Part shown: piece by piece, positions 1 to 64,000 of the stretch
Layout of the letters: each line of letters starts with the position of its first letter
Position numbering within the stretch: the stretch's first letter is position 1
From: Brevundimonas sp. Root608
Lineage (GTDB): Bacteria > Pseudomonadota > Alphaproteobacteria > Caulobacterales > Caulobacteraceae
Direction: 5' to 3'
NCBI RefSeq assembly: GCF_001427825.1
Contig: NZ_LMGT01000005.1
Span: forward strand, 62,001 to 126,000
Length of the DNA stretch: 64,000 nt
The notes under the pieces: generated by a model
Seen by the model: the letters and a program-made list of their open reading frames with translations, nothing else
Told to the model about the DNA's origin: nothing
Database searches by the model: none
Position numbers and translations under genes: made by a program

Positions 1-3000
1 CAGACCGCCCCGGCCCAGGATCCCGAGGCCTCCGATCTGGGCGAGGTGGTCGTCACCGGCTCGCGCATCCGCCGCGACCCGACCAATTCGCCGACGCCGC
101 TGATCCAGATCGGGCAGGAGGAGCTGCAGCAGTCGGGCGAGGTCAACGTCATCGACTTCCTCGCCGACATCCCGGCCCTGTCGACCTCGGTGGTGCCGGA
201 AGACACCACGGGCGCGAACCTGAACGACGGCGGCCTGTCGCTGCTGAGCCTGCGCGCCCTGGGCGCGGTGCGGACGCTGACCCTGGTCGACGGACGCCGC
301 CATGTGGGATCGAGCCCCGGCACGCTGTCGGTCGACGTCGACACCATTCCGCGCCTGCTGGTCAACAACGTCGAGGTGGTGACGGGCGGCAACGCGGCCG
401 TCTACGGCGCCGACGCCGTGACCGGCGTGGTCAATTTCGTGCTCAAGAAGGATTTCGAGGGCCTGGAGATCGACGCCTCGGTCGCCGAGATCAACGACGA
501 CCATCAGCTGAGCCAGCGCCTGTCGGTGCTGTGGGGCCAGAACCTGCTGGACGACCGGCTGAACGTCTATGTCTCGGGCGAATACCAGCGCAATGACGAG
601 GTGCTGGACACCGACATCGACTGGAAGCGGGAATCGTGGGGCCTGCTGGCCAACGACTCCGACCCGGCCTCCGCGCCCAGCGACGGCGTGCCGGACCTGA
701 TCCTGGTCCGCGATCTGCGCACCTATATCCGCGGCACCAATTTCGGCGGCGTGACCATCCTGTCGACCGGCGTGCGGCCGAGCCCCGCCGCCGACCCCGA
801 TGTGCCGTTCCAGAGCTGCTCCGCGACCACCTTCTCGGCCAACTGCTTCTCGCTGGCGCCGTCCAACCGCCTGGACAACGGCTTCCTTTACGACAACACC
901 GGCGCGTCCCAGCCGGTCACCTTCGGCTCGATCCGGCAAGGCGCCGGCTTCACCCGCAACTCGAGCAACGGCGGGCAGGGCATGGTGCAGAACACCGAAC
1001 AGGCCCAGGGCAGCCGCCTGCCGGAATCCACCAACTACCGCTTCCAGACCGGCTTCAACTTCGATGTGACGGACAGGATCGAGGTCTTCGGCGAGGCCAA
1101 ATACGTCGAGGAAGAAACCTTCGACGCGGGCCAGCGGGTCTTCCACGACTTCAACATCCGCCAGTTCGCCCCCGGCACCGTCGGCGCCATCACCGCGACC
1201 TCGGCGTTCGAGATCGGCCTGGACAACGCCTATCTGCCGACCAATGTCCGCACCGCCATCCAGACCAACCGCCGCGACATCTATAATTCGGCGGGGGTGG
1301 TGACGAGCAACGTCGCGGACCCGCGCGCCCAGCACAAACTGTACGGGCCGCCGCGGACCCAGACCAACAACCGCGACCTGCAGCGCTACGTTCTCGGACT
1401 GCGCGGCGACGCGGGCGATCTGGGCTTCTATCGGAATGTGACCTGGGAAGCCGGCTACACCTACGGCGAGATGAACAACGCCAACACCGAGCTGGGCGTC
1501 GACGTCGTTCGCTACCAGGCGGCCGCCGACGCGGTGGTCGACACCGCGGGCATCGTCAACGGCCGGCCGGGCGAGATCGTCTGCCGCGTGAAGCTGTTGA
1601 CGGCCCAGGGCGTGGCCGTGCCGAACGCCGTCGTGGGCGGCGTGACCTATTCCCGGCAGGGCGCGGTGATCAACGACTGTTCGCCGGTGCGCGTGTTCGG
1701 GCCGGACGGTTTCACCCAGCAAGGCCTGGACTATCTGCAGGCGGCGATCACCGTCACCGACCAGAACAAGCAACACGACTTCCTGGCCTTCACCACCGGC
1801 GACCTGTGGGACTTCTGGGGCGCCGGCCCGATCGGCGTCGCCCTGGGCTATGAGTACCGCGAGGAGATCACCAGCGGCGTGGGACGCGATTCCGACACCG
1901 CCGGCCGCCTGCTGTTCCTGAACACCGGACCGGACTTCGCCGAGGCCAGCTACGACACCAACGACTATTTCGCCGAGCTGAGGCTGCCGCTCTTCACCGA
2001 CACCTTCCTGGGCTCTTCCGAGATCAGCGGCGCCTATCGCGTGTCCGACTATTCGCACGTCGGCAAGCAGGACACCTACAGCGCCCAGTTCCAGTGGCGG
2101 CCAACGGACCAGTTCCTGTTCCGGGCGACGACGGCGACGGCGATCCGCGTGCCCAACCTGTCGGAGACCAACGAGCCCTACGGCCAGACCTTCGCCAACG
2201 GCTTCTCCGACCCCTGCAGCGCGACGGTGATCAACAACCTGGCCGACCGGACGATCGCCAACAACCGCATCGCCAACTGCGCCGCCCTGGCCACGGCCGC
2301 AGGCCTGACCTTCACCTTCAGCGATCCGTCAGCGCCGAACGCCTATCTGCCCAACTACGGCAGCGGCTCGGTGCCGGGTCTGGCCGGAGGCAACCCCTTC
2401 CTGCAGCCGGAGACGTCGGAGAGCTTCACCATCGGCGGGGTCTGGACGCCCGACTATCTGCTCCCGAACCTGTCGATCGTGCTGGACTACTATGACATCG
2501 AGATCAGCGATGCGATCGCCTCGGTGTCCGCGCAGTCGGCCGCCAACCAGTGCGTCAGCGGCAACCAGGTGAACACCGGCGCCTGCGCCACCATCACCCG
2601 CAACCCGGGCACCTTCCTGGTCAGCAGCTTCATCCAGGGATCGCTGAACTACGCCGCCCTGACCGCCAAGGGCGTGGACTTCACCGCGCGCTATGGCTTC
2701 GACCTGCCGGAGTGGGCCGGTCACAACTGGGGCCGGTTCAGCCATTCGATCCGTGGCAACTGGCTGATCGAACAGCATGATTTCGTCAACATCGTCGATC
2801 CGACGGACTCCAGCGACTTCGAGGACACCGTCGGCATGCCGCGCGTGCGCTTCCTGTCCACGGTGACCTGGGAGCCGACGGACACCCTCGCCTTCACCTG
2901 GGACTGGGACTGGCAGGTCAGCCAGGAGATCGAGGACGTCGACAATATCGGCTACGGCAATTTCGACCGTTACGAGACGCTGGAATACCTGGAGACGGGC

Positions 3001-3180
3001 GACTTCTCCCAGCACGACTTCTCGGTGCGCTGGAACATGCGGGAGGACACCACCGTCCGGGCCGGGGTGGTCAACGCCTTCGACGCGGAGCCGGCCCGCT
3101 GGCTGGGCAACACCAGCGCGGACAATTTCGACCTGTTCGGACGGCGCTTCTTCCTGAGCCTGAACTACCGGCCCTTCTAG
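1..3180 (+). CDS. TonB-dependent receptor, 5'-truncated
   Basis: The reading frame is open from the first base of the window, so the signal peptide and true start lie to the left. The visible N-terminus carries the typical plug opening (EVVVTGSRIRR) followed by a plug domain with GGNAAVYGADAVTGVVNFVLK, and then a long beta-barrel region that ends in the expected C-terminal aromatic residue (NYRPF). At least 1059 residues are visible, a normal size for large TonB receptors of Caulobacterales and Sphingomonadales. The protein would sit in the outer membrane and import a ligand with TonB-ExbBD energy. The substrate cannot be read from the sequence. The barrel has several cysteine-containing loops (about residues 270-285 and 730-760). 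Confidence 0.95.
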   Translation, partial: QTAPAQDPEASDLGEVVVTGSRIRRDPTNSPTPLIQIGQEELQQSGEVNVIDFLADIPALSTSVVPEDTTGANLNDGGLSLLSLRALGAVRTLTLVDGRRHVGSSPGTLSVDVDTIPRLLVNNVEVVTGGNAAVYGADAVTGVVNFVLKKDFEGLEIDASVAEINDDHQLSQRLSVLWGQNLLDDRLNVYVSGEYQRNDEVLDTDIDWKRESWGLLANDSDPASAPSDGVPDLILVRDLRTYIRGTNFGGVTILSTGVRPSPAADPDVPFQSCSATTFSANCFSLAPSNRLDNGFLYDNTGASQPVTFGSIRQGAGFTRNSSNGGQGMVQNTEQAQGSRLPESTNYRFQTGFNFDVTDRIEVFGEAKYVEEETFDAGQRVFHDFNIRQFAPGTVGAITATSAFEIGLDNAYLPTNVRTAIQTNRRDIYNSAGVVTSNVADPRAQHKLYGPPRTQTNNRDLQRYVLGLRGDAGDLGFYRNVTWEAGYTYGEMNNANTELGVDVVRYQAAADAVVDTAGIVNGRPGEIVCRVKLLTAQGVAVPNAVVGGVTYSRQGAVINDCSPVRVFGPDGFTQQGLDYLQAAITVTDQNKQHDFLAFTTGDLWDFWGAGPIGVALGYEYREEITSGVGRDSDTAGRLLFLNTGPDFAEASYDTNDYFAELRLPLFTDTFLGSSEISGAYRVSDYSHVGKQDTYSAQFQWRPTDQFLFRATTATAIRVPNLSETNEPYGQTFANGFSDPCSATVINNLADRTIANNRIANCAALATAAGLTFTFSDPSAPNAYLPNYGSGSVPGLAGGNPFLQPETSESFTIGGVWTPDYLLPNLSIVLDYYDIEISDAIASVSAQSAANQCVSGNQVNTGACATITRNPGTFLVSSFIQGSLNYAALTAKGVDFTARYGFDLPEWAGHNWGRFSHSIRGNWLIEQHDFVNIVDPTDSSDFEDTVGMPRVRFLSTVTWEPTDTLAFTWDWDWQVSQEIEDVDNIGYGNFDRYETLEYLETGDFSQHDFSVRWNMREDTTVRAGVVNAFDAEPARWLGNTSADNFDLFGRRFFLSLNYRPF

Positions 3181-3249
3181 GGCCGGGGCCGGATGCCCGG
3201 GGGCGGCGGCGAGCCGCTCCCGGCGATCGGATCTCCCGCGCCTTCCGCC

Positions 3250-3447
3250 TCACGCGTTGCGCAGCAGAACCCCGGCGGTGAGGACGGCGAAGGCGATGGC
3301 CAGGGTGTTGAACACATGGTCGCTGACCACAGGGATGGCGACGCCGCCGTACTGCACCAGCATGGCCAGGACGGCCAGCACCACGGCGATGGCGAACAGG
3401 GGCACGGACGGGGCCGTGAGGGGAAGGCCGGCGCGACGATTGACCAT
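3250..3447 (-). CDS. Small two-helix membrane protein
   Basis: A 65-residue protein with two hydrophobic segments (about residues 15-33 and 42-62), separated by a short loop holding VVSDHVFN. An AGGA purine stretch lies about nine bases upstream of the ATG. It is transcribed convergently with the TonB receptor and divergently from the secreted protein at 3594. No family is recognised. The regular hydrophobic pattern and own ribosome binding site make it more likely real than a chance frame, but a shadow frame cannot be excluded in DNA this GC-rich. Confidence 0.6.
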   Translation of the reverse strand: MVNRRAGLPLTAPSVPLFAIAVVLAVLAMLVQYGGVAIPVVSDHVFNTLAIAFAVLTAGVLLRNA

Positions 3448-3593
3448 GGGGCGGTGTCCTGACGCCCGACGCGGCGGGAGGCCGGCCGGAGCTTCACCGT
3501 AACGCCGCGCCGGTGCGCCTGTTCCGGCCGCGGACCGGTGGTTGCCGCAGGGACAATCGTCGGCGAAGCTGGCTTCTCAACGGGGGCTACGGG

Positions 3594-4379
3594 ATGCGAA
3601 TGGCGACGAGGACGGCGGCGCTGGCGCTGGCGCTGCTGCAGGGGGCTGCGGCGGGCCGAGCGGGGGCGCAGGCTCCGACGCCGGAGGCGCAGTCGCAGCG
3701 GCCGCCGCAGGCGCAATGCGAGGCGGTGCGCGACGTCGACTTCCGCACGCTCGAGCGCGAGCGGGCCCGGCTGCCGACCGCCGCGGGGTCGCCGGTCGCT
3801 GACATGCTGGACGTGGTGAGAATCCCGGCCTGGGCGGCGCGGCGGCCGCCGGAGGACGCGTCGGTGGTGATCCGCGCGCGGATGCCCCCGGGCGGGGGCT
3901 ACAGTTCGGACCACCGCTCGGTCGTGTGGCGCGAGGCGGACGGGTCCTGGTGGTTCTGGCGGCACAGCGTCAACGAGGGGCCGCCGGCCCCGCCTCCGCC
4001 ACTGCCGCAGGGGCTGAGCCGCCAGGAGATCGACGCCTGGTACGCAAACTGGAACGACAGCCGCACGGCCGATGAGCGATACTGGCCGCCCCACGAGGGC
4101 CGGTTGTCGGCGCAGAAGACGGCGCAGATGGAGGCGGCATGGAGCGATCCCTGCCGCGCCTGGGATCCGGACTGGTGGCCGCACGACCTGCCGCTGAACC
4201 GGCGCATCGACGGCTCGCGCCGGCGGCTGTGCCCGCAGGACAGTTCGGCCATCATCGCCGACATGGCGGAGGCCGGGCGACCGCGCCGCAGCGTCGGAGG
4301 CGCGTGCATCAACGGCACGCCGACCTACCGGATGATCCAGAACGCCGCCTACGCCGCCGCCGACCCCGCCCCCCGGTGA
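3594..4379 (+). CDS. Secreted hypothetical protein
   Basis: A protein of about 261 residues with a clear signal peptide (MRMATRTAALALALLQGAAA, cleavage near AGAQA). The ATG at 3594 is preferred over an in-frame start at 3513 because it puts the signal peptide at the N-terminus and has a G-rich stretch just upstream. The mature part is rich in Trp, Pro and Arg, has a PPAPPPPLPQ linker near the middle and four Cys residues that could form disulfides. No known domain or active site is recognised. Export to the periplasm or surface is the only prediction that can be supported. Confidence 0.7.
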   Translation: MRMATRTAALALALLQGAAAGRAGAQAPTPEAQSQRPPQAQCEAVRDVDFRTLERERARLPTAAGSPVADMLDVVRIPAWAARRPPEDASVVIRARMPPGGGYSSDHRSVVWREADGSWWFWRHSVNEGPPAPPPPLPQGLSRQEIDAWYANWNDSRTADERYWPPHEGRLSAQKTAQMEAAWSDPCRAWDPDWWPHDLPLNRRIDGSRRRLCPQDSSAIIADMAEAGRPRRSVGGACINGTPTYRMIQNAAYAAADPAPR

Positions 4380-4449
4380 GCGCGTCCGAAAACCGCCGGA
4401 CAATCCCGCGGCATCGGCGTGAGGTCGGCGGCCCTGACGGAGACACGCC

Positions 4450-5238
4450 ATGACCGCCTTTCACGACCTGCACCGTTCCGGCCTGCTGATCCTGCCCAAC
4501 GCCTGGGACGGGGGTTCTGCGGCCCTGATGCGGGCCAAGGGGGCGAAGGCGATCGCCACGACCAGCGCGGGCGTGGCCTGGGCCCTGGGCTGGCCGGACG
4601 GGGACGCCCTGCCGGTCGATCGGGTGGTTCAGGTCTGCGCGGACGTCGTACGGGCGGCGCAGGGCCTGCCGGTGTCGATCGACTTCGAGGGCGGCTATTC
4701 CGACGATCCGGCCATGGTCGCGGCGGAGGCCCGGCGGCTGGTCGAGGCCGGAGCGGCGGGGATCAATATCGAGGACGGCGGCGGCGCGCCGGAGCTGCTG
4801 GCGGCCAAGATCGCCGCGATCCGGGCGGCGGTCGGGCGCGACCTGTTCATCAACGCCCGCTGCGACGTGTGGCTGAGGGGCGTGGGCGAGCCCGGGACGC
4901 GTGTGGCCGAGGCGGCGCGGCGCGGGGCGATCTATGCGGCGGCGGGCGCGGACGGCCTGTTCACGCCGGGGCTGACGGACGCGGCCGACATCGCGGCGAT
5001 GGTCAGGGCGACGCCCCTGCCGCTGAACCTGCTGGCCTATCCGGGCCTGCCCGACGCCAGGACGCTGGAAGGTCTGGGGGTGCGGCGGTTGAGCGCCGGC
5101 TCGGGCATCGTCGGCGCGACCTGGGGCCGGGCGGCCGCCCTGACAGAGGCCTTCCTGGCCGACGGCCGGTCCGAGCCGCTGGGCGAAGGCGCCCTGGGCT
5201 GGGCCGAGGTCAACGCCCTGATGCCGGCGGTGGAATGA
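4450..5238 (+). CDS. Isocitrate lyase / PEP mutase family protein
   Basis: A 262-residue alpha/beta-barrel protein of the isocitrate lyase / phosphoenolpyruvate phosphomutase superfamily. Visible family marks are LPNAWDGGSAAL at the N-terminus, the acidic metal-binding stretch VSIDFEGGYSDDP near residue 80, GINIEDG near residue 108 and LFINARCDVWL near residue 138. Family members form or break C-C or C-P bonds next to a carboxylate (for example oxaloacetate, methylisocitrate or phosphonopyruvate). The precise substrate is not predictable here. Its stop codon overlaps the start of the downstream DNA repair gene (ATGA), so the two are probably co-translated. Confidence 0.88.
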   Translation: MTAFHDLHRSGLLILPNAWDGGSAALMRAKGAKAIATTSAGVAWALGWPDGDALPVDRVVQVCADVVRAAQGLPVSIDFEGGYSDDPAMVAAEARRLVEAGAAGINIEDGGGAPELLAAKIAAIRAAVGRDLFINARCDVWLRGVGEPGTRVAEAARRGAIYAAAGADGLFTPGLTDAADIAAMVRATPLPLNLLAYPGLPDARTLEGLGVRRLSAGSGIVGATWGRAAALTEAFLADGRSEPLGEGALGWAEVNALMPAVE

Positions 5239-5753
5239 GCGCGCCGGATCGCCTGATCCTGTCGTGGATCGACAGCCCCATCGGGCCGCTGGCCCTCGCC
5301 TGCGACGGGGCGGGCGTCGTGCGCGGCGTGTCGTTCGGCGACGGGCTGATCAAGGCGATGCGGCGGGAATATCCGGCGGCGACCCTGTCGGAGGGCGAGG
5401 CGCCGTCGGCGGTGGCGCGGGAACTGGCGGCCTATTTCGACGGGGACCGCGAGGCCCTGAACCGCGTGCCCTGGTCGCTGGACGGCGCGGCGTCCGACGG
5501 CTTTCAGCCGCGCGTGTGGAAGGCCCTGGCCGAGGTCCCGGCGGGCGTGACCATCAGCTATGGCGAGATGGCCAGACGGGCCGGCGAGCCCGGGGCGGCC
5601 CAGGCCGCGGGGGTGGCGCTGAACCGCAATCCGATCCCGCTGATCCTCGCCTGCCATCGGGTGGTCGGCGCGGACGGCTCTCTGACCGGGTTCGGCGGGG
5701 GGCTGGAGCGCAAGGGGTGGCTGCTGCGGCACGAGGGGGCGCTGCTGATCTGA
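5235..5753 (+). CDS. ogt: Methylated-DNA--protein-cysteine methyltransferase (Ogt-like)
   Basis: A 172-residue suicide repair protein that transfers O6-alkyl groups from guanine to its own cysteine. The helix-turn-helix/active-site domain is clear: FQPRVWKALAEVPAGVTISY, then ILACHRVVG with the acceptor cysteine at residue 140, then GSLTGFGGGLERK. The usual motif is PCHRV; here the proline is alanine (ACHRV). Cys, His and Arg are kept, so activity is expected. An N-terminal SPIGPLALACD strand matches Ogt rather than Ada. The ATG at 5235 overlaps the upstream stop by four bases. The frame is open much further upstream, but that part is a shadow of the PEP-mutase-like gene. Confidence 0.9.
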   Translation: MSAPDRLILSWIDSPIGPLALACDGAGVVRGVSFGDGLIKAMRREYPAATLSEGEAPSAVARELAAYFDGDREALNRVPWSLDGAASDGFQPRVWKALAEVPAGVTISYGEMARRAGEPGAAQAAGVALNRNPIPLILACHRVVGADGSLTGFGGGLERKGWLLRHEGALLI

Positions 5754-5773
5754 GCGACGCCCCCTTCCGCGGT

Positions 5774-6640
5774 TTAGCGGCGGGCCAGATCGACGCGGGT
5801 TTCCAGCTCGGTCCAGCGACGCATCAGGTCGCGCAGCTCCAGCCGCAGGCTGGCGGCCTCGGTCCGGCTGATCGAACCGTTGCGCTCGCCGGCGGCGATG
5901 CGAGCCTCGATCTGCGCGCCGCGCGGATCGGAGCCCCAGTTGTCGCCCGAGTTGTAACCGTCGTCATAGCCGTCGCCCACGCGGCGGTTCAGATCGGCCC
6001 AGCGGGCTTCCAGATCCTGACGCTCGCGGGCGTCGATGCCGTTGCGCTCATAGCTGGTCTCGAGCCGGACGAGGGCGTCGAAGTCGGTCGACAGGCGGGT
6101 GGCCTGCGCGCGGGTCAGGGTGCGGTTGCGAACGCCGGCGTTGACGCGGGCGTCGAACGCGGCGCGGCTCTCGGCCAGCGGGCGCCAGCCGTCATAGTCG
6201 TCGTCATAACCGCTCTGGCCGCCGGCCTGGTAGCGCGTGGCGAAGGCGCGATAGCGTTCGCTCAGGTCGGCGCGTTCCTGGCTCGTGACCCGGCCGTCGG
6301 CGGTGTAGCGGGCCTCCAGGGCGACCAGATCGCCGTATTCGGCGCTCAGGCTGCTGGCGGCCGAGGACGAAATGGCGCCCGAGCGCACGTCGGCGTCCAG
6401 CCGGCTTTCGAACTGGGCGCGCTGGGTGTTGAGCGGACGGCGTCCGCGCGACCATTCGCTGTCCAGGGTGGTCGAGACGCCGAGCCGGTCGCCGAACAGG
6501 GCGCCGAGGATGGCGCCGATCGGATCGGACTGGGTCTGCTGCCCGTACGGCGTCTGGCTGTAGGGGGTCTGGGCGGAGGCCGCGCCTGCCGCCAGGGTGA
6601 GGGCGGCGACGGAGGCCGCGAGAAGCTTGATGGAGGTCAT
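5774..6640 (-). CDS. Secreted protein with three helical repeats
   Basis: A 288-residue protein with a classic signal peptide (MTSIKLLAASVAALTLAAGAASAQ). After a Gln/Tyr/Pro-rich stretch, the mature protein holds three copies of a helical unit of about 60 residues, starting near residues 74, 160 and 240. Each unit contains an Arg-containing opening, G.(I/L)(S/T)...A..L, then L..LE..Y...G....ER.DL..R. The last copy is truncated. Linkers between copies are Gly/Asp/Tyr-rich (GYDDDYDGW, GDGYDDGYNSGDNW). The same unit occurs once in each of the proteins at 35124-35552 and 56217-56687. No function is known to me; a periplasmic or surface location is likely. It converges on the ogt-like gene 20 bases away. 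Confidence 0.88.
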   Translation of the reverse strand: MTSIKLLAASVAALTLAAGAASAQTPYSQTPYGQQTQSDPIGAILGALFGDRLGVSTTLDSEWSRGRRPLNTQRAQFESRLDADVRSGAISSSAASSLSAEYGDLVALEARYTADGRVTSQERADLSERYRAFATRYQAGGQSGYDDDYDGWRPLAESRAAFDARVNAGVRNRTLTRAQATRLSTDFDALVRLETSYERNGIDARERQDLEARWADLNRRVGDGYDDGYNSGDNWGSDPRGAQIEARIAAGERNGSISRTEAASLRLELRDLMRRWTELETRVDLARR

Positions 6641-6752
6641 GGGGGGTGTCTTTCCGGGTGGGTGCGTCCCTGTGCGGAAAGAACGGTGTGCGGCGGCGAA
6701 GGTTGCGCGGCGGCGCGGTCCCCTTCGTCGCGAGTCAGACTAGACAGGACCC

Positions 6753-7577
6753 ATGACCGCCCTCCCCCTTGCCGAACTGCTTGTGCTGCTCGCCGCCCTG
6801 GTCGCGGCGGGACTGGCGGGCGGGATCGTGGCCGGGCTGTTCGGCGTGGGCGGAGGCACGGTGATCGTGCCGGCGGTGTTCTACGCCTTCGAGGTGCTGG
6901 GCGTGGGCGGCGAGGGCAATCTGCACACGGCGATCGGGACCTCGCTGCTGACCATCGTGGCGACCAGCTGGCGGTCGCTGAAGGCGCATCGGTCGCACGG
7001 GGCGGTGGACGAGGGAGTATTGAGGACCTGGACGCCCTGGGTCGCGGTCGGGGCGCTGATCGGGGCGGCGGTGGCGGGCGTGACCTCGATGGAGGGACTG
7101 GCCATCGTCTATGGCGTCTGCCTGGCCCTGATCGCGGCGCAGCTGGGGCTGATGCCCGAGCGGTTCACGCTGAGGTCGGACCTTCCGACCGGCTGGGGGC
7201 GGCGCGGGCTGGGAAGCCTGATCGGCGGACTGTCGGCGATGATGGGGATCGGCGGCGGCAGTTTCGGGGGGATGCTGATGACCCTGTGTGGACGGCCCAT
7301 CCATCAGGCGGTCGCGACCGCATCGGGTTTCGGGGTGGCGATCGGAGCGGCGGCGACCCTGGGCTTCGTGGTGGCTGGCTGGCAGGCCGAGGGCCGGCCG
7401 CCCTGGTCGATGGGCTATGTCAACGTGCCCGGGGCGATCGTGATGGCGGTGCTGACCACGGCGGTGGCGCCGTGGGGGGCGCGGCTGGCGCATTCGCTGA
7501 ACAAACGGGTCCTGCGCAAGGCGTTCGCGGTCTATCTGCTGGCCACGGCGCTGTCGGTGGTGGCGAAGGCGTTCTAG
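6753..7577 (+). CDS. TauE/SafE family membrane permease
   Basis: A 274-residue polytopic inner-membrane protein of the TauE/SafE (DUF81) family, which includes exporters of sulfite and organosulfonates. It has about eight hydrophobic segments arranged as two halves, with the glycine-rich family motif (GLFGVGGGTVIVPAV) near residue 28 and its counterpart MMGIGGGSFGGMLM near residue 165. The substrate cannot be assigned. It shares the palindromic tetranucleotide CTAG with the convergent protease gene: each gene uses it for its own TAG stop. Confidence 0.92.
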   Translation: MTALPLAELLVLLAALVAAGLAGGIVAGLFGVGGGTVIVPAVFYAFEVLGVGGEGNLHTAIGTSLLTIVATSWRSLKAHRSHGAVDEGVLRTWTPWVAVGALIGAAVAGVTSMEGLAIVYGVCLALIAAQLGLMPERFTLRSDLPTGWGRRGLGSLIGGLSAMMGIGGGSFGGMLMTLCGRPIHQAVATASGFGVAIGAAATLGFVVAGWQAEGRPPWSMGYVNVPGAIVMAVLTTAVAPWGARLAHSLNKRVLRKAFAVYLLATALSVVAKAF

Positions 7578-8089
7578 GGCCGCAGGGTCAGGCTGGCGGG
7601 CGTGGCGGTGAAGGCCGAGAGGCGGCCCAGATAGCTCATGCCCAGCAGGGAATGCGGCAGACCGCGCTCGACCACCAGGGCCTGGACGCGTTCGATGCGG
7701 GCGCCGGCGACGGCGACGGCCTGAAGCTCCACCGGCGCGGCGCGGACCGGGCCCGAGGCGGTGATCAGTGTTCCGGAGAAGTCCTCCGGGGTGAGCTTCA
7801 GGCCCAGACGGGCGGCGTCGTTGCGGGTCAGGGCGACCACGCTGGCGCCGGTGTCGACCATGACGCGGACAGCGTGGCCCTCGATCAGGGCGTCAGCCCA
7901 GTAGTGGCCGTCGAGACCCTTCAGCACACGCGCCGGCGTCCCCTCGGCGGGCGCGAAGGCGCGGACGGCGGGGACGGTCGCGGCCTGGGCCTGACCCCGC
8001 AGACCGGCGTGATCCATCCACCAGACGGTGGTGAGCGCCGAACCAACGGCGGCGGCCATGATGCCGAGAGAGGAAAGGTCGAAACGCAT
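7574..8089 (-). CDS. Retropepsin-like aspartic protease (TIGR02281 type)
   Basis: A 171-residue membrane-anchored protein. Residues 5-25 form an N-terminal hydrophobic anchor; the rest is a single aspartic protease domain with the active-site triad DTGAS (Asp79), a flap-like LKLTPEDFSG region and the C-terminal hydrophobic-hydrophobic-Gly strand (LLGMSYLGRL). Such single-domain bacterial proteins are related to retroviral proteases and are expected to work as dimers in the periplasm. No substrate is known. The gene is oriented head-to-head with nothing close and ends inside the stop of the TauE-like gene. Confidence 0.85.
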   Translation of the reverse strand: MRFDLSSLGIMAAAVGSALTTVWWMDHAGLRGQAQAATVPAVRAFAPAEGTPARVLKGLDGHYWADALIEGHAVRVMVDTGASVVALTRNDAARLGLKLTPEDFSGTLITASGPVRAAPVELQAVAVAGARIERVQALVVERGLPHSLLGMSYLGRLSAFTATPASLTLRP

Positions 8090-8193
8090 GCGTTACTCGT
8101 CCTGAGGCGCCGCTTCTGCGACGGCCCGGTATCGCACGCGCCCGTTTGGATGCGGTGAAGGGGGATGGTTTGCACGGCCTTAACGCGGTCGGC

Positions 8194-8424
8194 TCAGGCG
8201 GGGCCCAGCAGGGCCGGATCGATCCGGGTCCGCCGCGCCGGCAAGCCCGCCATGACCGCGGCGCGCTGATCCTCGGTCAAACCGCTCCAGCCGCCGATCT
8301 CCGACAGGGTGCGGAAACAGCCGAGGCAGAGGCCGGACGCGCCGTCGACGACGCACAGCTTGATGCACGGCGTGACGACGGCGCGCGGCGGGGTCTGTGG
8401 ATTTTCGGCGACAGTCGATGACAT
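8194..8424 (-). CDS. DUF1289 Cys-rich small protein
   Basis: A 76-residue protein with the DUF1289 pattern: TPCIKLCVVD, GLCLGCFRTL, EIGGW and a following helix (LTEDQRAAVMAGLPAR). The four conserved cysteines (two CxxxC/CxxC pairs) probably bind a metal or Fe-S centre. The ATG at 8424 is chosen because the sequence upstream of it (to 8496) does not look coding and the family starts just before the PCIKLC motif. Function is unknown; members occur widely in Proteobacteria. Confidence 0.85.
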   Translation of the reverse strand: MSSTVAENPQTPPRAVVTPCIKLCVVDGASGLCLGCFRTLSEIGGWSGLTEDQRAAVMAGLPARRTRIDPALLGPA

Positions 8425-8578
8425 GAATACGAAATATGGTCCGGTGTCGGAGTAAAAACTATTGCATTTTTCGCCGGTCGGAATTAGCTTGACCATGACG
8501 CGAAACGACTATGACGGTGAGATTCCCGAAAAGCACGACGTGTCTCTTTTCATCGTTCCATCGAAAGGAGACGCCAGG

Positions 8579-8734
8579 ATGAACGACAGAGACCGCAATC
8601 TCCAGCACGCCATGATGTCCTTCGCCCTCTGGGGCGGGATGCTGGTCAATACGAAGAACAACAACGGGGCAGGCGACCGCGTGGTCAGCCATCCGTCGAA
8701 CTTCGTGCCGATCAAGATCGAGAAGCGCCGCTAG
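8579..8734 (+). CDS. Small hypothetical protein, 51 aa
   Basis: A short gene with one of the best ribosome binding sites in the window: AAAGGAG eight bases before the ATG. It encodes a polar 51-residue protein (MNDRDRNLQHAMMSFALWGG...) and is followed within 20 bases by a strong intrinsic terminator (8752-8790), as expected for a real, independently transcribed unit. The frame is open upstream to 8462, so a longer form from the ATG at 8495 (79 aa) is possible. No family is recognised. The upstream region (8425-8578) is the most AT-rich stretch here and probably carries promoters for this gene and the divergent DUF1289 gene. Confidence 0.7.
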   Translation: MNDRDRNLQHAMMSFALWGGMLVNTKNNNGAGDRVVSHPSNFVPIKIEKRR

Positions 8735-8751
8735 GGCGAGTTCGATCGACT

Positions 8752-8790
8752 GAAAAAGCCCCGGTCCGAAAGGCCCGGGGCTTTTTCAAT
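8752..8790 (+). terminator. Intrinsic terminator after the 51-aa gene
   Basis: A perfect 13-bp inverted repeat (8752-8764 with 8775-8787), loop of ten bases, GC-rich core and a run of five T on the right arm. It also has A residues on the left arm, so it could act on both strands, but only the plus-strand gene ending at 8734 is close enough. Confidence 0.9.
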
Positions 8791-8861
8791 TCTTCTGTCG
8801 CGCGAGTGATACGCGCGCCGGAATGAAATCCGTGCCAGTCTTCTGTCGGAGGGGCGCGCAT

Positions 8862-9194
8862 ATGCTGAAGCTTGAGGCGACGCTGGTCGCGACCACGGCC
8901 GTCCGGCCGTCGCGAGACGGCTGGTCGCCGGATCGCGGGGTCGACTTCGTCGTCTGGACGCCGATGCAGCAGACGATCGCCGCCACGTCCGCCGCGCCGG
9001 CGCCGATCGTGACGCCGGAGCGGGCGAGTTTCCTCGAAGCCGACGACATTCTGCCCCCTGGAATGGCGGTCGTCCGGCGCTATGTCAGCCTCGCCGCCCA
9101 GGCGGCCGAAGCCGAAGCCGCGGCCAGGGAGAACGCCGACCTTCCCCTGACCCGGGCCTGGTCGTCGGTGGCGCGCAAGGTCCCCCGCTGCTGA
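8862..9194 (+). CDS. Hypothetical protein, 110 aa
   Basis: A 110-residue protein starting with MLKLEATLVATTAV. The ATG at 8862 follows a GGAGGGG stretch at good spacing; an earlier in-frame ATG at 8823 lacks one. The protein is Ala/Val-rich, with an Asp-Phe-Val-Val-Trp strand near residue 29 and an Ala/Glu helix (AAQAAEAEAAARENA) near residue 80. It has no signal peptide or membrane segment. I do not recognise a family. The minus strand is also open here but has no plausible start signal. Confidence 0.55.
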   Translation: MLKLEATLVATTAVRPSRDGWSPDRGVDFVVWTPMQQTIAATSAAPAPIVTPERASFLEADDILPPGMAVVRRYVSLAAQAAEAEAAARENADLPLTRAWSSVARKVPRC

Positions 9195-9231
9195 CGTTGC
9201 GGCGGGGCCGCGGTTGCGGCACAGCGGAGCC

Positions 9232-10029
9232 ATGACCCTGATCCGTCGAGAACGCCGCGCGCACATCGAAATCTGGACGCTGGACCGGCCCGACCGGCTG
9301 AACGCCCTGCCCGACCTCGAGGACGGCGAAGCCTTCGCCGCCGCCTGCGAGGCGGTGAACGCGGACCCGGCGGTGCGCTGCGTGGTGCTGACCGGGGCCG
9401 GGCGCGCGTTTTCGGCGGGGGGCGACCTGAAGGCGATGAAGGACCGGCGAGACCTGTTCGCCGGCTCAGGCGCGGATATCCGCGAACGCTACCGCCGCGT
9501 GGTGCACCGGATCGTGCGGTCGCTGTACGGGCTTGAGGTTCCGCTGGTCGCGGCGATCAACGGTCCGGCCATGGGGCTGGGCTGCGACATCGCGGGGCTG
9601 GCCGACATCCGCATCGCCTCGGAGACGGCGACCTTCGGCGTGCCCTTCCTGAAGCTGGGCATATTGCCGGGCGACGGCGGGGCCTGGCTGATGCCGCGCA
9701 ACATCGGCTATGCGCGCGCCGCCGAGATGCTGTTCACCGCCCGGGTGCTGGACGCGCGGACGGCGATGGAATGGGGGCTGGTCAGCCGGGTGGTCGCGCC
9801 GTACCGGCTGATGGACGAGGCCATGGCGACCGCCGGGGAGATCGCCGCCCGCGCCCCCCAGGCCCTGCGCATGACCAAGGCCCTGCTGCGCCAGGGCCGC
9901 GACGCGACTTTCGACCAGATCCTGGAGATGACGGCGTCGATGCAGGCGCTGGCGCACCTCGGCGACGATCACCTGGAAGGGGTCACGGCGGCGCTGGAGA
10001 AGCGGCCGGCGGATTTCACCGGCCGCTAG
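9232..10029 (+). CDS. Crotonase (enoyl-CoA hydratase/isomerase) family protein
   Basis: A 265-residue crotonase-fold enzyme. The oxyanion-hole loops are clear: GAGRAFSAGGDLKAM (about residues 55-69) and NGPAMGLGCDIAGLADIRIA (110-129). The two catalytic Glu positions of classical enoyl-CoA hydratase read Asp119 and Phe139, while an Asp (148) is present in LPGDGGAWLMPR. It is therefore more likely an isomerase or another acyl-CoA enzyme than a standard hydratase. The ATG at 9232 is preferred over a TTG at 9214. It stands alone, convergent with the ABC-exporter operon. Confidence 0.88.
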   Translation: MTLIRRERRAHIEIWTLDRPDRLNALPDLEDGEAFAAACEAVNADPAVRCVVLTGAGRAFSAGGDLKAMKDRRDLFAGSGADIRERYRRVVHRIVRSLYGLEVPLVAAINGPAMGLGCDIAGLADIRIASETATFGVPFLKLGILPGDGGAWLMPRNIGYARAAEMLFTARVLDARTAMEWGLVSRVVAPYRLMDEAMATAGEIAARAPQALRMTKALLRQGRDATFDQILEMTASMQALAHLGDDHLEGVTAALEKRPADFTGR

Positions 10030-10038
10030 CTCAAGGGA

Positions 10039-11058
10039 TCAGCCCGCCGCCGCGGGGGCGCGCATGGCGCGGGCGGCGGGGACGCCGGCGGCGACGGCGC
10101 GCGGGGCGCCGGCGGTCTGCCCGGGCTTCATGAATTTGACCAGCACGCGCTGGCCGATCAGCAGGGGCGCGTCTCCGGCGGTGACCACCACCTCGACCAC
10201 CCGCTCGTCCGAGCGTTGCGAGGGGTCGTCCGAGGCCAGCTTGCGGGCGCCGAAGACGGCGGCGCGGCGCAGGACGGCGCCGACATAGACCTTGGACGGA
10301 TCGCCCTCGGGGGTGATCTCGACAGCCTGGCCGGGGGTGATGTTGGGGATGTCGCTCTCGACGATCTCGGCGCGGGCGATGCGGGGCGCATCAGGCTCAA
10401 GGTCGAACATGTTGGATACGTTCAGGGTCGAGGCGCCGGCGCCGGGGTTGGCGTAGCGGCGCACGATGCGGCCCGACTGGGGCGCACGGATCACCGTCAG
10501 CTCGACATTGTAGGCGGCCTGGTCGCGGCGGGCGCGGGCGGTCTGGACCGCCGCCTGCTGCGAGCCGAGCCGGGCCTGGGCCTGGGCGATGGCGTCGCGC
10601 GCCGCATCCATGCGCGAGGCGGCGACGAAGTTGGAGTCGACCAGCCGGGCGAGGCGGTCGTGCTCGCGCTGGGCGGTGCGGATGTCGACCTGGATCAGAC
10701 GCAGCTGGCTCTCGGCCTGGGCCACGTCGGCGTTGGCGCTCTGCAGGGCCAGGCGCGGCTCTTCGTCTTCCTGACGGGCGAGGATCTGGCCGGCGACGAC
10801 GCGGTCGCCTTCCTGCACCAGCACTTCACGGACGACGCCGCCGCGGCGGGCCGCGATCTGGATGATGCCGCCCTCGACATCGACCTTGCCGTTGGCGATG
10901 GCCGCATAGGGGCTTTCGACCTTCTTCTGGGCGTTGGCCTTCTCTTCCTCGGCCTTCTTCGCCCTGCTCGCGCCCTGCATGACGTTGAAGCCGACAACGA
11001 GCACGACGATCAGCACCAGACCGATCCAGAGCCATTTGTTCTTGAGGAAGGCGGGCAT
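10039..11058 (-). CDS. HlyD-family membrane fusion protein of ABC exporter
   Basis: A 339-residue periplasmic adaptor. One N-terminal membrane segment (residues 8-25, WLWIGLVLIVVLVVGFNVM) is followed by a biotinyl-lipoyl-like half (GGVVREVLVQEGDRVVAGQILA), a coiled-coil hairpin (about 85-190) and the returning half (VIRAPQSGRIVRRYANPGAG). This layout matches DevB/HlyD/MacA-type adaptors that link an inner-membrane ABC transporter to an outer-membrane channel. It is the last gene of a three-gene operon with the ATPase and permease and starts 20 bases after the ATPase gene. No outer-membrane factor gene is nearby, so a shared TolC is likely. Confidence 0.9.
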   Translation of the reverse strand: MPAFLKNKWLWIGLVLIVVLVVGFNVMQGASRAKKAEEEKANAQKKVESPYAAIANGKVDVEGGIIQIAARRGGVVREVLVQEGDRVVAGQILARQEDEEPRLALQSANADVAQAESQLRLIQVDIRTAQREHDRLARLVDSNFVAASRMDAARDAIAQAQARLGSQQAAVQTARARRDQAAYNVELTVIRAPQSGRIVRRYANPGAGASTLNVSNMFDLEPDAPRIARAEIVESDIPNITPGQAVEITPEGDPSKVYVGAVLRRAAVFGARKLASDDPSQRSDERVVEVVVTAGDAPLLIGQRVLVKFMKPGQTAGAPRAVAAGVPAARAMRAPAAAG

Positions 11059-11078
11059 GTCGATGGTCCTTGGGGTCG

Positions 11079-11831
11079 TCAGTGCGAGGCCAGGGTGGCG
11101 TCGGGATTGGGGATGCGGCGTTGGTCGTCGATGATGACGCCGTCTTCGATCTTGATGACGCGGTCGGCCCATTCCTCGAGGCGCGGGTCGTGGGTCACGC
11201 AGATCACGGCGGCGCCGTGTTCGGTGGCGGCGCGGCGCAGCAGGCGGATGACCACCTGGCCGTTCTCGCCGTCCAGCGCCGATGTCGGTTCATCGGCGAA
11301 CAGGATCTGGGGGTTCTTGGCCAGGCAGCGGGCGATGGCGACGCGCTGCTTCTCGCCGCCGGACAGGGCCGAAGGCCTCTGGTGCAGGCGCGGGCCAAGG
11401 CCGACCTCCTCCAGCGTCGCGGTCGCCTGGCGTTTGGCGTCGCCCTTGGACAGGCCCTGGAATTTCAGCACCACCTCGACCTGCTGCAGGGCCGTCAGGG
11501 CGGGGAACAGGTTGAAGCCCTGGAAGATGAAGCCGCAGTTGTCGAGGCGGAAGCGGTCGATCCGCCCGGCGGAGAGTTTCCACAGGTCGTCGATGTCGAG
11601 CGTGTCGACGCGACCGGCCTCGGGCCGAAGCAGGCCGGACAGGGCGGCGATCAGGGTCGACTTGCCCGAGCCCGACGGGCCCATGACCATGGTCAGGTCC
11701 CCGTGGCGGGCGTCGAAATCCACGCCCTTCAGCACCTCGACGAAGCCCTTGCCGGACTTGAAGCGCTTGACCAGGCCCCGGGCCTCGATGGCGAAGTCGC
11801 CGTGCTTGCCGTGCGTTCGGGTCTTGCTCAT
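11079..11831 (-). CDS. ABC transporter ATP-binding protein (LolD/MacB/DevA type)
   Basis: A 250-residue ATPase with Walker A GPSGSGKST, Q-loop GFIFQGFNL, signature LSGGEKQR, Walker B ILFADEPTSALD and switch His in VTHDPR. The sequence resembles the LolD/MacB/DevA group, which pair with FtsX-type permeases and often move lipids, lipoproteins or peptides. Its start overlaps the permease stop by four bases, showing tight coupling. It powers the exporter made with the permease at 11828-13000 and the adaptor at 10039-11058. Confidence 0.95.
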   Translation of the reverse strand: MSKTRTHGKHGDFAIEARGLVKRFKSGKGFVEVLKGVDFDARHGDLTMVMGPSGSGKSTLIAALSGLLRPEAGRVDTLDIDDLWKLSAGRIDRFRLDNCGFIFQGFNLFPALTALQQVEVVLKFQGLSKGDAKRQATATLEEVGLGPRLHQRPSALSGGEKQRVAIARCLAKNPQILFADEPTSALDGENGQVVIRLLRRAATEHGAAVICVTHDPRLEEWADRVIKIEDGVIIDDQRRIPNPDATLASH

Positions 11832-13000
11832 CGCAGCAGGTCCGCCGGCTGGCTGTTCTTGAGGATGCCGAGGGACAGCAGGCCCGACAGCATGGCGATG
11901 ACGACGAGCCCGCCGCCGACGACGACCAGCAGGATGGGCGGCAGGGCGATGATGACGGCATTGGCCGCCGCCAGCATCTGCACCAGCAGGGTCAGGCCGA
12001 TGGCGGCGCCGACGCCGACGAGGCCGACCCAGAAGCTGAGCTCCATGACGATCCGGTTCAGCGATCCCATGCCGACGCCCAGGGCCCGCAGCGAGGCGAA
12101 CTCCTTGATGTTGGCCATGATGGCGCCGCGCAGGGTCTGCCAGGTGATGGCCACGCCGATGATGGTGCCCAGCACCACGCAGCCGCCGATGATGATCACG
12201 AGGATGCCTTCCTCGAACATGGCCGAGGCGTTGGCGTCGGCCAGTTCCTGACGGGTCCAGGCCTTCCACTGACCGTCGCCCTGTTCGTTCAGCTCGACCG
12301 CCACGCGCTCGGCCTGGGCCGGATCGCGCAGCTTGATCATCAGGGGGCCGACGCGGGGTCCGGTGTCGGCCTGGCCCAGCATGCGCAGGGTGTCGCGCGA
12401 CATGACGATGGTGGCCTGCATCATGTTGGGATAGCCGCGGGTGATGCCGACCACGGTCACGGTCTGGCCGTTGTACAGGGCCTTGTCGCCCAGCTTGACG
12501 CCCAGCTTGGCCACGGCCGTCTCGTCGATGGCGACGGTGTAGGGCTGGCGCAGGGCGTCGACCAGTTCCTGCGAATAGTCGGTGGGAATGGTGACCGCGC
12601 CGGGCGTGGTGTCGATGATGCTGGCCTGGACGAATTCCTGCCGCGGGGCGCCCATCTTGGCGCGCTCGGCCTGGGACATGGTCGGGTCGACGTTCTTGAC
12701 CGACTGGAACGAGCCCCCCGCGCCGTCCAGCGGCTGGACCTCGATCACCGCCGGGTTGCGATAGGCGAGGGGAATGAAGCGGCGCGGCACGCCCGAGGGT
12801 CCGCCCATCAGGCTCTTGGCCCCGGGCTGCATGATGATGATGTCGGCGCTGGAACGCTCGATGGTCGCGGTGAAGCCCTTGCCGATGCCGATGAAGACGC
12901 CGGTCATGGCCAGCACCAGCAGGCCCGACAGGGCCAGCGCCATCACGGCGGCCATATAGCGCCGCCACTCATACAGCAGCGTGGAAAGTGCGAGCGACAT
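11828..13000 (-). CDS. ABC transporter permease, FtsX/DevC type
   Basis: A 390-residue permease with the MacB/FtsX topology: one membrane helix near residues 17-38, a large periplasmic domain (about 40-255), then three helices near 262-285, 315-345 and 350-380. The N-terminal half has the DevC-like look (SADIIIMQPGAKSLMGG). It is the first gene of the permease-ATPase-adaptor operon. The 193-base region between it and the divergent S46 peptidase gene must hold promoters for both; nothing more specific is readable there. Cargo is unknown. Confidence 0.92.
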   Translation of the reverse strand: MSLALSTLLYEWRRYMAAVMALALSGLLVLAMTGVFIGIGKGFTATIERSSADIIIMQPGAKSLMGGPSGVPRRFIPLAYRNPAVIEVQPLDGAGGSFQSVKNVDPTMSQAERAKMGAPRQEFVQASIIDTTPGAVTIPTDYSQELVDALRQPYTVAIDETAVAKLGVKLGDKALYNGQTVTVVGITRGYPNMMQATIVMSRDTLRMLGQADTGPRVGPLMIKLRDPAQAERVAVELNEQGDGQWKAWTRQELADANASAMFEEGILVIIIGGCVVLGTIIGVAITWQTLRGAIMANIKEFASLRALGVGMGSLNRIVMELSFWVGLVGVGAAIGLTLLVQMLAAANAVIIALPPILLVVVGGGLVVIAMLSGLLSLGILKNSQPADLLR

Positions 13001-13193
13001 TGGTAAGGACAGACCCCCGAGGCGTTACCGCTATGTGACGACGGTGTTCGCTGGAACCAAGTTAAATCGGGGTAAGGCCACCGGCGTTACGCTTTCGTGA
13101 GGCGGATCGAGAGGCGATGGACGGGATCGGTTCATCGGGTTTAGGTAGCGGCAACAGTCGGCGATCAACGCCGCACTTGGGAGATTTCGCAGA

Positions 13194-15263
13194 ATGCAGC
13201 TTCGTTCGCTTCGCGCCGCCGTCTCGGCGACCGCCTCGATCGCCGCGGTCGCCGGCTTCATGGCCGTCATGGCCGCACCCTCGTCGGCCCGCGCCGATGA
13301 AGGCATGTGGACGTTCGACAATTTCCCGATCCAGACGGTGAACGACAAATACGGCACGCGGATCGACCAGGCGTGGCTGGACCGTGTTCGCAACGCCGCC
13401 GTCCGCATCCAGGGCTGTTCGGCCTCGTTCGTCTCGGACGAGGGGCTGATCCTGACCAACTGGCACTGCGTCGTCGGCTGCGCGCAGGAGCTGTCGTCGC
13501 CCGAGCAGGACTATGTGAAGAACGGCTTCCTGACCGCCAACCGCGAAGAGGAAAAGCGCTGCCCCGGCCAGACCGCCGAGGTTCTGGTCGACATCGTCGA
13601 CGTGACCGACCGGGTGCTGGGCGCCGGGGCCGGACTGGAGGGCGCGGCCTTCAACGCCGCCCGTACGGCCGAGACCAACGCGATCCAGACCGAGGCCTGC
13701 GCCGGCGATCCGAAATTCAGCTGCCAGGTGATCAGCTTCTACCGCGGCGGCCGCTACGCCATGTACAAGTTCCGCAAATACGACGACGTGCGGCTGGTGT
13801 TCGCGCCGGAGAACCAGGCGGCCTTCTTCGGTGGGGACCCCGACAATTTCAACTTCCCGCGCTACGCCCTCGATGCCGGATTCCTGCGCGCCTATGAGGA
13901 CGGCCAGCCGGTCGCGACGCCCAACTTCCTGAAATGGAATCCCAACGCGCCCAAGGAAGGCGACGTGACCTTCGTGGCCGGCAACCCCGGCTCGACCTCG
14001 CGCCTGCTGACCATGAGCCAGCTGGAGCGGCTGCGGGACCAGCAGCTGCCGCTGACCCTGATCCAGAACTCGGAACTGCGCGGCCGCCTGCTGGAATATT
14101 CGCTGACCGGCGACGAGGCCAAGCGTCTGTCGTTCGACCCGATCTTCGGCCTGGAGAACAGCTTCAAGGCCCAGTACGGCCAGCATCAGTCGCTGCTCGA
14201 TCCGGCCTTCCTCGGCGCCCGGCGTGACGCCGAGACGGACCTGCGCGCCCGGGTGGCCGCCGACCCCGCACTGGTGCAGCGGATCGGCGATCCGTGGGGC
14301 GACCTGGAGCGGGTGCAGGCGACGGCCCGCGAGCTGTACCTGCCCTATCGCCAGCTGGAACAGGCCGCCGGCGGCGGCTCGACCCTGTACGCCATGGCCC
14401 GCACCCTGGTGCGCGCCTCGAAGAACACGGCGATGACCGACGCCCAGCGCGCGCGCCTGGTCGCGGCGGTCGGCGCCGAGACGCCGATCGCGACCGACAT
14501 GGAAGAGATCCGCCTGCGTTACTGGCTGTCCAAGACGCGGGAGTATCTGACCGTCGACAATCCGCAGGTTAAGGGTCTGCTGGGCCGCGAAAGCCCCGAA
14601 GGCCTGGCCGACCGGCTGATCGCCAACACCCGGATGGGCGACGCCGCCTTCCGCGCCCAGGCCGCGGCCATGACCACGGCGCAGCTGGCCGAGGCTGATC
14701 CCCTGCTCGCCTTCGTCGTGGCCAATGACGACGCCGCCAAGGCGATCAGCGACCGCTGGGCCGCCGAGGTCAACGCCCCGACCGCCGTCGCCGCGGAGAA
14801 GGTCGCACAGGCCCGGTTCGCGGCCTACGGCACCAATCAGTATCCCGACGCCACCTTCTCGCTGCGCCTGTCCTATGGCCAGGTTGCGGGCTGGACCTAT
14901 CGCGGCGTGACCGTGCCGGCCTTCACCTACATGGGCGGCCTGTATGAGCGGGCCACGGGGGCCGAGCCGTTCAACGCGGCCCAGGCCTTCATCGACAACG
15001 AAAGCCGGGTGAACAAGGAGACGGTGTTCGACTTCACCTCGACCAACGACATCATCGGCGGCAACTCGGGCTCGCCCGTGATCAACGCCGAGGGCGAGGT
15101 GATCGGCGCGGCCTTTGACGGCAACATCCACTCGCTGGGCGGCGCCTATGGCTATGACGGCGAACTGAACCGGACGGTGAGCGTGTCGACCGCGGCCATC
15201 ACCGAGGCGCTGCGCAACATCTATCCGCAGCCGCGCCTGCTGGAAGAGCTGGGCGTGGAGTAA
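13194..15263 (+). CDS. S46 family dipeptidyl peptidase (DPP7-like)
   Basis: A 689-residue secreted serine peptidase. The signal peptide ends near SARADEGMWTF. The S46 catalytic triad is visible: His91 in LTNWHCVVG, Asp227 in NFPRYALDAGF and Ser625 in IGGNSGSPV. The residue 18 positions after the catalytic Ser, which sets P1 preference in this family, is Gly643, the DPP7 state (hydrophobic P1). The enzyme should remove dipeptides from peptide N-termini in the periplasm. A second S46 gene follows after a palindromic repeat region, so the pair probably arose by duplication. Confidence 0.95.
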   Translation: MQLRSLRAAVSATASIAAVAGFMAVMAAPSSARADEGMWTFDNFPIQTVNDKYGTRIDQAWLDRVRNAAVRIQGCSASFVSDEGLILTNWHCVVGCAQELSSPEQDYVKNGFLTANREEEKRCPGQTAEVLVDIVDVTDRVLGAGAGLEGAAFNAARTAETNAIQTEACAGDPKFSCQVISFYRGGRYAMYKFRKYDDVRLVFAPENQAAFFGGDPDNFNFPRYALDAGFLRAYEDGQPVATPNFLKWNPNAPKEGDVTFVAGNPGSTSRLLTMSQLERLRDQQLPLTLIQNSELRGRLLEYSLTGDEAKRLSFDPIFGLENSFKAQYGQHQSLLDPAFLGARRDAETDLRARVAADPALVQRIGDPWGDLERVQATARELYLPYRQLEQAAGGGSTLYAMARTLVRASKNTAMTDAQRARLVAAVGAETPIATDMEEIRLRYWLSKTREYLTVDNPQVKGLLGRESPEGLADRLIANTRMGDAAFRAQAAAMTTAQLAEADPLLAFVVANDDAAKAISDRWAAEVNAPTAVAAEKVAQARFAAYGTNQYPDATFSLRLSYGQVAGWTYRGVTVPAFTYMGGLYERATGAEPFNAAQAFIDNESRVNKETVFDFTSTNDIIGGNSGSPVINAEGEVIGAAFDGNIHSLGGAYGYDGELNRTVSVSTAAITEALRNIYPQPRLLEELGVE

Positions 15264-15267
15264 CGGT

Positions 15268-15320
15268 CCTTCTCCCCTTGCAGGAGAAGGTGTCAGGCGA
15301 AGCCTGACGGATGAGGGGTC
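15268..15320 (+). repeat. Palindromic intergenic repeat unit (REP-like), left copy
   Basis: Two consecutive hairpins: an 8-bp stem at 15268-15290 and a perfect 7-bp stem with GAA loop at 15292-15308, ending in GGATGAGGGG. It lies five bases after the stop codon of the first S46 peptidase. It pairs with the inverted copy at 15389-15474. The same architecture recurs at 32043, 33375 and inside tilS. Confidence 0.85.
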
Positions 15321-15388
15321 GCTCCGGTCTTGCCGGGCGACCCCTTCGTCATTCATGGTCCGGCCGTCCAATCGGGTCCCCTCAGCGC

Positions 15389-15474
15389 GACCCCTCATCC
15401 GACCCGCTGCGCGGGCCACCCGTCGTCGGCTCGCCGTGCGAGCCTCCTCCACCCGCAAGGGGAGAGGACAGGAG
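15389..15474 (-). repeat. Palindromic intergenic repeat unit (REP-like), right inverted copy
   Basis: Inverted, diverged partner of the unit at 15268-15320, starting with the complement of the GGATGAGGGG end (CCCCTCATCC) and containing the hairpin CCCGCTGCGCGGG at 15403-15415. Its outer end reaches to within a few bases of the ribosome binding site (AGGAG) of the second S46 peptidase, so it is part of that gene's leader. Confidence 0.75.
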
Positions 15475-15480
15475 TTTTCG

Positions 15481-17559
15481 ATGCGTCACCTCACCCCCGC
15501 CCTCGCCGCCGCCCTTCTGACCCTCGCCGCCGGCGCCGCCCGCGCCGAGGAAGGCATGTGGACCTTCGACAACTTCCCGATCGCCCGGGCCAACGCGACG
15601 CTGGGCACCAACATCGACCAGGCCTTTCTCGACCGGGTGCGGCTGAGTTCGGTCAAGTTCGGCGGCTGTTCGGCCGGGATCGTCTCGGGCGAGGGCCTGG
15701 TGATGACCAACAACCACTGCGTCGCCACCTGCGTGGCCAATCTGTCGACCCAGGCGGTCAACTACGCCGAGACGGGCTTCACCCCGCGCAGCCGCGAGGA
15801 AGAGCTGAAATGCCCCGGCGGCACGGCGGAAATCCTGACCGACATCAGCGACGTCACCGAGCGGATGCACGCGGCCGGCGCCGGTCTGGAGGGCCAGGCC
15901 TTCACCCGGGCGCGCGACGCAGAAGCGGGACGGATCGAGCAGGAAGCCTGCGGCGCCGCGACCGACAAGCGCTGTCAGGTCGTGAGCCTGTACCGGGGCG
16001 GGCAGTTCAAGCTCTACACCTACAAGAAATACTCCGACGTCCGGCTGGCCTGGGCGCCGGAGGACCGGGCGGCGACGTTCGGCGGCGATCTGGACAATTT
16101 CAGCTTCCCCCGCTTCGCCATCGATGCGGCCTTCATCCGGCTGTACGAGAACGGCGCCCCGGCCGCGACGCCGACCCATTTCAGGTGGAACGCCGACAAG
16201 CCGGTCGAGGGCACGCCGGTGTTCGTCTCGGGCAGTCCCGGCGCGACGCAGCGGCTGCTGACCCAGGAGCAGCTGTTCACCATCCGCGACGTGGTCCTGC
16301 CGATGGACCAGCTATTGGCCTCGGAACTGCGCGGGCGGTTGATCCGGTTCTCGGAAGAGAGCGAGGAGAACGCCTTCATCGCCATGGATCCGATCGTGGG
16401 GCTGGAGAACACCTACAAGCGCGGGCTGGGCCGGATGCGGGCCCTGGTCGATCCCGGCTTCATGGCGACGCGGGCGGCCAATGAGGCGGACTTCCGCGCA
16501 CGCTACGCCGCCCGGTCGGACACGACGGGCGCCGATCCGTGGGCTGAACTGGCGGCCGTCCAGCCGATCATGCGCGAGACCTATGCGGCCATGGCCCTGC
16601 TGGAAGGCGGGACCGGCGCGGGCACGACGCCCGTGGCCGGCGGGTCGCAGCTGTTCAACTGGGCCCGGACCATCGTGCGCGGCGCCCAGGAGCGGGAGAA
16701 GGCCTCGGCCGAGCGCCTGCCCGAGTTCGCCGACAGCCGGCTGGCCGCGGTCCAGTCGGGGCTGTTCGCCGAGCGCCCCGTCTACCCGTCGCTGGAACAG
16801 GTCCGCATGGAATGGTGGCTGTCCAAGACCCGCGAGTGGCTGACCGTGGACAATCCGGCGGTCCGCGGCCTGCTGGGCAGGGAGTCGCCGGAAGCCCTGT
16901 CGGCGCGGCTGGTCAGCGGCACGACCCTGGCCGATCCGGCCGTGCGGCGGGCGCTGTGGGAGGGCGGCCTGGCCGCCGTCGAGGCCTCGGACGATCCCAT
17001 GATCCAGTATCTGCTGTCGATCCAGGACGAGACCCGCGCCGCGCGTTCGGACTGGGAGGCCCGGGTCCAGGCCCCGACCGACCGGGCCTCGGAACGGCTG
17101 GCCGCCGCCCGCTTCGCCGCCTATGGCGACGCCGTCTATCCGGATGCGACCGGCACGCTGCGTCTAACCTACGGCCGGATCGAGGGCACGGACGTTCCCG
17201 GCCAGAGGTTCGGCCCCTTCACCACCTTCAACGGCCTGTGGGACCGGGCGACGGGCGCGGCGCCGTTCGACGTGGCGCCCAAGCTGCTGGCCGCGCGCGA
17301 GCGGATCGACGGCGACACGGTGCTGAACATGGCGGTGTCGTCCGACACCATCGGCGGCTCGTCGGGCTCGCCGGTGGTCAATGCGGCCGGCGAGATCGTC
17401 GGGGCCAATTTCGACTCCACCGTCCTGACCCAGCGCAACGCCTATGGCTATGACCGCAACGTCAACCGGTCAGTGATCGTGACCACCGGCGCCGTGACGG
17501 CGGCGCTGCGGGATGTCTACGGGATGGAACGGCTGGTGGCGGAGCTGGGGGTCGAATAG
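15481..17559 (+). CDS. S46 family dipeptidyl peptidase (DPP11-like)
   Basis: A 692-residue secreted S46 peptidase, clearly paralogous to the one upstream (both begin their mature part with EEGMWTFDNFPI or close to it). The signal peptide is MRHLTPALAAALLTLAAGAA. Catalytic residues are His79 in MTNNHCVAT, Asp215 in FPRFAIDAAF and Ser628 in IGGSSGSPV. The specificity position 18 residues after the Ser is Ser646, a state reported for DPP11 enzymes that prefer acidic P1 residues. The ATG at 15481 is chosen from the AGGAG seven bases upstream and the signal peptide; the frame is open upstream through the repeat. Confidence 0.95.
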   Translation: MRHLTPALAAALLTLAAGAARAEEGMWTFDNFPIARANATLGTNIDQAFLDRVRLSSVKFGGCSAGIVSGEGLVMTNNHCVATCVANLSTQAVNYAETGFTPRSREEELKCPGGTAEILTDISDVTERMHAAGAGLEGQAFTRARDAEAGRIEQEACGAATDKRCQVVSLYRGGQFKLYTYKKYSDVRLAWAPEDRAATFGGDLDNFSFPRFAIDAAFIRLYENGAPAATPTHFRWNADKPVEGTPVFVSGSPGATQRLLTQEQLFTIRDVVLPMDQLLASELRGRLIRFSEESEENAFIAMDPIVGLENTYKRGLGRMRALVDPGFMATRAANEADFRARYAARSDTTGADPWAELAAVQPIMRETYAAMALLEGGTGAGTTPVAGGSQLFNWARTIVRGAQEREKASAERLPEFADSRLAAVQSGLFAERPVYPSLEQVRMEWWLSKTREWLTVDNPAVRGLLGRESPEALSARLVSGTTLADPAVRRALWEGGLAAVEASDDPMIQYLLSIQDETRAARSDWEARVQAPTDRASERLAAARFAAYGDAVYPDATGTLRLTYGRIEGTDVPGQRFGPFTTFNGLWDRATGAAPFDVAPKLLAARERIDGDTVLNMAVSSDTIGGSSGSPVVNAAGEIVGANFDSTVLTQRNAYGYDRNVNRSVIVTTGAVTAALRDVYGMERLVAELGVE

Positions 17560-17572
17560 GTTTCAGGGGCCA

Positions 17573-17612
17573 GGGGCCAGGGGCTAGATCAGACAACCTA
17601 ACCCCTGGCCCC
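17573..17612. terminator. Stem-loop between convergent genes
   Basis: A 14-base inverted repeat (17573-17586 with 17599-17612) with one mismatch and a 12-base loop, sitting between the convergent S46 peptidase and pgsA genes. It lacks a clear T-run, so it may be a bidirectional stop or an mRNA-stabilising hairpin. The left arm is part of a short tandem CAGGGGC repeat. Confidence 0.6.
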
Positions 17613-17622
17613 CGGAACCTAC

Positions 17623-18258
17623 CTACAGCTGGCTCATCTTCTGCTGGGCCTTGGCGAAATACTGCCAGCCGGTCCACAGGGTGACGATGGCGGCGAGCCA
17701 GATCAGGACGTAGGCGAAGGTCTGGAAATTCGGCTGCCATTCCAGCGGCAGGCCGAAGCCGTCCCACAGCAGCACCAGCTGGAGCGCGCCCAGGGCGACC
17801 ATCTGCAGGGTGGTCTTCCACTTGGCCAGCAGGGTGACCGGCAGCTTGACCTTGCCGGCGACGGTTTCGCGCAGGGCCGAGACGGCGAACTCGCGGAACA
17901 GGATCAGGCCGCAGGGGATGGCGATCTGCGGCAGGGCTCCCCAGGCGAGGACGCCGAGGATGGCGCCGGTGACCAGGATCTTGTCGGCGATCGGATCGAG
18001 GATGGCGCCCCAGCGCGTGGTGGCGTGCCAGCGTCGGGCCAGATAGCCGTCGACCCAGTCGGTCGAGGCCGCGACCACGAAGATGACGAAGGCGGTGCGG
18101 CCGAAGCGGAACTGGTCGTCCGGGCTCAGATACTCCGACAGGAAGGGAATGCCCTGGGGCGCCGCCCCCGCCAGGATCAGGAACATGATGACCCCCGCGA
18201 TGAGGCGCAGGCCGGTCAGGATGTTCGGAATGGGATTGGCGTGGGGATTGGGTGTCAT
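17623..18258 (-). CDS. pgsA: CDP-diacylglycerol--glycerol-3-phosphate phosphatidyltransferase
   Basis: A 211-residue inner-membrane enzyme that makes phosphatidylglycerophosphate, the committed step to phosphatidylglycerol and cardiolipin. The CDP-alcohol phosphotransferase signature is complete: Asp67-x2-Asp70-Gly71-x2-Ala74-Arg75 followed by Gly84, Asp88 and Asp92 (STDWVDGYLARR, GAILDPIAD). Several membrane helices flank it. The ATG at 18258 puts NILTGLRL near residue 12 as in other PgsA proteins. It is about 70 bases downstream of the carbonic anhydrase gene on the same strand. Confidence 0.92.
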   Translation of the reverse strand: MTPNPHANPIPNILTGLRLIAGVIMFLILAGAAPQGIPFLSEYLSPDDQFRFGRTAFVIFVVAASTDWVDGYLARRWHATTRWGAILDPIADKILVTGAILGVLAWGALPQIAIPCGLILFREFAVSALRETVAGKVKLPVTLLAKWKTTLQMVALGALQLVLLWDGFGLPLEWQPNFQTFAYVLIWLAAIVTLWTGWQYFAKAQQKMSQL

Positions 18259-18329
18259 GGGGCGCTCCGATACCTCAACGCGATCTGCCACGCTTCGCTG
18301 CATGAAGCGAGGCGGTTGGCCCGTCGGCC

Positions 18330-18953
18330 CTAGGCCAGGGACACGAACTCGCCGCTGCGCAGGGAGCGCAGGACGCCGTCGGCGATGCCGAAATGGACGC
18401 CGCTGAGCGCCAGGGTCCCCGCCGCCTCGCGTTCGGCGATCCAGGGGAAGGTGCGCAGATTGTCCAGCGAGAGACGGACCACCGCCTCCTCGGCCTTCTG
18501 CATGAGGTCCTCGGGCGGGCATTCCTCGCAGACGCGGCGGACAGCGGCCGTCCCTTGCGCCACCCAGGGGGCGACGAAGTCCTGACAATCGCCGGGCGCG
18601 CCGTGGATCATGGCGTTCACCCCGCCGCAGAGCGCATGGCCCATGACCATGATGCGCGAGACGTTCAGCACCTTGACCCCGAACTCCAGCGCGGCGGAGA
18701 CGCCGTGCAGATGGCCGTCGGGCTCATAGGGCGGGACCAGGTTGGCGACGTTGCGGACGACGAACAGCTGGCCCGGCGCGGCGTCGAAGATCAGGGCCGG
18801 GTCGGCGCGGCTGTCGGAACAGGCGACCACGAGGGTGTGGGGCCTCTGCCCCTTTTCGGCGAGGGCCTCGTATTCCGCCTTCGCCTCGGCCCAGTGGCCT
18901 TCACGGAATCGGCGGTAACCGGAGAGCAGGGCGTCGCGGGATTCGTCGGTCAT
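18330..18953 (-). CDS. Beta-class carbonic anhydrase
   Basis: A 207-residue enzyme interconverting CO2 and bicarbonate. Zinc ligands are Cys45, His106 and Cys109 (VACSDSRAD and GHALCGG), with the conserved Asp47-Arg49 dyad. Length and motif spacing are normal for the beta class. It is cytoplasmic, with no signal peptide. No operon partner with a related function is visible. Confidence 0.95.
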   Translation of the reverse strand: MTDESRDALLSGYRRFREGHWAEAKAEYEALAEKGQRPHTLVVACSDSRADPALIFDAAPGQLFVVRNVANLVPPYEPDGHLHGVSAALEFGVKVLNVSRIMVMGHALCGGVNAMIHGAPGDCQDFVAPWVAQGTAAVRRVCEECPPEDLMQKAEEAVVRLSLDNLRTFPWIAEREAAGTLALSGVHFGIADGVLRSLRSGEFVSLA

Positions 18954-19017
18954 GGGACCGGTATAGGCAATCCGTTCGGCTTGGGGGAGAGGGCGCGCGA
19001 ATCCTCGGGGCGCCCGT

Positions 19018-19830
19018 CTAGGGCTTCATCACTACGACCTTGAGGAAGGTCGCCGGTATCTCGGTGGTGTCCGGGCCGCCGCGATTATGCGTCTCGAATA
19101 TTGCACTCAGTTCCGTCTCCAGTTCATCAGCCCTGCCATCGTTCGACGCCGCCTCGAACGCGTTCATCGTCGGGCCGTAGTAGTGTTTGAAGGTCTGAAG
19201 CAGGGCGCGCGGCGGCGCGGGAGAGAGGAAGACGTAGGTCGCACGCTCGCAGACGATGTTCTCTGTCGGGACGCCTGCCGCTTCGAAGCGTTCCCGGACA
19301 TTCGCCTCGACGCCCCATGTCACCGGGCTGACGAAGCCTTCGGGCGGCGGCGGAGCATAGGCCGCGCTTGTCTTCAGAATCTGGGCCACCAGGGTTGGAT
19401 CGCCGGGAATCCAGTTCCCCATCACAATGCGGCCCCCGCTCCGCGTCACCCGCGTCATCTCCCGGGCCACGTCGAACGGACGCGGCGCGAACATCGCGCC
19501 GAAGATGCTCACCACCAGATCGAAGCTCTCGTCGGCGACGTCTCGCAGATCCGATGCATCCCCTTGCTGGAAGCGAAGATTGTGCAATCCCGCCTCGGCC
19601 GCGCGCCGGTTGCCGGCGGCCACCAGGTTTTCGGCGATGTCGATCCCGAGCACCTCCGCGCCGCGCCGCGCCGCCGGAACGGCCGTGGTGCCATCGCCGC
19701 AGCCGAGATCAAGAACGTCCAGACCCGGCGTCAAGCCGAGGCCGTCGACCAGCGCCTCTCCGCTCTCCCGCATCGCCGCGGCGATGCGGGTGAAGTCGCC
19801 CTTTTCCCAAAGCGCCTTGTTCGGGTTCAT
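19018..19830 (-). CDS. SAM-dependent methyltransferase (class I)
   Basis: A 270-residue class I methyltransferase. Motif I is VLDLGCGDGTTAVPAA (about residues 38-53); then VLGIDIAENLV, a FQQGDASDL acidic-loop motif and SFDLVVSIFGAMFAP (motif II). The overall pattern resembles UbiE/COQ5-like small-molecule methyltransferases, but the substrate is not assignable. Codon use looks slightly less GC-biased than in its neighbours. It is probably a single-gene unit. Confidence 0.9.
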   Translation of the reverse strand: MNPNKALWEKGDFTRIAAAMRESGEALVDGLGLTPGLDVLDLGCGDGTTAVPAARRGAEVLGIDIAENLVAAGNRRAAEAGLHNLRFQQGDASDLRDVADESFDLVVSIFGAMFAPRPFDVAREMTRVTRSGGRIVMGNWIPGDPTLVAQILKTSAAYAPPPPEGFVSPVTWGVEANVRERFEAAGVPTENIVCERATYVFLSPAPPRALLQTFKHYYGPTMNAFEAASNDGRADELETELSAIFETHNRGGPDTTEIPATFLKVVVMKP

Positions 19831-19895
19831 GTGCTCGCCTCGCTTTCGGTAACATCGTTATCACCTTGAGCGAGACTCAGCCACGGAGGGCGGAA

Positions 19896-21788
19896 CTAGC
19901 GCCGTGTGGCCGCCGGATGGAAAAACGCGTGGATGCGTTCGGCCATGGGCTGGTTGATGCCCTCGACCTTGACCAGGTCGGCCACCGAGGCGCGGCCGAC
20001 GCCCTTGGCGGAGCCGAAGGCGTGCAGCAGGGCCTTTTTGCGGCCGGGACCGACGCCCTCGATCTCGTCCAGCGGGTTCTTCTTGATGTCCATCGAGCGG
20101 CGGGTGCGGTGGGCGCCGTTGGCGAAGCGGTGGGCCTCGTCGCGCAGGCGCTGGATGTAGTAGAGCGCCGGCGACTTCAGCGGCAGCATGAAGGGCGGCC
20201 GGCCCGGCATGAAGAACCGCTCCATGCCGGCGTCGCGGTCGGGACCCTTGGCCACGCCGACGGCGGTGATGTCGTCCAGGCCCAGATCGGCCAGCACGGC
20301 CAGCACCTCGGCCAGCTGGCCGGCGCCGCCGTCGATCAGCAGCAGGTCGGGACGGACCACCTCCTCCCCCGCGTCCTCGTCCTTCACGAGGCGGGAGAAG
20401 CGGCGGCGCATGACCTCGCGCATCATGCCGTAGTCGTCGCCGGGGGTCAGGTCCTCGCCGCGGATGTTGAACTTGCGGTACTGGGACTTCTGGAAGCCCT
20501 CGGGCCCGGCCACGACCATGCCGCCGACGGCGTTGGTCCCCTGGATGTGGGCGTTGTCGTAGATCTCGATCCGCTCGGGGCGGCTGTCGAGACCGAAGGC
20601 CTCGCAGACCTCGTCGAGGATTTTGCCCTGGGCCGAGCCCTCGGCCATCTTGCGGCCCAGCGCCTCGCGGGCGTTGGTCAGGGCGTGATCGACGAGGGCC
20701 AGTTTCTCGCCACGCCGGGGGTTGGCGATCTCGACCTTGCGTTCGGCCTTCATCGAGAAGGCCTCTTCCAGCAGCTCCAGCTCGTGGGGGCGGACGTTGG
20801 ACAGGATCAGGCGCGGGATCGGCTTGTCCTCGTAGAACTGGCCGAGGAAGGCGGCGAGGATTTCCGGGTCCGTGTCGGTCCGGTCGACGCGCGGGAAATA
20901 GGCGCGGCCGCCCCAGTTCTGGCCGCCGCGGTAGAAAAAGACCTGGACGCAGGCCTGACCGCCCTCGGAGAACAGGGCGAAGACATCGGCCTCGGCCACG
21001 CCGTCGGCGCTGACGGAATTCTCCATCGAGATGGCCGACAGGGCGCGGATGCGGTCGCGGACGCGGGCGGCCTGTTCGTAGTCCATCGCCTCGGCGGCGG
21101 CGCTCATCTCTTCGGACAGGCGGCCGATCACGGCCCGCGACTTGCCCTTGAGGAAGGCCGAGGCCTCGTCGACCAGACCGGCGTAGTCCTCGAGCGAGAT
21201 CAGGCCGGTGCAGGGCGCTGAACAGCGCTTGATCTGGTGCAGCATGCAGGGCCGGGTGCGGGTTTCGTAGACGCTGTCGGAGCAGGAGCGCAGCAGGAAG
21301 GCCTTCTGCAGGGTGTTGAGCGTCCGGTTGACGGCCCAGGTCGAGGCGAAGGGGCCGAAATAGTCGCCGGGCGTGGTGTGGGCTCCGCGATGCTTGCGCA
21401 CCTGGGGGGCGCGGTGGTCCTTGCGGATCATCAGCTCGGCGAACGACTTGTCGTCGCGCAGCACGACGTTGAAGCGCGGCTTCAGCTGTTTGATGAAGCT
21501 GGATTCGAGCAGCAGGGCCTCGGTCTCGGAGGCGGTGATGACCAGCTCCATCGAGCGGGTCAGGGACACCATCAGGCCGATGCGCTGGGTGTGGAACCGG
21601 CCCTGGGCGTACTGGAGGATGCGCTTCTTGATGGAGCGCGCCTTGCCGACATAGAGGCAGGTCCCGTCCTCGCCGTACATGCGGTAGACGCCCGGCTTGT
21701 CCGGGGCCCGCCGCGCCTCGTCGCGGATCAGGTCGGCCGCGATCAGGGCGGTCGGCGGCGAATCGGCGGGCACAGGCTCCTCGGTCAT
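19896..21788 (-). CDS. uvrC: Excinuclease ABC subunit C
   Basis: A 630-residue nucleotide excision repair nuclease that makes the two incisions around a lesion bound by UvrB. The N-terminal GIY-YIG domain (GVYRMYGEDGTCLYVGKA) is followed by the CxxC-type region (MLHQIKRCSAPC), a UVR segment (AMDYEQAARVRDRIRAL), the RNase H-like domain (IYDNAHIQGTNAVGGMVV, LLIDGGAGQL) and a C-terminal helix-hairpin-helix pair (LDEIEGVGPGRKKALLHAFG). Length is normal. The next gene on the same strand is upstream, 16 bases away. Confidence 0.97.
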   Translation of the reverse strand: MTEEPVPADSPPTALIAADLIRDEARRAPDKPGVYRMYGEDGTCLYVGKARSIKKRILQYAQGRFHTQRIGLMVSLTRSMELVITASETEALLLESSFIKQLKPRFNVVLRDDKSFAELMIRKDHRAPQVRKHRGAHTTPGDYFGPFASTWAVNRTLNTLQKAFLLRSCSDSVYETRTRPCMLHQIKRCSAPCTGLISLEDYAGLVDEASAFLKGKSRAVIGRLSEEMSAAAEAMDYEQAARVRDRIRALSAISMENSVSADGVAEADVFALFSEGGQACVQVFFYRGGQNWGGRAYFPRVDRTDTDPEILAAFLGQFYEDKPIPRLILSNVRPHELELLEEAFSMKAERKVEIANPRRGEKLALVDHALTNAREALGRKMAEGSAQGKILDEVCEAFGLDSRPERIEIYDNAHIQGTNAVGGMVVAGPEGFQKSQYRKFNIRGEDLTPGDDYGMMREVMRRRFSRLVKDEDAGEEVVRPDLLLIDGGAGQLAEVLAVLADLGLDDITAVGVAKGPDRDAGMERFFMPGRPPFMLPLKSPALYYIQRLRDEAHRFANGAHRTRRSMDIKKNPLDEIEGVGPGRKKALLHAFGSAKGVGRASVADLVKVEGINQPMAERIHAFFHPAATRR

Positions 21789-21804
21789 CGGGACCGATAT
21801 AGGC

Positions 21805-22251
21805 CTAGAAGCGGCGGACCATAAGCACGCCGGCCAGAACCAGGGCGACGCCCGCGGCGCGGCCGAGGCTGATCGGATGCTGCGGCGCGCCGAAGGCGCC
21901 GAAATGATCGAGGATCAGGCCGACCAGCAGCTGTCCGGCGACCATCAGGGTGATGGTCAGGGCGACGCCGAGACGCGGCACGCCCCAAGCGGCGGCGACG
22001 ACGAAGACCGCGCCGTACAGGCCGCCGATCCAGACGTACCACGGCAGGGCGCGGGTGGCCGCGACATCCGGTCGGGCCTGCAGGATCACGGCGACGATTC
22101 CCAGCGCCGCCGTGCCGATGGCGAAGGAGACGAAGGCGGCGTTCACCGGCGAGCCGACGGCCCCCATCAGCCGGGCGTTGGTCGGGGCCTGAAGCGCGGT
22201 GGCGCCGCCCGCGAGGACGACGGCGATCATGGAGAAGAGGGCGGGGTTCAT
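21805..22251 (-). CDS. DMT-superfamily transporter, DUF606 (YdcZ) type
   Basis: A 148-residue protein with about five hydrophobic helices, the size and pattern of the short DUF606 members of the drug/metabolite transporter superfamily. The opening NPALFSMIAVVLAGGATALQAPTNARL and the end GRAAGVALVLAGVLMVRRF are typical. These half-size proteins usually act as dimers. The ATG at 22251 is chosen because upstream sequence is non-coding in style. It ends 16 bases before uvrC on the same strand and may be co-transcribed with it. Confidence 0.82.
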   Translation of the reverse strand: MNPALFSMIAVVLAGGATALQAPTNARLMGAVGSPVNAAFVSFAIGTAALGIVAVILQARPDVAATRALPWYVWIGGLYGAVFVVAAAWGVPRLGVALTITLMVAGQLLVGLILDHFGAFGAPQHPISLGRAAGVALVLAGVLMVRRF

Positions 22252-22383
22252 GGGAGCGCCTGTACCATCCCGGCGCCGCCGCCGCACAGCCGAAGATTTC
22301 GCCGGGGCGCGACGATCCGCTTCCCGCCGTCCTTGAACAGTGGGGCGCGGCGCTTTATTGGCACCCCAACAACGGAGCTTTCC

Positions 22384-22464
22384 ATGCTGGCCCTCTACAT
22401 CATCCTCGGCTTCGTCGCCGTCCTGGCCGCCATCAACTTCATCGAGTTCGGCCGGGTTGACTGA
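22384..22464 (+). CDS. 26-aa single-helix membrane microprotein
   Basis: A tiny gene encoding 26 residues, MLALYIILGFVAVLAAINFI then EFGRVD: one hydrophobic helix and a short charged tail. A GGAG sequence lies seven bases upstream of the ATG. Its last eight bases overlap the inferred TTG start of the downstream SDR gene, which suggests translational coupling. Too small for standard gene finding. The helix and tail look like a genuine membrane microprotein rather than a chance frame. Confidence 0.65.
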   Translation: MLALYIILGFVAVLAAINFIEFGRVD

Positions 22465-23215
22465 CCATCCCGTCCGTTCCGGCGCCGCCCTCGTCACCGG
22501 CGGCGGCAAGCGGATCGGGCGTGCGATCTGTCTCGAGCTGGCGTCGGCCGGATTCGACGTCGCCATCCACCATCGGAACTCGGACGATGAGGCCGCCGAA
22601 GTCGCCCGGGCGGTCGAGGCGCTCGGCCGCCGCGCCGTGACCCTGTCCGCGGACCTGGCCGACGCGGTCGCGACCCACGACCTGGTCGGGCGCGCAGCGG
22701 AGGCGCTGGGGCCGCTGTCGGTGCTGGTCAACAACGCCTCGGTCTTCGCCGACGACCGGCTGGACACGATCACCGGCGAAACCTGGTCCGCCCATCTGGA
22801 CGTCAACCTTCGCGCCCCGGTGCTGCTGGCGCAGGTCTTCGCCCGCGAGGCGCCGGACGGCTCGGCCATCGTCAATATTCTCGATCAGCGGGTGTTGAAG
22901 CCCGATCCCCGATTCTTCTCCTATGGTCTGTCCAAGTCGGCCCTGTGGTTCGCCACGCGGACCATGGCCCAGGCGCTCGCGCCACGCATCCGGGTCAACG
23001 GCGTCGGGCCGGGACCGACCCTGCCCTCGGTGCACCAGACCCCGGACGATTTCGCCGCCGAGGCCGGGGCGACCCTGCTGGAACGACCGGGGAGTCCGGA
23101 AGCGGTGGCCCGGACCGTGCGCTGGCTGGTGGACGCGGAGCTGGTGACGGGTCAGATGATCGCCGTCGACGGAGGCCAGCATCTGGCCTGGCGCACCCCG
23201 GATATCGTGGAGTAG
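22457..23215 (+). CDS. SDR oxidoreductase, FolM/pteridine-reductase-like
   Basis: A short-chain dehydrogenase of about 252 residues. The cofactor motif reads TGGGKRIGR, the basic variant found in FolM/PTR1 pteridine reductases rather than the usual TGxxxGIG. Then come NNAS, a Tyr-x3-Lys active site (YGLSK) and GPGPT. It is followed four bases later by folB, which supports a role in reduced pterin or folate metabolism. No ATG or GTG lies before the Rossmann motif; TTG at 22457, inside the end of the microprotein gene, is the best start. Confidence 0.85.
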   Translation: MTDHPVRSGAALVTGGGKRIGRAICLELASAGFDVAIHHRNSDDEAAEVARAVEALGRRAVTLSADLADAVATHDLVGRAAEALGPLSVLVNNASVFADDRLDTITGETWSAHLDVNLRAPVLLAQVFAREAPDGSAIVNILDQRVLKPDPRFFSYGLSKSALWFATRTMAQALAPRIRVNGVGPGPTLPSVHQTPDDFAAEAGATLLERPGSPEAVARTVRWLVDAELVTGQMIAVDGGQHLAWRTPDIVE

Positions 23216-23218
23216 GCC

Positions 23219-23611
23219 GTGAGCGTAACCCCCCTGCCCCTTACCGGCGCCGGCGCACCCCGACTCGAAGGGCTGACGGTGTTCGTGCGCGGACTGACGC
23301 TCGAGGCCGGGATCGGCGTCCATGATCATGAACTGGGGCGGCTGCAGCGGCTGGTCATCGACGTGACGCTGGAACTGACGCCCGCGCCGGTCGAACGGCT
23401 GGGCGACACGGTCAACTATGAGACGGTCGCCGCGGCCGCCCGGGCCATCGTCGCCGAGGGCCATGTAGGACTGGTCGAGACCTTCGCCCAGCGGCTGGCC
23501 GCGGCCTGCCTGGACGACCCGCGGGTGCGGCGCTGCGCCGTGCGGATCGAGAAGCCCGGCGCGCTCGAAGGCGCGGCGGCGGCGGGCTGCGAGGTCGCGC
23601 TCTCGCGCTGA
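23219..23611 (+). CDS. folB: Dihydroneopterin aldolase
   Basis: A 130-residue protein of the FolB family, which cleaves 7,8-dihydroneopterin to 6-hydroxymethyl-dihydropterin in folate synthesis. Visible marks are VFVRGLTLEAGIGVHDHE at the N-terminus, a DTVNYETVAAAARAIV strand-helix, the catalytic region VETFAQRLAAACL and VRIEKPGAL with the conserved Lys. The GTG start at 23219 follows the SDR stop by three bases, so the two form an operon. The other folate gene here, folP, is 36 kb away. Confidence 0.92.
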   Translation: MSVTPLPLTGAGAPRLEGLTVFVRGLTLEAGIGVHDHELGRLQRLVIDVTLELTPAPVERLGDTVNYETVAAAARAIVAEGHVGLVETFAQRLAAACLDDPRVRRCAVRIEKPGALEGAAAAGCEVALSR

Positions 23612-23677
23612 CGCCCTGACGGTTGCGCGGCGAGCGAGGGGCCGTCATACCTTGGGCCAGAAGACAAGGACCCGTTG

Positions 23678-24448
23678 ATGGCCGAACCGGGCGATCCCTC
23701 CAATGCCGACGATCACGACGACCTGATCGGCTTCGCCTCGCCGGCGTCGCTGCAAGGCCGCATGCGCGAGCCGGAGGCGGACGCCGGGGAGACGCCGGAA
23801 GCGGCGATCGCGATCGAGCCCGAGCTTCGCCCCGCGCCGGAGCCCAAGCCTCAGCCGGAGCCGGAGCCGGAGCTCGCGCCCGAGCCCGAGGTTCAGCCGG
23901 AGTCCGGGCTGGACCTGTTCGCGACGCGCACGGTCTGGACCTCCGCCGCCGCGCCCGCCGGACAGGAACCCGTCCCCACCCCTCCGGAGCCGACCCCCGT
24001 CGCGGCCGCGCCGTCCGAAGGAACGCGGAAGCCGGTCGAGGCGGAGTCCGTGTTCGAGCGATCCCCGGAGCCGCCCATGCGCCGCCGCCGCCGCGATCCG
24101 GTGACCGACCTGCCGAACGGAGGGATGGGGCTCTACGCCGTCTACGCCCTGATCCTGTTCGCGGTGCCGACCATGGGCGTGTCGGCGATCATCGGCCTGC
24201 TGGCCGTGACCGGCCGCGCCGGGCCCGAGGACGCGCTGTCGTCCTCGCACTTCATCTATCAGCAGCGGACCCTGTGGACGGCCGCGGTCGCCGCCGTCGC
24301 GGGGCTGATCCTGCTGGCCGCGCCGTTCGCCCTGGGGGTGCCGATCCTGTTCCTTCTGGCGCTGTGGCTGGTGCTTCGCGGCGCCTCGGGCGTTTGGACC
24401 CTGAAGTCCGGCCGCCCGATCGCTGATCCGCGCGGCTGGGGGATCTGA
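23678..24448 (+). CDS. Membrane protein with Pro/Glu-rich N-terminus
   Basis: A 256-residue protein in two parts. Residues 1-145 are acidic and proline-rich, with a repetitive PEPKPQPEPEPELAPEPE stretch, and are likely disordered in the cytoplasm. Residues 150-256 hold three hydrophobic helices of a DUF4870-like domain, including SSHFIYQQRTLW. This C-terminal domain matches the pattern of the next gene (ARAHIDAQIGLFW), so the two are probably related by duplication. AAGGA precedes the ATG at 23678. Function unknown. Confidence 0.78.
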   Translation: MAEPGDPSNADDHDDLIGFASPASLQGRMREPEADAGETPEAAIAIEPELRPAPEPKPQPEPEPELAPEPEVQPESGLDLFATRTVWTSAAAPAGQEPVPTPPEPTPVAAAPSEGTRKPVEAESVFERSPEPPMRRRRRDPVTDLPNGGMGLYAVYALILFAVPTMGVSAIIGLLAVTGRAGPEDALSSSHFIYQQRTLWTAAVAAVAGLILLAAPFALGVPILFLLALWLVLRGASGVWTLKSGRPIADPRGWGI

Positions 24449-24462
24449 CGGAGAGACGATCG

Positions 24463-24882
24463 ATGGCCGATGCGACGCGCCCCGCCGGCAAGGCGATAGA
24501 ACCCCGCGCGGGCCATGAGTCCGAGGGCAAGCCGGCGGCCCTGATCGCCTGGGGCCTGTACATCCTGTCCCTGCCCAGCGCCAACCTGCTGGTGATCGTC
24601 GGCCTGATCGTCGCCTATGCGGGACGGAGCGGCGCGACCGGCCTGGCCCGGGCCCATATCGACGCCCAGATCGGCCTGTTCTGGTCGGTGTTCTGGTGGA
24701 CGATCCTGTTGTGGGTCGTGATCGGGATTTGCGTCGTCAGCGTCCTGGCGGCTCCGGTCACGGGCATCATGCTGGTCCCGGCGGCGCTCCTCGTCGGACT
24801 GGGGCTGTTGCTGCTGACGGTGTGGTTCACGATCAAGAGCATCATCGGCCTGATGAACCTGCTCGGCGACAAGGCTCCCTGA
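24463..24882 (+). CDS. DUF4870-like membrane protein
   Basis: A 139-residue protein with three to four hydrophobic helices and the DUF4870-type centre (ARAHIDAQIGLFWSVFWW). It starts 14 bases after the gene above and shares its domain without the long acidic N-terminal extension. Members of this family are widespread small inner-membrane proteins with no established biochemical role. Confidence 0.82.
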   Translation: MADATRPAGKAIEPRAGHESEGKPAALIAWGLYILSLPSANLLVIVGLIVAYAGRSGATGLARAHIDAQIGLFWSVFWWTILLWVVIGICVVSVLAAPVTGIMLVPAALLVGLGLLLLTVWFTIKSIIGLMNLLGDKAP

Positions 24883-24967
24883 GGCCCGGATTTCTCCGGT
24901 CGGTCGGGAACAGCGTACGGGGCGACCGGGTTGGCCTTGTGTCCCTGCTGCCATGAGAGGCTTCCCC

Positions 24968-25255
24968 ATGACCGAGTTCCGCGATGTTCGAGACGAACAC
25001 AGATTCGAACAGGGCTTCACGGACGCCGAGGGTCGACTGCGGACCGTCTTCGCCGACTATGCCGTACAGGGATCGACGCGGGCCATCCTGCATGTCGAGG
25101 CCGATCCGGCCCTGCGCGGCTCGGGCGCGGCGGGACAGTTCATGCAGGCTCTGGCCGAGCATGCGCGGGCGGAGAAACTCAAACTGCAGCCGCGCTGCAG
25201 CTACGCCGTCGCCTGGCTGAAACGCCATCGCGAGTTCGATGACGTCGTCGCCTGA
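24968..25255 (+). CDS. Small GNAT-like N-acetyltransferase (YjdJ type)
   Basis: A 95-residue compact acetyltransferase-like protein. The acyl-CoA loop is visible as ADPALRGSGAAGQFMQALAEH, followed by a strand and the LQPRCSYAVAWLKRH end characteristic of the YjdJ/Gtn group. The ATG at 24968 is preferred over one at 24953 for its spacing from GAGAGG and for family length. The acceptor is unknown. Confidence 0.82.
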   Translation: MTEFRDVRDEHRFEQGFTDAEGRLRTVFADYAVQGSTRAILHVEADPALRGSGAAGQFMQALAEHARAEKLKLQPRCSYAVAWLKRHREFDDVVA

Positions 25256-25411
25256 CAGTCTGATTGACCGCGGGTCGGCCCCGGAGGGCGAGGCCCCGCC
25301 CACGCCCTGGCCGCCGACCTGGACGGCCTGTCTGTCCGGATCGACGGAAAAGCCGATGGAGCGGGCGGGCGTTCCCGCGCATTGTCATGTTCGACGATAT
25401 GGAGCCGACCC

Positions 25412-26038
25412 ATGCCCGACCTCGACCTGTCTTCCGTCAGCGCCGTCGCCGGGCCGTTGCAGACCTGGGTCCTGCCCGCGCTGCTGGGGCTCGGCCTCGC
25501 GTCGGCGACGGGATTGCGAACCTTCCTGCCGCTGCTGATGCTGGCGCTGGCGGCGCGGTTCGAGATGTTCGGGGTTCGTCTGATCGACCAGATGGACTGG
25601 CTGGTCTCCTGGCCCGCCATCGCCGCCCTGGCCACCGCCACTGTCGCCGAGTTCGCGGGCGACAAGGTGCCGGCCATCGATCACGCGCTGAACGCGGTCG
25701 GCTACGTCACCCGGCCCGTGGCGGGCGCTGTGGCGGCGGGCAGCGTCTTCTGGGGCGTGGACCCGGCGGCGGCCGCCATCGCGGGGATCATCGTCGGGGC
25801 GCCAGCGGCCCTGGCCTTCAACGCGGCGCAGACCGGCGTGCGCGTCGGATCCACCGCCACGACCGCGGGCCTGGGCAATCCGGTGGTGTCGCTGGTGGAG
25901 GATTTCCTCGCCTTCATGACGGTGCTGATCGCCTTCGTGGCGCCGATCCTCATCCCGATCGTGATGGTCGTCTTCGCGGTGCTGGTGTTCCGGCTGGCGC
26001 GGCGCATCCGCGACCGGAACGATCCCCGTCCGGCCTAG
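25412..26038 (+). CDS. DUF4126 membrane protein
   Basis: A 208-residue protein with about five hydrophobic segments and the DUF4126 pattern (LGLASATGLRTFLPLL near the N-terminus, FAGDKVPAIDHALNAVG in a central loop, TAGLGNPVVSLVED later). GGAG lies eight bases before the ATG at 25412. Function is unknown. Its TAG stop shares the CTAG tetranucleotide with the convergent gene at 26035. The 156 bases upstream hold nothing recognisable. Confidence 0.85.
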   Translation: MPDLDLSSVSAVAGPLQTWVLPALLGLGLASATGLRTFLPLLMLALAARFEMFGVRLIDQMDWLVSWPAIAALATATVAEFAGDKVPAIDHALNAVGYVTRPVAGAVAAGSVFWGVDPAAAAIAGIIVGAPAALAFNAAQTGVRVGSTATTAGLGNPVVSLVEDFLAFMTVLIAFVAPILIPIVMVVFAVLVFRLARRIRDRNDPRPA

Positions 26039-26349
26039 CCGATCGTGCGGCCGACGATGGCTTTCAGCGTTTGCGCCTTTGCCGGCAGGTCAGACGCCAG
26101 TCGGCCCGCCAGTTCGCGGGCGCCGACGGGATAGGCCTCGCCGCCCTGGGCGATTTCCTCGGCCATGGCCGAGGCCTGCATCAGGACCTTCTCCAGCGCC
26201 TCGACCTGTTCGACGGCCAACGCCCGGGCTTCCATCTGCAGGCGTTTGACGCGGTCCGAGGTCGTCTGCGGCCCGCGCATCAGGTCGTAGATTTCAGCCT
26301 CGGCAGCGACCAGGCGAAGGTCGGGTTTGGCGTTCGGGGTCTTGCTCAT
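26035..26349 (-). CDS. Hypothetical cytoplasmic protein, 104 aa
   Basis: A 104-residue protein predicted to be almost wholly helical, with a central amphipathic stretch (QMEARALAVEQVEALEKVLMQ) that could form a coiled coil. AGGAG precedes the ATG at 26349; an ATG-like start at 26370 is possible but less well spaced. No family recognised. Convergent with the DUF4126 gene. Confidence 0.65.
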   Translation of the reverse strand: MSKTPNAKPDLRLVAAEAEIYDLMRGPQTTSDRVKRLQMEARALAVEQVEALEKVLMQASAMAEEIAQGGEAYPVGARELAGRLASDLPAKAQTLKAIVGRTIG

Positions 26350-26450
26350 GGATACCGTCTCCTGACCCATCCAAATGCAAAGCGGCGCCGTGGCGTTCCG
26401 TCGTTAACCCCGCCCCGGGTCATATCCGCGCGGGATGTGACTCCGATGCA

Positions 26451-27467
26451 TCAGGCGGCCTCGCCACGACGCTCCAGGCGGGATTCGGCGTCCCGCACGG
26501 CGTCCACAGCCTTGTCCACAACCTCGAGCCCGGCCCCCGGGCCAATGGCCTCGACGGTCAGGATGCGACGGAAGGCGCGGGCTCCCGCCCGGCCGTGCAT
26601 CAGGCCCAGCATGTGCCGGGTCATCGCCGCCAGATGCACGCCCTCCGCCAGGCGGGCCGCCATATAGGGGCGATAGCGGTCGATGGCGGCGAAGGCGTCG
26701 ACGTCGGGCGTGGCCGCGCCGTAGAGGCGGCGGTCGGCCTGACCGAGGATGGCGGGCTCATGATAGGCGGCCCGGCCCAGCATGACGCCGTCCAGCCGCA
26801 CGCCATCGCCAAGGTCGTCGAGGTGCGCCTCGGCCTCGTCCAGCGAGGCGATCCCGCCGTTGATCGAGATCGACAGCTGCGGCCGCTCGCGCTTCAGCCG
26901 GCGCACCAGCGCATAGTCCAGCGGCGGCACGTCGCGGTTCTCTTTCGGCGACAACCCCTTCAGCCAGGCCATGCGGGCGTGGACGATGAAGACGCCGATC
27001 CCGACGGCCGCGCAGGCGTCGACGGTTTCGAACAGCGAAATTCGCGGCTCCTGGTCGTCGACGCCGATGCGGCATTTGACCGTGGCCGGCACCGCGACCG
27101 CTTCCCTGATGGCCGCCATGCAGTCGGCGACCAGTTGCGGCTCGCGCATCAGGCAGGCGCCGAAGCGGCCCGACTGGACCCGGTCGGACGGGCAGCCGAC
27201 GTTCAGATTGATCTCGTCATAGCCGAAGGCCTCGCCGATCCGGGCGGCCTCGGCCAGCTGATCGGGATCGGAGCCGCCCAGTTGCAGCGCCACCGGATGT
27301 TCGACCGCGTCGAAACCCAGCAGCCGCTGATGATCGCCGTGCAGGATGGCCGGCGCCGTGACCATCTCGGTATACAGCAGGGCGCGGGTCGTGAGGGCGC
27401 GATGGAACGCCCGGCAGTGCCGGTCGGTCCAGTCCATCATGGGCGCGATCGAGAGGCGGCGGTTCAT
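26451..27467 (-). CDS. dusA: tRNA-dihydrouridine synthase A
   Basis: A 338-residue FMN enzyme that reduces uridines in the tRNA D-loop. DusA marks are IAPMMDWTDRHCRAFHR at the N-terminus, ALQLGGSDP, the active-site region NLNVGCPSDRVQSGRFGACLM with its conserved Cys, a FIVHARMAWLKGLSPKENR segment and INGGIASLDEA. The fit is to DusA rather than DusB or DusC. Confidence 0.95.
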   Translation of the reverse strand: MNRRLSIAPMMDWTDRHCRAFHRALTTRALLYTEMVTAPAILHGDHQRLLGFDAVEHPVALQLGGSDPDQLAEAARIGEAFGYDEINLNVGCPSDRVQSGRFGACLMREPQLVADCMAAIREAVAVPATVKCRIGVDDQEPRISLFETVDACAAVGIGVFIVHARMAWLKGLSPKENRDVPPLDYALVRRLKRERPQLSISINGGIASLDEAEAHLDDLGDGVRLDGVMLGRAAYHEPAILGQADRRLYGAATPDVDAFAAIDRYRPYMAARLAEGVHLAAMTRHMLGLMHGRAGARAFRRILTVEAIGPGAGLEVVDKAVDAVRDAESRLERRGEAA

Positions 27468-27558
27468 GGCGGGCGCCTCCTACACCAAAGCGGGCCCGGT
27501 GGCGAACCGGGAACCCCGGGGCTCCCGGCCGGTTTTCCCCGGATCAGAGGAGGAAACC

Positions 27559-28128
27559 ATGATCAGACCTATTCTCGCGGGCGCAGCCTGCCTGGCCCTG
27601 CTGGCCGCCTGCAACGCCGAACAGAGCCCCGAGGCCGTGGACAAGGCCCAGGACATGGCGTCCGTCCCGGTCGGCCAGACCTCGGCGGCGACCGTGGGCT
27701 CCAACCTGCAGTCCGCCTACATCCCCAACGCGGCGATGGGCGACATGTACGAAATCCAGGCCGCCGACATCGCCTTGCAGCGGTCGCAGAACGCCCGGGT
27801 CAAGGAACTGGCGCAGATGATCCGGACCGATCATGCGGCCGCCTCCAACGCCATGAAGGCCATGCTTCCGCAGGCCGCGCCGGGGACGACGCCCCCGACC
27901 GCCCTGGACGAACGCCGGCAGGGCTTGATCGACAATCTGCGCTCGGCCTCGGCGGCCAATTTCGACGCGACCTTCATCGACCAGCAGATCGCCGCCCACA
28001 ACGAGGCCCTGACCCTGCATCGCGGCTTCTCGAACGCGGACTCGCCGCTGGCGGCTCATGCCAGCAGCGTCGTGCCGAAGATCGAGGGCCACCTGCGCAT
28101 GGCCGAACAGATCAAGGCCGCCCTGTAG
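27559..28128 (+). CDS. DUF4142 lipoprotein
   Basis: A 189-residue lipoprotein: the signal peptide ends in a lipobox (LALLAAC, lipidated Cys at residue 19). The mature part is a helical DUF4142 domain with Y..EIQAADIALQRSQNARVKELAQMI and TDHAAASNAMKA. These ferritin-like four-helix proteins are periplasmic and often stress-linked, but no reaction is proven. AGGAGG precedes the ATG at ideal spacing. An intrinsic terminator follows. Confidence 0.9.
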   Translation: MIRPILAGAACLALLAACNAEQSPEAVDKAQDMASVPVGQTSAATVGSNLQSAYIPNAAMGDMYEIQAADIALQRSQNARVKELAQMIRTDHAAASNAMKAMLPQAAPGTTPPTALDERRQGLIDNLRSASAANFDATFIDQQIAAHNEALTLHRGFSNADSPLAAHASSVVPKIEGHLRMAEQIKAAL

Positions 28129-28157
28129 GCCTTCCGGCTTCCGGGTTGGAACGAGAG

Positions 28158-28187
28158 AAAGCCGGCGCCGTCAGGTGTCGGCTTTTT
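28158..28187 (+). terminator. Intrinsic terminator after DUF4142 gene
   Basis: A nine-base stem with one G-T wobble (28158-28166 with 28177-28185), an internal loop of ten bases and a run of T from 28183. Its right arm lies inside the last codons of the convergent Kef-type gene, whose stop is at 28171. Confidence 0.75.
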
Positions 28188-30027
28188 CTTGCGGCCCGTC
28201 CTCCTCGAGGGCGTCGGCGGCCTCCTCGTTCAGCGCCTGACCCTCGCGGCGCGGCTTGACGTAGGGTTCCGGCCGGGTCGTGGCGATGTTGCCGCGCATC
28301 AGGGCGCGGCCGGCCTGGATTCCCTCGGCGAGCTGCAGGGTGAACCGCTTCTCGTCACGTCGGCGGACGTCGGCGATGGTCTCGCGCGCCTCCTCGTCCG
28401 AAAAGCCCAGGTCGATCAGCACCTGATGGCCGAACACCAGGGCGCTCTCGAAGGTCTCGCGGATCTGGTACTCGACCCCCGCATTGACCAGCCGGATCGA
28501 ATGGCCGCGGTCGAAGGCGCGCACGAACAGCTTGGTCAGGGGGAATTCGGCCTTGACCAGTTCGACGATCCGGTCCGCCACCTCGGGCTTGTCGACGCAC
28601 ACCAGAACGGTTTCGGCGCTTTCCGCGCCAGACGCGCGCAGCACATCGAGGCGCGAGCCGTCGCCGTAATAGACCTTGAAGCCGAAATTGCCGGCGGCCT
28701 GGATCATCTCGACGTCCATGTCGATGATCGAGACGTCGACGTCGCGGGCCAGCAGGGGCTGGGACACGACCTGGGCGAACCGGCCGAAGCCGATGATCAG
28801 GACGCGTTCGCGCAGGTTGCGGGCGTGGTCGACGCCGTCGGCGTCATCCGCCGACAGGGCCTCGTCCGGACGCAGCCGGTCCGCCAGCATGACCCTGAGC
28901 GGCGTCAGGGCCATGGAGAGGATCACCACCGCCGACAGGATGGCGGCGGTGCGGGCGTCGAACAGACCCATGGCGAAGGCGGTGGAATAGAGGACGAAGG
29001 CGAACTCCCCGCCCTCGCCCATCAGGGCCGCGCGCAGCAGGCCCTCGCCGTGCTTCTGCCGCAGCCGGGCGACGGCGTAGACGGCGACCATCTTGGCGGT
29101 CATGAAGGCGGCCAGCCCGCCCAGCACCCAGACCCAGTCGGCGGCCACGACGCGCAGGTCCAGCGACATGCCGACGCTCAGGAAGAACAGGCCCAGCAGC
29201 AGGCCGCGGAACGGCTCGACGTCGGCTTCCAGCTGGTGACGGAAGGTCGATTCCGACAGCAGGACCCCGGCCAGAAAGGCCCCCATGGCCATCGACAGCC
29301 CGCCCAGGTTCATCGCGTAGGCCGCGCCCAGAACCACGAACAGGGCGCCCATGGTCATGACCTCGCGGCCGCCGTAGCGGGCCAGCAGACGGAAGAAGGG
29401 GTTCACCACCCAGCGCCCGGCGACATAGACCAGGGCGACGGCGCCGATGGCCAGGCCGACCGTCGTCCAGATGGGATGGCCGGTCTCGACCGCCGAGCCA
29501 TACGTCCCCGCCAGGATGGCGACCAGGGCCAGCAGCGGCACGATGGCCAGGTCCTCAAACAGCAGGACGGAGACCACGCGCTGGCCCGCCGGTTCGGCGT
29601 TCTCGTTGCGCTCTTCCAGCAGCTGCATGACGATGGCGGTGGACGACAGGGCGAAGCCGAAGCCCGCGATGAGCGCGGCGTGCCAGGCCAGTCCGGCCAG
29701 CATGGCGAGACCGGTCAGCAGAATGGCGCAGGCCAGGACCTGGACCGCGCCGAGGCCGAAGATCTCCTTGCGCAGGCTCCACAGGCGGGCGGGCCGCATC
29801 TCCAGGCCGATGATGAACAGGAACATGACGACGCCGAACTCGGCGACGTGCAGCACCGACTCGGGGTCGTCGACCACGCCCAGCACCGACGGGCCGATCA
29901 GCAGGCCGGCGGCGAGATAGCCCAGCACGGCGCCGAGGCCGAAGCGGCGGAACAGGGTGGCGGCCACGACCATGGCGGCCAGCAGGGCCACCGCGTGGCC
30001 CAGACCCATGCTGGTCGTCTCGTGCAT
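28171..30027 (-). CDS. Kef-type monovalent cation:proton antiporter with RCK domain
   Basis: A 618-residue protein of the KefB/KefC (CPA2) group. About twelve membrane helices span residues 5-390 and include the Na+/H+ exchanger core. A cytoplasmic RCK/TrkA-N domain follows from about residue 410, with a GFGRFA nucleotide-binding loop and VSIIDMDVEMI. The C-terminal 60 residues are charged. The protein likely exchanges K+ (or Na+) for protons under regulation by a nucleotide or glutathione adduct; no KefF/KefG partner is next to it. The ATG at 30027 has AGGGGA upstream. Confidence 0.9.
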   Translation of the reverse strand: MHETTSMGLGHAVALLAAMVVAATLFRRFGLGAVLGYLAAGLLIGPSVLGVVDDPESVLHVAEFGVVMFLFIIGLEMRPARLWSLRKEIFGLGAVQVLACAILLTGLAMLAGLAWHAALIAGFGFALSSTAIVMQLLEERNENAEPAGQRVVSVLLFEDLAIVPLLALVAILAGTYGSAVETGHPIWTTVGLAIGAVALVYVAGRWVVNPFFRLLARYGGREVMTMGALFVVLGAAYAMNLGGLSMAMGAFLAGVLLSESTFRHQLEADVEPFRGLLLGLFFLSVGMSLDLRVVAADWVWVLGGLAAFMTAKMVAVYAVARLRQKHGEGLLRAALMGEGGEFAFVLYSTAFAMGLFDARTAAILSAVVILSMALTPLRVMLADRLRPDEALSADDADGVDHARNLRERVLIIGFGRFAQVVSQPLLARDVDVSIIDMDVEMIQAAGNFGFKVYYGDGSRLDVLRASGAESAETVLVCVDKPEVADRIVELVKAEFPLTKLFVRAFDRGHSIRLVNAGVEYQIRETFESALVFGHQVLIDLGFSDEEARETIADVRRRDEKRFTLQLAEGIQAGRALMRGNIATTRPEPYVKPRREGQALNEEAADALEEDGPQEKADT

Positions 30028-30179
30028 GCGGGTCCCCTGTGACGCGAGGCTGGATAGTGGGGGGTGATGCGCGGTTGCGCCACCCCGCGATTGTCGAACG
30101 CGGTCCGGTGAAACCGCCACAGTTTCGCCCGAGACGGGTCCGCCTCATGCGCGTCTGACAACCCAAGGGAGATGCGCCG

Positions 30180-32015
30180 ATGACCGTCCTTCCGTTGAAA
30201 CAGGCCATGGCCGGCGCGATGAGCCTGGCGCTGGCGTCTCCCGTCGCCCCGGGCGCCCTGACCCAGGCCGGCGGCCGGCCGATCGATCCCGACAAGCCGT
30301 CGGATGGCGTGGTTTCGGCGGCGGCCTGCGCGCCCTTCGGTTTCATCCTGCCCGACCGGACCTTGCCGGATCACGTGGTCGTCACCGGCAGCCGGGTCAC
30401 CGCCGGCGCGCCCGCGGGCGGACCGCCTCCGCCCCCGCCCCCGCCAATGGCCCCGCCCCCTCCCCCGCCGCCCGCGCCGGCCTATGTCCCGGCGAACGAA
30501 GTGCTCGCGATAGCGCCGGCCCGGCGCCAGGACCGGCCCGCCTATGTCCCGCCTCCCGTCATCGGCCGGATCCCGCAGGCCGACACCGAACGCTATCCCG
30601 ACGCCACGCCCAATCCGGTCCGGCGGGTGGCCGACGAGCCGGTCTCAACCTTCTCGATCGATGTCGACACGGCCAGCTATTCCAACGTCCGCCGCTTCAT
30701 CGACGAGGGCCGCGCCCCGCCCGCCGACGCGGTGCGGGTCGAGGAGATGATCAATTATTTCGACTATGGCTATGACCGCCCGACCACGGCGACCCAGCCG
30801 TTCGCGATCAGCACCGCCGTCGCCGCCTCGCCGTGGTCGCCCGGCCGTCAGATCGTGCACGTGGGCCTGCAGGGCTACGAACTGCCCGAGGGCGAGCGGC
30901 GGCCGCTGAACCTGACCTTCATGGTCGATGTGTCGGGCTCGATGCAGACGGCCGACAAGCTGGCGCTGGCGAAGAAGTCGATGAACCTGATCATCGACCG
31001 GCTGAGGCCGCAGGACCGGGTCGCGGTGACCTTCTACGCCTCCGACGTCGGCACGGCCGTGGGGCCGACGCCGGGCGACCAGAAGCTGAAGCTGCGCTGC
31101 GCCGTCGAGACGCTGAACGCCGGCGGCTCGACCGCCGGGGCGCAGGGGATGGTCAACGCCTACAGCCAGGCCGAGGCCGCCTTCGGCCGCGACAAGGTCA
31201 ACCGCATCCTGATGTTCACCGACGGCGACTTCAACGTCGGCGTCACCGACGACCAGCGGCTCGAGGACTATGTCGCCGCCAAACGCGGGACCGGCATCTA
31301 TCTGTCGGTCTACGGCTTCGGGCGCGGCAACTACCAGGACGCGCGGATGCAGACGATCGCCCAGGCGGGCAACGGCGTGGCGGCCTATGTCGATGATCTG
31401 AACGAGGCCCGCCGCCTGTTCGGTCCGGCCTTCGACCGGGGCGCCTTCCCCATCGCCGACGACGTCAAGATCCAGGTCGAGTTCAATCCGGGGCGGGTCA
31501 GCGAGTATCGGCTGATCGGATACGAGACCCGGCTGCTGAACGAGGAGGACTTCAATAACGACCGCATCGACGCGGGCGAGGTCGGGTCCGGCGCCTCGGT
31601 GACGGCCCTTTACGAGATCACGCCGGTGGGCGGCCCGAGCCAGATTCCCGGGCGCCGCTATGATCAGAACCGGGTCGGCGTCGGCGGCGGCGATCCGGAC
31701 GGCGAGGTCGGCTTCGTCCAGGTGCGCTACAAGCTTCCGGGCGAGCGGGACTCGCGGCTGATGCAGCGGGTCGTGTCCAACGCCGGCGGCGACCGGGTCA
31801 GCGCCCAGCCGCCGGAAAGCACCCGCTGGGCCATGGCGGTGGCGGCGTTCGGCCAGAAGCTGCGCGGCGATCCATGGATGGCCGAGGGCTATGGCTGGAA
31901 CGACATTCTCGAACAGGCGCAGGGCGCGCGGGGTCAGGATCCCTACGGCGAGCGGGCGGAATTCGTGCAGCTGGTCCGCGCGGCGCAGGGGCTGCCGGCG
32001 CGGGCGAGACCGTAG
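30180..32015 (+). CDS. Secreted von Willebrand factor A domain protein (YfbK type)
   Basis: A 611-residue protein. The first 60 residues include a weak signal-like segment. Residues 66-72 read VVVTGSR, as in TonB-receptor plug starts, and are followed by a proline-rich run (residues 80-100). Residues 140-230 form the domain usual in YfbK (FSIDVDTASYSNVRRFI). The VWA domain follows with a full MIDAS start (DVSGSM, Asp250) and FTDGDFNVG. The C-terminal part is a DUF3520-like region. It probably binds a protein partner through a metal ion at the cell surface or periplasm. AGGGAG precedes the ATG. Confidence 0.88.
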   Translation: MTVLPLKQAMAGAMSLALASPVAPGALTQAGGRPIDPDKPSDGVVSAAACAPFGFILPDRTLPDHVVVTGSRVTAGAPAGGPPPPPPPPMAPPPPPPPAPAYVPANEVLAIAPARRQDRPAYVPPPVIGRIPQADTERYPDATPNPVRRVADEPVSTFSIDVDTASYSNVRRFIDEGRAPPADAVRVEEMINYFDYGYDRPTTATQPFAISTAVAASPWSPGRQIVHVGLQGYELPEGERRPLNLTFMVDVSGSMQTADKLALAKKSMNLIIDRLRPQDRVAVTFYASDVGTAVGPTPGDQKLKLRCAVETLNAGGSTAGAQGMVNAYSQAEAAFGRDKVNRILMFTDGDFNVGVTDDQRLEDYVAAKRGTGIYLSVYGFGRGNYQDARMQTIAQAGNGVAAYVDDLNEARRLFGPAFDRGAFPIADDVKIQVEFNPGRVSEYRLIGYETRLLNEEDFNNDRIDAGEVGSGASVTALYEITPVGGPSQIPGRRYDQNRVGVGGGDPDGEVGFVQVRYKLPGERDSRLMQRVVSNAGGDRVSAQPPESTRWAMAVAAFGQKLRGDPWMAEGYGWNDILEQAQGARGQDPYGERAEFVQLVRAAQGLPARARP

Positions 32016-32042
32016 GGACGACGTTTCGGACTTGATGATAGG

Positions 32043-32084
32043 TCCCTCTCCCAATGGGAGAGGGAGCGGGGCATGGTGACCCCG
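32043..32084 (+). repeat. Palindromic repeat unit at the AlkX-like gene start
   Basis: A ten-base perfect stem with a three-base loop (32043-32065) is followed by a second hairpin (stem 32067-32071 with 32080-32084). The last base of the second hairpin is the G of the chosen GTG start codon, so the repeat forms the whole leader of the downstream gene. The first hairpin could also act as a stop for the VWA gene. Confidence 0.7.
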
Positions 32085-33280
32085 TGACGGAAACCCTCTC
32101 CCTCAAGACCGCCCGCCGCATCGCCCTGGCCGCCCAGGGGTTCGGCCGCGCCCGCCCCGCCGCGCCGGGCCGGAGCCATGTCCGCGACGTCGCGCGCCGT
32201 CTGGGCGTGATCCAGGTCGACAGCGTCAATGTGGTGACGCGGACCCACTATCTGCCGGCCTTCTCGCGGCTGGGCGACTATCCGCGCGAGGCGCTGGAGG
32301 CCGAGGCCTGGGGGCCGCGGCGCAGCCTGTTCGAATACTGGGGTCACGAGGCGTCGCTGCTGCCGCTGGAGACCCAGCCCCTGTTGCGGTGGCGTATGGA
32401 GCGGGCGCGCGGCGGGGCGATGTGGACCGGGCTGTCGCGGTTCGGCCGCGAGAAGCGGGACTATATCGACGGGGTTCTGGCCGAGATCGAACGGCGGGGG
32501 CCGGTCACCGGCGCGGACTTCGCCGAAGGACCGCGTGGCGCGCCCGGCTGGTGGTCATGGTCGGACGGCAAGCGGGCGCTGGAATGGCTGTTCTGGGCCG
32601 GGCTGATCACCACGAGGACGCGCAACGGCTTCGAGCGGGTCTATGACCTGACCGAACGCGCCCTGCCCGCCCGCATCATCAACCTGCCGACGCCCCACGA
32701 GGCGGACGCCCAGCGCGACCTGGTCCGCATCGCGGCGCGGGCGACCGGCGTGGCGACGGCCGCGGACCTGCGGGACTATTTCCGGCTGCCGCTGGCCGAT
32801 GCGCGCGAGCGCGTGGCGGAGCTGGTGGAGGCGGGCGAGCTGACGCCGGTCACGGTCAAGGGCTGGCGGCAGCCAGCGTATCTGGCCGCAGGCGCGCGTA
32901 CGCCGCGCAAGGTGGCCGGCGCGGCCCTGCTGTCGCCCTTCGACAATCTGATCTGGACCCGCGACCGGACCGAGCGGCTGTTCGGGACGCGTGTGCGGCT
33001 GGAGATCTACACCCCGGCCCACAAGCGGACCCACGGCTATTATGTGCTGCCCTTCCTGGAGGACGAGGCGATCACGGCGCGGGTCGACCTGAAGTCGGAC
33101 CGCAAGGGCGGGACGCTGCTGGTCCAGGCGGCGTGGCGGGAGCCGGACGCGACGGCCGACACGGCCGCCAGGCTGGCGGGCGAGCTGAGCCGGATGACGG
33201 GATGGCTGGGGCTGGAGCGCGTGGAAATCGTCGGAAAAGGCGACCTCGCCGCGGCCCTGGAGGCGGCGGTGAGAGGCTGA
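32084..33280 (+). CDS. AlkX/YcaQ-family DNA glycosylase-like protein
   Basis: A 398-residue winged-helix protein of the YcaQ (HTH_42) family, whose members remove bulky or crosslinked bases from DNA. The catalytic-loop motif is Q-x-D at Gln44-Asp46 (IQVDSVNVV), the AlkX/YcaQ form rather than the QxQ of AlkZ. YWGHEASLLP and SPFDNLIWTRDR are family-typical. Start choice: GTG at 32084, inside a palindromic repeat; no better start with a Shine-Dalgarno sequence exists upstream in frame. Confidence 0.88.
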   Translation: MTETLSLKTARRIALAAQGFGRARPAAPGRSHVRDVARRLGVIQVDSVNVVTRTHYLPAFSRLGDYPREALEAEAWGPRRSLFEYWGHEASLLPLETQPLLRWRMERARGGAMWTGLSRFGREKRDYIDGVLAEIERRGPVTGADFAEGPRGAPGWWSWSDGKRALEWLFWAGLITTRTRNGFERVYDLTERALPARIINLPTPHEADAQRDLVRIAARATGVATAADLRDYFRLPLADARERVAELVEAGELTPVTVKGWRQPAYLAAGARTPRKVAGAALLSPFDNLIWTRDRTERLFGTRVRLEIYTPAHKRTHGYYVLPFLEDEAITARVDLKSDRKGGTLLVQAAWREPDATADTAARLAGELSRMTGWLGLERVEIVGKGDLAAALEAAVRG

Positions 33281-33374
33281 GGAATTCGACGACGGAATCG
33301 TGGGGATTTCGACGACGGCCGACAACGACGTCGAAGACTGTGAAGATCACGGGGATTTCGGCGACGCCGCCGCT

Positions 33375-33506
33375 CTCCCTCCCCTTCATGGGGAGGGACG
33401 ATGGCGAAGCCATCCGGGTGGGGTCCGAAAGGGCCGGAGCGCGGACTGGCGTACCCCACCCTGTCGTCGCTGCGCGCCGACATCCCTCCCCACAAGGGGG
33501 AGGGAG
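33375..33506. repeat. Long imperfect inverted repeat (paired REP-like units)
   Basis: Two arms of about 50 bases (33375-33424 and 33453-33506) are imperfect reverse complements: each has the outer palindrome CTCCCTCCCC...GGGGAGGGA, a small inner hairpin and the GGGTGGGG end, with a 28-base spacer. It lies between the convergent AlkX-like and ALDH genes. The rest of this 234-base gap (33281-33374) shows a loose GATTTCGACGACG repetition and no gene. Confidence 0.85.
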
Positions 33507-33514
33507 AAACCGCC

Positions 33515-35026
33515 TCACACCTCGAACTTCACGCCCTGCGCCAGCGGCAGTTCGCGGCTGAAATTCACCGTCTGGGTCTGGCGGCGCATATAGGCCTTCC
33601 AGGCGTCGGAGCCGGATTCGCGGCCGCCGCCGGTGTCCTTCTCGCCGCCGAAGGCCCCGCCGATCTCGGCGCCCGAGGGGCCGATGTTGACGTTGGCGAT
33701 GCCGCAGTCCGAGCCCCAGGCGGACAGGAAAGCCTCTGCCTCGCGCACGCTGTCGGTGAAGACGCAGGAGCTCAAACCCTGCGGCACGGCGTTCTGCATC
33801 GCCACGGCCTCGTCGAAGTCGGACCAGGTCAGGACGTAGAGGATGGGAGCGAAGGTCTCGTGCTGGACCACCGCGCTCTGGGCCGGCATGCGGACAATCG
33901 CCGGGCGGACGTAGACGCCGTCCCGGTCAACGCGGTCGCCGCCGACGACGATCCGGCCGCCCTGTTCGACGGCGTGGGCCAGGGCCGTGTCGAAGCCGTG
34001 CGCCGCGGCCTCATCGATCAGGGGACCGATAAGGACGCCGGCCTCGCGCGGATCGCCGACGGGCAGGGTTTCATAGGCCGCCTTGAGGCGCGCGATCAGG
34101 CCGTCGGCGACGCTTTCATGCACCAGCAGGCGGCGCAGGGTAGTGCAGCGCTGGCCGCAGGTGCCCACGGCCGAGAAGGCGATGGCGCGCACGGCCATGT
34201 CGAGGTCGGCGCTTGGCGTCACGATCATGGCGTTGTTGCCGCCGAGCTCGAGCAGGGAGCGGCCGAGACGGGCGGCGACCGTTTGCGCCACCGCGCGGCC
34301 CATGCGGGTCGAGCCGGTGGCGGAGACCAGCGCGATGCGCGGATCGGCGGCGAGGGCTTCGCCGGCTTCGCGGCCGCCGATGACGAGCTGGCACAGGCCT
34401 TCGGGCGCGTCGCCGAAGCGGGCGATGGCGCGGTCGAAGACGGCCTGGGTGGCGAGGGCGGTCAGCGGCGTCTTCTCCGACGGCTTCCAGATCACCGGAT
34501 CGCCGCAGATGAGGGCCAGACAGGCGTTCCAGGCCCAGACGGCGACCGGGAAGTTGAAGGCCGAGATCACCAGCACCGGCCCCAGCGGCTGCCACGTCTC
34601 GCGCATGTGGTGGCCGGGCCGCTCGCTGGCGAGCGTCAGGCCGTAGAGCTGGCGCGACAGGCCGACGGCGAAGTCGCAGATGTCGATCATCTCCTGAACC
34701 TCGCCGAGGCCTTCGGAGACGATCTTGCCGGCTTCCAGGGTGACGAGACGGGCCAGGTCGTCCTTCGAGGCCCGCAGCTCCTCGCCCAGCAGTCGGACCA
34801 GTTCGCCGCGGCGGGGCGCGGGAAGCCGTTTCCACTGATGAAAGGCCGCGACCGACCGGGCGGAGACGGCGTCGAGGTCCGGCGTTTCGGCGACCCGGCC
34901 GGCGACCGAGCCGTCGATCGGCGAGCGGGCCTCGAAGCCGTCGGAACTCCAGACGGCTGCGGCGACGCCCAGGCGGGCCAGAATCTCGCGGCTTTCGGCG
35001 GCGGCGGCGGTGGTGGCGACGGTCAT
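33515..35026 (-). CDS. Aldehyde dehydrogenase, ALDH7 / piperidine-6-carboxylate type
   Basis: A 503-residue NAD(P)-dependent aldehyde dehydrogenase. General base Glu260 is in LELGGNNAMIV and nucleophile Cys294 in GTCGQRCTTLRRL; VISAFNFPVAVWAWN, GDPVIWKPSEKTPLTA and SATGSTRMG mark the cofactor domain. ELGGNNA and GQRCTT are the forms of the ALDH7 (antiquitin) group, which oxidises alpha-aminoadipate semialdehyde in lysine catabolism. No other lysine-degradation gene is next to it, so the substrate is inferred from the family only. Confidence 0.9.
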   Translation of the reverse strand: MTVATTAAAAESREILARLGVAAAVWSSDGFEARSPIDGSVAGRVAETPDLDAVSARSVAAFHQWKRLPAPRRGELVRLLGEELRASKDDLARLVTLEAGKIVSEGLGEVQEMIDICDFAVGLSRQLYGLTLASERPGHHMRETWQPLGPVLVISAFNFPVAVWAWNACLALICGDPVIWKPSEKTPLTALATQAVFDRAIARFGDAPEGLCQLVIGGREAGEALAADPRIALVSATGSTRMGRAVAQTVAARLGRSLLELGGNNAMIVTPSADLDMAVRAIAFSAVGTCGQRCTTLRRLLVHESVADGLIARLKAAYETLPVGDPREAGVLIGPLIDEAAAHGFDTALAHAVEQGGRIVVGGDRVDRDGVYVRPAIVRMPAQSAVVQHETFAPILYVLTWSDFDEAVAMQNAVPQGLSSCVFTDSVREAEAFLSAWGSDCGIANVNIGPSGAEIGGAFGGEKDTGGGRESGSDAWKAYMRRQTQTVNFSRELPLAQGVKFEV

Positions 35027-35079
35027 GGACGGGCTCCGGATGGCCCGCGCGGCTTAGCCGGGCCGCGACCAAAGCGAAA

Positions 35080-35105
35080 GGGCCGCCCCGTCGCCGGGGC
35101 GGCCC
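35080..35105 (-). terminator. Hairpin terminator after secreted helical protein gene
   Basis: A perfect 11-bp GC stem (35080-35090 with 35095-35105) with a four-base loop. On the minus strand it lies about 20 bases after the stop of the gene at 35124 and is followed by CTTTCGCTTT, an interrupted T-rich tract. Confidence 0.7.
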
Positions 35106-35123
35106 TCGGTTCGCGCCGACCGC

Positions 35124-35552
35124 CTACCAGCGGTCGCGGCGATCCATCCGGAGCATGGCTTGGATACGGTCCAGACGGTAGCTCAGCTCCGCGTATTCCC
35201 GCTGGCTCAGTCGGCCGTCGCGGGCGTAGCGCCATTCCAGGCTGCGGTATTGCTGCATCTCCCAGCTCAGGCGCTGGGCCTCGCCCCGGCTGACGCGGCC
35301 GTTGTAGGCGACGCGGTTGATCTGCTGTGCCAGGCGCTGGGCGCGGTACTGCAGGTCGTTGCCGTAGCCGCGGTTGTAACCGTAGCCCTGGTCGTAGCCG
35401 TAGCCCCGGTCGTAGCCGTAGCCCCGGTCATACCCGGGCGAGCCCACGCCCACGGAGAAGGTGACGTTCTGGGCCAGCACCGGCGTGGCCGTCATGACCG
35501 CCGACGCCGCCAGCGTGGAAAGCAGGGCCTTCCGAATCATGGCGGTTTTCAT
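35124..35552 (-). CDS. Secreted protein with one helical repeat and GYGYDR repeats
   Basis: A 142-residue secreted protein: signal peptide (MKTAMIRKALLSTLAASAVM, cleavage after VLAQ), then a Gly/Tyr/Asp repeat segment (about four YDRGYG units, residues 40-68), then one copy of the helical unit also found in the proteins at 5774-6640 and 56217-56687 (NRVAYNGRVSRGEAQRLSWE..., LEWRYARDGRLSQREYAELS). GAGG precedes the ATG at 35552; an in-frame start at 35567 is possible. Location periplasm or surface; function unknown. Confidence 0.85.
   Translation of the reverse strand: MKTAMIRKALLSTLAASAVMTATPVLAQNVTFSVGVGSPGYDRGYGYDRGYGYDQGYGYNRGYGNDLQYRAQRLAQQINRVAYNGRVSRGEAQRLSWEMQQYRSLEWRYARDGRLSQREYAELSYRLDRIQAMLRMDRRDRW
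35361..35436 (-). repeat. 18-bp coding minisatellite (YDRGYG)
   Basis: About four tandem copies of an 18-base unit inside the gene at 35124-35552, encoding Tyr-Asp/Asn-Arg/Gln-Gly-Tyr-Gly. Unit length is a multiple of three, so copy number can change without loss of frame. Confidence 0.8.
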
Positions 35553-35720
35553 AGTCGTATTCCTCAATCGTTCCGATCCGTTGCGGACCGTAGAGGCAGA
35601 AAACCATGCGGGGGCTGACGCGACCCTGAGGCGCTCGTTGTCTGACAGTCATGTAGCTGACCGGAACCGGCGACGGGCGCGGGGGTTCTGACGGCAGCCT
35701 CATCTCAAGGAGAGACCCCG

Positions 35721-36131
35721 ATGAAAGTTCGCGACGTAATGAGCAAGGACGTTCAGGTCGCCCGTCCCGGCGACACGGTCCAGGAGGTCGCCTCGCGCAT
35801 GGCGGCCGGTGATTTCGGCTTCATGCCCGTGGCCGACGGCGACACGCTGATCGGCACGATCACCGACCGGGACCTGACCATTCGCGCCCTCGCCCAGGGC
35901 GCGGCGGCCAGCGCGCCGGTGGTGGAATACATCACCCGTGATCCGCATACGGCCAATGCCGACGATGAGCTGAAGACCGTGCTCGACGCCATGGGCACGA
36001 AGCAGATCCGCCGCCTGCCCGTGCTGGACAAGGACAGCCGCCTGGTCGGCGTCGTCTCGCTGGGCGACCTGTCGACCCGGGTGAAGGAAAAGTACGCCGG
36101 CGAGGCGCTGGAAGACATTTCGCGGGCCTGA
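35721..36131 (+). CDS. Tandem CBS-domain protein
   Basis: A 136-residue protein made of two CBS domains: residues 1-60 (MKVRDVMSKDVQVARPGDTV, GTITDRDLTIR) and 70-130 (YITRDPHTANADDELKTVL, GVVSLGDLSTR). Such stand-alone pairs bind adenine nucleotides and act as sensors. AAGGAGAG precedes the ATG. It is a single-gene unit with a probable terminator after it; the partner is unknown. Confidence 0.93.
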   Translation: MKVRDVMSKDVQVARPGDTVQEVASRMAAGDFGFMPVADGDTLIGTITDRDLTIRALAQGAAASAPVVEYITRDPHTANADDELKTVLDAMGTKQIRRLPVLDKDSRLVGVVSLGDLSTRVKEKYAGEALEDISRA

Positions 36132-36140
36132 GCCAGGCCG

Positions 36141-36175
36141 GGGTGAAGCCGGCGTTTACGTCTGCTTCACCCTTT
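36141..36175 (+). terminator. Probable terminator after CBS gene
   Basis: A nine-base perfect stem (36141-36149 with 36164-36172), a 14-base loop and a short TTT tract, ten bases after the CBS stop codon. The short T-run and large loop make it a moderate candidate. Confidence 0.55.
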
Positions 36176-36234
36176 CGCGGAACCGGCTGTTCACCCGCGG
36201 CGGCGCATTCTCGCCGTTCAGATCGGGAGTCACG

Positions 36235-36813
36235 ATGGCGCGCGCGCAGTTCCAGAAGGGCCAGAAGGTCTGGGTCGAATGCGTCGGCGCATGGGCCCAG
36301 ATCGAAAAGGTTCAGCCCGTCTGGGCCAAGGGCTTCGAGGAACCCGTCCGCGTCACCTATGACGTCGGTCTGGGTCGCGAATTCCTGGGCCACGAACTGC
36401 TGCTGCCGACCGAGGATCCCGCCGCCAACACCGGCGAGTCGTGGCGGCTGATGCGGGCGCGCAACAAGTGGCAGACCGCCGACGACTGTCCCCATCACCC
36501 CTTCCCGGGCACCTATCCCGTGGTCGTGACCGACAAGGCCGACTGGGGCGGCTGGCGCGTGCCCGGCGCGGAATATGACCGCGACCCCGACCAGATCGAA
36601 TTCCAGGCGCGTCTGATCGCGGCCTCGCCGAAGCTGCTGGCCCTCGCCGAACGTCTGGTGGCTTCGGTGGACGAGGCGCCGGATGACGCCCCCCCGGAAA
36701 TGCAGGAACTGGCCCGTGCGGCCCGTGCGGTCCTGAAGACGGTCACGGACGTGCTGGTTTCGCCGACCGAGGCCGGAGGCGGCGCAAGCCACCGGGAAAC
36801 GCAGGCGGCCTGA
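36235..36813 (+). CDS. Conserved-looking hypothetical protein upstream of PleC-like kinase
   Basis: A 192-residue soluble protein. The N-terminal 65 residues look like a beta-rich fold (FQKGQKVWVECVGAWAQIEKV, VTYDVGLGREFLGHELLL), then a Trp-rich loop (CPHHPFPGTYPVVVTDKADW) and a helical C-terminus (ASPKLLALAERLVASV). No signal peptide. GGGAG lies upstream of the ATG. I do not recognise a named family. It lies 91 bases upstream of the kinase gene on the same strand and may be expressed with it. Confidence 0.75.
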   Translation: MARAQFQKGQKVWVECVGAWAQIEKVQPVWAKGFEEPVRVTYDVGLGREFLGHELLLPTEDPAANTGESWRLMRARNKWQTADDCPHHPFPGTYPVVVTDKADWGGWRVPGAEYDRDPDQIEFQARLIAASPKLLALAERLVASVDEAPDDAPPEMQELARAARAVLKTVTDVLVSPTEAGGGASHRETQAA

Positions 36814-36904
36814 AACCGTTGATGGTTCCGAACCAAGGCTCGACAGGAATCCGCGACGCAGCCTAGATTCTTCTGATCGACGTCGATTTCTCGGGGAGAG
36901 CGCC

Positions 36905-39316
36905 TTGCGGGGCAACGAGCGCCGCATAACCAGCGAGGGACGGCGTTGGGCGGACCGGCGCAAGGGGCCGCCGGCGTGGCTTCGCATCGCCCTGCTGACC
37001 GTCACCCTGGCCGTCGCGGCCTATGTCCTGCTGTTCGCCCGTGAAATGGCCCGGCCGGGACTGGAGGCGGACGCCCTGCGCCTGAGCGCAGTGGACCGCG
37101 AGGCCCGCCTTCTGGCCCTCGACCTCGAAACCCGCATCGCTCCCGTGCAGGCCGCCGTCCGCGCCGCCGCCATCGGCGCCGATTCCTCCGCCGAGATCCT
37201 GCAGCGCGCCCGGGCCGTCGCGCCCGGTGCGGCCTTCGCCGTCCTGGACGGGATCGACCGCCCCGTCGCTGTCGCGGGCGGGGACGCCCGGATGTTCGCC
37301 GCCGCCCCGGGCCGGTCGCGCCTGAGCGCAGACGGTCGCGCCATACTGATCTCCAACCCTCTGGTCGGCGGAGGCCGACTGGTCGGCCGCGCAACCCTGC
37401 CGCCGCTCGCGCCGCAAGACGGCGTCGAGCGCTCGATCCTGTCCGCGCCGGACACCATCCTGACCAGTTCCCGAATGAACGCCGCCGCCCTGGGCCTGGC
37501 GACCGCGCCGGTGGCCCCCAACGGCCGGGGCGTCACCCTGCGCAGCGACGGGCGCGCCATCCGCCGGACGGGCTCCGCTGTCGGCGACACCGGCCTGATC
37601 GCCGTCGCCTCCACCCCCGTCACCGTCGGCGCCGACGCCCTGCTGGACGATGTCTGGGTGCTGACGGCGCCGGTCGGCATCGGCGCATTCGTCGTCCTGC
37701 TGGCTCTGCTGCTGCAACGCCGCCAGCAAGGCATCAGCCAGGAATGGGCGGCGTCCGAACAGCGGTTCCGCGGCGCGGTCGAGGCGGCCCGGTGTGGGGT
37801 CTGGGAATGGGACACCGAAAGCGAGACGGTCACCATCTCGGACTATATGGCCCAGCTGATGGGACTGGAGCAGCGCGGCGCGGTCACGGCCGACGAGATG
37901 CTGGCCCGGATTCACCCACGCTATCACGAGGCTGTCCTGCACGCCTTGCGGCAGGCCCAGACCTTCGGCGCCTTCGACGTCAGCTTCCCGGTGTCCGACA
38001 GCCAGGGCAAGGCGCGCTGGATCGACGCGCGCGGCCAGGCGCGCGGCGACCGCGGCGAGGACGGCTTCACCAGCGTGTTGGGCGTGGCCCTGGACACGAC
38101 CGAGGCCCGCCGCGCCAAGGCCCAGGCCCAGGCCGCCGAAAGCCGGCTGCGCGACGGGATCGAGAGCGTGTCCGACGCCTTCGTCCTGTTCGACAAACAG
38201 GGCCGGCTGATCCTGTCCAACCAGGCCTTCCAGGACGCCTTCGGCTTCGAGGCGGGGGTCGTCCGCCGTGGAGCCTTCAAACAGGACCTCAACCGGATCG
38301 CCGCCCTGGCCATCACCTCGGACCAGCCGGCGACAGGCGGGCGGGCCGGCGCGCGCGAGATCGAGCTGAACGACGGGCGCTGGCTGCAGCTGGTCGAGCG
38401 CTTCACCTCGGACGGCGGTTCGGTCGTGACGGCCGCGGACATCACCGCCATCAAGCGCAAGGAGGCCGAACGCCAGCGGGCCACCGAGCGGCTGCACGTG
38501 ACCATCACCGAGCTGGAGGACCGCGAGGAGAAGCTGTCGCTGCTGGCCCGCAAATACGAGGTGGCGATGACCCGGGCCGAGGCGGCCAACCAGGCCAAGT
38601 CGGAATTCCTGGCCAATATGAGCCATGAGCTGCGCACCCCGCTGAACGCCATCAACGGCTTCTCGGAAATCATGGCCGGCGAGATGTTCGGACCCCTGGG
38701 CGACGCCCGGTACAAGGGCTACGCCGCCGACATCCTGAAGTCGGGCCAGCATCTGCTGAGCCTGATCAACGACATCCTCGACATGGCCAAGATCGAGGCC
38801 GGCAAGCTGACGCTCCACTATGAGAAGGTGTCGCTGAAGGAGGTGGTCGAGGACGCGACACGGTTGATGCGCGGCAAGATCCAGGAGGCGGGGCTGAACC
38901 TGCTGGTCGACGCCCCCGAGATGCCCGAGATCGACGCCGACTACCGCGGCCTGAAGCAGGTGGTCCTGAACCTGATCTCCAATGCCGTGAAATTCACGCC
39001 CGAGGGCGGCGACATCGTCGTCGCCCTGTCGCGCGAGGACGACGACCGGGTGCGGGTGGCCGTCACCGACACCGGCATCGGCATCGCGGAGAAGGATCTG
39101 GACCGGCTGGCGCGGCCGTTCGAACAGGTCGAGGGCCAGCACTCCAAGACCACCCAAGGAACGGGCCTGGGCCTGGCCCTGACCAAATCGCTGATCGAGC
39201 TGCACGGCGGGGTCCTGACCATCGCCAGCGAGCCCGGGCGGGGCACCACCGTGGGCTTCGTCCTGCCGATCCAACGGCCTGACGGCGTCCGCGCCGAACA
39301 GGCCCGCGCGGCCTGA
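36905..39316 (+). CDS. pleC: PAS-domain sensor histidine kinase, PleC-like
   Basis: An 803-residue membrane kinase. Helices near residues 24-42 and 242-262 enclose a periplasmic sensor domain; two PAS domains follow (about 280-405 and 415-525), then a short coiled coil, the HisKA domain with His574 in NMSHELRTPLNAINGFSEIM, and the ATPase domain (NLISNAVKFTPEGG, DTGIGI, GTGLGLAL). The stretch after the His (GEMFGPLG, YKGYAADILKSGQHLLSLIN) is the hallmark of the Caulobacter PleC/DivJ group that phosphorylates or dephosphorylates DivK and PleD. The start is a TTG preceded by GGGGAGA. DivJ-type identity cannot be excluded. Confidence 0.75.
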   Translation: MRGNERRITSEGRRWADRRKGPPAWLRIALLTVTLAVAAYVLLFAREMARPGLEADALRLSAVDREARLLALDLETRIAPVQAAVRAAAIGADSSAEILQRARAVAPGAAFAVLDGIDRPVAVAGGDARMFAAAPGRSRLSADGRAILISNPLVGGGRLVGRATLPPLAPQDGVERSILSAPDTILTSSRMNAAALGLATAPVAPNGRGVTLRSDGRAIRRTGSAVGDTGLIAVASTPVTVGADALLDDVWVLTAPVGIGAFVVLLALLLQRRQQGISQEWAASEQRFRGAVEAARCGVWEWDTESETVTISDYMAQLMGLEQRGAVTADEMLARIHPRYHEAVLHALRQAQTFGAFDVSFPVSDSQGKARWIDARGQARGDRGEDGFTSVLGVALDTTEARRAKAQAQAAESRLRDGIESVSDAFVLFDKQGRLILSNQAFQDAFGFEAGVVRRGAFKQDLNRIAALAITSDQPATGGRAGAREIELNDGRWLQLVERFTSDGGSVVTAADITAIKRKEAERQRATERLHVTITELEDREEKLSLLARKYEVAMTRAEAANQAKSEFLANMSHELRTPLNAINGFSEIMAGEMFGPLGDARYKGYAADILKSGQHLLSLINDILDMAKIEAGKLTLHYEKVSLKEVVEDATRLMRGKIQEAGLNLLVDAPEMPEIDADYRGLKQVVLNLISNAVKFTPEGGDIVVALSREDDDRVRVAVTDTGIGIAEKDLDRLARPFEQVEGQHSKTTQGTGLGLALTKSLIELHGGVLTIASEPGRGTTVGFVLPIQRPDGVRAEQARAA

Positions 39317-39318
39317 GG

Positions 39319-39831
39319 TCAGTTGGCGGGGGCCGGCGCCTTTTCCGGGGGCGCGCCCTGCCTGTCCTGACGGACCACGACGCGGCCCCGGCGGGTCAGG
39401 ATTTCCGACAAGGCCTTGCGGTCGGCAGGCTCCAGCGTATCCAGAACCTCGACGGCGTTCGCCTCCAGCCGGGCGCGGCCGCGCAACTCCGCCTGTCGCG
39501 ACTCCGTCAGCAGGGCCGTGACCCGGGCGCTGTCGAAGCTGTCGGACGAGGCGATCCGGACGGCTTCGCGCCGCTTCTGGCGGGCTTCCTCGAAGTCGGG
39601 TCGGGCGGCGAGGGCCGAGGCGCGCAGGGTGTCCCGCACCCGGTCGCGAACGGCCGGATCCAGCTGGCCGATCAGCACCATGGGGGACCGCGTGCGGGGC
39701 GCGCGATGCTGCGCCTCCAGACGCTTTTCGACCTCGGCGCGGGTGACGAGCAGGCTGGCGCCCGCCGCCAGCGCGAAGAGATTGAGGGCCACCGAGGCGG
39801 CCAGGGCGATCTTCAGCGTCCGGGAGGTCAT
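39319..39831 (-). CDS. Periplasmic sensor-like protein (Metal_resist/CnrX type)
   Basis: A 170-residue protein with an N-terminal membrane anchor (residues 8-29) and a helical periplasmic domain built like the Metal_resist/CpxP-type heavy-metal sensors: VEKRLEAQHRAPRT, LRASALAARPDFEEARQKRR and a final LDTLEPADRKALSEILTRRG. It is the last gene after the sigma factor and probable anti-sigma genes and overlaps the latter by four bases. By analogy with CnrX, it could detect a periplasmic signal and control release of the sigma factor; metal ligands are not evident. Confidence 0.75.
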   Translation of the reverse strand: MTSRTLKIALAASVALNLFALAAGASLLVTRAEVEKRLEAQHRAPRTRSPMVLIGQLDPAVRDRVRDTLRASALAARPDFEEARQKRREAVRIASSDSFDSARVTALLTESRQAELRGRARLEANAVEVLDTLEPADRKALSEILTRRGRVVVRQDRQGAPPEKAPAPAN

Positions 39832-40256
39832 CCCAACACCTCGGTGTCATCCACGCCCATCAGCGACGCCTGATACAGGACCGCGTCGGCCTGGACGTCG
39901 GCGGTCAGGTGGGTGGTCATCATGACGCCGGCGGCCACGCCCGCGCAGGCGGCGGCGGCCCAGCCGGCGCCGAAGGCCAGGGTCAGGCGGTCCAGCCAGC
40001 GGCGGCCCTCGCGCCGCGCCTTCAGCCCGGCCCCGGCGGCCGAGGCGATGACGCGGTCGCGCAGCGCGATCGAGGGCGGGGCGGTGCGCGACAGGTGCAG
40101 CAGGGCGTCGACCGCGTCCGCCTCGGCGAGAGCCGCCCGCGCGATCTCCGGACGGGCCGCGGCGAATGCCTCGGCCGCCGCGCGCTCGTCTTCAGGCCAG
40201 CGCCGCGCGTCCGCGCCCCAGGCGGCGATCAGGGCCAGAAACCGTTCGGACGTCAT
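39828..40256 (-). CDS. Probable membrane anti-sigma factor
   Basis: A 142-residue protein with a soluble N-terminal half (ERFLALIAAWGADARRWPEDER), one membrane helix near residues 95-115 (GAGWAAAACAGVAAGVMMT) and a short periplasmic tail. Position directly after the ECF sigma gene and single-helix layout argue for an anti-sigma factor, though no ZAS zinc motif (HxxxCxxC) is present. AGGAG precedes the ATG at 40256; GTG at 40259 is an alternative. Confidence 0.68.
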   Translation of the reverse strand: MTSERFLALIAAWGADARRWPEDERAAAEAFAAARPEIARAALAEADAVDALLHLSRTAPPSIALRDRVIASAAGAGLKARREGRRWLDRLTLAFGAGWAAAACAGVAAGVMMTTHLTADVQADAVLYQASLMGVDDTEVLG

Positions 40257-40261
40257 CACAC

Positions 40262-40825
40262 TCAAACTCCTTCAGCGCCCGGCCGGATATCGGCCAGGGC
40301 CTGTCTCAACGCCCGCCGTCCACGCGACAGCAGGCTCTCCAGCGCATCCACGCTGACCGACATCAGGGCCGCGGCCTCGATATTGGTCAGTTCCTGATAA
40401 TGGCACAGCACGACCGCCTCGCGCTGACGATCCGGCAGGCGCGTCAGCGCCGCGTTCACGCGCGCGCCCACGTCCGCCGCCATCAGTCCCCGATCCGGGG
40501 AAGGCCCGTCGTCGGGCCGGTCCGGCGGGGCGTCGGTCGGAACCTCGCGCCGCCGGCGCAGCCGGTCGTAGCAGAGGTTCAGGGCGACCCGGTGCAGCCA
40601 GGTGTCGAACTTGGCCTGCCCCGGCGTCCAGCGCGGAGCCTGTTTCCAGGCCCGCAGCATGGCGTCCTGGGCCACGTCCTCGGCCTCGGCCGCATCGCCC
40701 AGCATGCGCTGCGCGAGCGCCAGCATCCGCGGCAGCTTGCGCGCCACCATGGTCTGGATGGCCGCGGGGTCGCCCTGACCCACGCGGCGCACCAGGTCCT
40801 CGTCGGGGTCGGCGATCAACGCCAA
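40262..40825 (-). CDS. ECF-family RNA polymerase sigma factor
   Basis: A 187-residue sigma-70 family protein with region 2 (AQRMLGDAAEAEDVAQDAML, RAWKQAPRW, FDTWLHRVALNLCYDRLRRR) and region 4 (LTRLPDRQREAVVLCHYQEL, then SVDALESLLSRGRRAL). Regions 1.1 and 3 are absent, as in ECF factors. The start is TTG at 40825 with GGGAGAGG upstream. It heads a sigma / anti-sigma / periplasmic-sensor operon and probably controls its own cluster. Confidence 0.92.
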   Translation of the reverse strand: MALIADPDEDLVRRVGQGDPAAIQTMVARKLPRMLALAQRMLGDAAEAEDVAQDAMLRAWKQAPRWTPGQAKFDTWLHRVALNLCYDRLRRRREVPTDAPPDRPDDGPSPDRGLMAADVGARVNAALTRLPDRQREAVVLCHYQELTNIEAAALMSVSVDALESLLSRGRRALRQALADIRPGAEGV

Positions 40826-40891
40826 TCCGGCCCTCTCCCATCGTTCGCGAAAGGGTCAGTCGGTCCATGACCGTCGCCCCGGACATCAACC

Positions 40892-41515
40892 CTACTCCGA
40901 TGCGGGCGCCGGAGGCGACGCCTGCCTTTGGGCGTGACGTGCGGCGCGGCGTTCGGTCATGCGCTCGCGGCGCACGCCCTGCATTCCGGCCCGACGTTCG
41001 GCGGCGGTGATGAAGCCGTCCCGGTCGGCGTCCAGGCGGGTGAAGGCCTGTTCGGCCTTGGCCTGGGCCCCGGCGATCGAAATCGGGCCGTGCATGTTCG
41101 CTCCCTGGCCGTGGCGCGCCATCCGGCCCGCGCCCCGATGCATGCGGGCGGCGCGGTGCGGACGGGCCTCGGCCCGAGCGGCGCGGCGCATGTCGAATTC
41201 GGCGCGGCTGATGGAGCCGTCGCTGTTCGCGTCCAGACGCTGGAAGCGGGCGTCGGCGCGTTGGGCCATGCGCGCCTGGGCGACGGCGCGCATTTCCTCG
41301 GGCGTGACCGAGCCGTCGCGGTCAGCGTCGGCGGCGGTCAGGCGTTGCAGGCGCCGGCCGACGAACTCGGCCTGGCTGATGCGGCTGTCGCCATCGGCGT
41401 CGGCGCGCATCGCGCGGGGCGCTGCGGCCTGGGGCGCGGCCTGGGCGATGGCGACGCCCCCCGCGGCGGCGAGAGCCAAGGCGGCGAGAGCGCCGGCCAG
41501 AAGGGTCTTTTTCAT
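40892..41515 (-). CDS. Secreted EF-hand calcium-binding protein
   Basis: A 207-residue periplasmic protein with a signal peptide (KKTLLAGALAALALAAAGGV) and four EF-hand loops: DADGDSRISQAEF, DADRDGSVTPEEM, DANSDGSISRAEF and DADRDGFITAAER. The middle and C-terminal parts are rich in Arg, His and Met (HRAARMHRGAGRMARHG), which could also bind transition metals. It lies 66 bases upstream of the sigma factor gene on the same strand. GGAG precedes the ATG at 41515. Confidence 0.88.
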   Translation of the reverse strand: MKKTLLAGALAALALAAAGGVAIAQAAPQAAAPRAMRADADGDSRISQAEFVGRRLQRLTAADADRDGSVTPEEMRAVAQARMAQRADARFQRLDANSDGSISRAEFDMRRAARAEARPHRAARMHRGAGRMARHGQGANMHGPISIAGAQAKAEQAFTRLDADRDGFITAAERRAGMQGVRRERMTERRAARHAQRQASPPAPASE

Positions 41516-41583
41516 CACATGATCTCCATGGCCGCTCGACGCGGCCGCTGTGTCCCTGTCCGGAGAGTGAAACGGCGACCGGG

Positions 41584-44472
41584 TCAGTCTCCGTCGCGGA
41601 CCGCCGGCAGGGCGGTTTCGAAGGCGGCCCGCGCGGCCGCGCGCGTCTCGACGAGATGCGTCTTCAGGGTTTGGAAATCGGCCATGCCCGCCGCTTCAGC
41701 CAGCCGGCGCCGGAGCCCCTCTGGCTCGTGGTCGGGATCGGGCCTTTCGTCGAAGGCGGCGCCCAGAATCTGGTTCAGCGCCTGCTGCAGCCGCCAGGCC
41801 GAGGCGAGGGCCGGCTCATCCGCCAGGGCCTTGAGCGTCGACACTGTCAACGGCCCGCCGGCCGACGCCGCCGCCAGCTGGCCCGCCTGGGCGACGAATT
41901 CAGCGTCGACCTGGCCGCCGGGCGACAATTTCAGGTCCCAGAGCCCCTGACCCGGCCGCTCGCGGGCCATCAGATCGCGCATGCGCCGGGCGTCGGCGGC
42001 CACGTCCACGCCCGGACGCGGCCGGCGCAGGACGGCCTCGATCGCCGCCTCCACCCGGGCCCCGAACGCAGGGTCGTCGGTCCACACCACCCGCGCCCGC
42101 GTCAGGGCCATGAACTCCCAGGTGTCGGCCTCGGCGGCGTAATAGTCCTGGACCGCCTCCAGCCGCAGCGACACCGGCCCCTTGGCCGCGCCGGGGCGCA
42201 GCCGCATGTCGACCTCATACAGCCCGCCCTCCGCTGTATGCGCCGACAGGGCCGCGATCAGCCGCTGGGTGAAGCGGGAATAGAAGACGCCGGGGGCCCA
42301 GCCCTTTCCCTCGGACACGGCGTCGTCGGGCGCCGCATAGACCGTCATCAGGTCGAGGTCCGAGCTTGCCGTCATCTCCCGCGACCCGGCCTTGCCCAGG
42401 GCGATGACGGCGACCGCGCCACCCGGCAGGAGCCCGCCCTGGCGCACGGCCTCGGCCATGGCGGCAGGGGCCAGGGCGGCGATGACCGCGTCGGCCACGG
42501 CGGTGTAGGCGCGGCCCGCGGCCTCGGGATCGGCGCGCCCGGTCAGGGTCTGGACGCCGATGCGGAACATCTGCTCGCGATGCATCCGCCGCGCCACGTC
42601 GAGGGCGGACTCAAAGTCCGGCGCCGCGGCTGTGTCCGCCAGAAGTTGGGCGACGACGCCGGAATCCTCGTCGATGACCCGGGCGAAGCGGGCGTCGAGC
42701 ATGCTGTCGAGCGCCGCCGGATACCGGCCCAGTGTGCGCGCCAGACGGGGGGCGAAGGCCATCACGCCGACGACCTGTTCGAACAGCTTCGGCTGGGCCA
42801 GGAACAGGGCCTGGACCTGCACCCCGGCGCTGAGTCCGGAGAAGAAGACCGCGAAACGGCGGAAGGCGGCGTCGGCCGCGCCGGTGTCGGCCAGCGCGGT
42901 CAGCAGGCGCGGGGCCAGACGCGTGAACAGCTCGCGCCCGCGCGCCGACCGGGTGGCGGGGATGCGGCCGTGGTGCCAGCTGCGGATCGTGTCGGCCACG
43001 CCGGCGGGTTCGGCGAAGCCCATGCGGGCCAAGGTCGAGAGGGTCTCCGGGTCGTTCTCGACTCCGGTGAAGACCAGCGAACCATAGGGGGACGACAGCG
43101 CCTCCTCGCCCTCGAACAGCTCGCCGTAGCGGCGGTTGACGCCGACCAGCAGGGCTTCGACCCGGGCGTCGAAGGCGGCCAGGTCGCCCTCCCCGGCCAG
43201 GGCGGCGACCGCGGCGCGCCGCGCCGGATCGACCGGAAGGGTGTGGCTCTGCTCGTCGTCGAGCATCTGCACCCGGTGCTCCAGCCGGCGCAGGCTCGCA
43301 TAGGCCGCGGTCAGTTCGGCGCAGGCTTCGGGGCTCACATGGCCGGCGTCGCGCAGCAGGGCGAGGGCGTCGACGGTGCGCGGATTGCGCAGGGCGGGAT
43401 CCCGGCCGCCGAGGATCAGCTGCTGGGTCTGGGCGAAGAATTCGATCTCGCGGATGCCGCCCCGGCCCAGCTTCAGATTGGCGCCCGCGGCGTCCAGCCC
43501 CTCGCCGGTCTTGTGAACGTGGATCTGCCGCTTGATCGACTGGATGTCGAGGATGGCCGGGTAGTCGAGGCTGCGTCGCCAGATGAAGGGCGTCAGGGCT
43601 GTCAGGAAGTCGCGTCCGGCGCCGATATCGCCGAGCATGGGCCGCGCCTTGATGAAGGCCGCCCGCTCCCAGTTCTGGCCGACGCCTTCGTAGTAGGACA
43701 GGGCGAACGGCACGGCGACGACCGGCGGGGTCGAGGAAGGGTCGGGCCGCAGCCTGAGGTCGACGCGGAAGACATAGCCGTCGCCGGTCCGCTCCTGCAT
43801 CAGGGACGACAGGGCCTGGGCGGCGCGGTTCAGGAATTTCTGCGGCTCCACGCCCTCGGCCAGGGCGCTTTCCAGCGCCTCCGGCTCCCAGAACAGGCTG
43901 ATGTCGATGTCCGAGGAATAGTTGAGCTCGAAGGCGCCGTGCTTGCCCATGGCCAGACCGAACAGGCCGGGGATCGGGCCGCGGGGATCCTCCGGCGCCG
44001 AAACCAGCTTGCCCCTTTCGCGCTGGTCGCTGGCGATGGCCCGCAGGGCGGCCCGGGTCGAGACGTCGGCGAAGCGGCTGAGCGCTGACGTGACCCCGTC
44101 GAGATCCCAGACCCCGCCGAGGTCGCACAGGGCGGTCAGCAGATGCAGTTCGCCCTTCAGCCGGCGCAGGGGCGCGCGAACGTCTTCGGCGCCCCCGGTC
44201 AGGGCTTCGGTCGCCGCGAGGATGGCGTCCAGCCGCTCGTCCGGTCTGTCTTCCAGCACGGCGCGCAACCGGTCGGGCCGGCGGCGGGCCAGGCCGAACA
44301 GATAGGGCGATGCGGCGAACACGGGGGCGAGGGCCGGCCAGGCCGTCTCCAGTTCCGCGGCCCAGCCGCCGTCGACGGCGGCTTCGGTCAGGCGCTCCCG
44401 GGCCCGCGCCGAGGCGTCCGGGTCGACGACGGGGCCGCAGGCGCCCAGGCGCCGGGCCAGGGCCCGGGTCAT
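41584..44472 (-). CDS. glnE: Bifunctional glutamine synthetase adenylyltransferase/deadenylylase
   Basis: A 962-residue enzyme that adds AMP to, or removes it from, glutamine synthetase in response to PII. Two nucleotidyltransferase domains are visible: the deadenylylase half with ELNYSSDIDISLF (Asp pair near residue 190) and the adenylyltransferase half with MTASSDLDLMTVY (near residue 705). Helical linker and C-terminal domains complete a normal length. Its start overlaps the stop of the upstream histidine kinase by four bases. Confidence 0.97.
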   Translation of the reverse strand: MTRALARRLGACGPVVDPDASARARERLTEAAVDGGWAAELETAWPALAPVFAASPYLFGLARRRPDRLRAVLEDRPDERLDAILAATEALTGGAEDVRAPLRRLKGELHLLTALCDLGGVWDLDGVTSALSRFADVSTRAALRAIASDQRERGKLVSAPEDPRGPIPGLFGLAMGKHGAFELNYSSDIDISLFWEPEALESALAEGVEPQKFLNRAAQALSSLMQERTGDGYVFRVDLRLRPDPSSTPPVVAVPFALSYYEGVGQNWERAAFIKARPMLGDIGAGRDFLTALTPFIWRRSLDYPAILDIQSIKRQIHVHKTGEGLDAAGANLKLGRGGIREIEFFAQTQQLILGGRDPALRNPRTVDALALLRDAGHVSPEACAELTAAYASLRRLEHRVQMLDDEQSHTLPVDPARRAAVAALAGEGDLAAFDARVEALLVGVNRRYGELFEGEEALSSPYGSLVFTGVENDPETLSTLARMGFAEPAGVADTIRSWHHGRIPATRSARGRELFTRLAPRLLTALADTGAADAAFRRFAVFFSGLSAGVQVQALFLAQPKLFEQVVGVMAFAPRLARTLGRYPAALDSMLDARFARVIDEDSGVVAQLLADTAAAPDFESALDVARRMHREQMFRIGVQTLTGRADPEAAGRAYTAVADAVIAALAPAAMAEAVRQGGLLPGGAVAVIALGKAGSREMTASSDLDLMTVYAAPDDAVSEGKGWAPGVFYSRFTQRLIAALSAHTAEGGLYEVDMRLRPGAAKGPVSLRLEAVQDYYAAEADTWEFMALTRARVVWTDDPAFGARVEAAIEAVLRRPRPGVDVAADARRMRDLMARERPGQGLWDLKLSPGGQVDAEFVAQAGQLAAASAGGPLTVSTLKALADEPALASAWRLQQALNQILGAAFDERPDPDHEPEGLRRRLAEAAGMADFQTLKTHLVETRAAARAAFETALPAVRDGD

Positions 44473-45875
44473 TCCGCCGCCGGCAGGATCAGCGCCACCC
44501 GCAGGCCCGGTCCGAAGCCGCCGTAGGCGCCCGGCCCCTCATCGAGGATGATTCGCCCGCCGTGCGCCTCCATCACCGCCCCCACCAGGGACAGGCCCAG
44601 ACCCGAACCGGCCTCGGTGCGGCTGTTGTCCAGCCGCACGAACCGTTCGATGACGCGCTCGCGATCCTCTTCCGGCACGCCCGGACCGGTGTCGGTGACG
44701 GAGTATTCGATCTCGCCCGACGACCGCCGCCGGGCCCGCAGCATCACCGCGCCGCCGGTCGGGGTGTATTTGATGGCGTTGTCGATGATGTTGGCCAGGG
44801 CCTGGGCCAGGAAGGGCTGATTGCCCTCGATCATCAGGCCGCGTTCGATCTCGGCCGAGAACTCCAGCCCCTTGTCCTCCGAGGCCGGCTCGTACAACTC
44901 GGCCATGTCGGCGGCGAGATCGGCGGCGTCGAACACCCTGGGATCCGGGGTGCGGCCCGCCGCGGCCTGCAGCCGGGCGATGGCCAGGACGGTGTTGAAG
45001 GTCTTGAGCAGGCTGTCGGCCTCGTCCAGCGCCAGCTGCACCGCATCGACGCCGTCGATCTTGCCCGCCTCGGCGTCCATCAGCGCCACCTCCAGCCTGG
45101 CCCGCATCCGCGTCAGGGGCGAGCGCAGGTCATGGGCGATGGCGTCGCCGGCGTGGCGGATCGAGGCCATCGACCCTTCCAGCCGATCCAGCATGGTGTT
45201 CAGCCCCGCGCCCAGTTCGTCCAGCTCGTCGCCGGAGTTCCTGACCACCGCCCGCGCCTTGAGGTCGCCCTCCTGAACCGCGGTGACGACCTTGCCGAGC
45301 CGGCCCATGGCCCGTTCGAGATTGCGGCTGACCAGAATGCCGCCGGCCAGACCCAGCAGCAGAACGATGCCCATGGCCGCCCACAGGGCCTGGGTCAGGC
45401 GCGCCAGATAGGCCTCGGTCTCGCTGAGCGAAGCGCCGACGAGCAGCATTTCGCCGCCCGAGAGGCGTTGCTGCACCCCCCGCACCTGGGGCCGGGTCAC
45501 ACGGCCCTCGGCGTCTGTGTCCGTGAAGGGGAAGGTGATCCACTGCCGGTCGCCCTCCATCTTCTCGATCGGCGAGATGCTGAGGCTGCCGGTCACCCGG
45601 CTGCCGTCCGGGTTCATCAGAAGATAGACCAGTGAACTGCGGGTCAGCGACCGGTCGATCAACGCCCGGTTCAGGGCGTCGAAGCCGCGTTCATTGTAGA
45701 TTCCCGTCAGGACCTGCATCTCGCCGCGCACGTCGCGCTCGGCCTTGGTCCGCGCCTCGGAGGCCGAGGCGAAATAGACCCAGGCCAGGATGGCGCTGGC
45801 CGCCGCGGCGAACAGGGCGAGGAACAGCAGCGTCAGCCGGAAGGGCGTGCGGCGAAGGAGGGAGGGGAGTTTCAC
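44469..45875 (-). CDS. Sensor histidine kinase, HAMP type
   Basis: A 468-residue membrane kinase: helices near residues 12-34 and 165-187 flank a periplasmic domain, then HAMP, HisKA with His248 in DAIAHDLRSPLTRMR, and the ATPase domain (NIIDNAIKYTPTGG, DTGPGVPEEDR, GSGLGLSLV). It lies nine bases after the response regulator gene and overlaps glnE, making a regulator-kinase-glnE operon. Signal unknown. Confidence 0.95.
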   Translation of the reverse strand: MKLPSLLRRTPFRLTLLFLALFAAAASAILAWVYFASASEARTKAERDVRGEMQVLTGIYNERGFDALNRALIDRSLTRSSLVYLLMNPDGSRVTGSLSISPIEKMEGDRQWITFPFTDTDAEGRVTRPQVRGVQQRLSGGEMLLVGASLSETEAYLARLTQALWAAMGIVLLLGLAGGILVSRNLERAMGRLGKVVTAVQEGDLKARAVVRNSGDELDELGAGLNTMLDRLEGSMASIRHAGDAIAHDLRSPLTRMRARLEVALMDAEAGKIDGVDAVQLALDEADSLLKTFNTVLAIARLQAAAGRTPDPRVFDAADLAADMAELYEPASEDKGLEFSAEIERGLMIEGNQPFLAQALANIIDNAIKYTPTGGAVMLRARRRSSGEIEYSVTDTGPGVPEEDRERVIERFVRLDNSRTEAGSGLGLSLVGAVMEAHGGRIILDEGPGAYGGFGPGLRVALILPAAE

Positions 45876-45884
45876 GGGCGGCCG

Positions 45885-46556
45885 TCAGGGCTCCAGCCGG
45901 TAGCCCGCCCCGCGCACGGTCTGCAGCATGGCGTGATCGAACCCCTTGTCGATCTTGGCGCGCAGGCGGCTGATGTGGACGTCGATGACGTTGGTCTGCG
46001 GGTCGAAATGGTATTCCCAGACCTTCTCCAGCAGCATGGTGCGGGTCACCGACTGGCCGGCGTGGCGCATGAGGAATTCCAGCAGCTGGAACTCGCGCGG
46101 CTGCAGGTCGATCTCCTTGCCCGCGCGGTGCACCGAACGCGAGATCAGGTTCATCTCCAGATCGCCGACCTTCAGCATGGTGGCGACCGAGCCGGTCTCG
46201 CGGCGGCGCGACAGGGCCTCGACGCGGGCGATCAGTTCGGAGAAGGCGTAGGGCTTGACCAGATAGTCGTCGGCGCCGGCCTTCAGGCCCGTGACGCGAT
46301 CCTCGACCTCGCCGAGGGCGGACAGGAACAGCACCGGCGTCTGGTCGCCGTCCTTGCGCAGGGTCTCGACCATGCCGATGCCGTCGAGGCGGGGCATCAT
46401 CCGGTCGACCACATAGACGTCATAGCCGCCCTTCTGGGCCTCCAGCAGGCCGAAGGCGCCGTCGACGGCGTGGGTGGGCTCATGGCCCGCCTCGGTCAGC
46501 CCCCGGACCATCGCGGTCGCGGCCTCGGCGTCGTCCTCGACCACCAGAATGCGCAT
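45885..46556 (-). CDS. OmpR/PhoB-family response regulator
   Basis: A 223-residue regulator: receiver domain with phospho-acceptor Asp51 (VYVVDRMMPRLDG) and Lys in LVKPYAF, then a winged-helix DNA-binding domain (LQPREFQLLEFLMRHAGQSV, NVIDVHISRLRAKID, VRGAGYRLEP). The ATG at 46556 gives the standard MRILVVEDD opening; upstream in-frame sequence is not coding in style. It is the partner of the kinase at 44469-45875. Confidence 0.95.
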   Translation of the reverse strand: MRILVVEDDAEAATAMVRGLTEAGHEPTHAVDGAFGLLEAQKGGYDVYVVDRMMPRLDGIGMVETLRKDGDQTPVLFLSALGEVEDRVTGLKAGADDYLVKPYAFSELIARVEALSRRRETGSVATMLKVGDLEMNLISRSVHRAGKEIDLQPREFQLLEFLMRHAGQSVTRTMLLEKVWEYHFDPQTNVIDVHISRLRAKIDKGFDHAMLQTVRGAGYRLEP

Positions 46557-46578
46557 GGAATCAGCCCCTCGAACGTGA

Positions 46579-46610
46579 ATCGCCGCCGATGTTAGCGCAT
46601 CGGCGGCGAT
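46579..46610 (-). promoter_or_regulatory. Perfect hairpin between degP and response regulator
   Basis: A perfect 13-bp inverted repeat (46579-46591 with 46598-46610) with a six-base loop, midway between the degP stop (46642) and the regulator start (46556). No T-run follows on the minus strand, so it is more likely an RNA-processing, stability or protein-binding site than a terminator. Confidence 0.6.
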
Positions 46611-46641
46611 GGGGGCAGTTAAGGCTTGTTCAGACTTCCAG

Positions 46642-48204
46642 TCATTCGCCGTCGTCAAACTTCAGCGGAGCGACCACATTGCCTTGCGGGGTGCGGATGA
46701 AGAGCAGCACGCTGGGCCGGCCGGCCTGCTTCGCCGCCGCGACGGCCGCCCGGACGTCGGCGGCCGAGGTCACGTTCCGGGTATTCACACGCGTGATCAC
46801 GAAACCGGCCTGCAAACCGAGGCGAGCGGCCGGCGTCGATCGAGCTACATTCGTTATCAGCACGCCGTTGACGTTATCCGGGAGATCGTACCGCGAGCGC
46901 AGGGTGGGCGACAGCGGAGCGACACTCAGGCCCTCAACCGCCTCGCCTGTGGCGGCGGGCGGCGGCGGCGCGGCGGCGCCTCCCGAACCGGACCCGTCCG
47001 CAGCGGCCAGTTCCTGCTCCGACGGCCGCGCTCCCGCCCGGACGTTCAGCGTCTGGCGGCGACCGTCGCGTATGATCTCAAGACGAATGGTTTCCCCGGG
47101 TCTCGCCTGCCCGACAAGCCGCGAGGCCTCCGTGCTGTCCGCCACGGGTTTACCGTTGACCGCGACGATATAATCGTCGATGCGCGCACCCGCGCGGTCG
47201 GCGGGTGCGCCCTCCGTGACGTTTTCGATCAGCGCGCCCTTGAAGTCGCGGGGCTGGCCCAAGGCCTCCCAGCCGTCGGGGCTCAAGGTTCTGAGGCCGA
47301 CGCCGACATAGCCGCGTTCCACGCGGCCGTTCCGCATCAGCTGTTCCGTCACGCCTTTCGCAATCGACGCCGGAATGGCGAACCCGATACCGACCGATCC
47401 GCCGGTCTGGGAATAGATCGCCGAGTTCACGCCGATGACACGGCCGTAGATATCGAAGGTGGGACCGCCCGAATTGCCCCGGTTGATCGCTGCGTCGATC
47501 TGCAGGAAGTCAACGTACTGGGATGTCTGGTCATCGACATTCTGCCGGGCGAGAGCCGAGACAATCCCCGCGGTGGCGGTGCCGCCCAGTCCGAAGGGGT
47601 TGCCGACCGCGATGACCCAGTCCCCGACCCGGGGCTGGGCCTGTTCCTCGAACGAGACAAACGGGAAGTCAGCGCCCTCGACCTTGATCACGGCGAGGTC
47701 GGTGGCCTCGTCACGGCCGACCAGGCGGGCTTCCATCTCGCGACCGTCCGCAAGCTTGACCCGGATTTCAGTGGCGTCCGCGACGACGTGGTTGTTGGTG
47801 GCGATGAAACCGTCGGCCGAGATGAAGAAGCCGGACCCGGCGCCCAGCGCGGTCGCGCCCTCCCCGTCCTCGCCTTCCTCCCCGCCCGGCGCTCCGTTGG
47901 GGTTCGGAATAGCGAAGGGCATGCCGGGGACTTGGATCATGTTGGGCCGCTGCACCCGCGTCTTGACCTCGATCTGCACCACGGCCGGCGCGACCTGGGC
48001 GAAGATGTCGGCGAAGCTGAGAGGCGCACCCTGCGGCGGCGCGAAGGCCAGTCCGCCGCCGGCGCTGGGCGCGAGACGGCCGCTGACGCCCGCGACGGGG
48101 CCCGCTTCGGCGGAGGGCCAGTCGATCACGCCGCCCGCGGTGGCGGCGGCGGCGAAGGCGAGGCCGGCGACGGCCCCCAGCATGAATTCCTTGCGCTTCA
48201 TCAT
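46642..48204 (-). CDS. degP: Do/DegP (HtrA) family periplasmic serine protease
   Basis: A 520-residue protease-chaperone for misfolded envelope proteins. Signal/anchor in residues 5-25; trypsin-like domain with His139 (ATNNHVVADATE), Asp169 (TDLAVIKVE) and Ser245 (RGNSGGPTF); two PDZ domains (about 285-375 and 425-515, RVNTRNVTSAADV). Gly/Ala/Pro-rich linker between the PDZ domains. The start is one of two adjacent ATG codons (48204 or 48201) with a weak AAAGAA upstream. Placed between the cytochrome c maturation genes and a two-component system. Confidence 0.95.
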   Translation of the reverse strand: MMKRKEFMLGAVAGLAFAAAATAGGVIDWPSAEAGPVAGVSGRLAPSAGGGLAFAPPQGAPLSFADIFAQVAPAVVQIEVKTRVQRPNMIQVPGMPFAIPNPNGAPGGEEGEDGEGATALGAGSGFFISADGFIATNNHVVADATEIRVKLADGREMEARLVGRDEATDLAVIKVEGADFPFVSFEEQAQPRVGDWVIAVGNPFGLGGTATAGIVSALARQNVDDQTSQYVDFLQIDAAINRGNSGGPTFDIYGRVIGVNSAIYSQTGGSVGIGFAIPASIAKGVTEQLMRNGRVERGYVGVGLRTLSPDGWEALGQPRDFKGALIENVTEGAPADRAGARIDDYIVAVNGKPVADSTEASRLVGQARPGETIRLEIIRDGRRQTLNVRAGARPSEQELAAADGSGSGGAAAPPPPAATGEAVEGLSVAPLSPTLRSRYDLPDNVNGVLITNVARSTPAARLGLQAGFVITRVNTRNVTSAADVRAAVAAAKQAGRPSVLLFIRTPQGNVVAPLKFDDGE

Positions 48205-48312
48205 GGAGTTCTTTGCGATCCTTTCGGGCGTAACGCCGCCCGTTTCGACACTGAATATAGGACGGTGACCCGTTTCACCAACGCATGGCGCGATCATAGG
48301 TCCCGGCAAGCG

Positions 48313-48804
48313 TCAGTCGTCAGACGCCTTTGCGTCAGGATCGCGGCGATCCGCGCCGGCGGCGAGAATATCGGCCAGGCGGGCTTCCTCATCGGCCGAC
48401 AGGGCCGGCGTTTCCTCGCGGCGGCGGCGCGCGAGGGCCAGCAGGCCGATCCCGACCGCCGCCAACGCCGCCAGCGGCCCGAACCACAACAGCCAGGTCC
48501 CCGCCCGCACCGGCGGCGTGAACAGGACGAAGTCGCCGTAGCGGCGCACCAGATCCTCGCGCACCTGGGCGTCGCTGCGGCCGGCGGCGATCTCCTCGCG
48601 CACCAGCCGGCGCATGTCGGCGGCGATGCCGGCGGGGCTGTCGGAGATGGCCTCGTGCTGGCAGACGACGCAGCGGATGTCGTCGAACAGGGCCCTGGCG
48701 CGGGCCTCCTGGGCGGCGTCGGGCAGGGGCCGGTCGGGCGCGGGCGGCGGCTCGGCCGCCATCAGGCCGACGGCGGCCAGGGCGATGAGCAGGGCGCGCT
48801 TCAT
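48313..48804 (-). CDS. ccmH: Cytochrome c maturation protein CcmH
   Basis: A 163-residue membrane-anchored protein that reduces or presents the apocytochrome CxxCH motif for heme attachment. Signal peptide, then the active CxxC (DDIRCVVCQHEAISDS), REEIAAGRSDAQVREDLVRRYGDFVL and a membrane helix (TWLLWFGPLAALAAVGIGLLALA). It overlaps the end of ccmF by four bases. It is the fourth gene of the ccmI-ccmE-ccmF-ccmH operon. Confidence 0.94.
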   Translation of the reverse strand: MKRALLIALAAVGLMAAEPPPAPDRPLPDAAQEARARALFDDIRCVVCQHEAISDSPAGIAADMRRLVREEIAAGRSDAQVREDLVRRYGDFVLFTPPVRAGTWLLWFGPLAALAAVGIGLLALARRRREETPALSADEEARLADILAAGADRRDPDAKASDD

Positions 48805-50786
48805 GCCGCCGCCTTCCGCTTGCCGACGCCCAGCCGCAGCCGCCGGTCCAGCAGGGACACGAGCCCGCCGAGGGCCATGATGGCGGGTCCGAGGAAGATC
48901 AGCCGCGCCCAGGGATTCCACCAGACGCGCACGCTCCAGGCCGGGGCTCCGGCGGCGGTCTCGCCGCGCTCGCCCAGCACGACATAGACGTCGTCCAGAC
49001 CCCGGAAATCCAGTCCGACCTCGGTGGTCGTCTGACCCCCGGCGGGGAAGAAGCGGCGCTCGGCGGTGACGACGCGCGACGCGCCGCCATTGTTCAGGGC
49101 GACGGTCAGCCGGCCCTGTTCGGCCAGGTAGTTGGGCCCCTCGACGATGCGAACGCTGTCCAGCCGCACGTCATAGCGCCCGGCCGTGACGGTCTCGCCG
49201 ACGGCCACGGTCCGGGCCGCCTCGACGCGGTAGCCGGTCTCGACCACCGCCCCCAGCACGAACACGCCCAAGCCCGCGTGAGCCAGGACCGTGCCCCAGG
49301 CGCCCAGCGGCAGGCCGCGCGCGCGGCGCAGGCTCTCGGGCAGGCTCACGCGGAACAGCCGGACCCGCTCGGCGACCTCGGCCAGGGCGCCGAGCACCAG
49401 CCAGCCGCCGAGGCCGATGCCGGCGGCGGACAGGGCCTTGCGCGGTTCGAAGGCCATCCAGCCCAGCAGCGCGACCAGGATGGCCAGGCCCGCGGCGACG
49501 GCCAGACGCTGGCCGACGCCCCTGAGGTCGCCGCGTTTCCAGGCGAGCAGCGGCCCGGCCGGCAGGATCAGGAAGGCGACGGCCATCAGCGGGACGAAGG
49601 TCAGGGCGAAATAGGGCGGACCGACCGAGATGGTCGCGCCGTTCGCCGCCTCGAGGATCAGCGGATAGAGGGTGCCCAGCAGCACGGTGGCGCAGGCGGC
49701 CGTCAGGAACAGGTTGTTCAGCACCAGCGCGCCCTCGCGGCTGACCGGCGCGAACTGGCCGCCGCCCCGGAGCCGGGGGCTGCGCCAGGCGAACAGGGCG
49801 AAGGCGGCGCCCGCGGTGACGCCCAGAATGGCGAGCAGCATCAGCCCGCGCTCGGGATCGACGGCGAAGGCGTGGACGCTGGTCAGCACGCCGGAGCGCA
49901 CGAGGAAGGCCCCCAGCATGGAGAAGGTGAAGGCCAGCAACGCCAGGAAGGTGGTCCAGCCCGCCAGGGCTCCGCGCCGCTCGGTCACCACCGCGCTGTG
50001 CAGCAGGGCCGCGCCCGCCAGCCATGGCATGAAGCTGGCGTTCTCGACCGGATCCCAGAACCACCAGCCGCCCCAGCCCAGCTCATAGTAGGCCCAGAAG
50101 GCGCCCAGGGTGATGCCCAGGGTCAGCAAGGCCCAGCTGGCCAGGGCCCAGGGCCGGACCCAGCGGCCCCAGGCGGGCCAGAAGCTGTCGTTGGCGCGGC
50201 CCTCGATCAGGGCCGCCACGGCCAGGGAGAAACAGACCGAAAACCCGACATAGCCGGCGTAGAGGAACGGAGGATGGAAGGCGAGCGCGGGATCCTGCAG
50301 CAGGGGATTCAGCGACGACCCCTGGAGGGGCGCGGGATTCAGCCGCTCGAACGGGTTGGAGGTGAAGACCGCGAAGGCGAGGAACATCACGCCGAGCAGC
50401 CCCTGGGTCGCCACGGCCGAGGTCTTGAGGCCGAACGGCAGGTTGCGGGCCCGCGCCAGCGCCGCTCCGAACATGGTCAGCACCAGGCACCACAGCACCA
50501 GCGACCCCTCGTGGCTGCCCCAGGCGGCGGCCACCTTGTAGAGCAACGGCTTGTCGGTGTGGCTGTTGGCCGCGACATTGGCGACCGAGAAATCCGACAC
50601 GGCGAAGGCGAAGACCAGCGCGCCGAAGGCGACGGCGACGGCGGCCGCCGCGGCGATGGCCGCGCCCTGGGCCGCGCCCGCCAGCACCGGGCTGCGGCGC
50701 AGACGGCCGGCCGCGGCCATGCCGGTCTGCAGCGCCGAGAGAACCAGGGCGAGGATGAGGGCGAAGGCGCCCAGTTCGACAATCAC
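48801..50786 (-). CDS. ccmF: Heme lyase CcmF
   Basis: A 661-residue polytopic protein, the core heme lyase that joins heme to apocytochrome c in the periplasm. The tryptophan-rich WWD-type motif is present (WGGWWFWDPVENASFMPWLA), with AWGSHEGSLVLWCL and FLYAGYVGFSVCFS. About fourteen hydrophobic helices. It overlaps ccmE upstream and ccmH downstream by four bases each. Confidence 0.97.
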   Translation of the reverse strand: MIVELGAFALILALVLSALQTGMAAAGRLRRSPVLAGAAQGAAIAAAAAVAVAFGALVFAFAVSDFSVANVAANSHTDKPLLYKVAAAWGSHEGSLVLWCLVLTMFGAALARARNLPFGLKTSAVATQGLLGVMFLAFAVFTSNPFERLNPAPLQGSSLNPLLQDPALAFHPPFLYAGYVGFSVCFSLAVAALIEGRANDSFWPAWGRWVRPWALASWALLTLGITLGAFWAYYELGWGGWWFWDPVENASFMPWLAGAALLHSAVVTERRGALAGWTTFLALLAFTFSMLGAFLVRSGVLTSVHAFAVDPERGLMLLAILGVTAGAAFALFAWRSPRLRGGGQFAPVSREGALVLNNLFLTAACATVLLGTLYPLILEAANGATISVGPPYFALTFVPLMAVAFLILPAGPLLAWKRGDLRGVGQRLAVAAGLAILVALLGWMAFEPRKALSAAGIGLGGWLVLGALAEVAERVRLFRVSLPESLRRARGLPLGAWGTVLAHAGLGVFVLGAVVETGYRVEAARTVAVGETVTAGRYDVRLDSVRIVEGPNYLAEQGRLTVALNNGGASRVVTAERRFFPAGGQTTTEVGLDFRGLDDVYVVLGERGETAAGAPAWSVRVWWNPWARLIFLGPAIMALGGLVSLLDRRLRLGVGKRKAAA

Positions 50787-51268
50787 GTTGCGGGCGTCCC
50801 GGGGGCGGGCGTTGCGCCCTCAGGCCGCCATTCGCCTCTTTCCTTCAACCGCTCGGCCACCTCGCGCGGCATGTAGTTTTCGTCGTGCTTGGCCAGCACC
50901 TGGGTGGCGCGGAACGACCGGTCGGGCAGGAAGGCGCCCTGTGCCACCACACCCTGCCCCTCGCGGAACAGGTCGGGCAGATCGCCCTGATAGACGACCC
51001 GGGTCGCGGCCATATTGTCGGTGATGGAGAAGGCAACCTCGCCATCGGAGCCGCGCCGGACGCTGCCGGCGGCGACCAGACCGCCCAGGCGAACGACCCG
51101 GCCCGCCGGGGCCTTGGCCGCCGTGGCCTCGGAGGGCGAGAAGAAGAAGGTGACGCTGTCGCGCATGGCGTACAGGGACAGGCCCACCGCCAGGGCCAGC
51201 ACCGGCGCGACGGCCGCGACCACCCAGAGCCGGCGCCGCGCCTTCGGCGATTTCGGGAGCCAGCTCAC
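50783..51268 (-). CDS. ccmE: Periplasmic heme chaperone CcmE
   Basis: A 161-residue protein that carries heme covalently on a His before handing it to CcmF. N-terminal anchor (residues 12-33), an OB-like domain and the heme-binding motif KHDENYMP with its His and Tyr. The start is GTG at 51268, overlapping the ccmI stop by four bases. Confidence 0.95.
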   Translation of the reverse strand: MSWLPKSPKARRRLWVVAAVAPVLALAVGLSLYAMRDSVTFFFSPSEATAAKAPAGRVVRLGGLVAAGSVRRGSDGEVAFSITDNMAATRVVYQGDLPDLFREGQGVVAQGAFLPDRSFRATQVLAKHDENYMPREVAERLKERGEWRPEGATPAPGTPAT

Positions 51269-52089
51269 GCGCCGGCCTCCATGGCCGCGATCCGGCTCTC
51301 GAGACCGATCCGGCGCGGATCGGAAGGCTCCAGCGCAGCGATCAGCGGAGTCCACATGGCGCGCACGCCGGCGCGGTCCCCGCGCGCCATCGCCGCCTCA
51401 CCGAGAAAATAGCGCGCGCCCAGCTGGCCGGGATCGCGCCGCAAGGCCTGGACGAAGGCCGCCTCGGCGTCGCCGCCGACCGCGCCCTGGTTGGCCCGGA
51501 CGAGGCTTTCGCCCAGCCGCGCCCAGCTCTGCGCGTCGTCGGGCTGCAGGGCCAGGGCCCGGCGGAAGGCCGAGGCCGCGCCGATGGGATCGCCGGCCTC
51601 GAAGCGGGCGGCGCCGAGCATGGTCAGGGCCTGATGGTCGTCGGGTCGCTCCCGCACCACCCGGGCGGCGACGGCGGCGATCTGCGCCGGCTCGAGCATC
51701 TCCAGTTCGGTCGCCCACTGATCGACGCGGCGCTCGTAGGCCTGATCCGGCAGGCCGGGCGATCCGACCGTCGCATAGAGGCCAAGCGCAGCGGCGGCGG
51801 TCGCCGCCAGCCCGACGAGAACCTGGAGCCGGTCCCGCGGCTGCGCCCGTACGGGGGCCGTCTCCCGCTCCGCCGACAGAATGCGCCGGCCCGCCTCGGC
51901 GCGCGCGGCGGTCCAGCCGGCCTCGTCCAGCAGGCCGCGGGCTTTCAGCCGGTCCAGTTCGGCCAGCTCGGCGCTCGCGGTCAGGGTCGCGACGCCCTCG
52001 CCGGCGTCGGCGCCGCGCCGCGCGCCGGCCAGGACCAGCAGGCCGGCAAGCGCCGTCATCAGGGCCGTCATGATCCAGAAAACTGTCAT
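51265..52089 (-). CDS. ccmI: Cytochrome c maturation protein CcmI
   Basis: A 274-residue protein with two membrane helices (residues 3-22 and 90-108) separated by a cytoplasmic loop with leucine-rich character (ASAELAELDRLKARGLLDEA), then a periplasmic TPR domain (ALTMLGAARFEAGDPIGAAS, AFRRALALQPDDAQSWARLG) that binds apocytochromes. Short compared with some CcmI proteins but complete. First gene of the ccm operon, 20 bases after the unrecognised 451-aa gene. Confidence 0.93.
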   Translation of the reverse strand: MTVFWIMTALMTALAGLLVLAGARRGADAGEGVATLTASAELAELDRLKARGLLDEAGWTAARAEAGRRILSAERETAPVRAQPRDRLQVLVGLAATAAAALGLYATVGSPGLPDQAYERRVDQWATELEMLEPAQIAAVAARVVRERPDDHQALTMLGAARFEAGDPIGAASAFRRALALQPDDAQSWARLGESLVRANQGAVGGDAEAAFVQALRRDPGQLGARYFLGEAAMARGDRAGVRAMWTPLIAALEPSDPRRIGLESRIAAMEAGA

Positions 52090-52108
52090 CGCCGCGCGAT
52101 GTAGCCGA

Positions 52109-53464
52109 TCAGGCGGCCCGCGACGAGGCCCCGCCGCCCGCCGACGAGCCTCCGGCGACTGCGGCCCGACGACGCACCGTGCGGGCGGCCTCCGTCGCGG
52201 CTATCAGGTCCAGGCACTGGGCCGTGAAAGCCATCACCTTCAGGGCATGGGCTTCGTCGGGCGCCTCGCCGTCGTTGATCATGCGCAGGACGAGGTCGGC
52301 ATAGTCGGTCAGGCGCGCCGTCAGGGCCTCGACGAGGGTCTTGCGGTCAGCCTCGCAGCCGAAGGTCGAGGCCGGGCCCCGCACCGAACCCACCAGCCGC
52401 AGCAGGCTGCGCGCGGCCAGGACGGTCTCGCCGTCGATCGGCGCGTCCAGTTGCGGCGCCTTGCGGGTCATGCGGCCGGCCATCTGGACGCGTTCCATGG
52501 GCAGGGCCTGGTCGACGGCCTTGTCGGCGGCGCGAAGCAAGGCCGACAGCCGACCGGCGATCGCGACCCGCCCGTCGCGGACGGACTTGCCCCATGCGCT
52601 CTGGGGATTGAGGGTCAGGGTCACGTCCAGTTCGCCCAGCACGTTCGCGCACCAGGTCAGATCGGCGATGACGTCCTTGACCCGGGCGATGTCGGCGGCG
52701 GGCTTGAAGGCGGCGATCCGGGCCGCGCGCAGGTCCACGCCGGCGATCAGCCGATCGACGAACCCGGCCAGTTCCGAGGCGCTCAGAAAACCCTCCTGGT
52801 CCACCGCGCAGGATGTCTGGGTGACGATGCGCAGGATCAGGACGGCGTCATCCAGGTGGGAGAACAGGATTTCCAGCACCCGCTGGGCGCCCTCGAGGCG
52901 AATGCCGGCGCAATCCTTGAGCAACAGGCGCAACTCGGCGATCTGGTCGCCATCCGGGCGCTTCAGCCAGACTTCCAGAGACGGCAGGCCGCGGCGGGCC
53001 ATGTGGGCCAGGTCGAGGCAGGCGGCGAGGTCCTCGAGGCCGGCCAGCCGCGCCGGATCCTGCCCGCCGGGCCAGATCAGATCGGGCTGGTCGCGCACGA
53101 GGGCGGCGGCGGCCAGGCAGATGCGGTCGGCGACCATCACGGAGGGTTCGTCGCCGTCCAGACGGGGCAACAGGCCGGGTTCCCGGGCGGACGCGGCCTT
53201 CCACAGGCGCGCCAGAACGAAAGGCGGAAACGTGAGGGCCGCGACCCCGTCGGCCCGGTCCCGGAACATGGGAATCAGGGGAGCCATGACGAATTGACGG
53301 CGCACGCGGTCCCGCTGCTCGTCCGCCAGCATCATGCGCAGTTCCGCCGCCCGACCGCCCGGCAGGGGCGCGACGGCGGAGGCCACGGTCTTGAGCATGG
53401 CGTCCGGACACCGCTCCAGCATGGCGGCGAGCGCGACTTTGTGGGCGACGGTCAGCCCCGACAT
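52109..53464 (-). CDS. Unrecognised 451-aa protein upstream of ccm operon
   Basis: A 451-residue soluble, largely helical protein with no signal peptide or membrane helix. Its first 230 residues have a HEAT-like or DUF2336-like feel (LTVAHKVALAAMLERCPDAM, then repeated LL/AA helices); the C-terminal tail is Ala/Ser/Gly-rich. It is 20 bases upstream of ccmI on the same strand, so co-transcription is likely, but a role in cytochrome maturation is only inference from position. I do not recognise the family with confidence. Confidence 0.75.
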   Translation of the reverse strand: MSGLTVAHKVALAAMLERCPDAMLKTVASAVAPLPGGRAAELRMMLADEQRDRVRRQFVMAPLIPMFRDRADGVAALTFPPFVLARLWKAASAREPGLLPRLDGDEPSVMVADRICLAAAALVRDQPDLIWPGGQDPARLAGLEDLAACLDLAHMARRGLPSLEVWLKRPDGDQIAELRLLLKDCAGIRLEGAQRVLEILFSHLDDAVLILRIVTQTSCAVDQEGFLSASELAGFVDRLIAGVDLRAARIAAFKPAADIARVKDVIADLTWCANVLGELDVTLTLNPQSAWGKSVRDGRVAIAGRLSALLRAADKAVDQALPMERVQMAGRMTRKAPQLDAPIDGETVLAARSLLRLVGSVRGPASTFGCEADRKTLVEALTARLTDYADLVLRMINDGEAPDEAHALKVMAFTAQCLDLIAATEAARTVRRRAAVAGGSSAGGGASSRAA

Positions 53465-53547
53465 TCAATGTTCCCAAGGCCGGAAGACGCCCGACCGCCC
53501 GCCACACTGCACATTCAGGGTTAACAAGCGCTGTGCGAGACGCCGGA

Positions 53548-54996
53548 TCAAGCCTCGGCCGCGGGCAGCTCCAGCAGAACTTTCAGTCCGCCCAGGTCGC
53601 TGTCGGCCAGGGTGATGCGACCGCCATAGGCCCGCGTCAGCTCGACGACGATCGACAGGCCCAGACCCGAGCCCGGCGTGGTTTCGTCCATCCGCGCGCC
53701 CCTTTCCAGCGCGGCCTCGCGCTGGTCCGCGCGCAGGCCGGGGCCGTCGTCCTCCACGACCACGACCATCTGGCCCAGACCGGTCGGTCCGGCGGAAATC
53801 CGGACCCGTCGTTTCGACCATTTGCAGGCGTTCTCGATCAGATTGCCGAGGATTTCCTGCAGGTCCTGCCGCTCGCCGCGGAAGCCCAGATCATCGGGGG
53901 CGCGCCAGTCGATCTCCACCCCCTTGGTCTCGAACACCCGCTCCAGCATGACGGCCATCTCGTCCAGGACCTCGGCGATCGGCGTGCGTTCGCCCAGGGC
54001 ATGGGCGCGGACCGCAGCGCGGGCGCGGCGCAGGTGGTGATCGACCTGGGCCTTCATCACCTCGGTCTGTTTGCGCACCATGTCGGGCAGATCGCCCGGC
54101 TGGTCCCCCGCCGCGGCCAGCATGACCGAAAGCGGCGTCTTCAGCGCATGGGCGAGGTTGCCCACATGGGTGCGCTGGCGCTCGACCGTCTCCTGATTGT
54201 GGTCCAGCAGACGATTGACCTGTTCCGCCAGGGGCTGGATCTCGAGCGGATAGCTGCCGGCGATGCGGGCGATCCGGCCCTTGCGCACGTCAGCGATCTC
54301 GTTGCGCAGGGCGAACAGCGGCCGCAGGCCGATCTGGACCTGCAGGAAGACGGCGATCACCAGGCCCAGGCCGAGGATCAGCAGCGACGTCCAGGTGAAG
54401 GTGGCGAACTCGCGCGTGTCCTCGTCGATGTCCGAGCGGTTGATGCCCGCCATGAAGACCAGCGGCGCGTCCCGGCCCGGCAGCGACTTCATGCTGGCCG
54501 CCACCCGCAACGGCTCGGGGTAGGGACGACGCAGGGGGCCCGGGGCGGTGTAGCTGATGGTTTCGCCGTCGGCGGCGCGCAGGCGGCCGGGCAGGTCGAC
54601 CGGGACGAACAGGCTTTCGCCCGCCAGCGACGGCGACCGGGCCAGCACGCGCAAGCCTCCGTCCGGCCCGAACTCGGCGACCGCCCAATACTTGCCGGAC
54701 AGGGCGCGCAGGGTCTGGGCATCCATGATCGGGGTCACCGTCACGCCTTCGGGCGTCGCATCGGACGCCACGACCACCTCGTCGATGGTGTCGGCCAGAA
54801 CGTCGCCCAGGCGGCGCAGGGCGGATTCCCGATACTGGGTGGTCAGGGCCCAGCCGGTCAGCACCAGGGCCAGCACGATCCAGGCCGAGGCCAGCCAGAT
54901 CAGGCGCCGCGTCAGGCTTTTGCCCGGGCGGCCGAACCAGCGGCCCCAGGATCGTCCGTTTGTATCGACCGGCTCGTCCCCCGACGTTTCGGTCAC
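53548..54996 (-). CDS. Sensor histidine kinase, PhoQ/FeuQ-like
   Basis: A 482-residue membrane kinase: helices near residues 30-52 and 192-213, a periplasmic sensor domain between them, HAMP-like linker, then the phospho-acceptor His283 in VGNLAHALKTPLSVML (the HALKTP form is typical of PhoQ-type kinases) and the ATPase domain (NLIENACKWSKRR, VEDDGPGL, GSGLGLSIV). Its start overlaps the response regulator stop by four bases. Confidence 0.93.
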   Translation of the reverse strand: MTETSGDEPVDTNGRSWGRWFGRPGKSLTRRLIWLASAWIVLALVLTGWALTTQYRESALRRLGDVLADTIDEVVVASDATPEGVTVTPIMDAQTLRALSGKYWAVAEFGPDGGLRVLARSPSLAGESLFVPVDLPGRLRAADGETISYTAPGPLRRPYPEPLRVAASMKSLPGRDAPLVFMAGINRSDIDEDTREFATFTWTSLLILGLGLVIAVFLQVQIGLRPLFALRNEIADVRKGRIARIAGSYPLEIQPLAEQVNRLLDHNQETVERQRTHVGNLAHALKTPLSVMLAAAGDQPGDLPDMVRKQTEVMKAQVDHHLRRARAAVRAHALGERTPIAEVLDEMAVMLERVFETKGVEIDWRAPDDLGFRGERQDLQEILGNLIENACKWSKRRVRISAGPTGLGQMVVVVEDDGPGLRADQREAALERGARMDETTPGSGLGLSIVVELTRAYGGRITLADSDLGGLKVLLELPAAEA

Positions 54997-55673
54997 GCCC
55001 CCTCGGACTCCCCGGCCAGCGGGGTCAGGCGATAGCCGAGGCCTCTCACCGTCTCGATGCGGTCAGAGCCGATCTTCTTGCGAAGACGTCCGACGAACAC
55101 CTCGATCGTGTTGGAGTCGCGGTCGAAGTCCTGGTCGTACAGGTGTTCGACCAGCTCGGTGCGGCTGATCACCCGGCCCTGGTGCATCATCAGATAGTGG
55201 AGCAGCCGGTATTCGAGCGAGGTCAGCCGCAGGGGCTCGCCGTTGACCGTCGCCCGGGCCGCGCGCGGATCAAGCCGGAGGCCGCCGCACGACAGGGTCG
55301 CCGAGGCGATGCCGGCCGAACGGCGCAGCAGGGCCCGCAGGCGGGCCAGGAGTTCCTCGGTGTGGAAGGGCTTGGTCAGATAGTCGTCGGCGCCGGCGTC
55401 GAAGCCCGCCACCTTGTCGGACCAGGCGCCCCGCGCCGTCAGGATCAGCACCGGCGTGGTCTTGCCGTCGCGGCGCCAGCGTTCCAGCACCGAAACGCCG
55501 TCGATCTTGGGGAGGCCGAGGTCCAGCACCACCACGTCATAGGGCTCGGTGTCGCCGAGGAAATGGGCTTCCTCGCCGTCCGCGGCGTGATCGACCGCGT
55601 AACCGGCGTCGCCCAGGGCCAGCTTCAGCTGACGCGACAGGTCAACGTCGTCCTCGACAAGCAGCACGCGCAT
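54993..55673 (-). CDS. Response regulator, PhoP/FeuP-like
   Basis: A 226-residue OmpR-family regulator: receiver domain with Asp51 (VVVLDLGLPKIDG) and Lys in LTKPFHTEELLAR; winged helix with LTSLEYRLLHYLMMHQG, SNTIEVFVGRLRKKIG and VRGLGYRLTP. It starts one base after the PepSY gene ends and overlaps the kinase, giving a three-gene signalling operon. Confidence 0.95.
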   Translation of the reverse strand: MRVLLVEDDVDLSRQLKLALGDAGYAVDHAADGEEAHFLGDTEPYDVVVLDLGLPKIDGVSVLERWRRDGKTTPVLILTARGAWSDKVAGFDAGADDYLTKPFHTEELLARLRALLRRSAGIASATLSCGGLRLDPRAARATVNGEPLRLTSLEYRLLHYLMMHQGRVISRTELVEHLYDQDFDRDSNTIEVFVGRLRKKIGSDRIETVRGLGYRLTPLAGESEGA

Positions 55674-55976
55674 TCAGCGTTCTCCGATGACCCGGCCGGT
55701 GCGGCCATCCACCATGATGTCGGCGATCCGGCCGCCGGGATACTCCCATCGAACCACGATGGTTCCGCCGCGGTCGCTGGCGCCCAGGAATCGCCCCGGG
55801 CGACCCGAGGAGGCGCGCTGCGCGGCCTCACCCACGCTGATCCGGGGCCGTTCGTCCTGCCGCTCGCGCTCCGGACGATCGCGGTCGCCGCGCGGGACGC
55901 GGTCCTGCGCAACCGCCTGGGACAGGGGGGCGGCCGCGGTCAGGGCGGCAAGTCCTATGGCGAGGGAGCGAAACAT
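55674..55976 (-). CDS. Small secreted PepSY-like protein
   Basis: A 100-residue protein with a signal peptide (MFRSLAIGLAALTAAAPLSQ, cleavage after AVAQ), an Arg/Asp/Glu-rich linker and one PepSY-like domain ending in IVVRWEYPGGRIADIMVDGR then TGRVIG. Encoded directly before the response regulator and kinase with no gap, so it probably modulates the kinase from the periplasm, as the small protein FeuN does for FeuQ in Sinorhizobium. The ATG at 55976 is chosen for the signal peptide. Confidence 0.8.
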   Translation of the reverse strand: MFRSLAIGLAALTAAAPLSQAVAQDRVPRGDRDRPERERQDERPRISVGEAAQRASSGRPGRFLGASDRGGTIVVRWEYPGGRIADIMVDGRTGRVIGER

Positions 55977-56216
55977 GGGGACGGGTTTAGGCCTCAGGCT
56001 CTGAACGCGGGCTGAACGACCAACATAGACATATTTTACCGTCCGCGCCCCGCCCGGGCGGCGGAAGTTCAAAGCGGGGACGGGCCCCATTACGGCGATG
56101 TCACGGGGATGAACGGCAGCTGACACAGGGCGTTCAGGCAGGGCTCACGCTGGGAGTGGTCTTCTCCGTCTCAACGCCGGCCACCCGGTCCGCGTCGAAC
56201 CGCCAGGAGACGACAG

Positions 56217-56687
56217 ATGAAGACGTTCCTCATCCCCGCCATCGCCCTGGCCGCGGTCTCCATCGCGGTCCCGGCCATGGCCCAGAACTATCAAGGCCAG
56301 TATCGCGGCGACCGCGACGGCCGTTACGAGCAGGAGTATCGCGGCGATCGCGACGGACGCTACGAGCAAGAGCGTCGCGACGGACGTTACGAGCAAGAGC
56401 GTCGCGGCGACCGCTACGAGCGGGACAACCGCGGCGGCTGGCAATCGATCTCCCAGCGCAAATATCAGCTGGACCGCCGCATCGACCGGGGCGAACGCAA
56501 TCGCCAGCTGAGCCGCCGGGAAGCGATGCGCCTTCGGGCCGAACTGAACCAGCTGGTCCAGCTTGAGTACAGCTATATGCGCGGCGGCCTGTCGGCCCGC
56601 GAACGCATGGAACTGGACCGCCGCTACGACCGTCTGTCGGCCCTGGTGCGCGCCGAACGTCGCGACAACGACAACCGTCGCTACTAG
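56217..56687 (+). CDS. Secreted protein with one helical repeat and RDGRYEQE repeats
   Basis: A 156-residue secreted protein: signal peptide (MKTFLIPAIALAAVSIAVPA, cleavage after MAQ), an Arg/Asp/Gly/Tyr/Glu tandem-repeat segment (residues 29-72) and one copy of the helical unit shared with the proteins at 5774 and 35124 (RRIDRGERNRQLSRREAMRL, then LVQLEYSYMRGGLSARERME). CAGGAG precedes the ATG. Strongly charged linker; location periplasm or surface. A strong terminator follows. Confidence 0.88.
   Translation: MKTFLIPAIALAAVSIAVPAMAQNYQGQYRGDRDGRYEQEYRGDRDGRYEQERRDGRYEQERRGDRYERDNRGGWQSISQRKYQLDRRIDRGERNRQLSRREAMRLRAELNQLVQLEYSYMRGGLSARERMELDRRYDRLSALVRAERRDNDNRRY
56301..56423 (+). repeat. 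Degenerate coding tandem repeat (YRGDRDGRYEQE)
   Basis: Two 36-base units, one 27-base unit and a partial unit in tandem inside the gene at 56217. All unit lengths are multiples of three. They encode the basic-acidic linker of the secreted protein. Confidence 0.8.
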
Positions 56688-56714
56688 CCGGACCTTCCTC
56701 CCCCGGAGGTCCGA

Positions 56715-56746
56715 GGGGCGCGATCCGCAAGGGTCGCGCCCCTTTT
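56715..56746 (+). terminator. Intrinsic terminator with GCAA tetraloop
   Basis: A 12-bp stem (56715-56726 with 56731-56742) with one G-T wobble, a GCAA tetraloop of the stable GNRA type and a TTTT tract, 28 bases after the stop of the secreted protein gene. Confidence 0.9.
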
Positions 56747-56748
56747 GC

Positions 56749-57567
56749 TTACGCGGTCAGCCTCAGGCGGCTTTCGACCACGGTCACCGCCTGTCCGCGC
56801 AGCAGGACGCGATCGCCCCGCACCTCGGTCCCGATGTCGCCGCCGCGTCCCGGAAACAGCTGCCGGAAGCGCACGTCCCGGCGACCCAGCTTGTCGGCGT
56901 ACAGCGGCGCGAGGATGCAGTGGGCGGAGCCCGTGGCCGGATCCTCGTCCACGCCGCAGCCGGGGGCGAAGAAGCGGTCGACCACGTCCACGTCGTCGGA
57001 CGGATCGGCCAGGGCGCAGACGATCACCTGCCCCGTCTCCCCGGCCTCGCCCTGGATCGGCGTCAGGGCGCGGATGTCGGGCGAAACAGCGCGCACCGCC
57101 GCCGCGTCGGCCAGCACCGCGACCAGATAGCGGCCGGCCCAGACCTCGACCGGGTCCGCGCCCAGCGCCTCGGCCAGGCCGGCGGGCGCCGTCGCGCAGC
57201 GGCGCGGCGGATCGGCCGGGAAGTCCATTTCATAGCCAGACGCCGCCCGCCTCACGATCAGCGGGCCCGAGCGGGTGTCGAAGGTCAGGGCCGCCGCCTC
57301 AAGGCCCGTCTCGGCCAGCAGGACATGAGCCGAGGCCAGGGTGGCGTGGCCGCACAGATCGACCTCCATGCCCGGGGTGAACCAGCGCAGGCCGAACCGC
57401 GCCGGATCGCCCGTGCGCAGCAGGAAGGCGGTTTCGGCCTGGTTGTTCTCCCTGGCCAGCGCCTGCATCCAGGCATCGGAGGGCCATTGGCGAAACGGTT
57501 CGACCACGCAGGCCGGATTGCCCTTGAAGGGCTCGGAGGCGAAGGCGTCGACGGTCCACTGGCGCAT
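56749..57567 (-). CDS. PhzF-family isomerase-like protein
   Basis: A 272-residue protein of the PhzF/diaminopimelate epimerase-like fold. Family marks: [17 protein letters not shown], the catalytic Glu in [10 protein letters not shown] (about residue 45), [14 protein letters not shown] and [11 protein letters not shown]. Real PhzF acts in phenazine synthesis, but most bacterial homologues have unknown substrates and there is no phenazine cluster here. It overlaps the nucleotidyltransferase gene by one base. Confidence 0.92.
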
Positions 57568-58148
57568 CAGGCGGTCTCCGGTTCGATGACGGTCAGTTCA
57601 GGCCAGCGCGCCCGCGCCCGTTCGACCACGCGCAGCCAGTCCCTCGCCACGCCGCGGTTGGGATTGGGCCGCAGGACCAGGTTGAACATGTCGTCCAGGC
57701 CCAGGGGCGCGGCCACACTGACGGCGTCGTCCTTCTCCAGCCGCACGCCGATGGCGAAGGCCGGGGCCACGAACCGCTCAAGGGCCTCGTCGGTGCCCGA
57801 CAGCGGGTCATAGGGCTCGCCGAAATGGGCGGGAAACCAGATCGGCACGCGCGCCTGGTTGCGCACCTCGACGGTGCTGCGGAAGGGCTCGTCGAAGGCG
57901 GCCGCGACCCGTTTGATGACGACGTCCTCGGCGTCCCAGCTCGTGTCCGGATCGAAATAGCCGACGTCATAGTCGCGGACGCCATAGCCCGCCGGCCGGC
58001 CCGTCAGGGCGTTCCAGACGCTCTGGTAGACCGCGCCCGAGAATATCCGCCAGTCCGGCAGGTCCTGATCCCGAATCCCTCGCAGCACATGCATCAGGCC
58101 CGGGTCGGCGCGGACAATGTCGACCAGCCGGGATTCCAGCGCCTTCAT
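57567..58148 (-). CDS. Nucleotidyltransferase-family protein (COG3575/DUF925)
   Basis: A 193-residue protein with the short nucleotidyltransferase-like pattern of COG3575: [40 protein letters not shown] with its acidic pair, [18 protein letters not shown] and [13 protein letters not shown]. No substrate has been established. It overlaps thiD by four bases and the PhzF-like gene by one, so the three are co-translated. Confidence 0.85.
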
Positions 58149-58948
58149 CGGTCGCGCCTCATCGGCCAGCCGTGGTCCAGCGGCCCGTGCCCCGCGCCCA
58201 GACCCGGCGCGCGGCGGATGGCCTCGGCGACATAGGCCCAGGCCTCGGCCACGGCGGCCTCCAGCGGCAGCCCCTTCGCCAGCCCCGCGGCGCAGGCGCT
58301 GGCCAGGGTGCAGCCGGTGCCGTGGGTGTGGCGGGTGTCCAGACGCGGGCCCTCGAGCAGGGTTTCGCCGTCCGGCGTGACGAGGACGTCGATGACGGTC
58401 TCGCCCGGAATATGGCCGCCCTTCATGAGCACGGCCGCGGCCCCGAGGTCGAGCAGATGCTCGCCCGCCCGGCGCTGGCCCTCGATATCCCTGACCTCGA
58501 GGCCGGTCAGGGCCTCGGCCTCGGGCGCGTTGGGCGTCAGCAGGGCGGCGCGCGGGATCATCAGCGCCCGGACCGCCGAGACGGCGTCGTCGGCGAGCAG
58601 GCTCTGCCCGCCCTTGGCGACCATGACGGGGTCGACGACCGCCGGGGCGGCGCAACTGTCCAGAATGGCGGCGACGCGTTCCACCACCTGGCGCGAACCC
58701 AGCATGCCGGTCTTGATGGCGTCGGCGCCGATATCGTCCAGCACGGCCCGCGCCTGGGCCTCGATCAGATCCAGCGGCAGCGGATGGACGCCGTGAACGC
58801 CAAGGGTGTTCTGCACCGTGATCGCGGTGATCGCCGTGGCGGCGTAACCGCCCAGGGCGGTGACCGCCTTGATGTCGGCCTGCACCCCCGCCCCGCCGCC
58901 CGAGTCCGAGCCGGCGATGATCAGGACGCGTCCGAGGGGCGAGGTCAT
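58145..58948 (-). CDS. thiD: Hydroxymethylpyrimidine/phosphomethylpyrimidine kinase
   Basis: A 267-residue ribokinase-fold enzyme that phosphorylates HMP and HMP-P for thiamine synthesis. Motifs: IIAGSDSGGGAGVQADIKA at the N-terminus, GADAIKTGMLGS, VDPVMVAKGGQSLL and the anion-hole HTHGTGCTLASACAAGL. First of an overlapping thiD-nucleotidyltransferase-phzF set. No TPP riboswitch is visible in the 48 bases before it. Confidence 0.95.
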   Translation of the reverse strand: MTSPLGRVLIIAGSDSGGGAGVQADIKAVTALGGYAATAITAITVQNTLGVHGVHPLPLDLIEAQARAVLDDIGADAIKTGMLGSRQVVERVAAILDSCAAPAVVDPVMVAKGGQSLLADDAVSAVRALMIPRAALLTPNAPEAEALTGLEVRDIEGQRRAGEHLLDLGAAAVLMKGGHIPGETVIDVLVTPDGETLLEGPRLDTRHTHGTGCTLASACAAGLAKGLPLEAAVAEAWAYVAEAIRRAPGLGAGHGPLDHGWPMRRDR

Positions 58949-58996
58949 GCGCGCTGGATGGCCAATCGCGGCCGGTTCGGCAAGCCGGATCGTGCT

Positions 58997-59809
58997 TTAT
59001 CCGACGATCGCCGAGCCGACGGCGGCCTGGACTGCCAGCGCCTGGACGGTTTCGCGGACGTCGTGGACGCGGATGATCGCGGCCCCGCGCCGCGCGGCCT
59101 CGAGCGCCAGGGCCAGGGAGCCGCCGAGGCGGTCGTCGGCGTCGCTCGCCGTCGGGTCGACCGACTGGATCGTGCGCTTGCGGCTGGCCGCGTAGAGGAC
59201 GGGGAAGCCGGTCGCCGTCAGCCGGTCCAGATGCGCCGTCAGGGCCAGGTTGTGCGCCGCCGTCTTGCCGAAGCCGATGCCGGGATCCAGCCAGATGCGC
59301 TCGCGCGCCACGCCGGCGGCCAGGGCCGCGCCGGCGCGGGCGACCAGCCAGTCCGCGACCTCGGCGACGACGTCGTCATAGCGGGGATCGGCCTGCATGG
59401 TGCGCGGCTCGCCCTTCATGTGCATCAGCACCACGTCGCAGCCGAGTTCGGCGGCGGTGGCGACACTGTCGGGGGCGTGGCCGAGGGCGGTCACATCGTT
59501 CCACATCGTCGCCCCGGCGGCGACCGCGGCGCGGGCGACCGCGGGCTTCATGGTGTCGATGCTGATGGGGCCGTCCCAGTTGGCGCGCAGCCCCTCGATA
59601 ACGGGAAGGACGCGGGCGATCTCGTCCTCCGCCGTGACCGGCCCGGCGCCGGGCCGCGTGCTCTCCCCCCCGACATCGAGAATGTCCGCGCCCCGTTCGA
59701 CCAGCCGCAGCCCATGCGCCACGGCGGCCTCGACCGAGGCCAGCCGGCCGCCGTCCGAGAAGCTGTCGGGGGTGACGTTGACGATGCCCATGACGCGGGG
59801 ACGGCTCAT
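58997..59809 (-). CDS. folP: Dihydropteroate synthase
   Basis: A 270-residue TIM-barrel enzyme joining dihydropterin pyrophosphate and p-aminobenzoate. Motifs: MGIVNVTPDSFSDGG, ILDVGGESTRPGAGP, ISIDTMKPAVARAA, WNDVTALG and WLDPGIGFGKTAAHN. Separated by 64 bases from ftsH upstream, in the ftsH-folP order common in bacteria. It is the second folate gene of the window after folB. Confidence 0.96.
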   Translation of the reverse strand: MSRPRVMGIVNVTPDSFSDGGRLASVEAAVAHGLRLVERGADILDVGGESTRPGAGPVTAEDEIARVLPVIEGLRANWDGPISIDTMKPAVARAAVAAGATMWNDVTALGHAPDSVATAAELGCDVVLMHMKGEPRTMQADPRYDDVVAEVADWLVARAGAALAAGVARERIWLDPGIGFGKTAAHNLALTAHLDRLTATGFPVLYAASRKRTIQSVDPTASDADDRLGGSLALALEAARRGAAIIRVHDVRETVQALAVQAAVGSAIVG

Positions 59810-59873
59810 CGGAAATCCCGGAGGAAACGGGCGCGCCGACGGGCGCGCCCTTCAGGCCTGGCCGGCCTCGCGG

Positions 59874-61805
<1,932 letters not shown>

Positions 61806-61848
61806 GCTCGTCTCGTTCCTCGGGCGCGGGCGCGCCCCGTCACTGATG

Positions 61849-63147
61849 TCAGGTCGAAAATAGGGGGTTCGGAGGCGTTGCGCCATGGATGACGGCGCCC
61901 AGGTCCCTTTCGTGCGTCATTCGGTCCAGCGCGAGCGCCAGTCTCCATTCGATCAGCGACCGCGTTCGCGCCGCCGTCCGTGCAAGAACCGGGGCGCCGC
62001 CATCGTTCCGGATCAGCACAGGTTGGCCGCCGCGAGCCGGGGGCGGCAGGGCCTTCAGGACCGCGCGATCGGCGTCGGACAGGGCGGCCATGCGGCCGGC
62101 GGCGGAGACGACGGACCAGCCGGGTTCGGCTGAGGTGATGGCCCAGCGGCCGTCCCAGACGGCTTCGACTCCGGGCGTCAGCGGCAAGGGCGGCGGAGGA
62201 CGGCGGGTCAGTTCGCCGGGCTCGCGGGTGATGGCGACGCGGTTGGCGGCGGCCTCGATGCGAGCGCCGCAGAGGGTGGCGGTGAAGGATTCGCCGGAGC
62301 GAAGGCGGGTCACGAGGGCGCTCAGCCGGTCCCGGCGGGGCGGGCGGTCACCGCCTCCGGCGCAGACGAGGACCGCGGCGAGGGCCTGAGCGTCGATGTC
62401 GCGGGGCGGTTGGAACCACCCCTCTCCCCTCGGCAGAGGGGTTGAGCGGGCGGCGCAGCCGTCGTTCTGGCGCGAAAGGGTGAGGGGTTCCGGCGGCGGC
62501 GCCGCATGGTGCCGTAACCCCTCGTCCGCCCACCCGGCTTTCGCCGGGCGGGCCCCTCCTTCTCCCGATGGGAGAAGGGAGGCGCGGGCGCGGCTGCGGG
62601 CGTACGTCAGGTCCTCATTGGCCGGGTCGTCGATCCACGCCGCCCCCTGCCCCGCCAGCCAGTCGCGGACCTCCGCCCGGCCAGCGTCGAGCATGGGGCG
62701 CAGCAGCATCAGCCCGCGCCCCTCGGGCCAGGCCGGAGACGGAGCCCAGTCGCGCAGCCGGCCGAGCGTGGAGCCTTCTTCCCGCATGACCTCGCCCTCG
62801 GCGATGTCGTCGGCGGTGTGGGCGAACAGGATGATACGGGCGCCCGCCTCGCGCGCGGCGTCGGCGATCAGCGCGTGTCGGGCGCGGCGGGCGGCGGCCG
62901 TCAGGCCCGTCGAGGGTTTCGGCCCGGCCCACGTCAGGCGCCGCCACTCCGCGCCGGCGTCCTGGGCGGCTGTCCGGGCGAAGGCGGTCCAGTCCGCGCT
63001 GTCGGGGTGGAGCCCGTGGTCGACCGTCAGGGCCAGCAGGCGTCGCCCGTTGGCCCGCGCCCAGCCGGCCGCGACGTGCAGCAGGGCGAGGGAGTCGCCC
63101 CCGCCCGACAGGGCCAGGGCGAGCGGATGATCGACGTCCGGCTCCAA
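61849..63147 (-). CDS. tilS: tRNA(Ile)-lysidine synthetase with internal repeat-encoded insert
   Basis: An enzyme of about 432 residues that converts C34 of tRNA-Ile(CAU) to lysidine. P-loop [40 protein letters not shown] and [17 protein letters not shown] are clear. Residues 190-244 do not resemble TilS: they are encoded by a pair of inverted palindromic repeats (62418-62579) that keep the frame open. Start uncertain: TTG at 63147 is the first standard start, but a CTG at 63204 overlapping the cpoB stop (CTGA) would add 19 residues, which better fits the family. Confidence 0.88.
62418..62579. repeat. Inverted palindromic repeat pair inside tilS
   Basis: The segment opens with an 8-bp hairpin (62418-62442) and closes with a 9-bp hairpin (62558-62578). 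Between them are an inner hairpin around CCCGGC...GCCGGG and head-to-head GAGGGGTT and AACCCCTC ends. This is the same layout as the intergenic units at 15268-15474 and 33375-33506, here wholly within coding sequence and without a stop codon in the tilS frame. It encodes about 54 residues. Confidence 0.85.
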
Positions 63148-63200
63148 GCGAGCGGACAGGCGGGCCAGAACCGGCCCGGTCCAGTCGTCCGGGGTCGGGT

Positions 63201-64000
63201 TCAGCCCGGCCGCCGGACCGGCGTCGCGGCGGGGCAGCCGATGCGGGTCCGGGCCTCGGCCGCGCGGGTGCGGACCACCGGCGTCGCGGCCTCGGCGTAG
63301 CGGCGGCCGAACTCGGTCAGGGCGGTGCAGGCCTGGGTCTTGCGGTCGGTGGCGTTCAGCGCATTGGCCAGTTCCAGCGTGGTCGCCGGGGCCCAGGGCG
63401 TGGTCGGCCAGCCCCGCAGGGCGGCGGCGTAGGCCGAGACCGCGCCCGCATGGTCGCCGGCCGAGACGCGCAGGTCGCCCAGACGGCTCGAGGCCTCCTG
63501 GGCCTGGGGCGTGTCGGGCCAGGCGGCGATGACGGCCTGCAGGGCGCGGTCGCCCCGCGCCGGATCGCTGGCGGCCAGGCGCGCGGCGGCGGTCAGGTCG
63601 CGGGCGGCGTCGCCGGTCGGCGAGGTCGTCGGGATCGGGGCGTTGAGCTCGGCTTCGCGGGCGGCGGCCTGTTCGATGGCCTGCAGACGGCCCTCGGCGT
63701 CGCGCAGGCGGGTGGTCAGGGCGCCGTTGTCGCGCGTGGCCTCGTCCAGCTGGAAAGTCAGCCGCTCGAGGTCGCCGTTGACGCGCTGGACCGTGGCCTC
63801 CACGTCGGACAGCCGGCGATCCATCAGGCCGACGCGGCCCTGAAGCGCCACGACCTCGGCGTCGGGCTCGATGATGACGGGCTGTCCGGCGGCGTTGCGC
63901 TGGGTCACGGCGCGCTCGAGACGGCGCACATTGCGGTCCAGTTGGTCCAGCCGGCGCTTGTCCCACTGGATCGGCTCCAGCGGCGCGGTCTGGGCCACGA
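63201..64000 (-). CDS. cpoB: Cell division coordinator CpoB (YbgF), 5'-truncated
   Basis: The C-terminal 266 or so residues of CpoB, a periplasmic protein that links Tol-Pal with peptidoglycan synthesis. The frame reaches the window edge just after what looks like the signal peptidase site (VAQTAPLEP), so only the signal peptide should be missing. An N-terminal coiled coil (VVALQGRVGLMDRRLSDVEA) is followed by a TPR domain (ALQAVIAAWPDTPQAQEASSRLGDL). Genes for pal and tolB are expected beyond the right edge. Confidence 0.9.
   Translation of the reverse strand, partial: VAQTAPLEPIQWDKRRLDQLDRNVRRLERAVTQRNAAGQPVIIEPDAEVVALQGRVGLMDRRLSDVEATVQRVNGDLERLTFQLDEATRDNGALTTRLRDAEGRLQAIEQAAAREAELNAPIPTTSPTGDAARDLTAAARLAASDPARGDRALQAVIAAWPDTPQAQEASSRLGDLRVSAGDHAGAVSAYAAALRGWPTTPWAPATTLELANALNATDRKTQACTALTEFGRRYAEAATPVVRTRAAEARTRIGCPAATPVRRPG

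Follow-up and report, generated by a model that had tools for sequence, protein, structure and literature searches.

The tilS gene and its palindromic insert

The window, i.e. the whole stretch of 64,000 nucleotides of the Brevundimonas sp. Root608 genome (host genome, G000) that was analyzed, contains a tilS gene with a palindromic element in its reading frame. The relevant features are as follows.

61849..63147, minus strand: tilS, tRNA(Ile)-lysidine synthetase, identified by its frame, TilS profile matches, sequence and fold
62420..62579, minus strand: in-frame palindromic element, an A-B' heterodimer of 160 nt encoding about 53 linker residues (...STPLPRGEG)
62558..62579, minus strand: outer hairpin of unit A at the gene-sense 5' end, CCCTTCTCCCATCGGGAGAAGG
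62480..62526, strand not applicable: central inverted repeat at which the units face each other, GTGAGGGGTTCC ... GTAACCCCTCGTC
62420..62440, minus strand: outer hairpin of unit B at the gene-sense 3' end, CCCTCTGCCGAGGGGAGAGGG
about 15267..15465, strand not applicable: intergenic dimer of A-A type with a related unit A, outside tilS (compare G000:C5:77268-77318)
32044..32064, strand not applicable: single hairpin CCCTCTCCCAATGGGAGAGGG, similar to the outer hairpin of unit B

The tilS frame ends with a stop at 61849 and is open to beyond 63144, the whole insert included. The start codon is uncertain; one candidate in frame is the TTG at 63147, and the open frame continues further upstream. The protein (P0001) matched the profiles TIGR02432 (4.1e-31, residues 40-224) and PF01171 (1.6e-29, residues 41-220); its identity as TilS also follows from the sequence match to 1ni5 and 3a2k and from the fold. 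It comprises a PP-loop ATPase domain (TilS N-terminal family, SGGxDS motif) and, after it, a C-terminal part. Since this is the single tilS match in a genome of 100% estimated completeness, TilS carrying the insert is presumably functional. TilS was detected in 120 of 121 Brevundimonas genomes and in 146 of the 149 genomes of a Caulobacteraceae sample that overlaps this set. A transcription terminator-like site was looked for in tilS and none was found.

Read in gene sense, unit A (CCCTTCTCCCATCGGGAGAAGG and an inner hairpin, with the end GACGAGGGGTT) faces unit B' (CCCCTCACCCTTTCGCGCC ... CCCTCTGCCGAGGGGAGAGGG). The fold of the element was stronger than that of 200 out of 200 dinucleotide shuffles, with z values of -5.0 as RNA of the gene strand and -3.7 as DNA. 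A search of the window against Rfam gave no matches. An earlier note on this DNA had described a palindromic pair at 62418-62579; the pair is real and could be delimited at 62420-62579 as a head-to-head dimer of 160 nt. The frame was correctly reported to stay open across it: homologues align on both sides of the insert and confirm the tilS frame there, hence the objection that the frame had been misread did not materialize. The claim that intergenic units in the window have the same layout holds in part. One other full head-to-head dimer, and only one, is present in the window (15267-15465), but it is of the A-A and not of the A-B type. Separately, 27- and 36-nt units (CGCGACGGACGTTACGAGCAAGAG-like) are repeated in tandem at 56299-56433, in a stretch that looks repeat-coding.

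Copies of the element in Brevundimonas genomes

The genome search with the repeat unit proposed earlier yielded further copies on contigs C10 and C1. With the tilS element as query, blastn identified partial copies in the same genome at C10:28424-28498 (83%) and C1:290-359 (74%); with the copy of a relative (G014) as query, eight matches were obtained, two of them full length (C10:28430-28580 and C1:208-357). The true sister copies of the tilS element are thus located elsewhere in the genome, outside the window. The same G014 query gave 2 to 43 A-B' matches per genome across 16 Brevundimonas genomes, and the host genome with its eight matches is poor in such copies. The family is mostly intergenic in Brevundimonas genomes, and near copies of the tilS element lie between genes in the host genome as well.

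Altogether, 52 A-B' copies were aligned over about 155 nt; their ends are sharp and all of them are head-to-head dimers. The arms failed to separate most tilS copies from intergenic copies in this alignment. A variant A half was found in the window copy, L006, and L016. Around 38 intergenic copies, neither a target-site duplication (direct repeat of 3-9 nt) nor a target motif was detected; their flanks had a mean GC content of 59%.

A commoner hairpin pair, CTCCCCTTCATGGGGAG ... CTCCCCATGAAGGGGAG, was also observed in G000 at a spacing of about 90-120 nt, for example at C1:113690-113801 and C3:23185-23319. This pattern gave 110 matches, compared with 43 for the reversed control.

TilS linkers in Caulobacteraceae

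The linker, defined as the segment between ARSRAR and LAAxLVCAGG, was extracted from 149 distinct TilS proteins of Caulobacteraceae. An element or remnant was present in 47 linkers and absent from 102. Among the 47, the types were A-B' (21), B-B' (11), S (7), and P (3), with one case each of Q, R, T, U, and a Q/T-like linker. Assignment to a reference was by blastn with E below 1e-10 for 38 linkers and weak for the other nine; visual inspection served for U (L170) and for one A-B' remnant (L017). The seven references are tilS inserts themselves, therefore their status as elements rests on the copy-number search.

Palindromes match both strands, so some of the match counts in this search may reach twice the copy number. 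B-B' gave 25-54 matches in eight B-B'/A-B' host genomes, P gave 17 and 43 in two hosts and 2 in G068, Q gave 90 and R 75 in their respective hosts, and S gave 31-97 in four genomes. The P element used as query had no match in G000. Six sequence families (A-B', B-B', P, Q, R, S) were thereby shown to occur in multiple copies within the genomes that host them. Two unit types make up A-B', B-B', and Q, and the plan of S resembles that of T; the term family refers to sequence here, separate origins of the units being not proven.

The 102 element-free linkers mostly comprise 38-58 residues with fold z values mostly between -2 and +2, as compared with values down to -12 in element-bearing linkers. 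In the alignment with relatives, the element-free linkers were mostly shorter, unrelated in sequence, and without a hairpin signal, and a conserved segment of equal length was not found among them. Filled and empty relatives are comparable at the DNA level, for instance L110 with L117, L155, L119, and L116. The junctions in tilS differ between families. A recent insertion private to the host genome could be excluded because relatives share the tilS element.

Three further observations concern individual linkers or loci. Element-free linkers also lengthen by tandem duplication, as seen for GAAPQPDDQPPAKGGARPTVE, present twice in L024 (G079), and for a EIGPEVEIGPEIEIG repeat in L162 (G231). The linker of L113 (G088) is 80 residues long, matches none of the element families used, and shows no excess of hairpins. 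For L156 (G096:C1:1645914-1647383), the tilS matches are split into two overlapping parts that lie in different open frames, which points to a frameshift or a sequencing error.

Number of insertion events

A tree was calculated from TilS sequences without the linker; it represents a single gene and contains some weak nodes. The linker types were scattered among empty linkers on this tree. Sankoff parsimony with equal costs gave 22 gains. At a gain:loss cost of 2:1, it gave 11 gains, 11 losses, and 3 switches, at 3:1 it gave 8 gains and 4 switches, and at 5:1 it gave 5 gains and 5 switches. Several insertion-type events at the tilS linker were obtained under every cost scheme tried, and switches between A-B' and B-B' were placed within one clade. 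With weighted costs, parsimony assigns about 10-14 insertion-type events to the linker. This may be an overestimate, since the A-B' copies in tilS all have the same orientation and the tree is a single-gene tree with weak nodes.

Reading frame and divergence of the insert

The aligned stretch of the tilS A-B' copies measured 142-163 nt, L010 and L019 being partial matches padded to query length. A length of 1 mod 3 was found in all 14 aligned tilS copies, but in only 2 of 37 intergenic copies, 17 of which are exactly 155 nt long. The typical intergenic length would shift the frame, whereas the tilS copies are all 1 mod 3; hence, selection maintains the frame. Stop codons are scarce in the family: among the 37 intergenic copies, each of five frames is open in 14-31.

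Divergence of the insert at codon positions 1, 2, and 3 was 0.142, 0.106, and 0.100 in five tilS copies of 154 nt. The flanks showed a mean third-position divergence of 0.354 and values of 0.06-0.18 at positions 1-2 among the pairs listed. Third positions are raised in the flanks but not in the insert, which is therefore not evolving like coding sequence; this codon-position pattern excludes that the insert is a conserved protein segment.

The insert was often less diverged than its flanks (0.091 compared with 0.233 for L005-L011), and the phylogeny of the element departs from that of the tilS flanks. The window insert diverged by 0.163 from L006 and by 0.276 from L005, although L005 is nearest to the window copy by its tilS flanks (17%, compared with 24% for L006). 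Purely vertical decay within the clade of the window copy is hence insufficient as an explanation. These comparisons point to inheritance combined with repeated partial replacement by other copies, in which conversion and reinsertion are indistinguishable here. Furthermore, copies are eroded by in-frame deletions, as observed in Brevundimonas alba (L052), B. basaltis (L019/L044), and L013.

Predicted structure and in-frame copies outside tilS

An AlphaFold2 model of TilS (431 residues) had a mean pLDDT of 87.4, and 329 residues reached at least 90. Averages over ten residues dropped to 44-56 across residues 191-240, which correspond to the insert; the only other stretch of low pLDDT was the C-terminal tail. 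A shallow alignment over the insert may itself depress pLDDT. The linker comes after the last helix of the catalytic domain. The model bears out the location assigned earlier, at the junction of the catalytic domain with the C-terminal part of TilS.

About 119 copies outside tilS were checked by reading frame and GC3; they had been picked by similarity and do not constitute a census. Two convincing in-frame cases were found among them. A P element (about 1501-1655) is in frame in the reverse-strand gene of an Lhr-like helicase, L257 (G086), between the DEAD and Helicase_C domains, and an R element (about 1501-1598) is in frame in the reverse-strand gene of a fused MFS/spermidine synthase-like protein, L272 (G137). 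None of 20 long-ORF candidates was convincing by GC3. Among 60 further copies, L376 and L398 were flagged and then dropped. L376 is a duplicate of L248, itself negative; L398, as well as L255, was rejected because its codon-position GC pattern shifts across the element.

Classification of the element

The element agrees with REPs in the broad sense: it consists of short palindromic units in head-to-head dimers that occur in many copies, mainly between genes. A RAYT-type transposase (PF01797), as expected for RAYT-mobilized REPs or REPINs, was found in none of 16 Brevundimonas genomes including the host genome, and it was also absent from G137. PF01797 was present in G164, which belongs to another genus, and the positive controls worked, Caulobacter vibrioides among them. 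Possibly, the RAYT enzyme was lost or has strongly diverged. Judged by its form, the element is REP-like, and a RAYT-driven status is unsupported.

The ends of A-B' copies lack the tetranucleotides of GTAG/CGTC REPs, and R-type copies read CGCTCA instead of CGTC. Inverted outer hairpins as in MITEs are present, but direct repeats of 3-9 nt are absent at 38 intergenic copies. The GANTC motif (CcrM site) associated with the Caulobacter CIR repeat occurs in 0 of 52 A-B' copies. Like Rickettsia palindromic elements (RPEs), the element is palindromic and continues the reading frame of the gene that contains it; this likeness is one of behavior, and we do not file the element as an RPE.

Origin and tolerance of the insert

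Very probably, the tilS insert is a REP-type palindromic element that is translated within TilS and tolerated in a disordered interdomain linker which has been repeatedly invaded, replaced, and eroded. Such elements would land at many places, and in tilS only those insertions that keep the frame would survive. The linker presumably tolerates them because it is disordered and without conserved residues. After entry, a copy would be inherited and partly replaced or homogenized by other genomic copies, and later it would be eroded by in-frame deletions. The peptide encoded by the insert most likely has no function of its own. The earlier note had proposed a mobile REP-type element in frame in tilS that is tolerated as a loop; our data support the core of this proposal, the loop being predicted as disordered, and refine it: the tilS insertion is old and clade-wide, the linker has also taken up other families, and the element has probably been replaced or homogenized since.

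A chance resemblance of an ordinary Pro/Gly-rich, GC-rich linker to a repeat would be in line with the GC-rich genus and its linkers rich in Pro and Ala, but it is practically excluded by the genomic copies and by the element-free tilS linkers, which served as a control and have fold z values near 0. Descent from a single ancestral insertion would make the linker types diverged descendants and the empty linkers losses. Within the clade of the window copy, the common 154-nt length class and the common orientation fit shared descent, and parsimony with very costly gains places an element at the root. Across the family, this reading is very doubtful and already largely refuted: R, P, and S have no sequence relationship to A-B', and all three are dispersed repeats in their respective host genomes, P is without a match in G000, and even gains at fivefold loss cost leave five gains besides five type switches.

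The element might also be kept for a function, with mRNA hairpins at the domain boundary slowing translation or tuning the expression of tilS and the downstream ftsH. The strong hairpins are located exactly at this boundary, parsimony indicates recurrent occupation of the linker, and the insert DNA diverges less than its flanks. We regard this as improbable, since 102 relatives manage without the element and without a hairpin signal, loss and erosion are frequent, tilS has no terminator-like site, and the low divergence is explained by homogenization with intergenic copies. It is likewise quite improbable that several palindrome families were convergently recruited to one mRNA site as functional hairpins for a translation pause or for tilS-ftsH tuning. 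A mobilizing machinery that prefers the linker DNA as an active target, as opposed to random insertion with survivors in permissive linkers, would account for many events in tilS compared with two convincing in-frame cases among about 119 other copies. It is nevertheless unlikely: a target motif or duplication is absent around the 38 intergenic copies (flanks of 59% GC), the tilS junctions vary by family, and the sample of other copies is no census. The repeatedly invaded and permissive linker thus remains our preferred explanation, and the flexible link of TilS apparently is a recurrent landing site for repeats.

Relation to known elements and implications

RPEs are palindromes of about 150 bp found in frame in unrelated metabolic genes and tolerated in the protein (Ogata et al. 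2000, 2002, as summarized in PMC10969869). They resemble the tilS element as tolerated palindromic repeats read through within a protein-coding gene. RPEs occur in a different host order and presumably differ in sequence; here, copies are nearly all intergenic and one linker was hit repeatedly by several families. GTAG/CGTC REPs are described as mostly head-to-head dimers and mostly intergenic, occasionally occurring in frame in genes including truB, and in two Xanthomonas species recB carries different REPs at roughly the same position (Di Nocera et al. 2013; PMC3733652). The likeness comprises short palindromes, head-to-head dimers, a mostly intergenic location, and in-frame occurrence in a gene for a tRNA-modifying enzyme. 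Unlike these REPs, the tilS element carries no GTAG/CGTC tag by its hairpins, and the recurrence described in that part of the paper involves a pair of congeneric species.

Enterobacterial RU elements are small mobile repeats, 103-168 bp in length, and their open reading frames have become part of annotated genes by fusion (Delihas 2007; PMC2759123). They belong to an unrelated lineage and, as far as this account goes, form single fusions in many genes, whereas tilS is one recurrent site. CIR, outlined in PMC10969869, is a dispersed intergenic repeat in the same bacterial family; it is tied to GANTC methylation sites and reported there as strictly intergenic, in contrast to the tilS element, which is in frame inside a gene and belongs to a family whose 52 A-B' copies lack GANTC. 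The open literature searched contained no report on tilS with palindromic elements or on recurrence at this scale. Hence, in-frame palindromes as such are already known from RPEs and intragenic REPs; the novelty lies in the gene targeted, the group of hosts, and the repeated entry of several families into one linker.

In-frame palindromic inserts are usually viewed as scattered accidents; the linker of tilS, a conserved gene present in single copy, received at least six sequence families. REP-like elements are plentiful in genomes where the search for a RAYT transposase came up empty. Relatives with empty, filled, type-switched, and eroded linkers provide a natural series in which the passage from palindrome to protein, the securing of the reading frame, and tolerance versus targeting in a hotspot can be followed.
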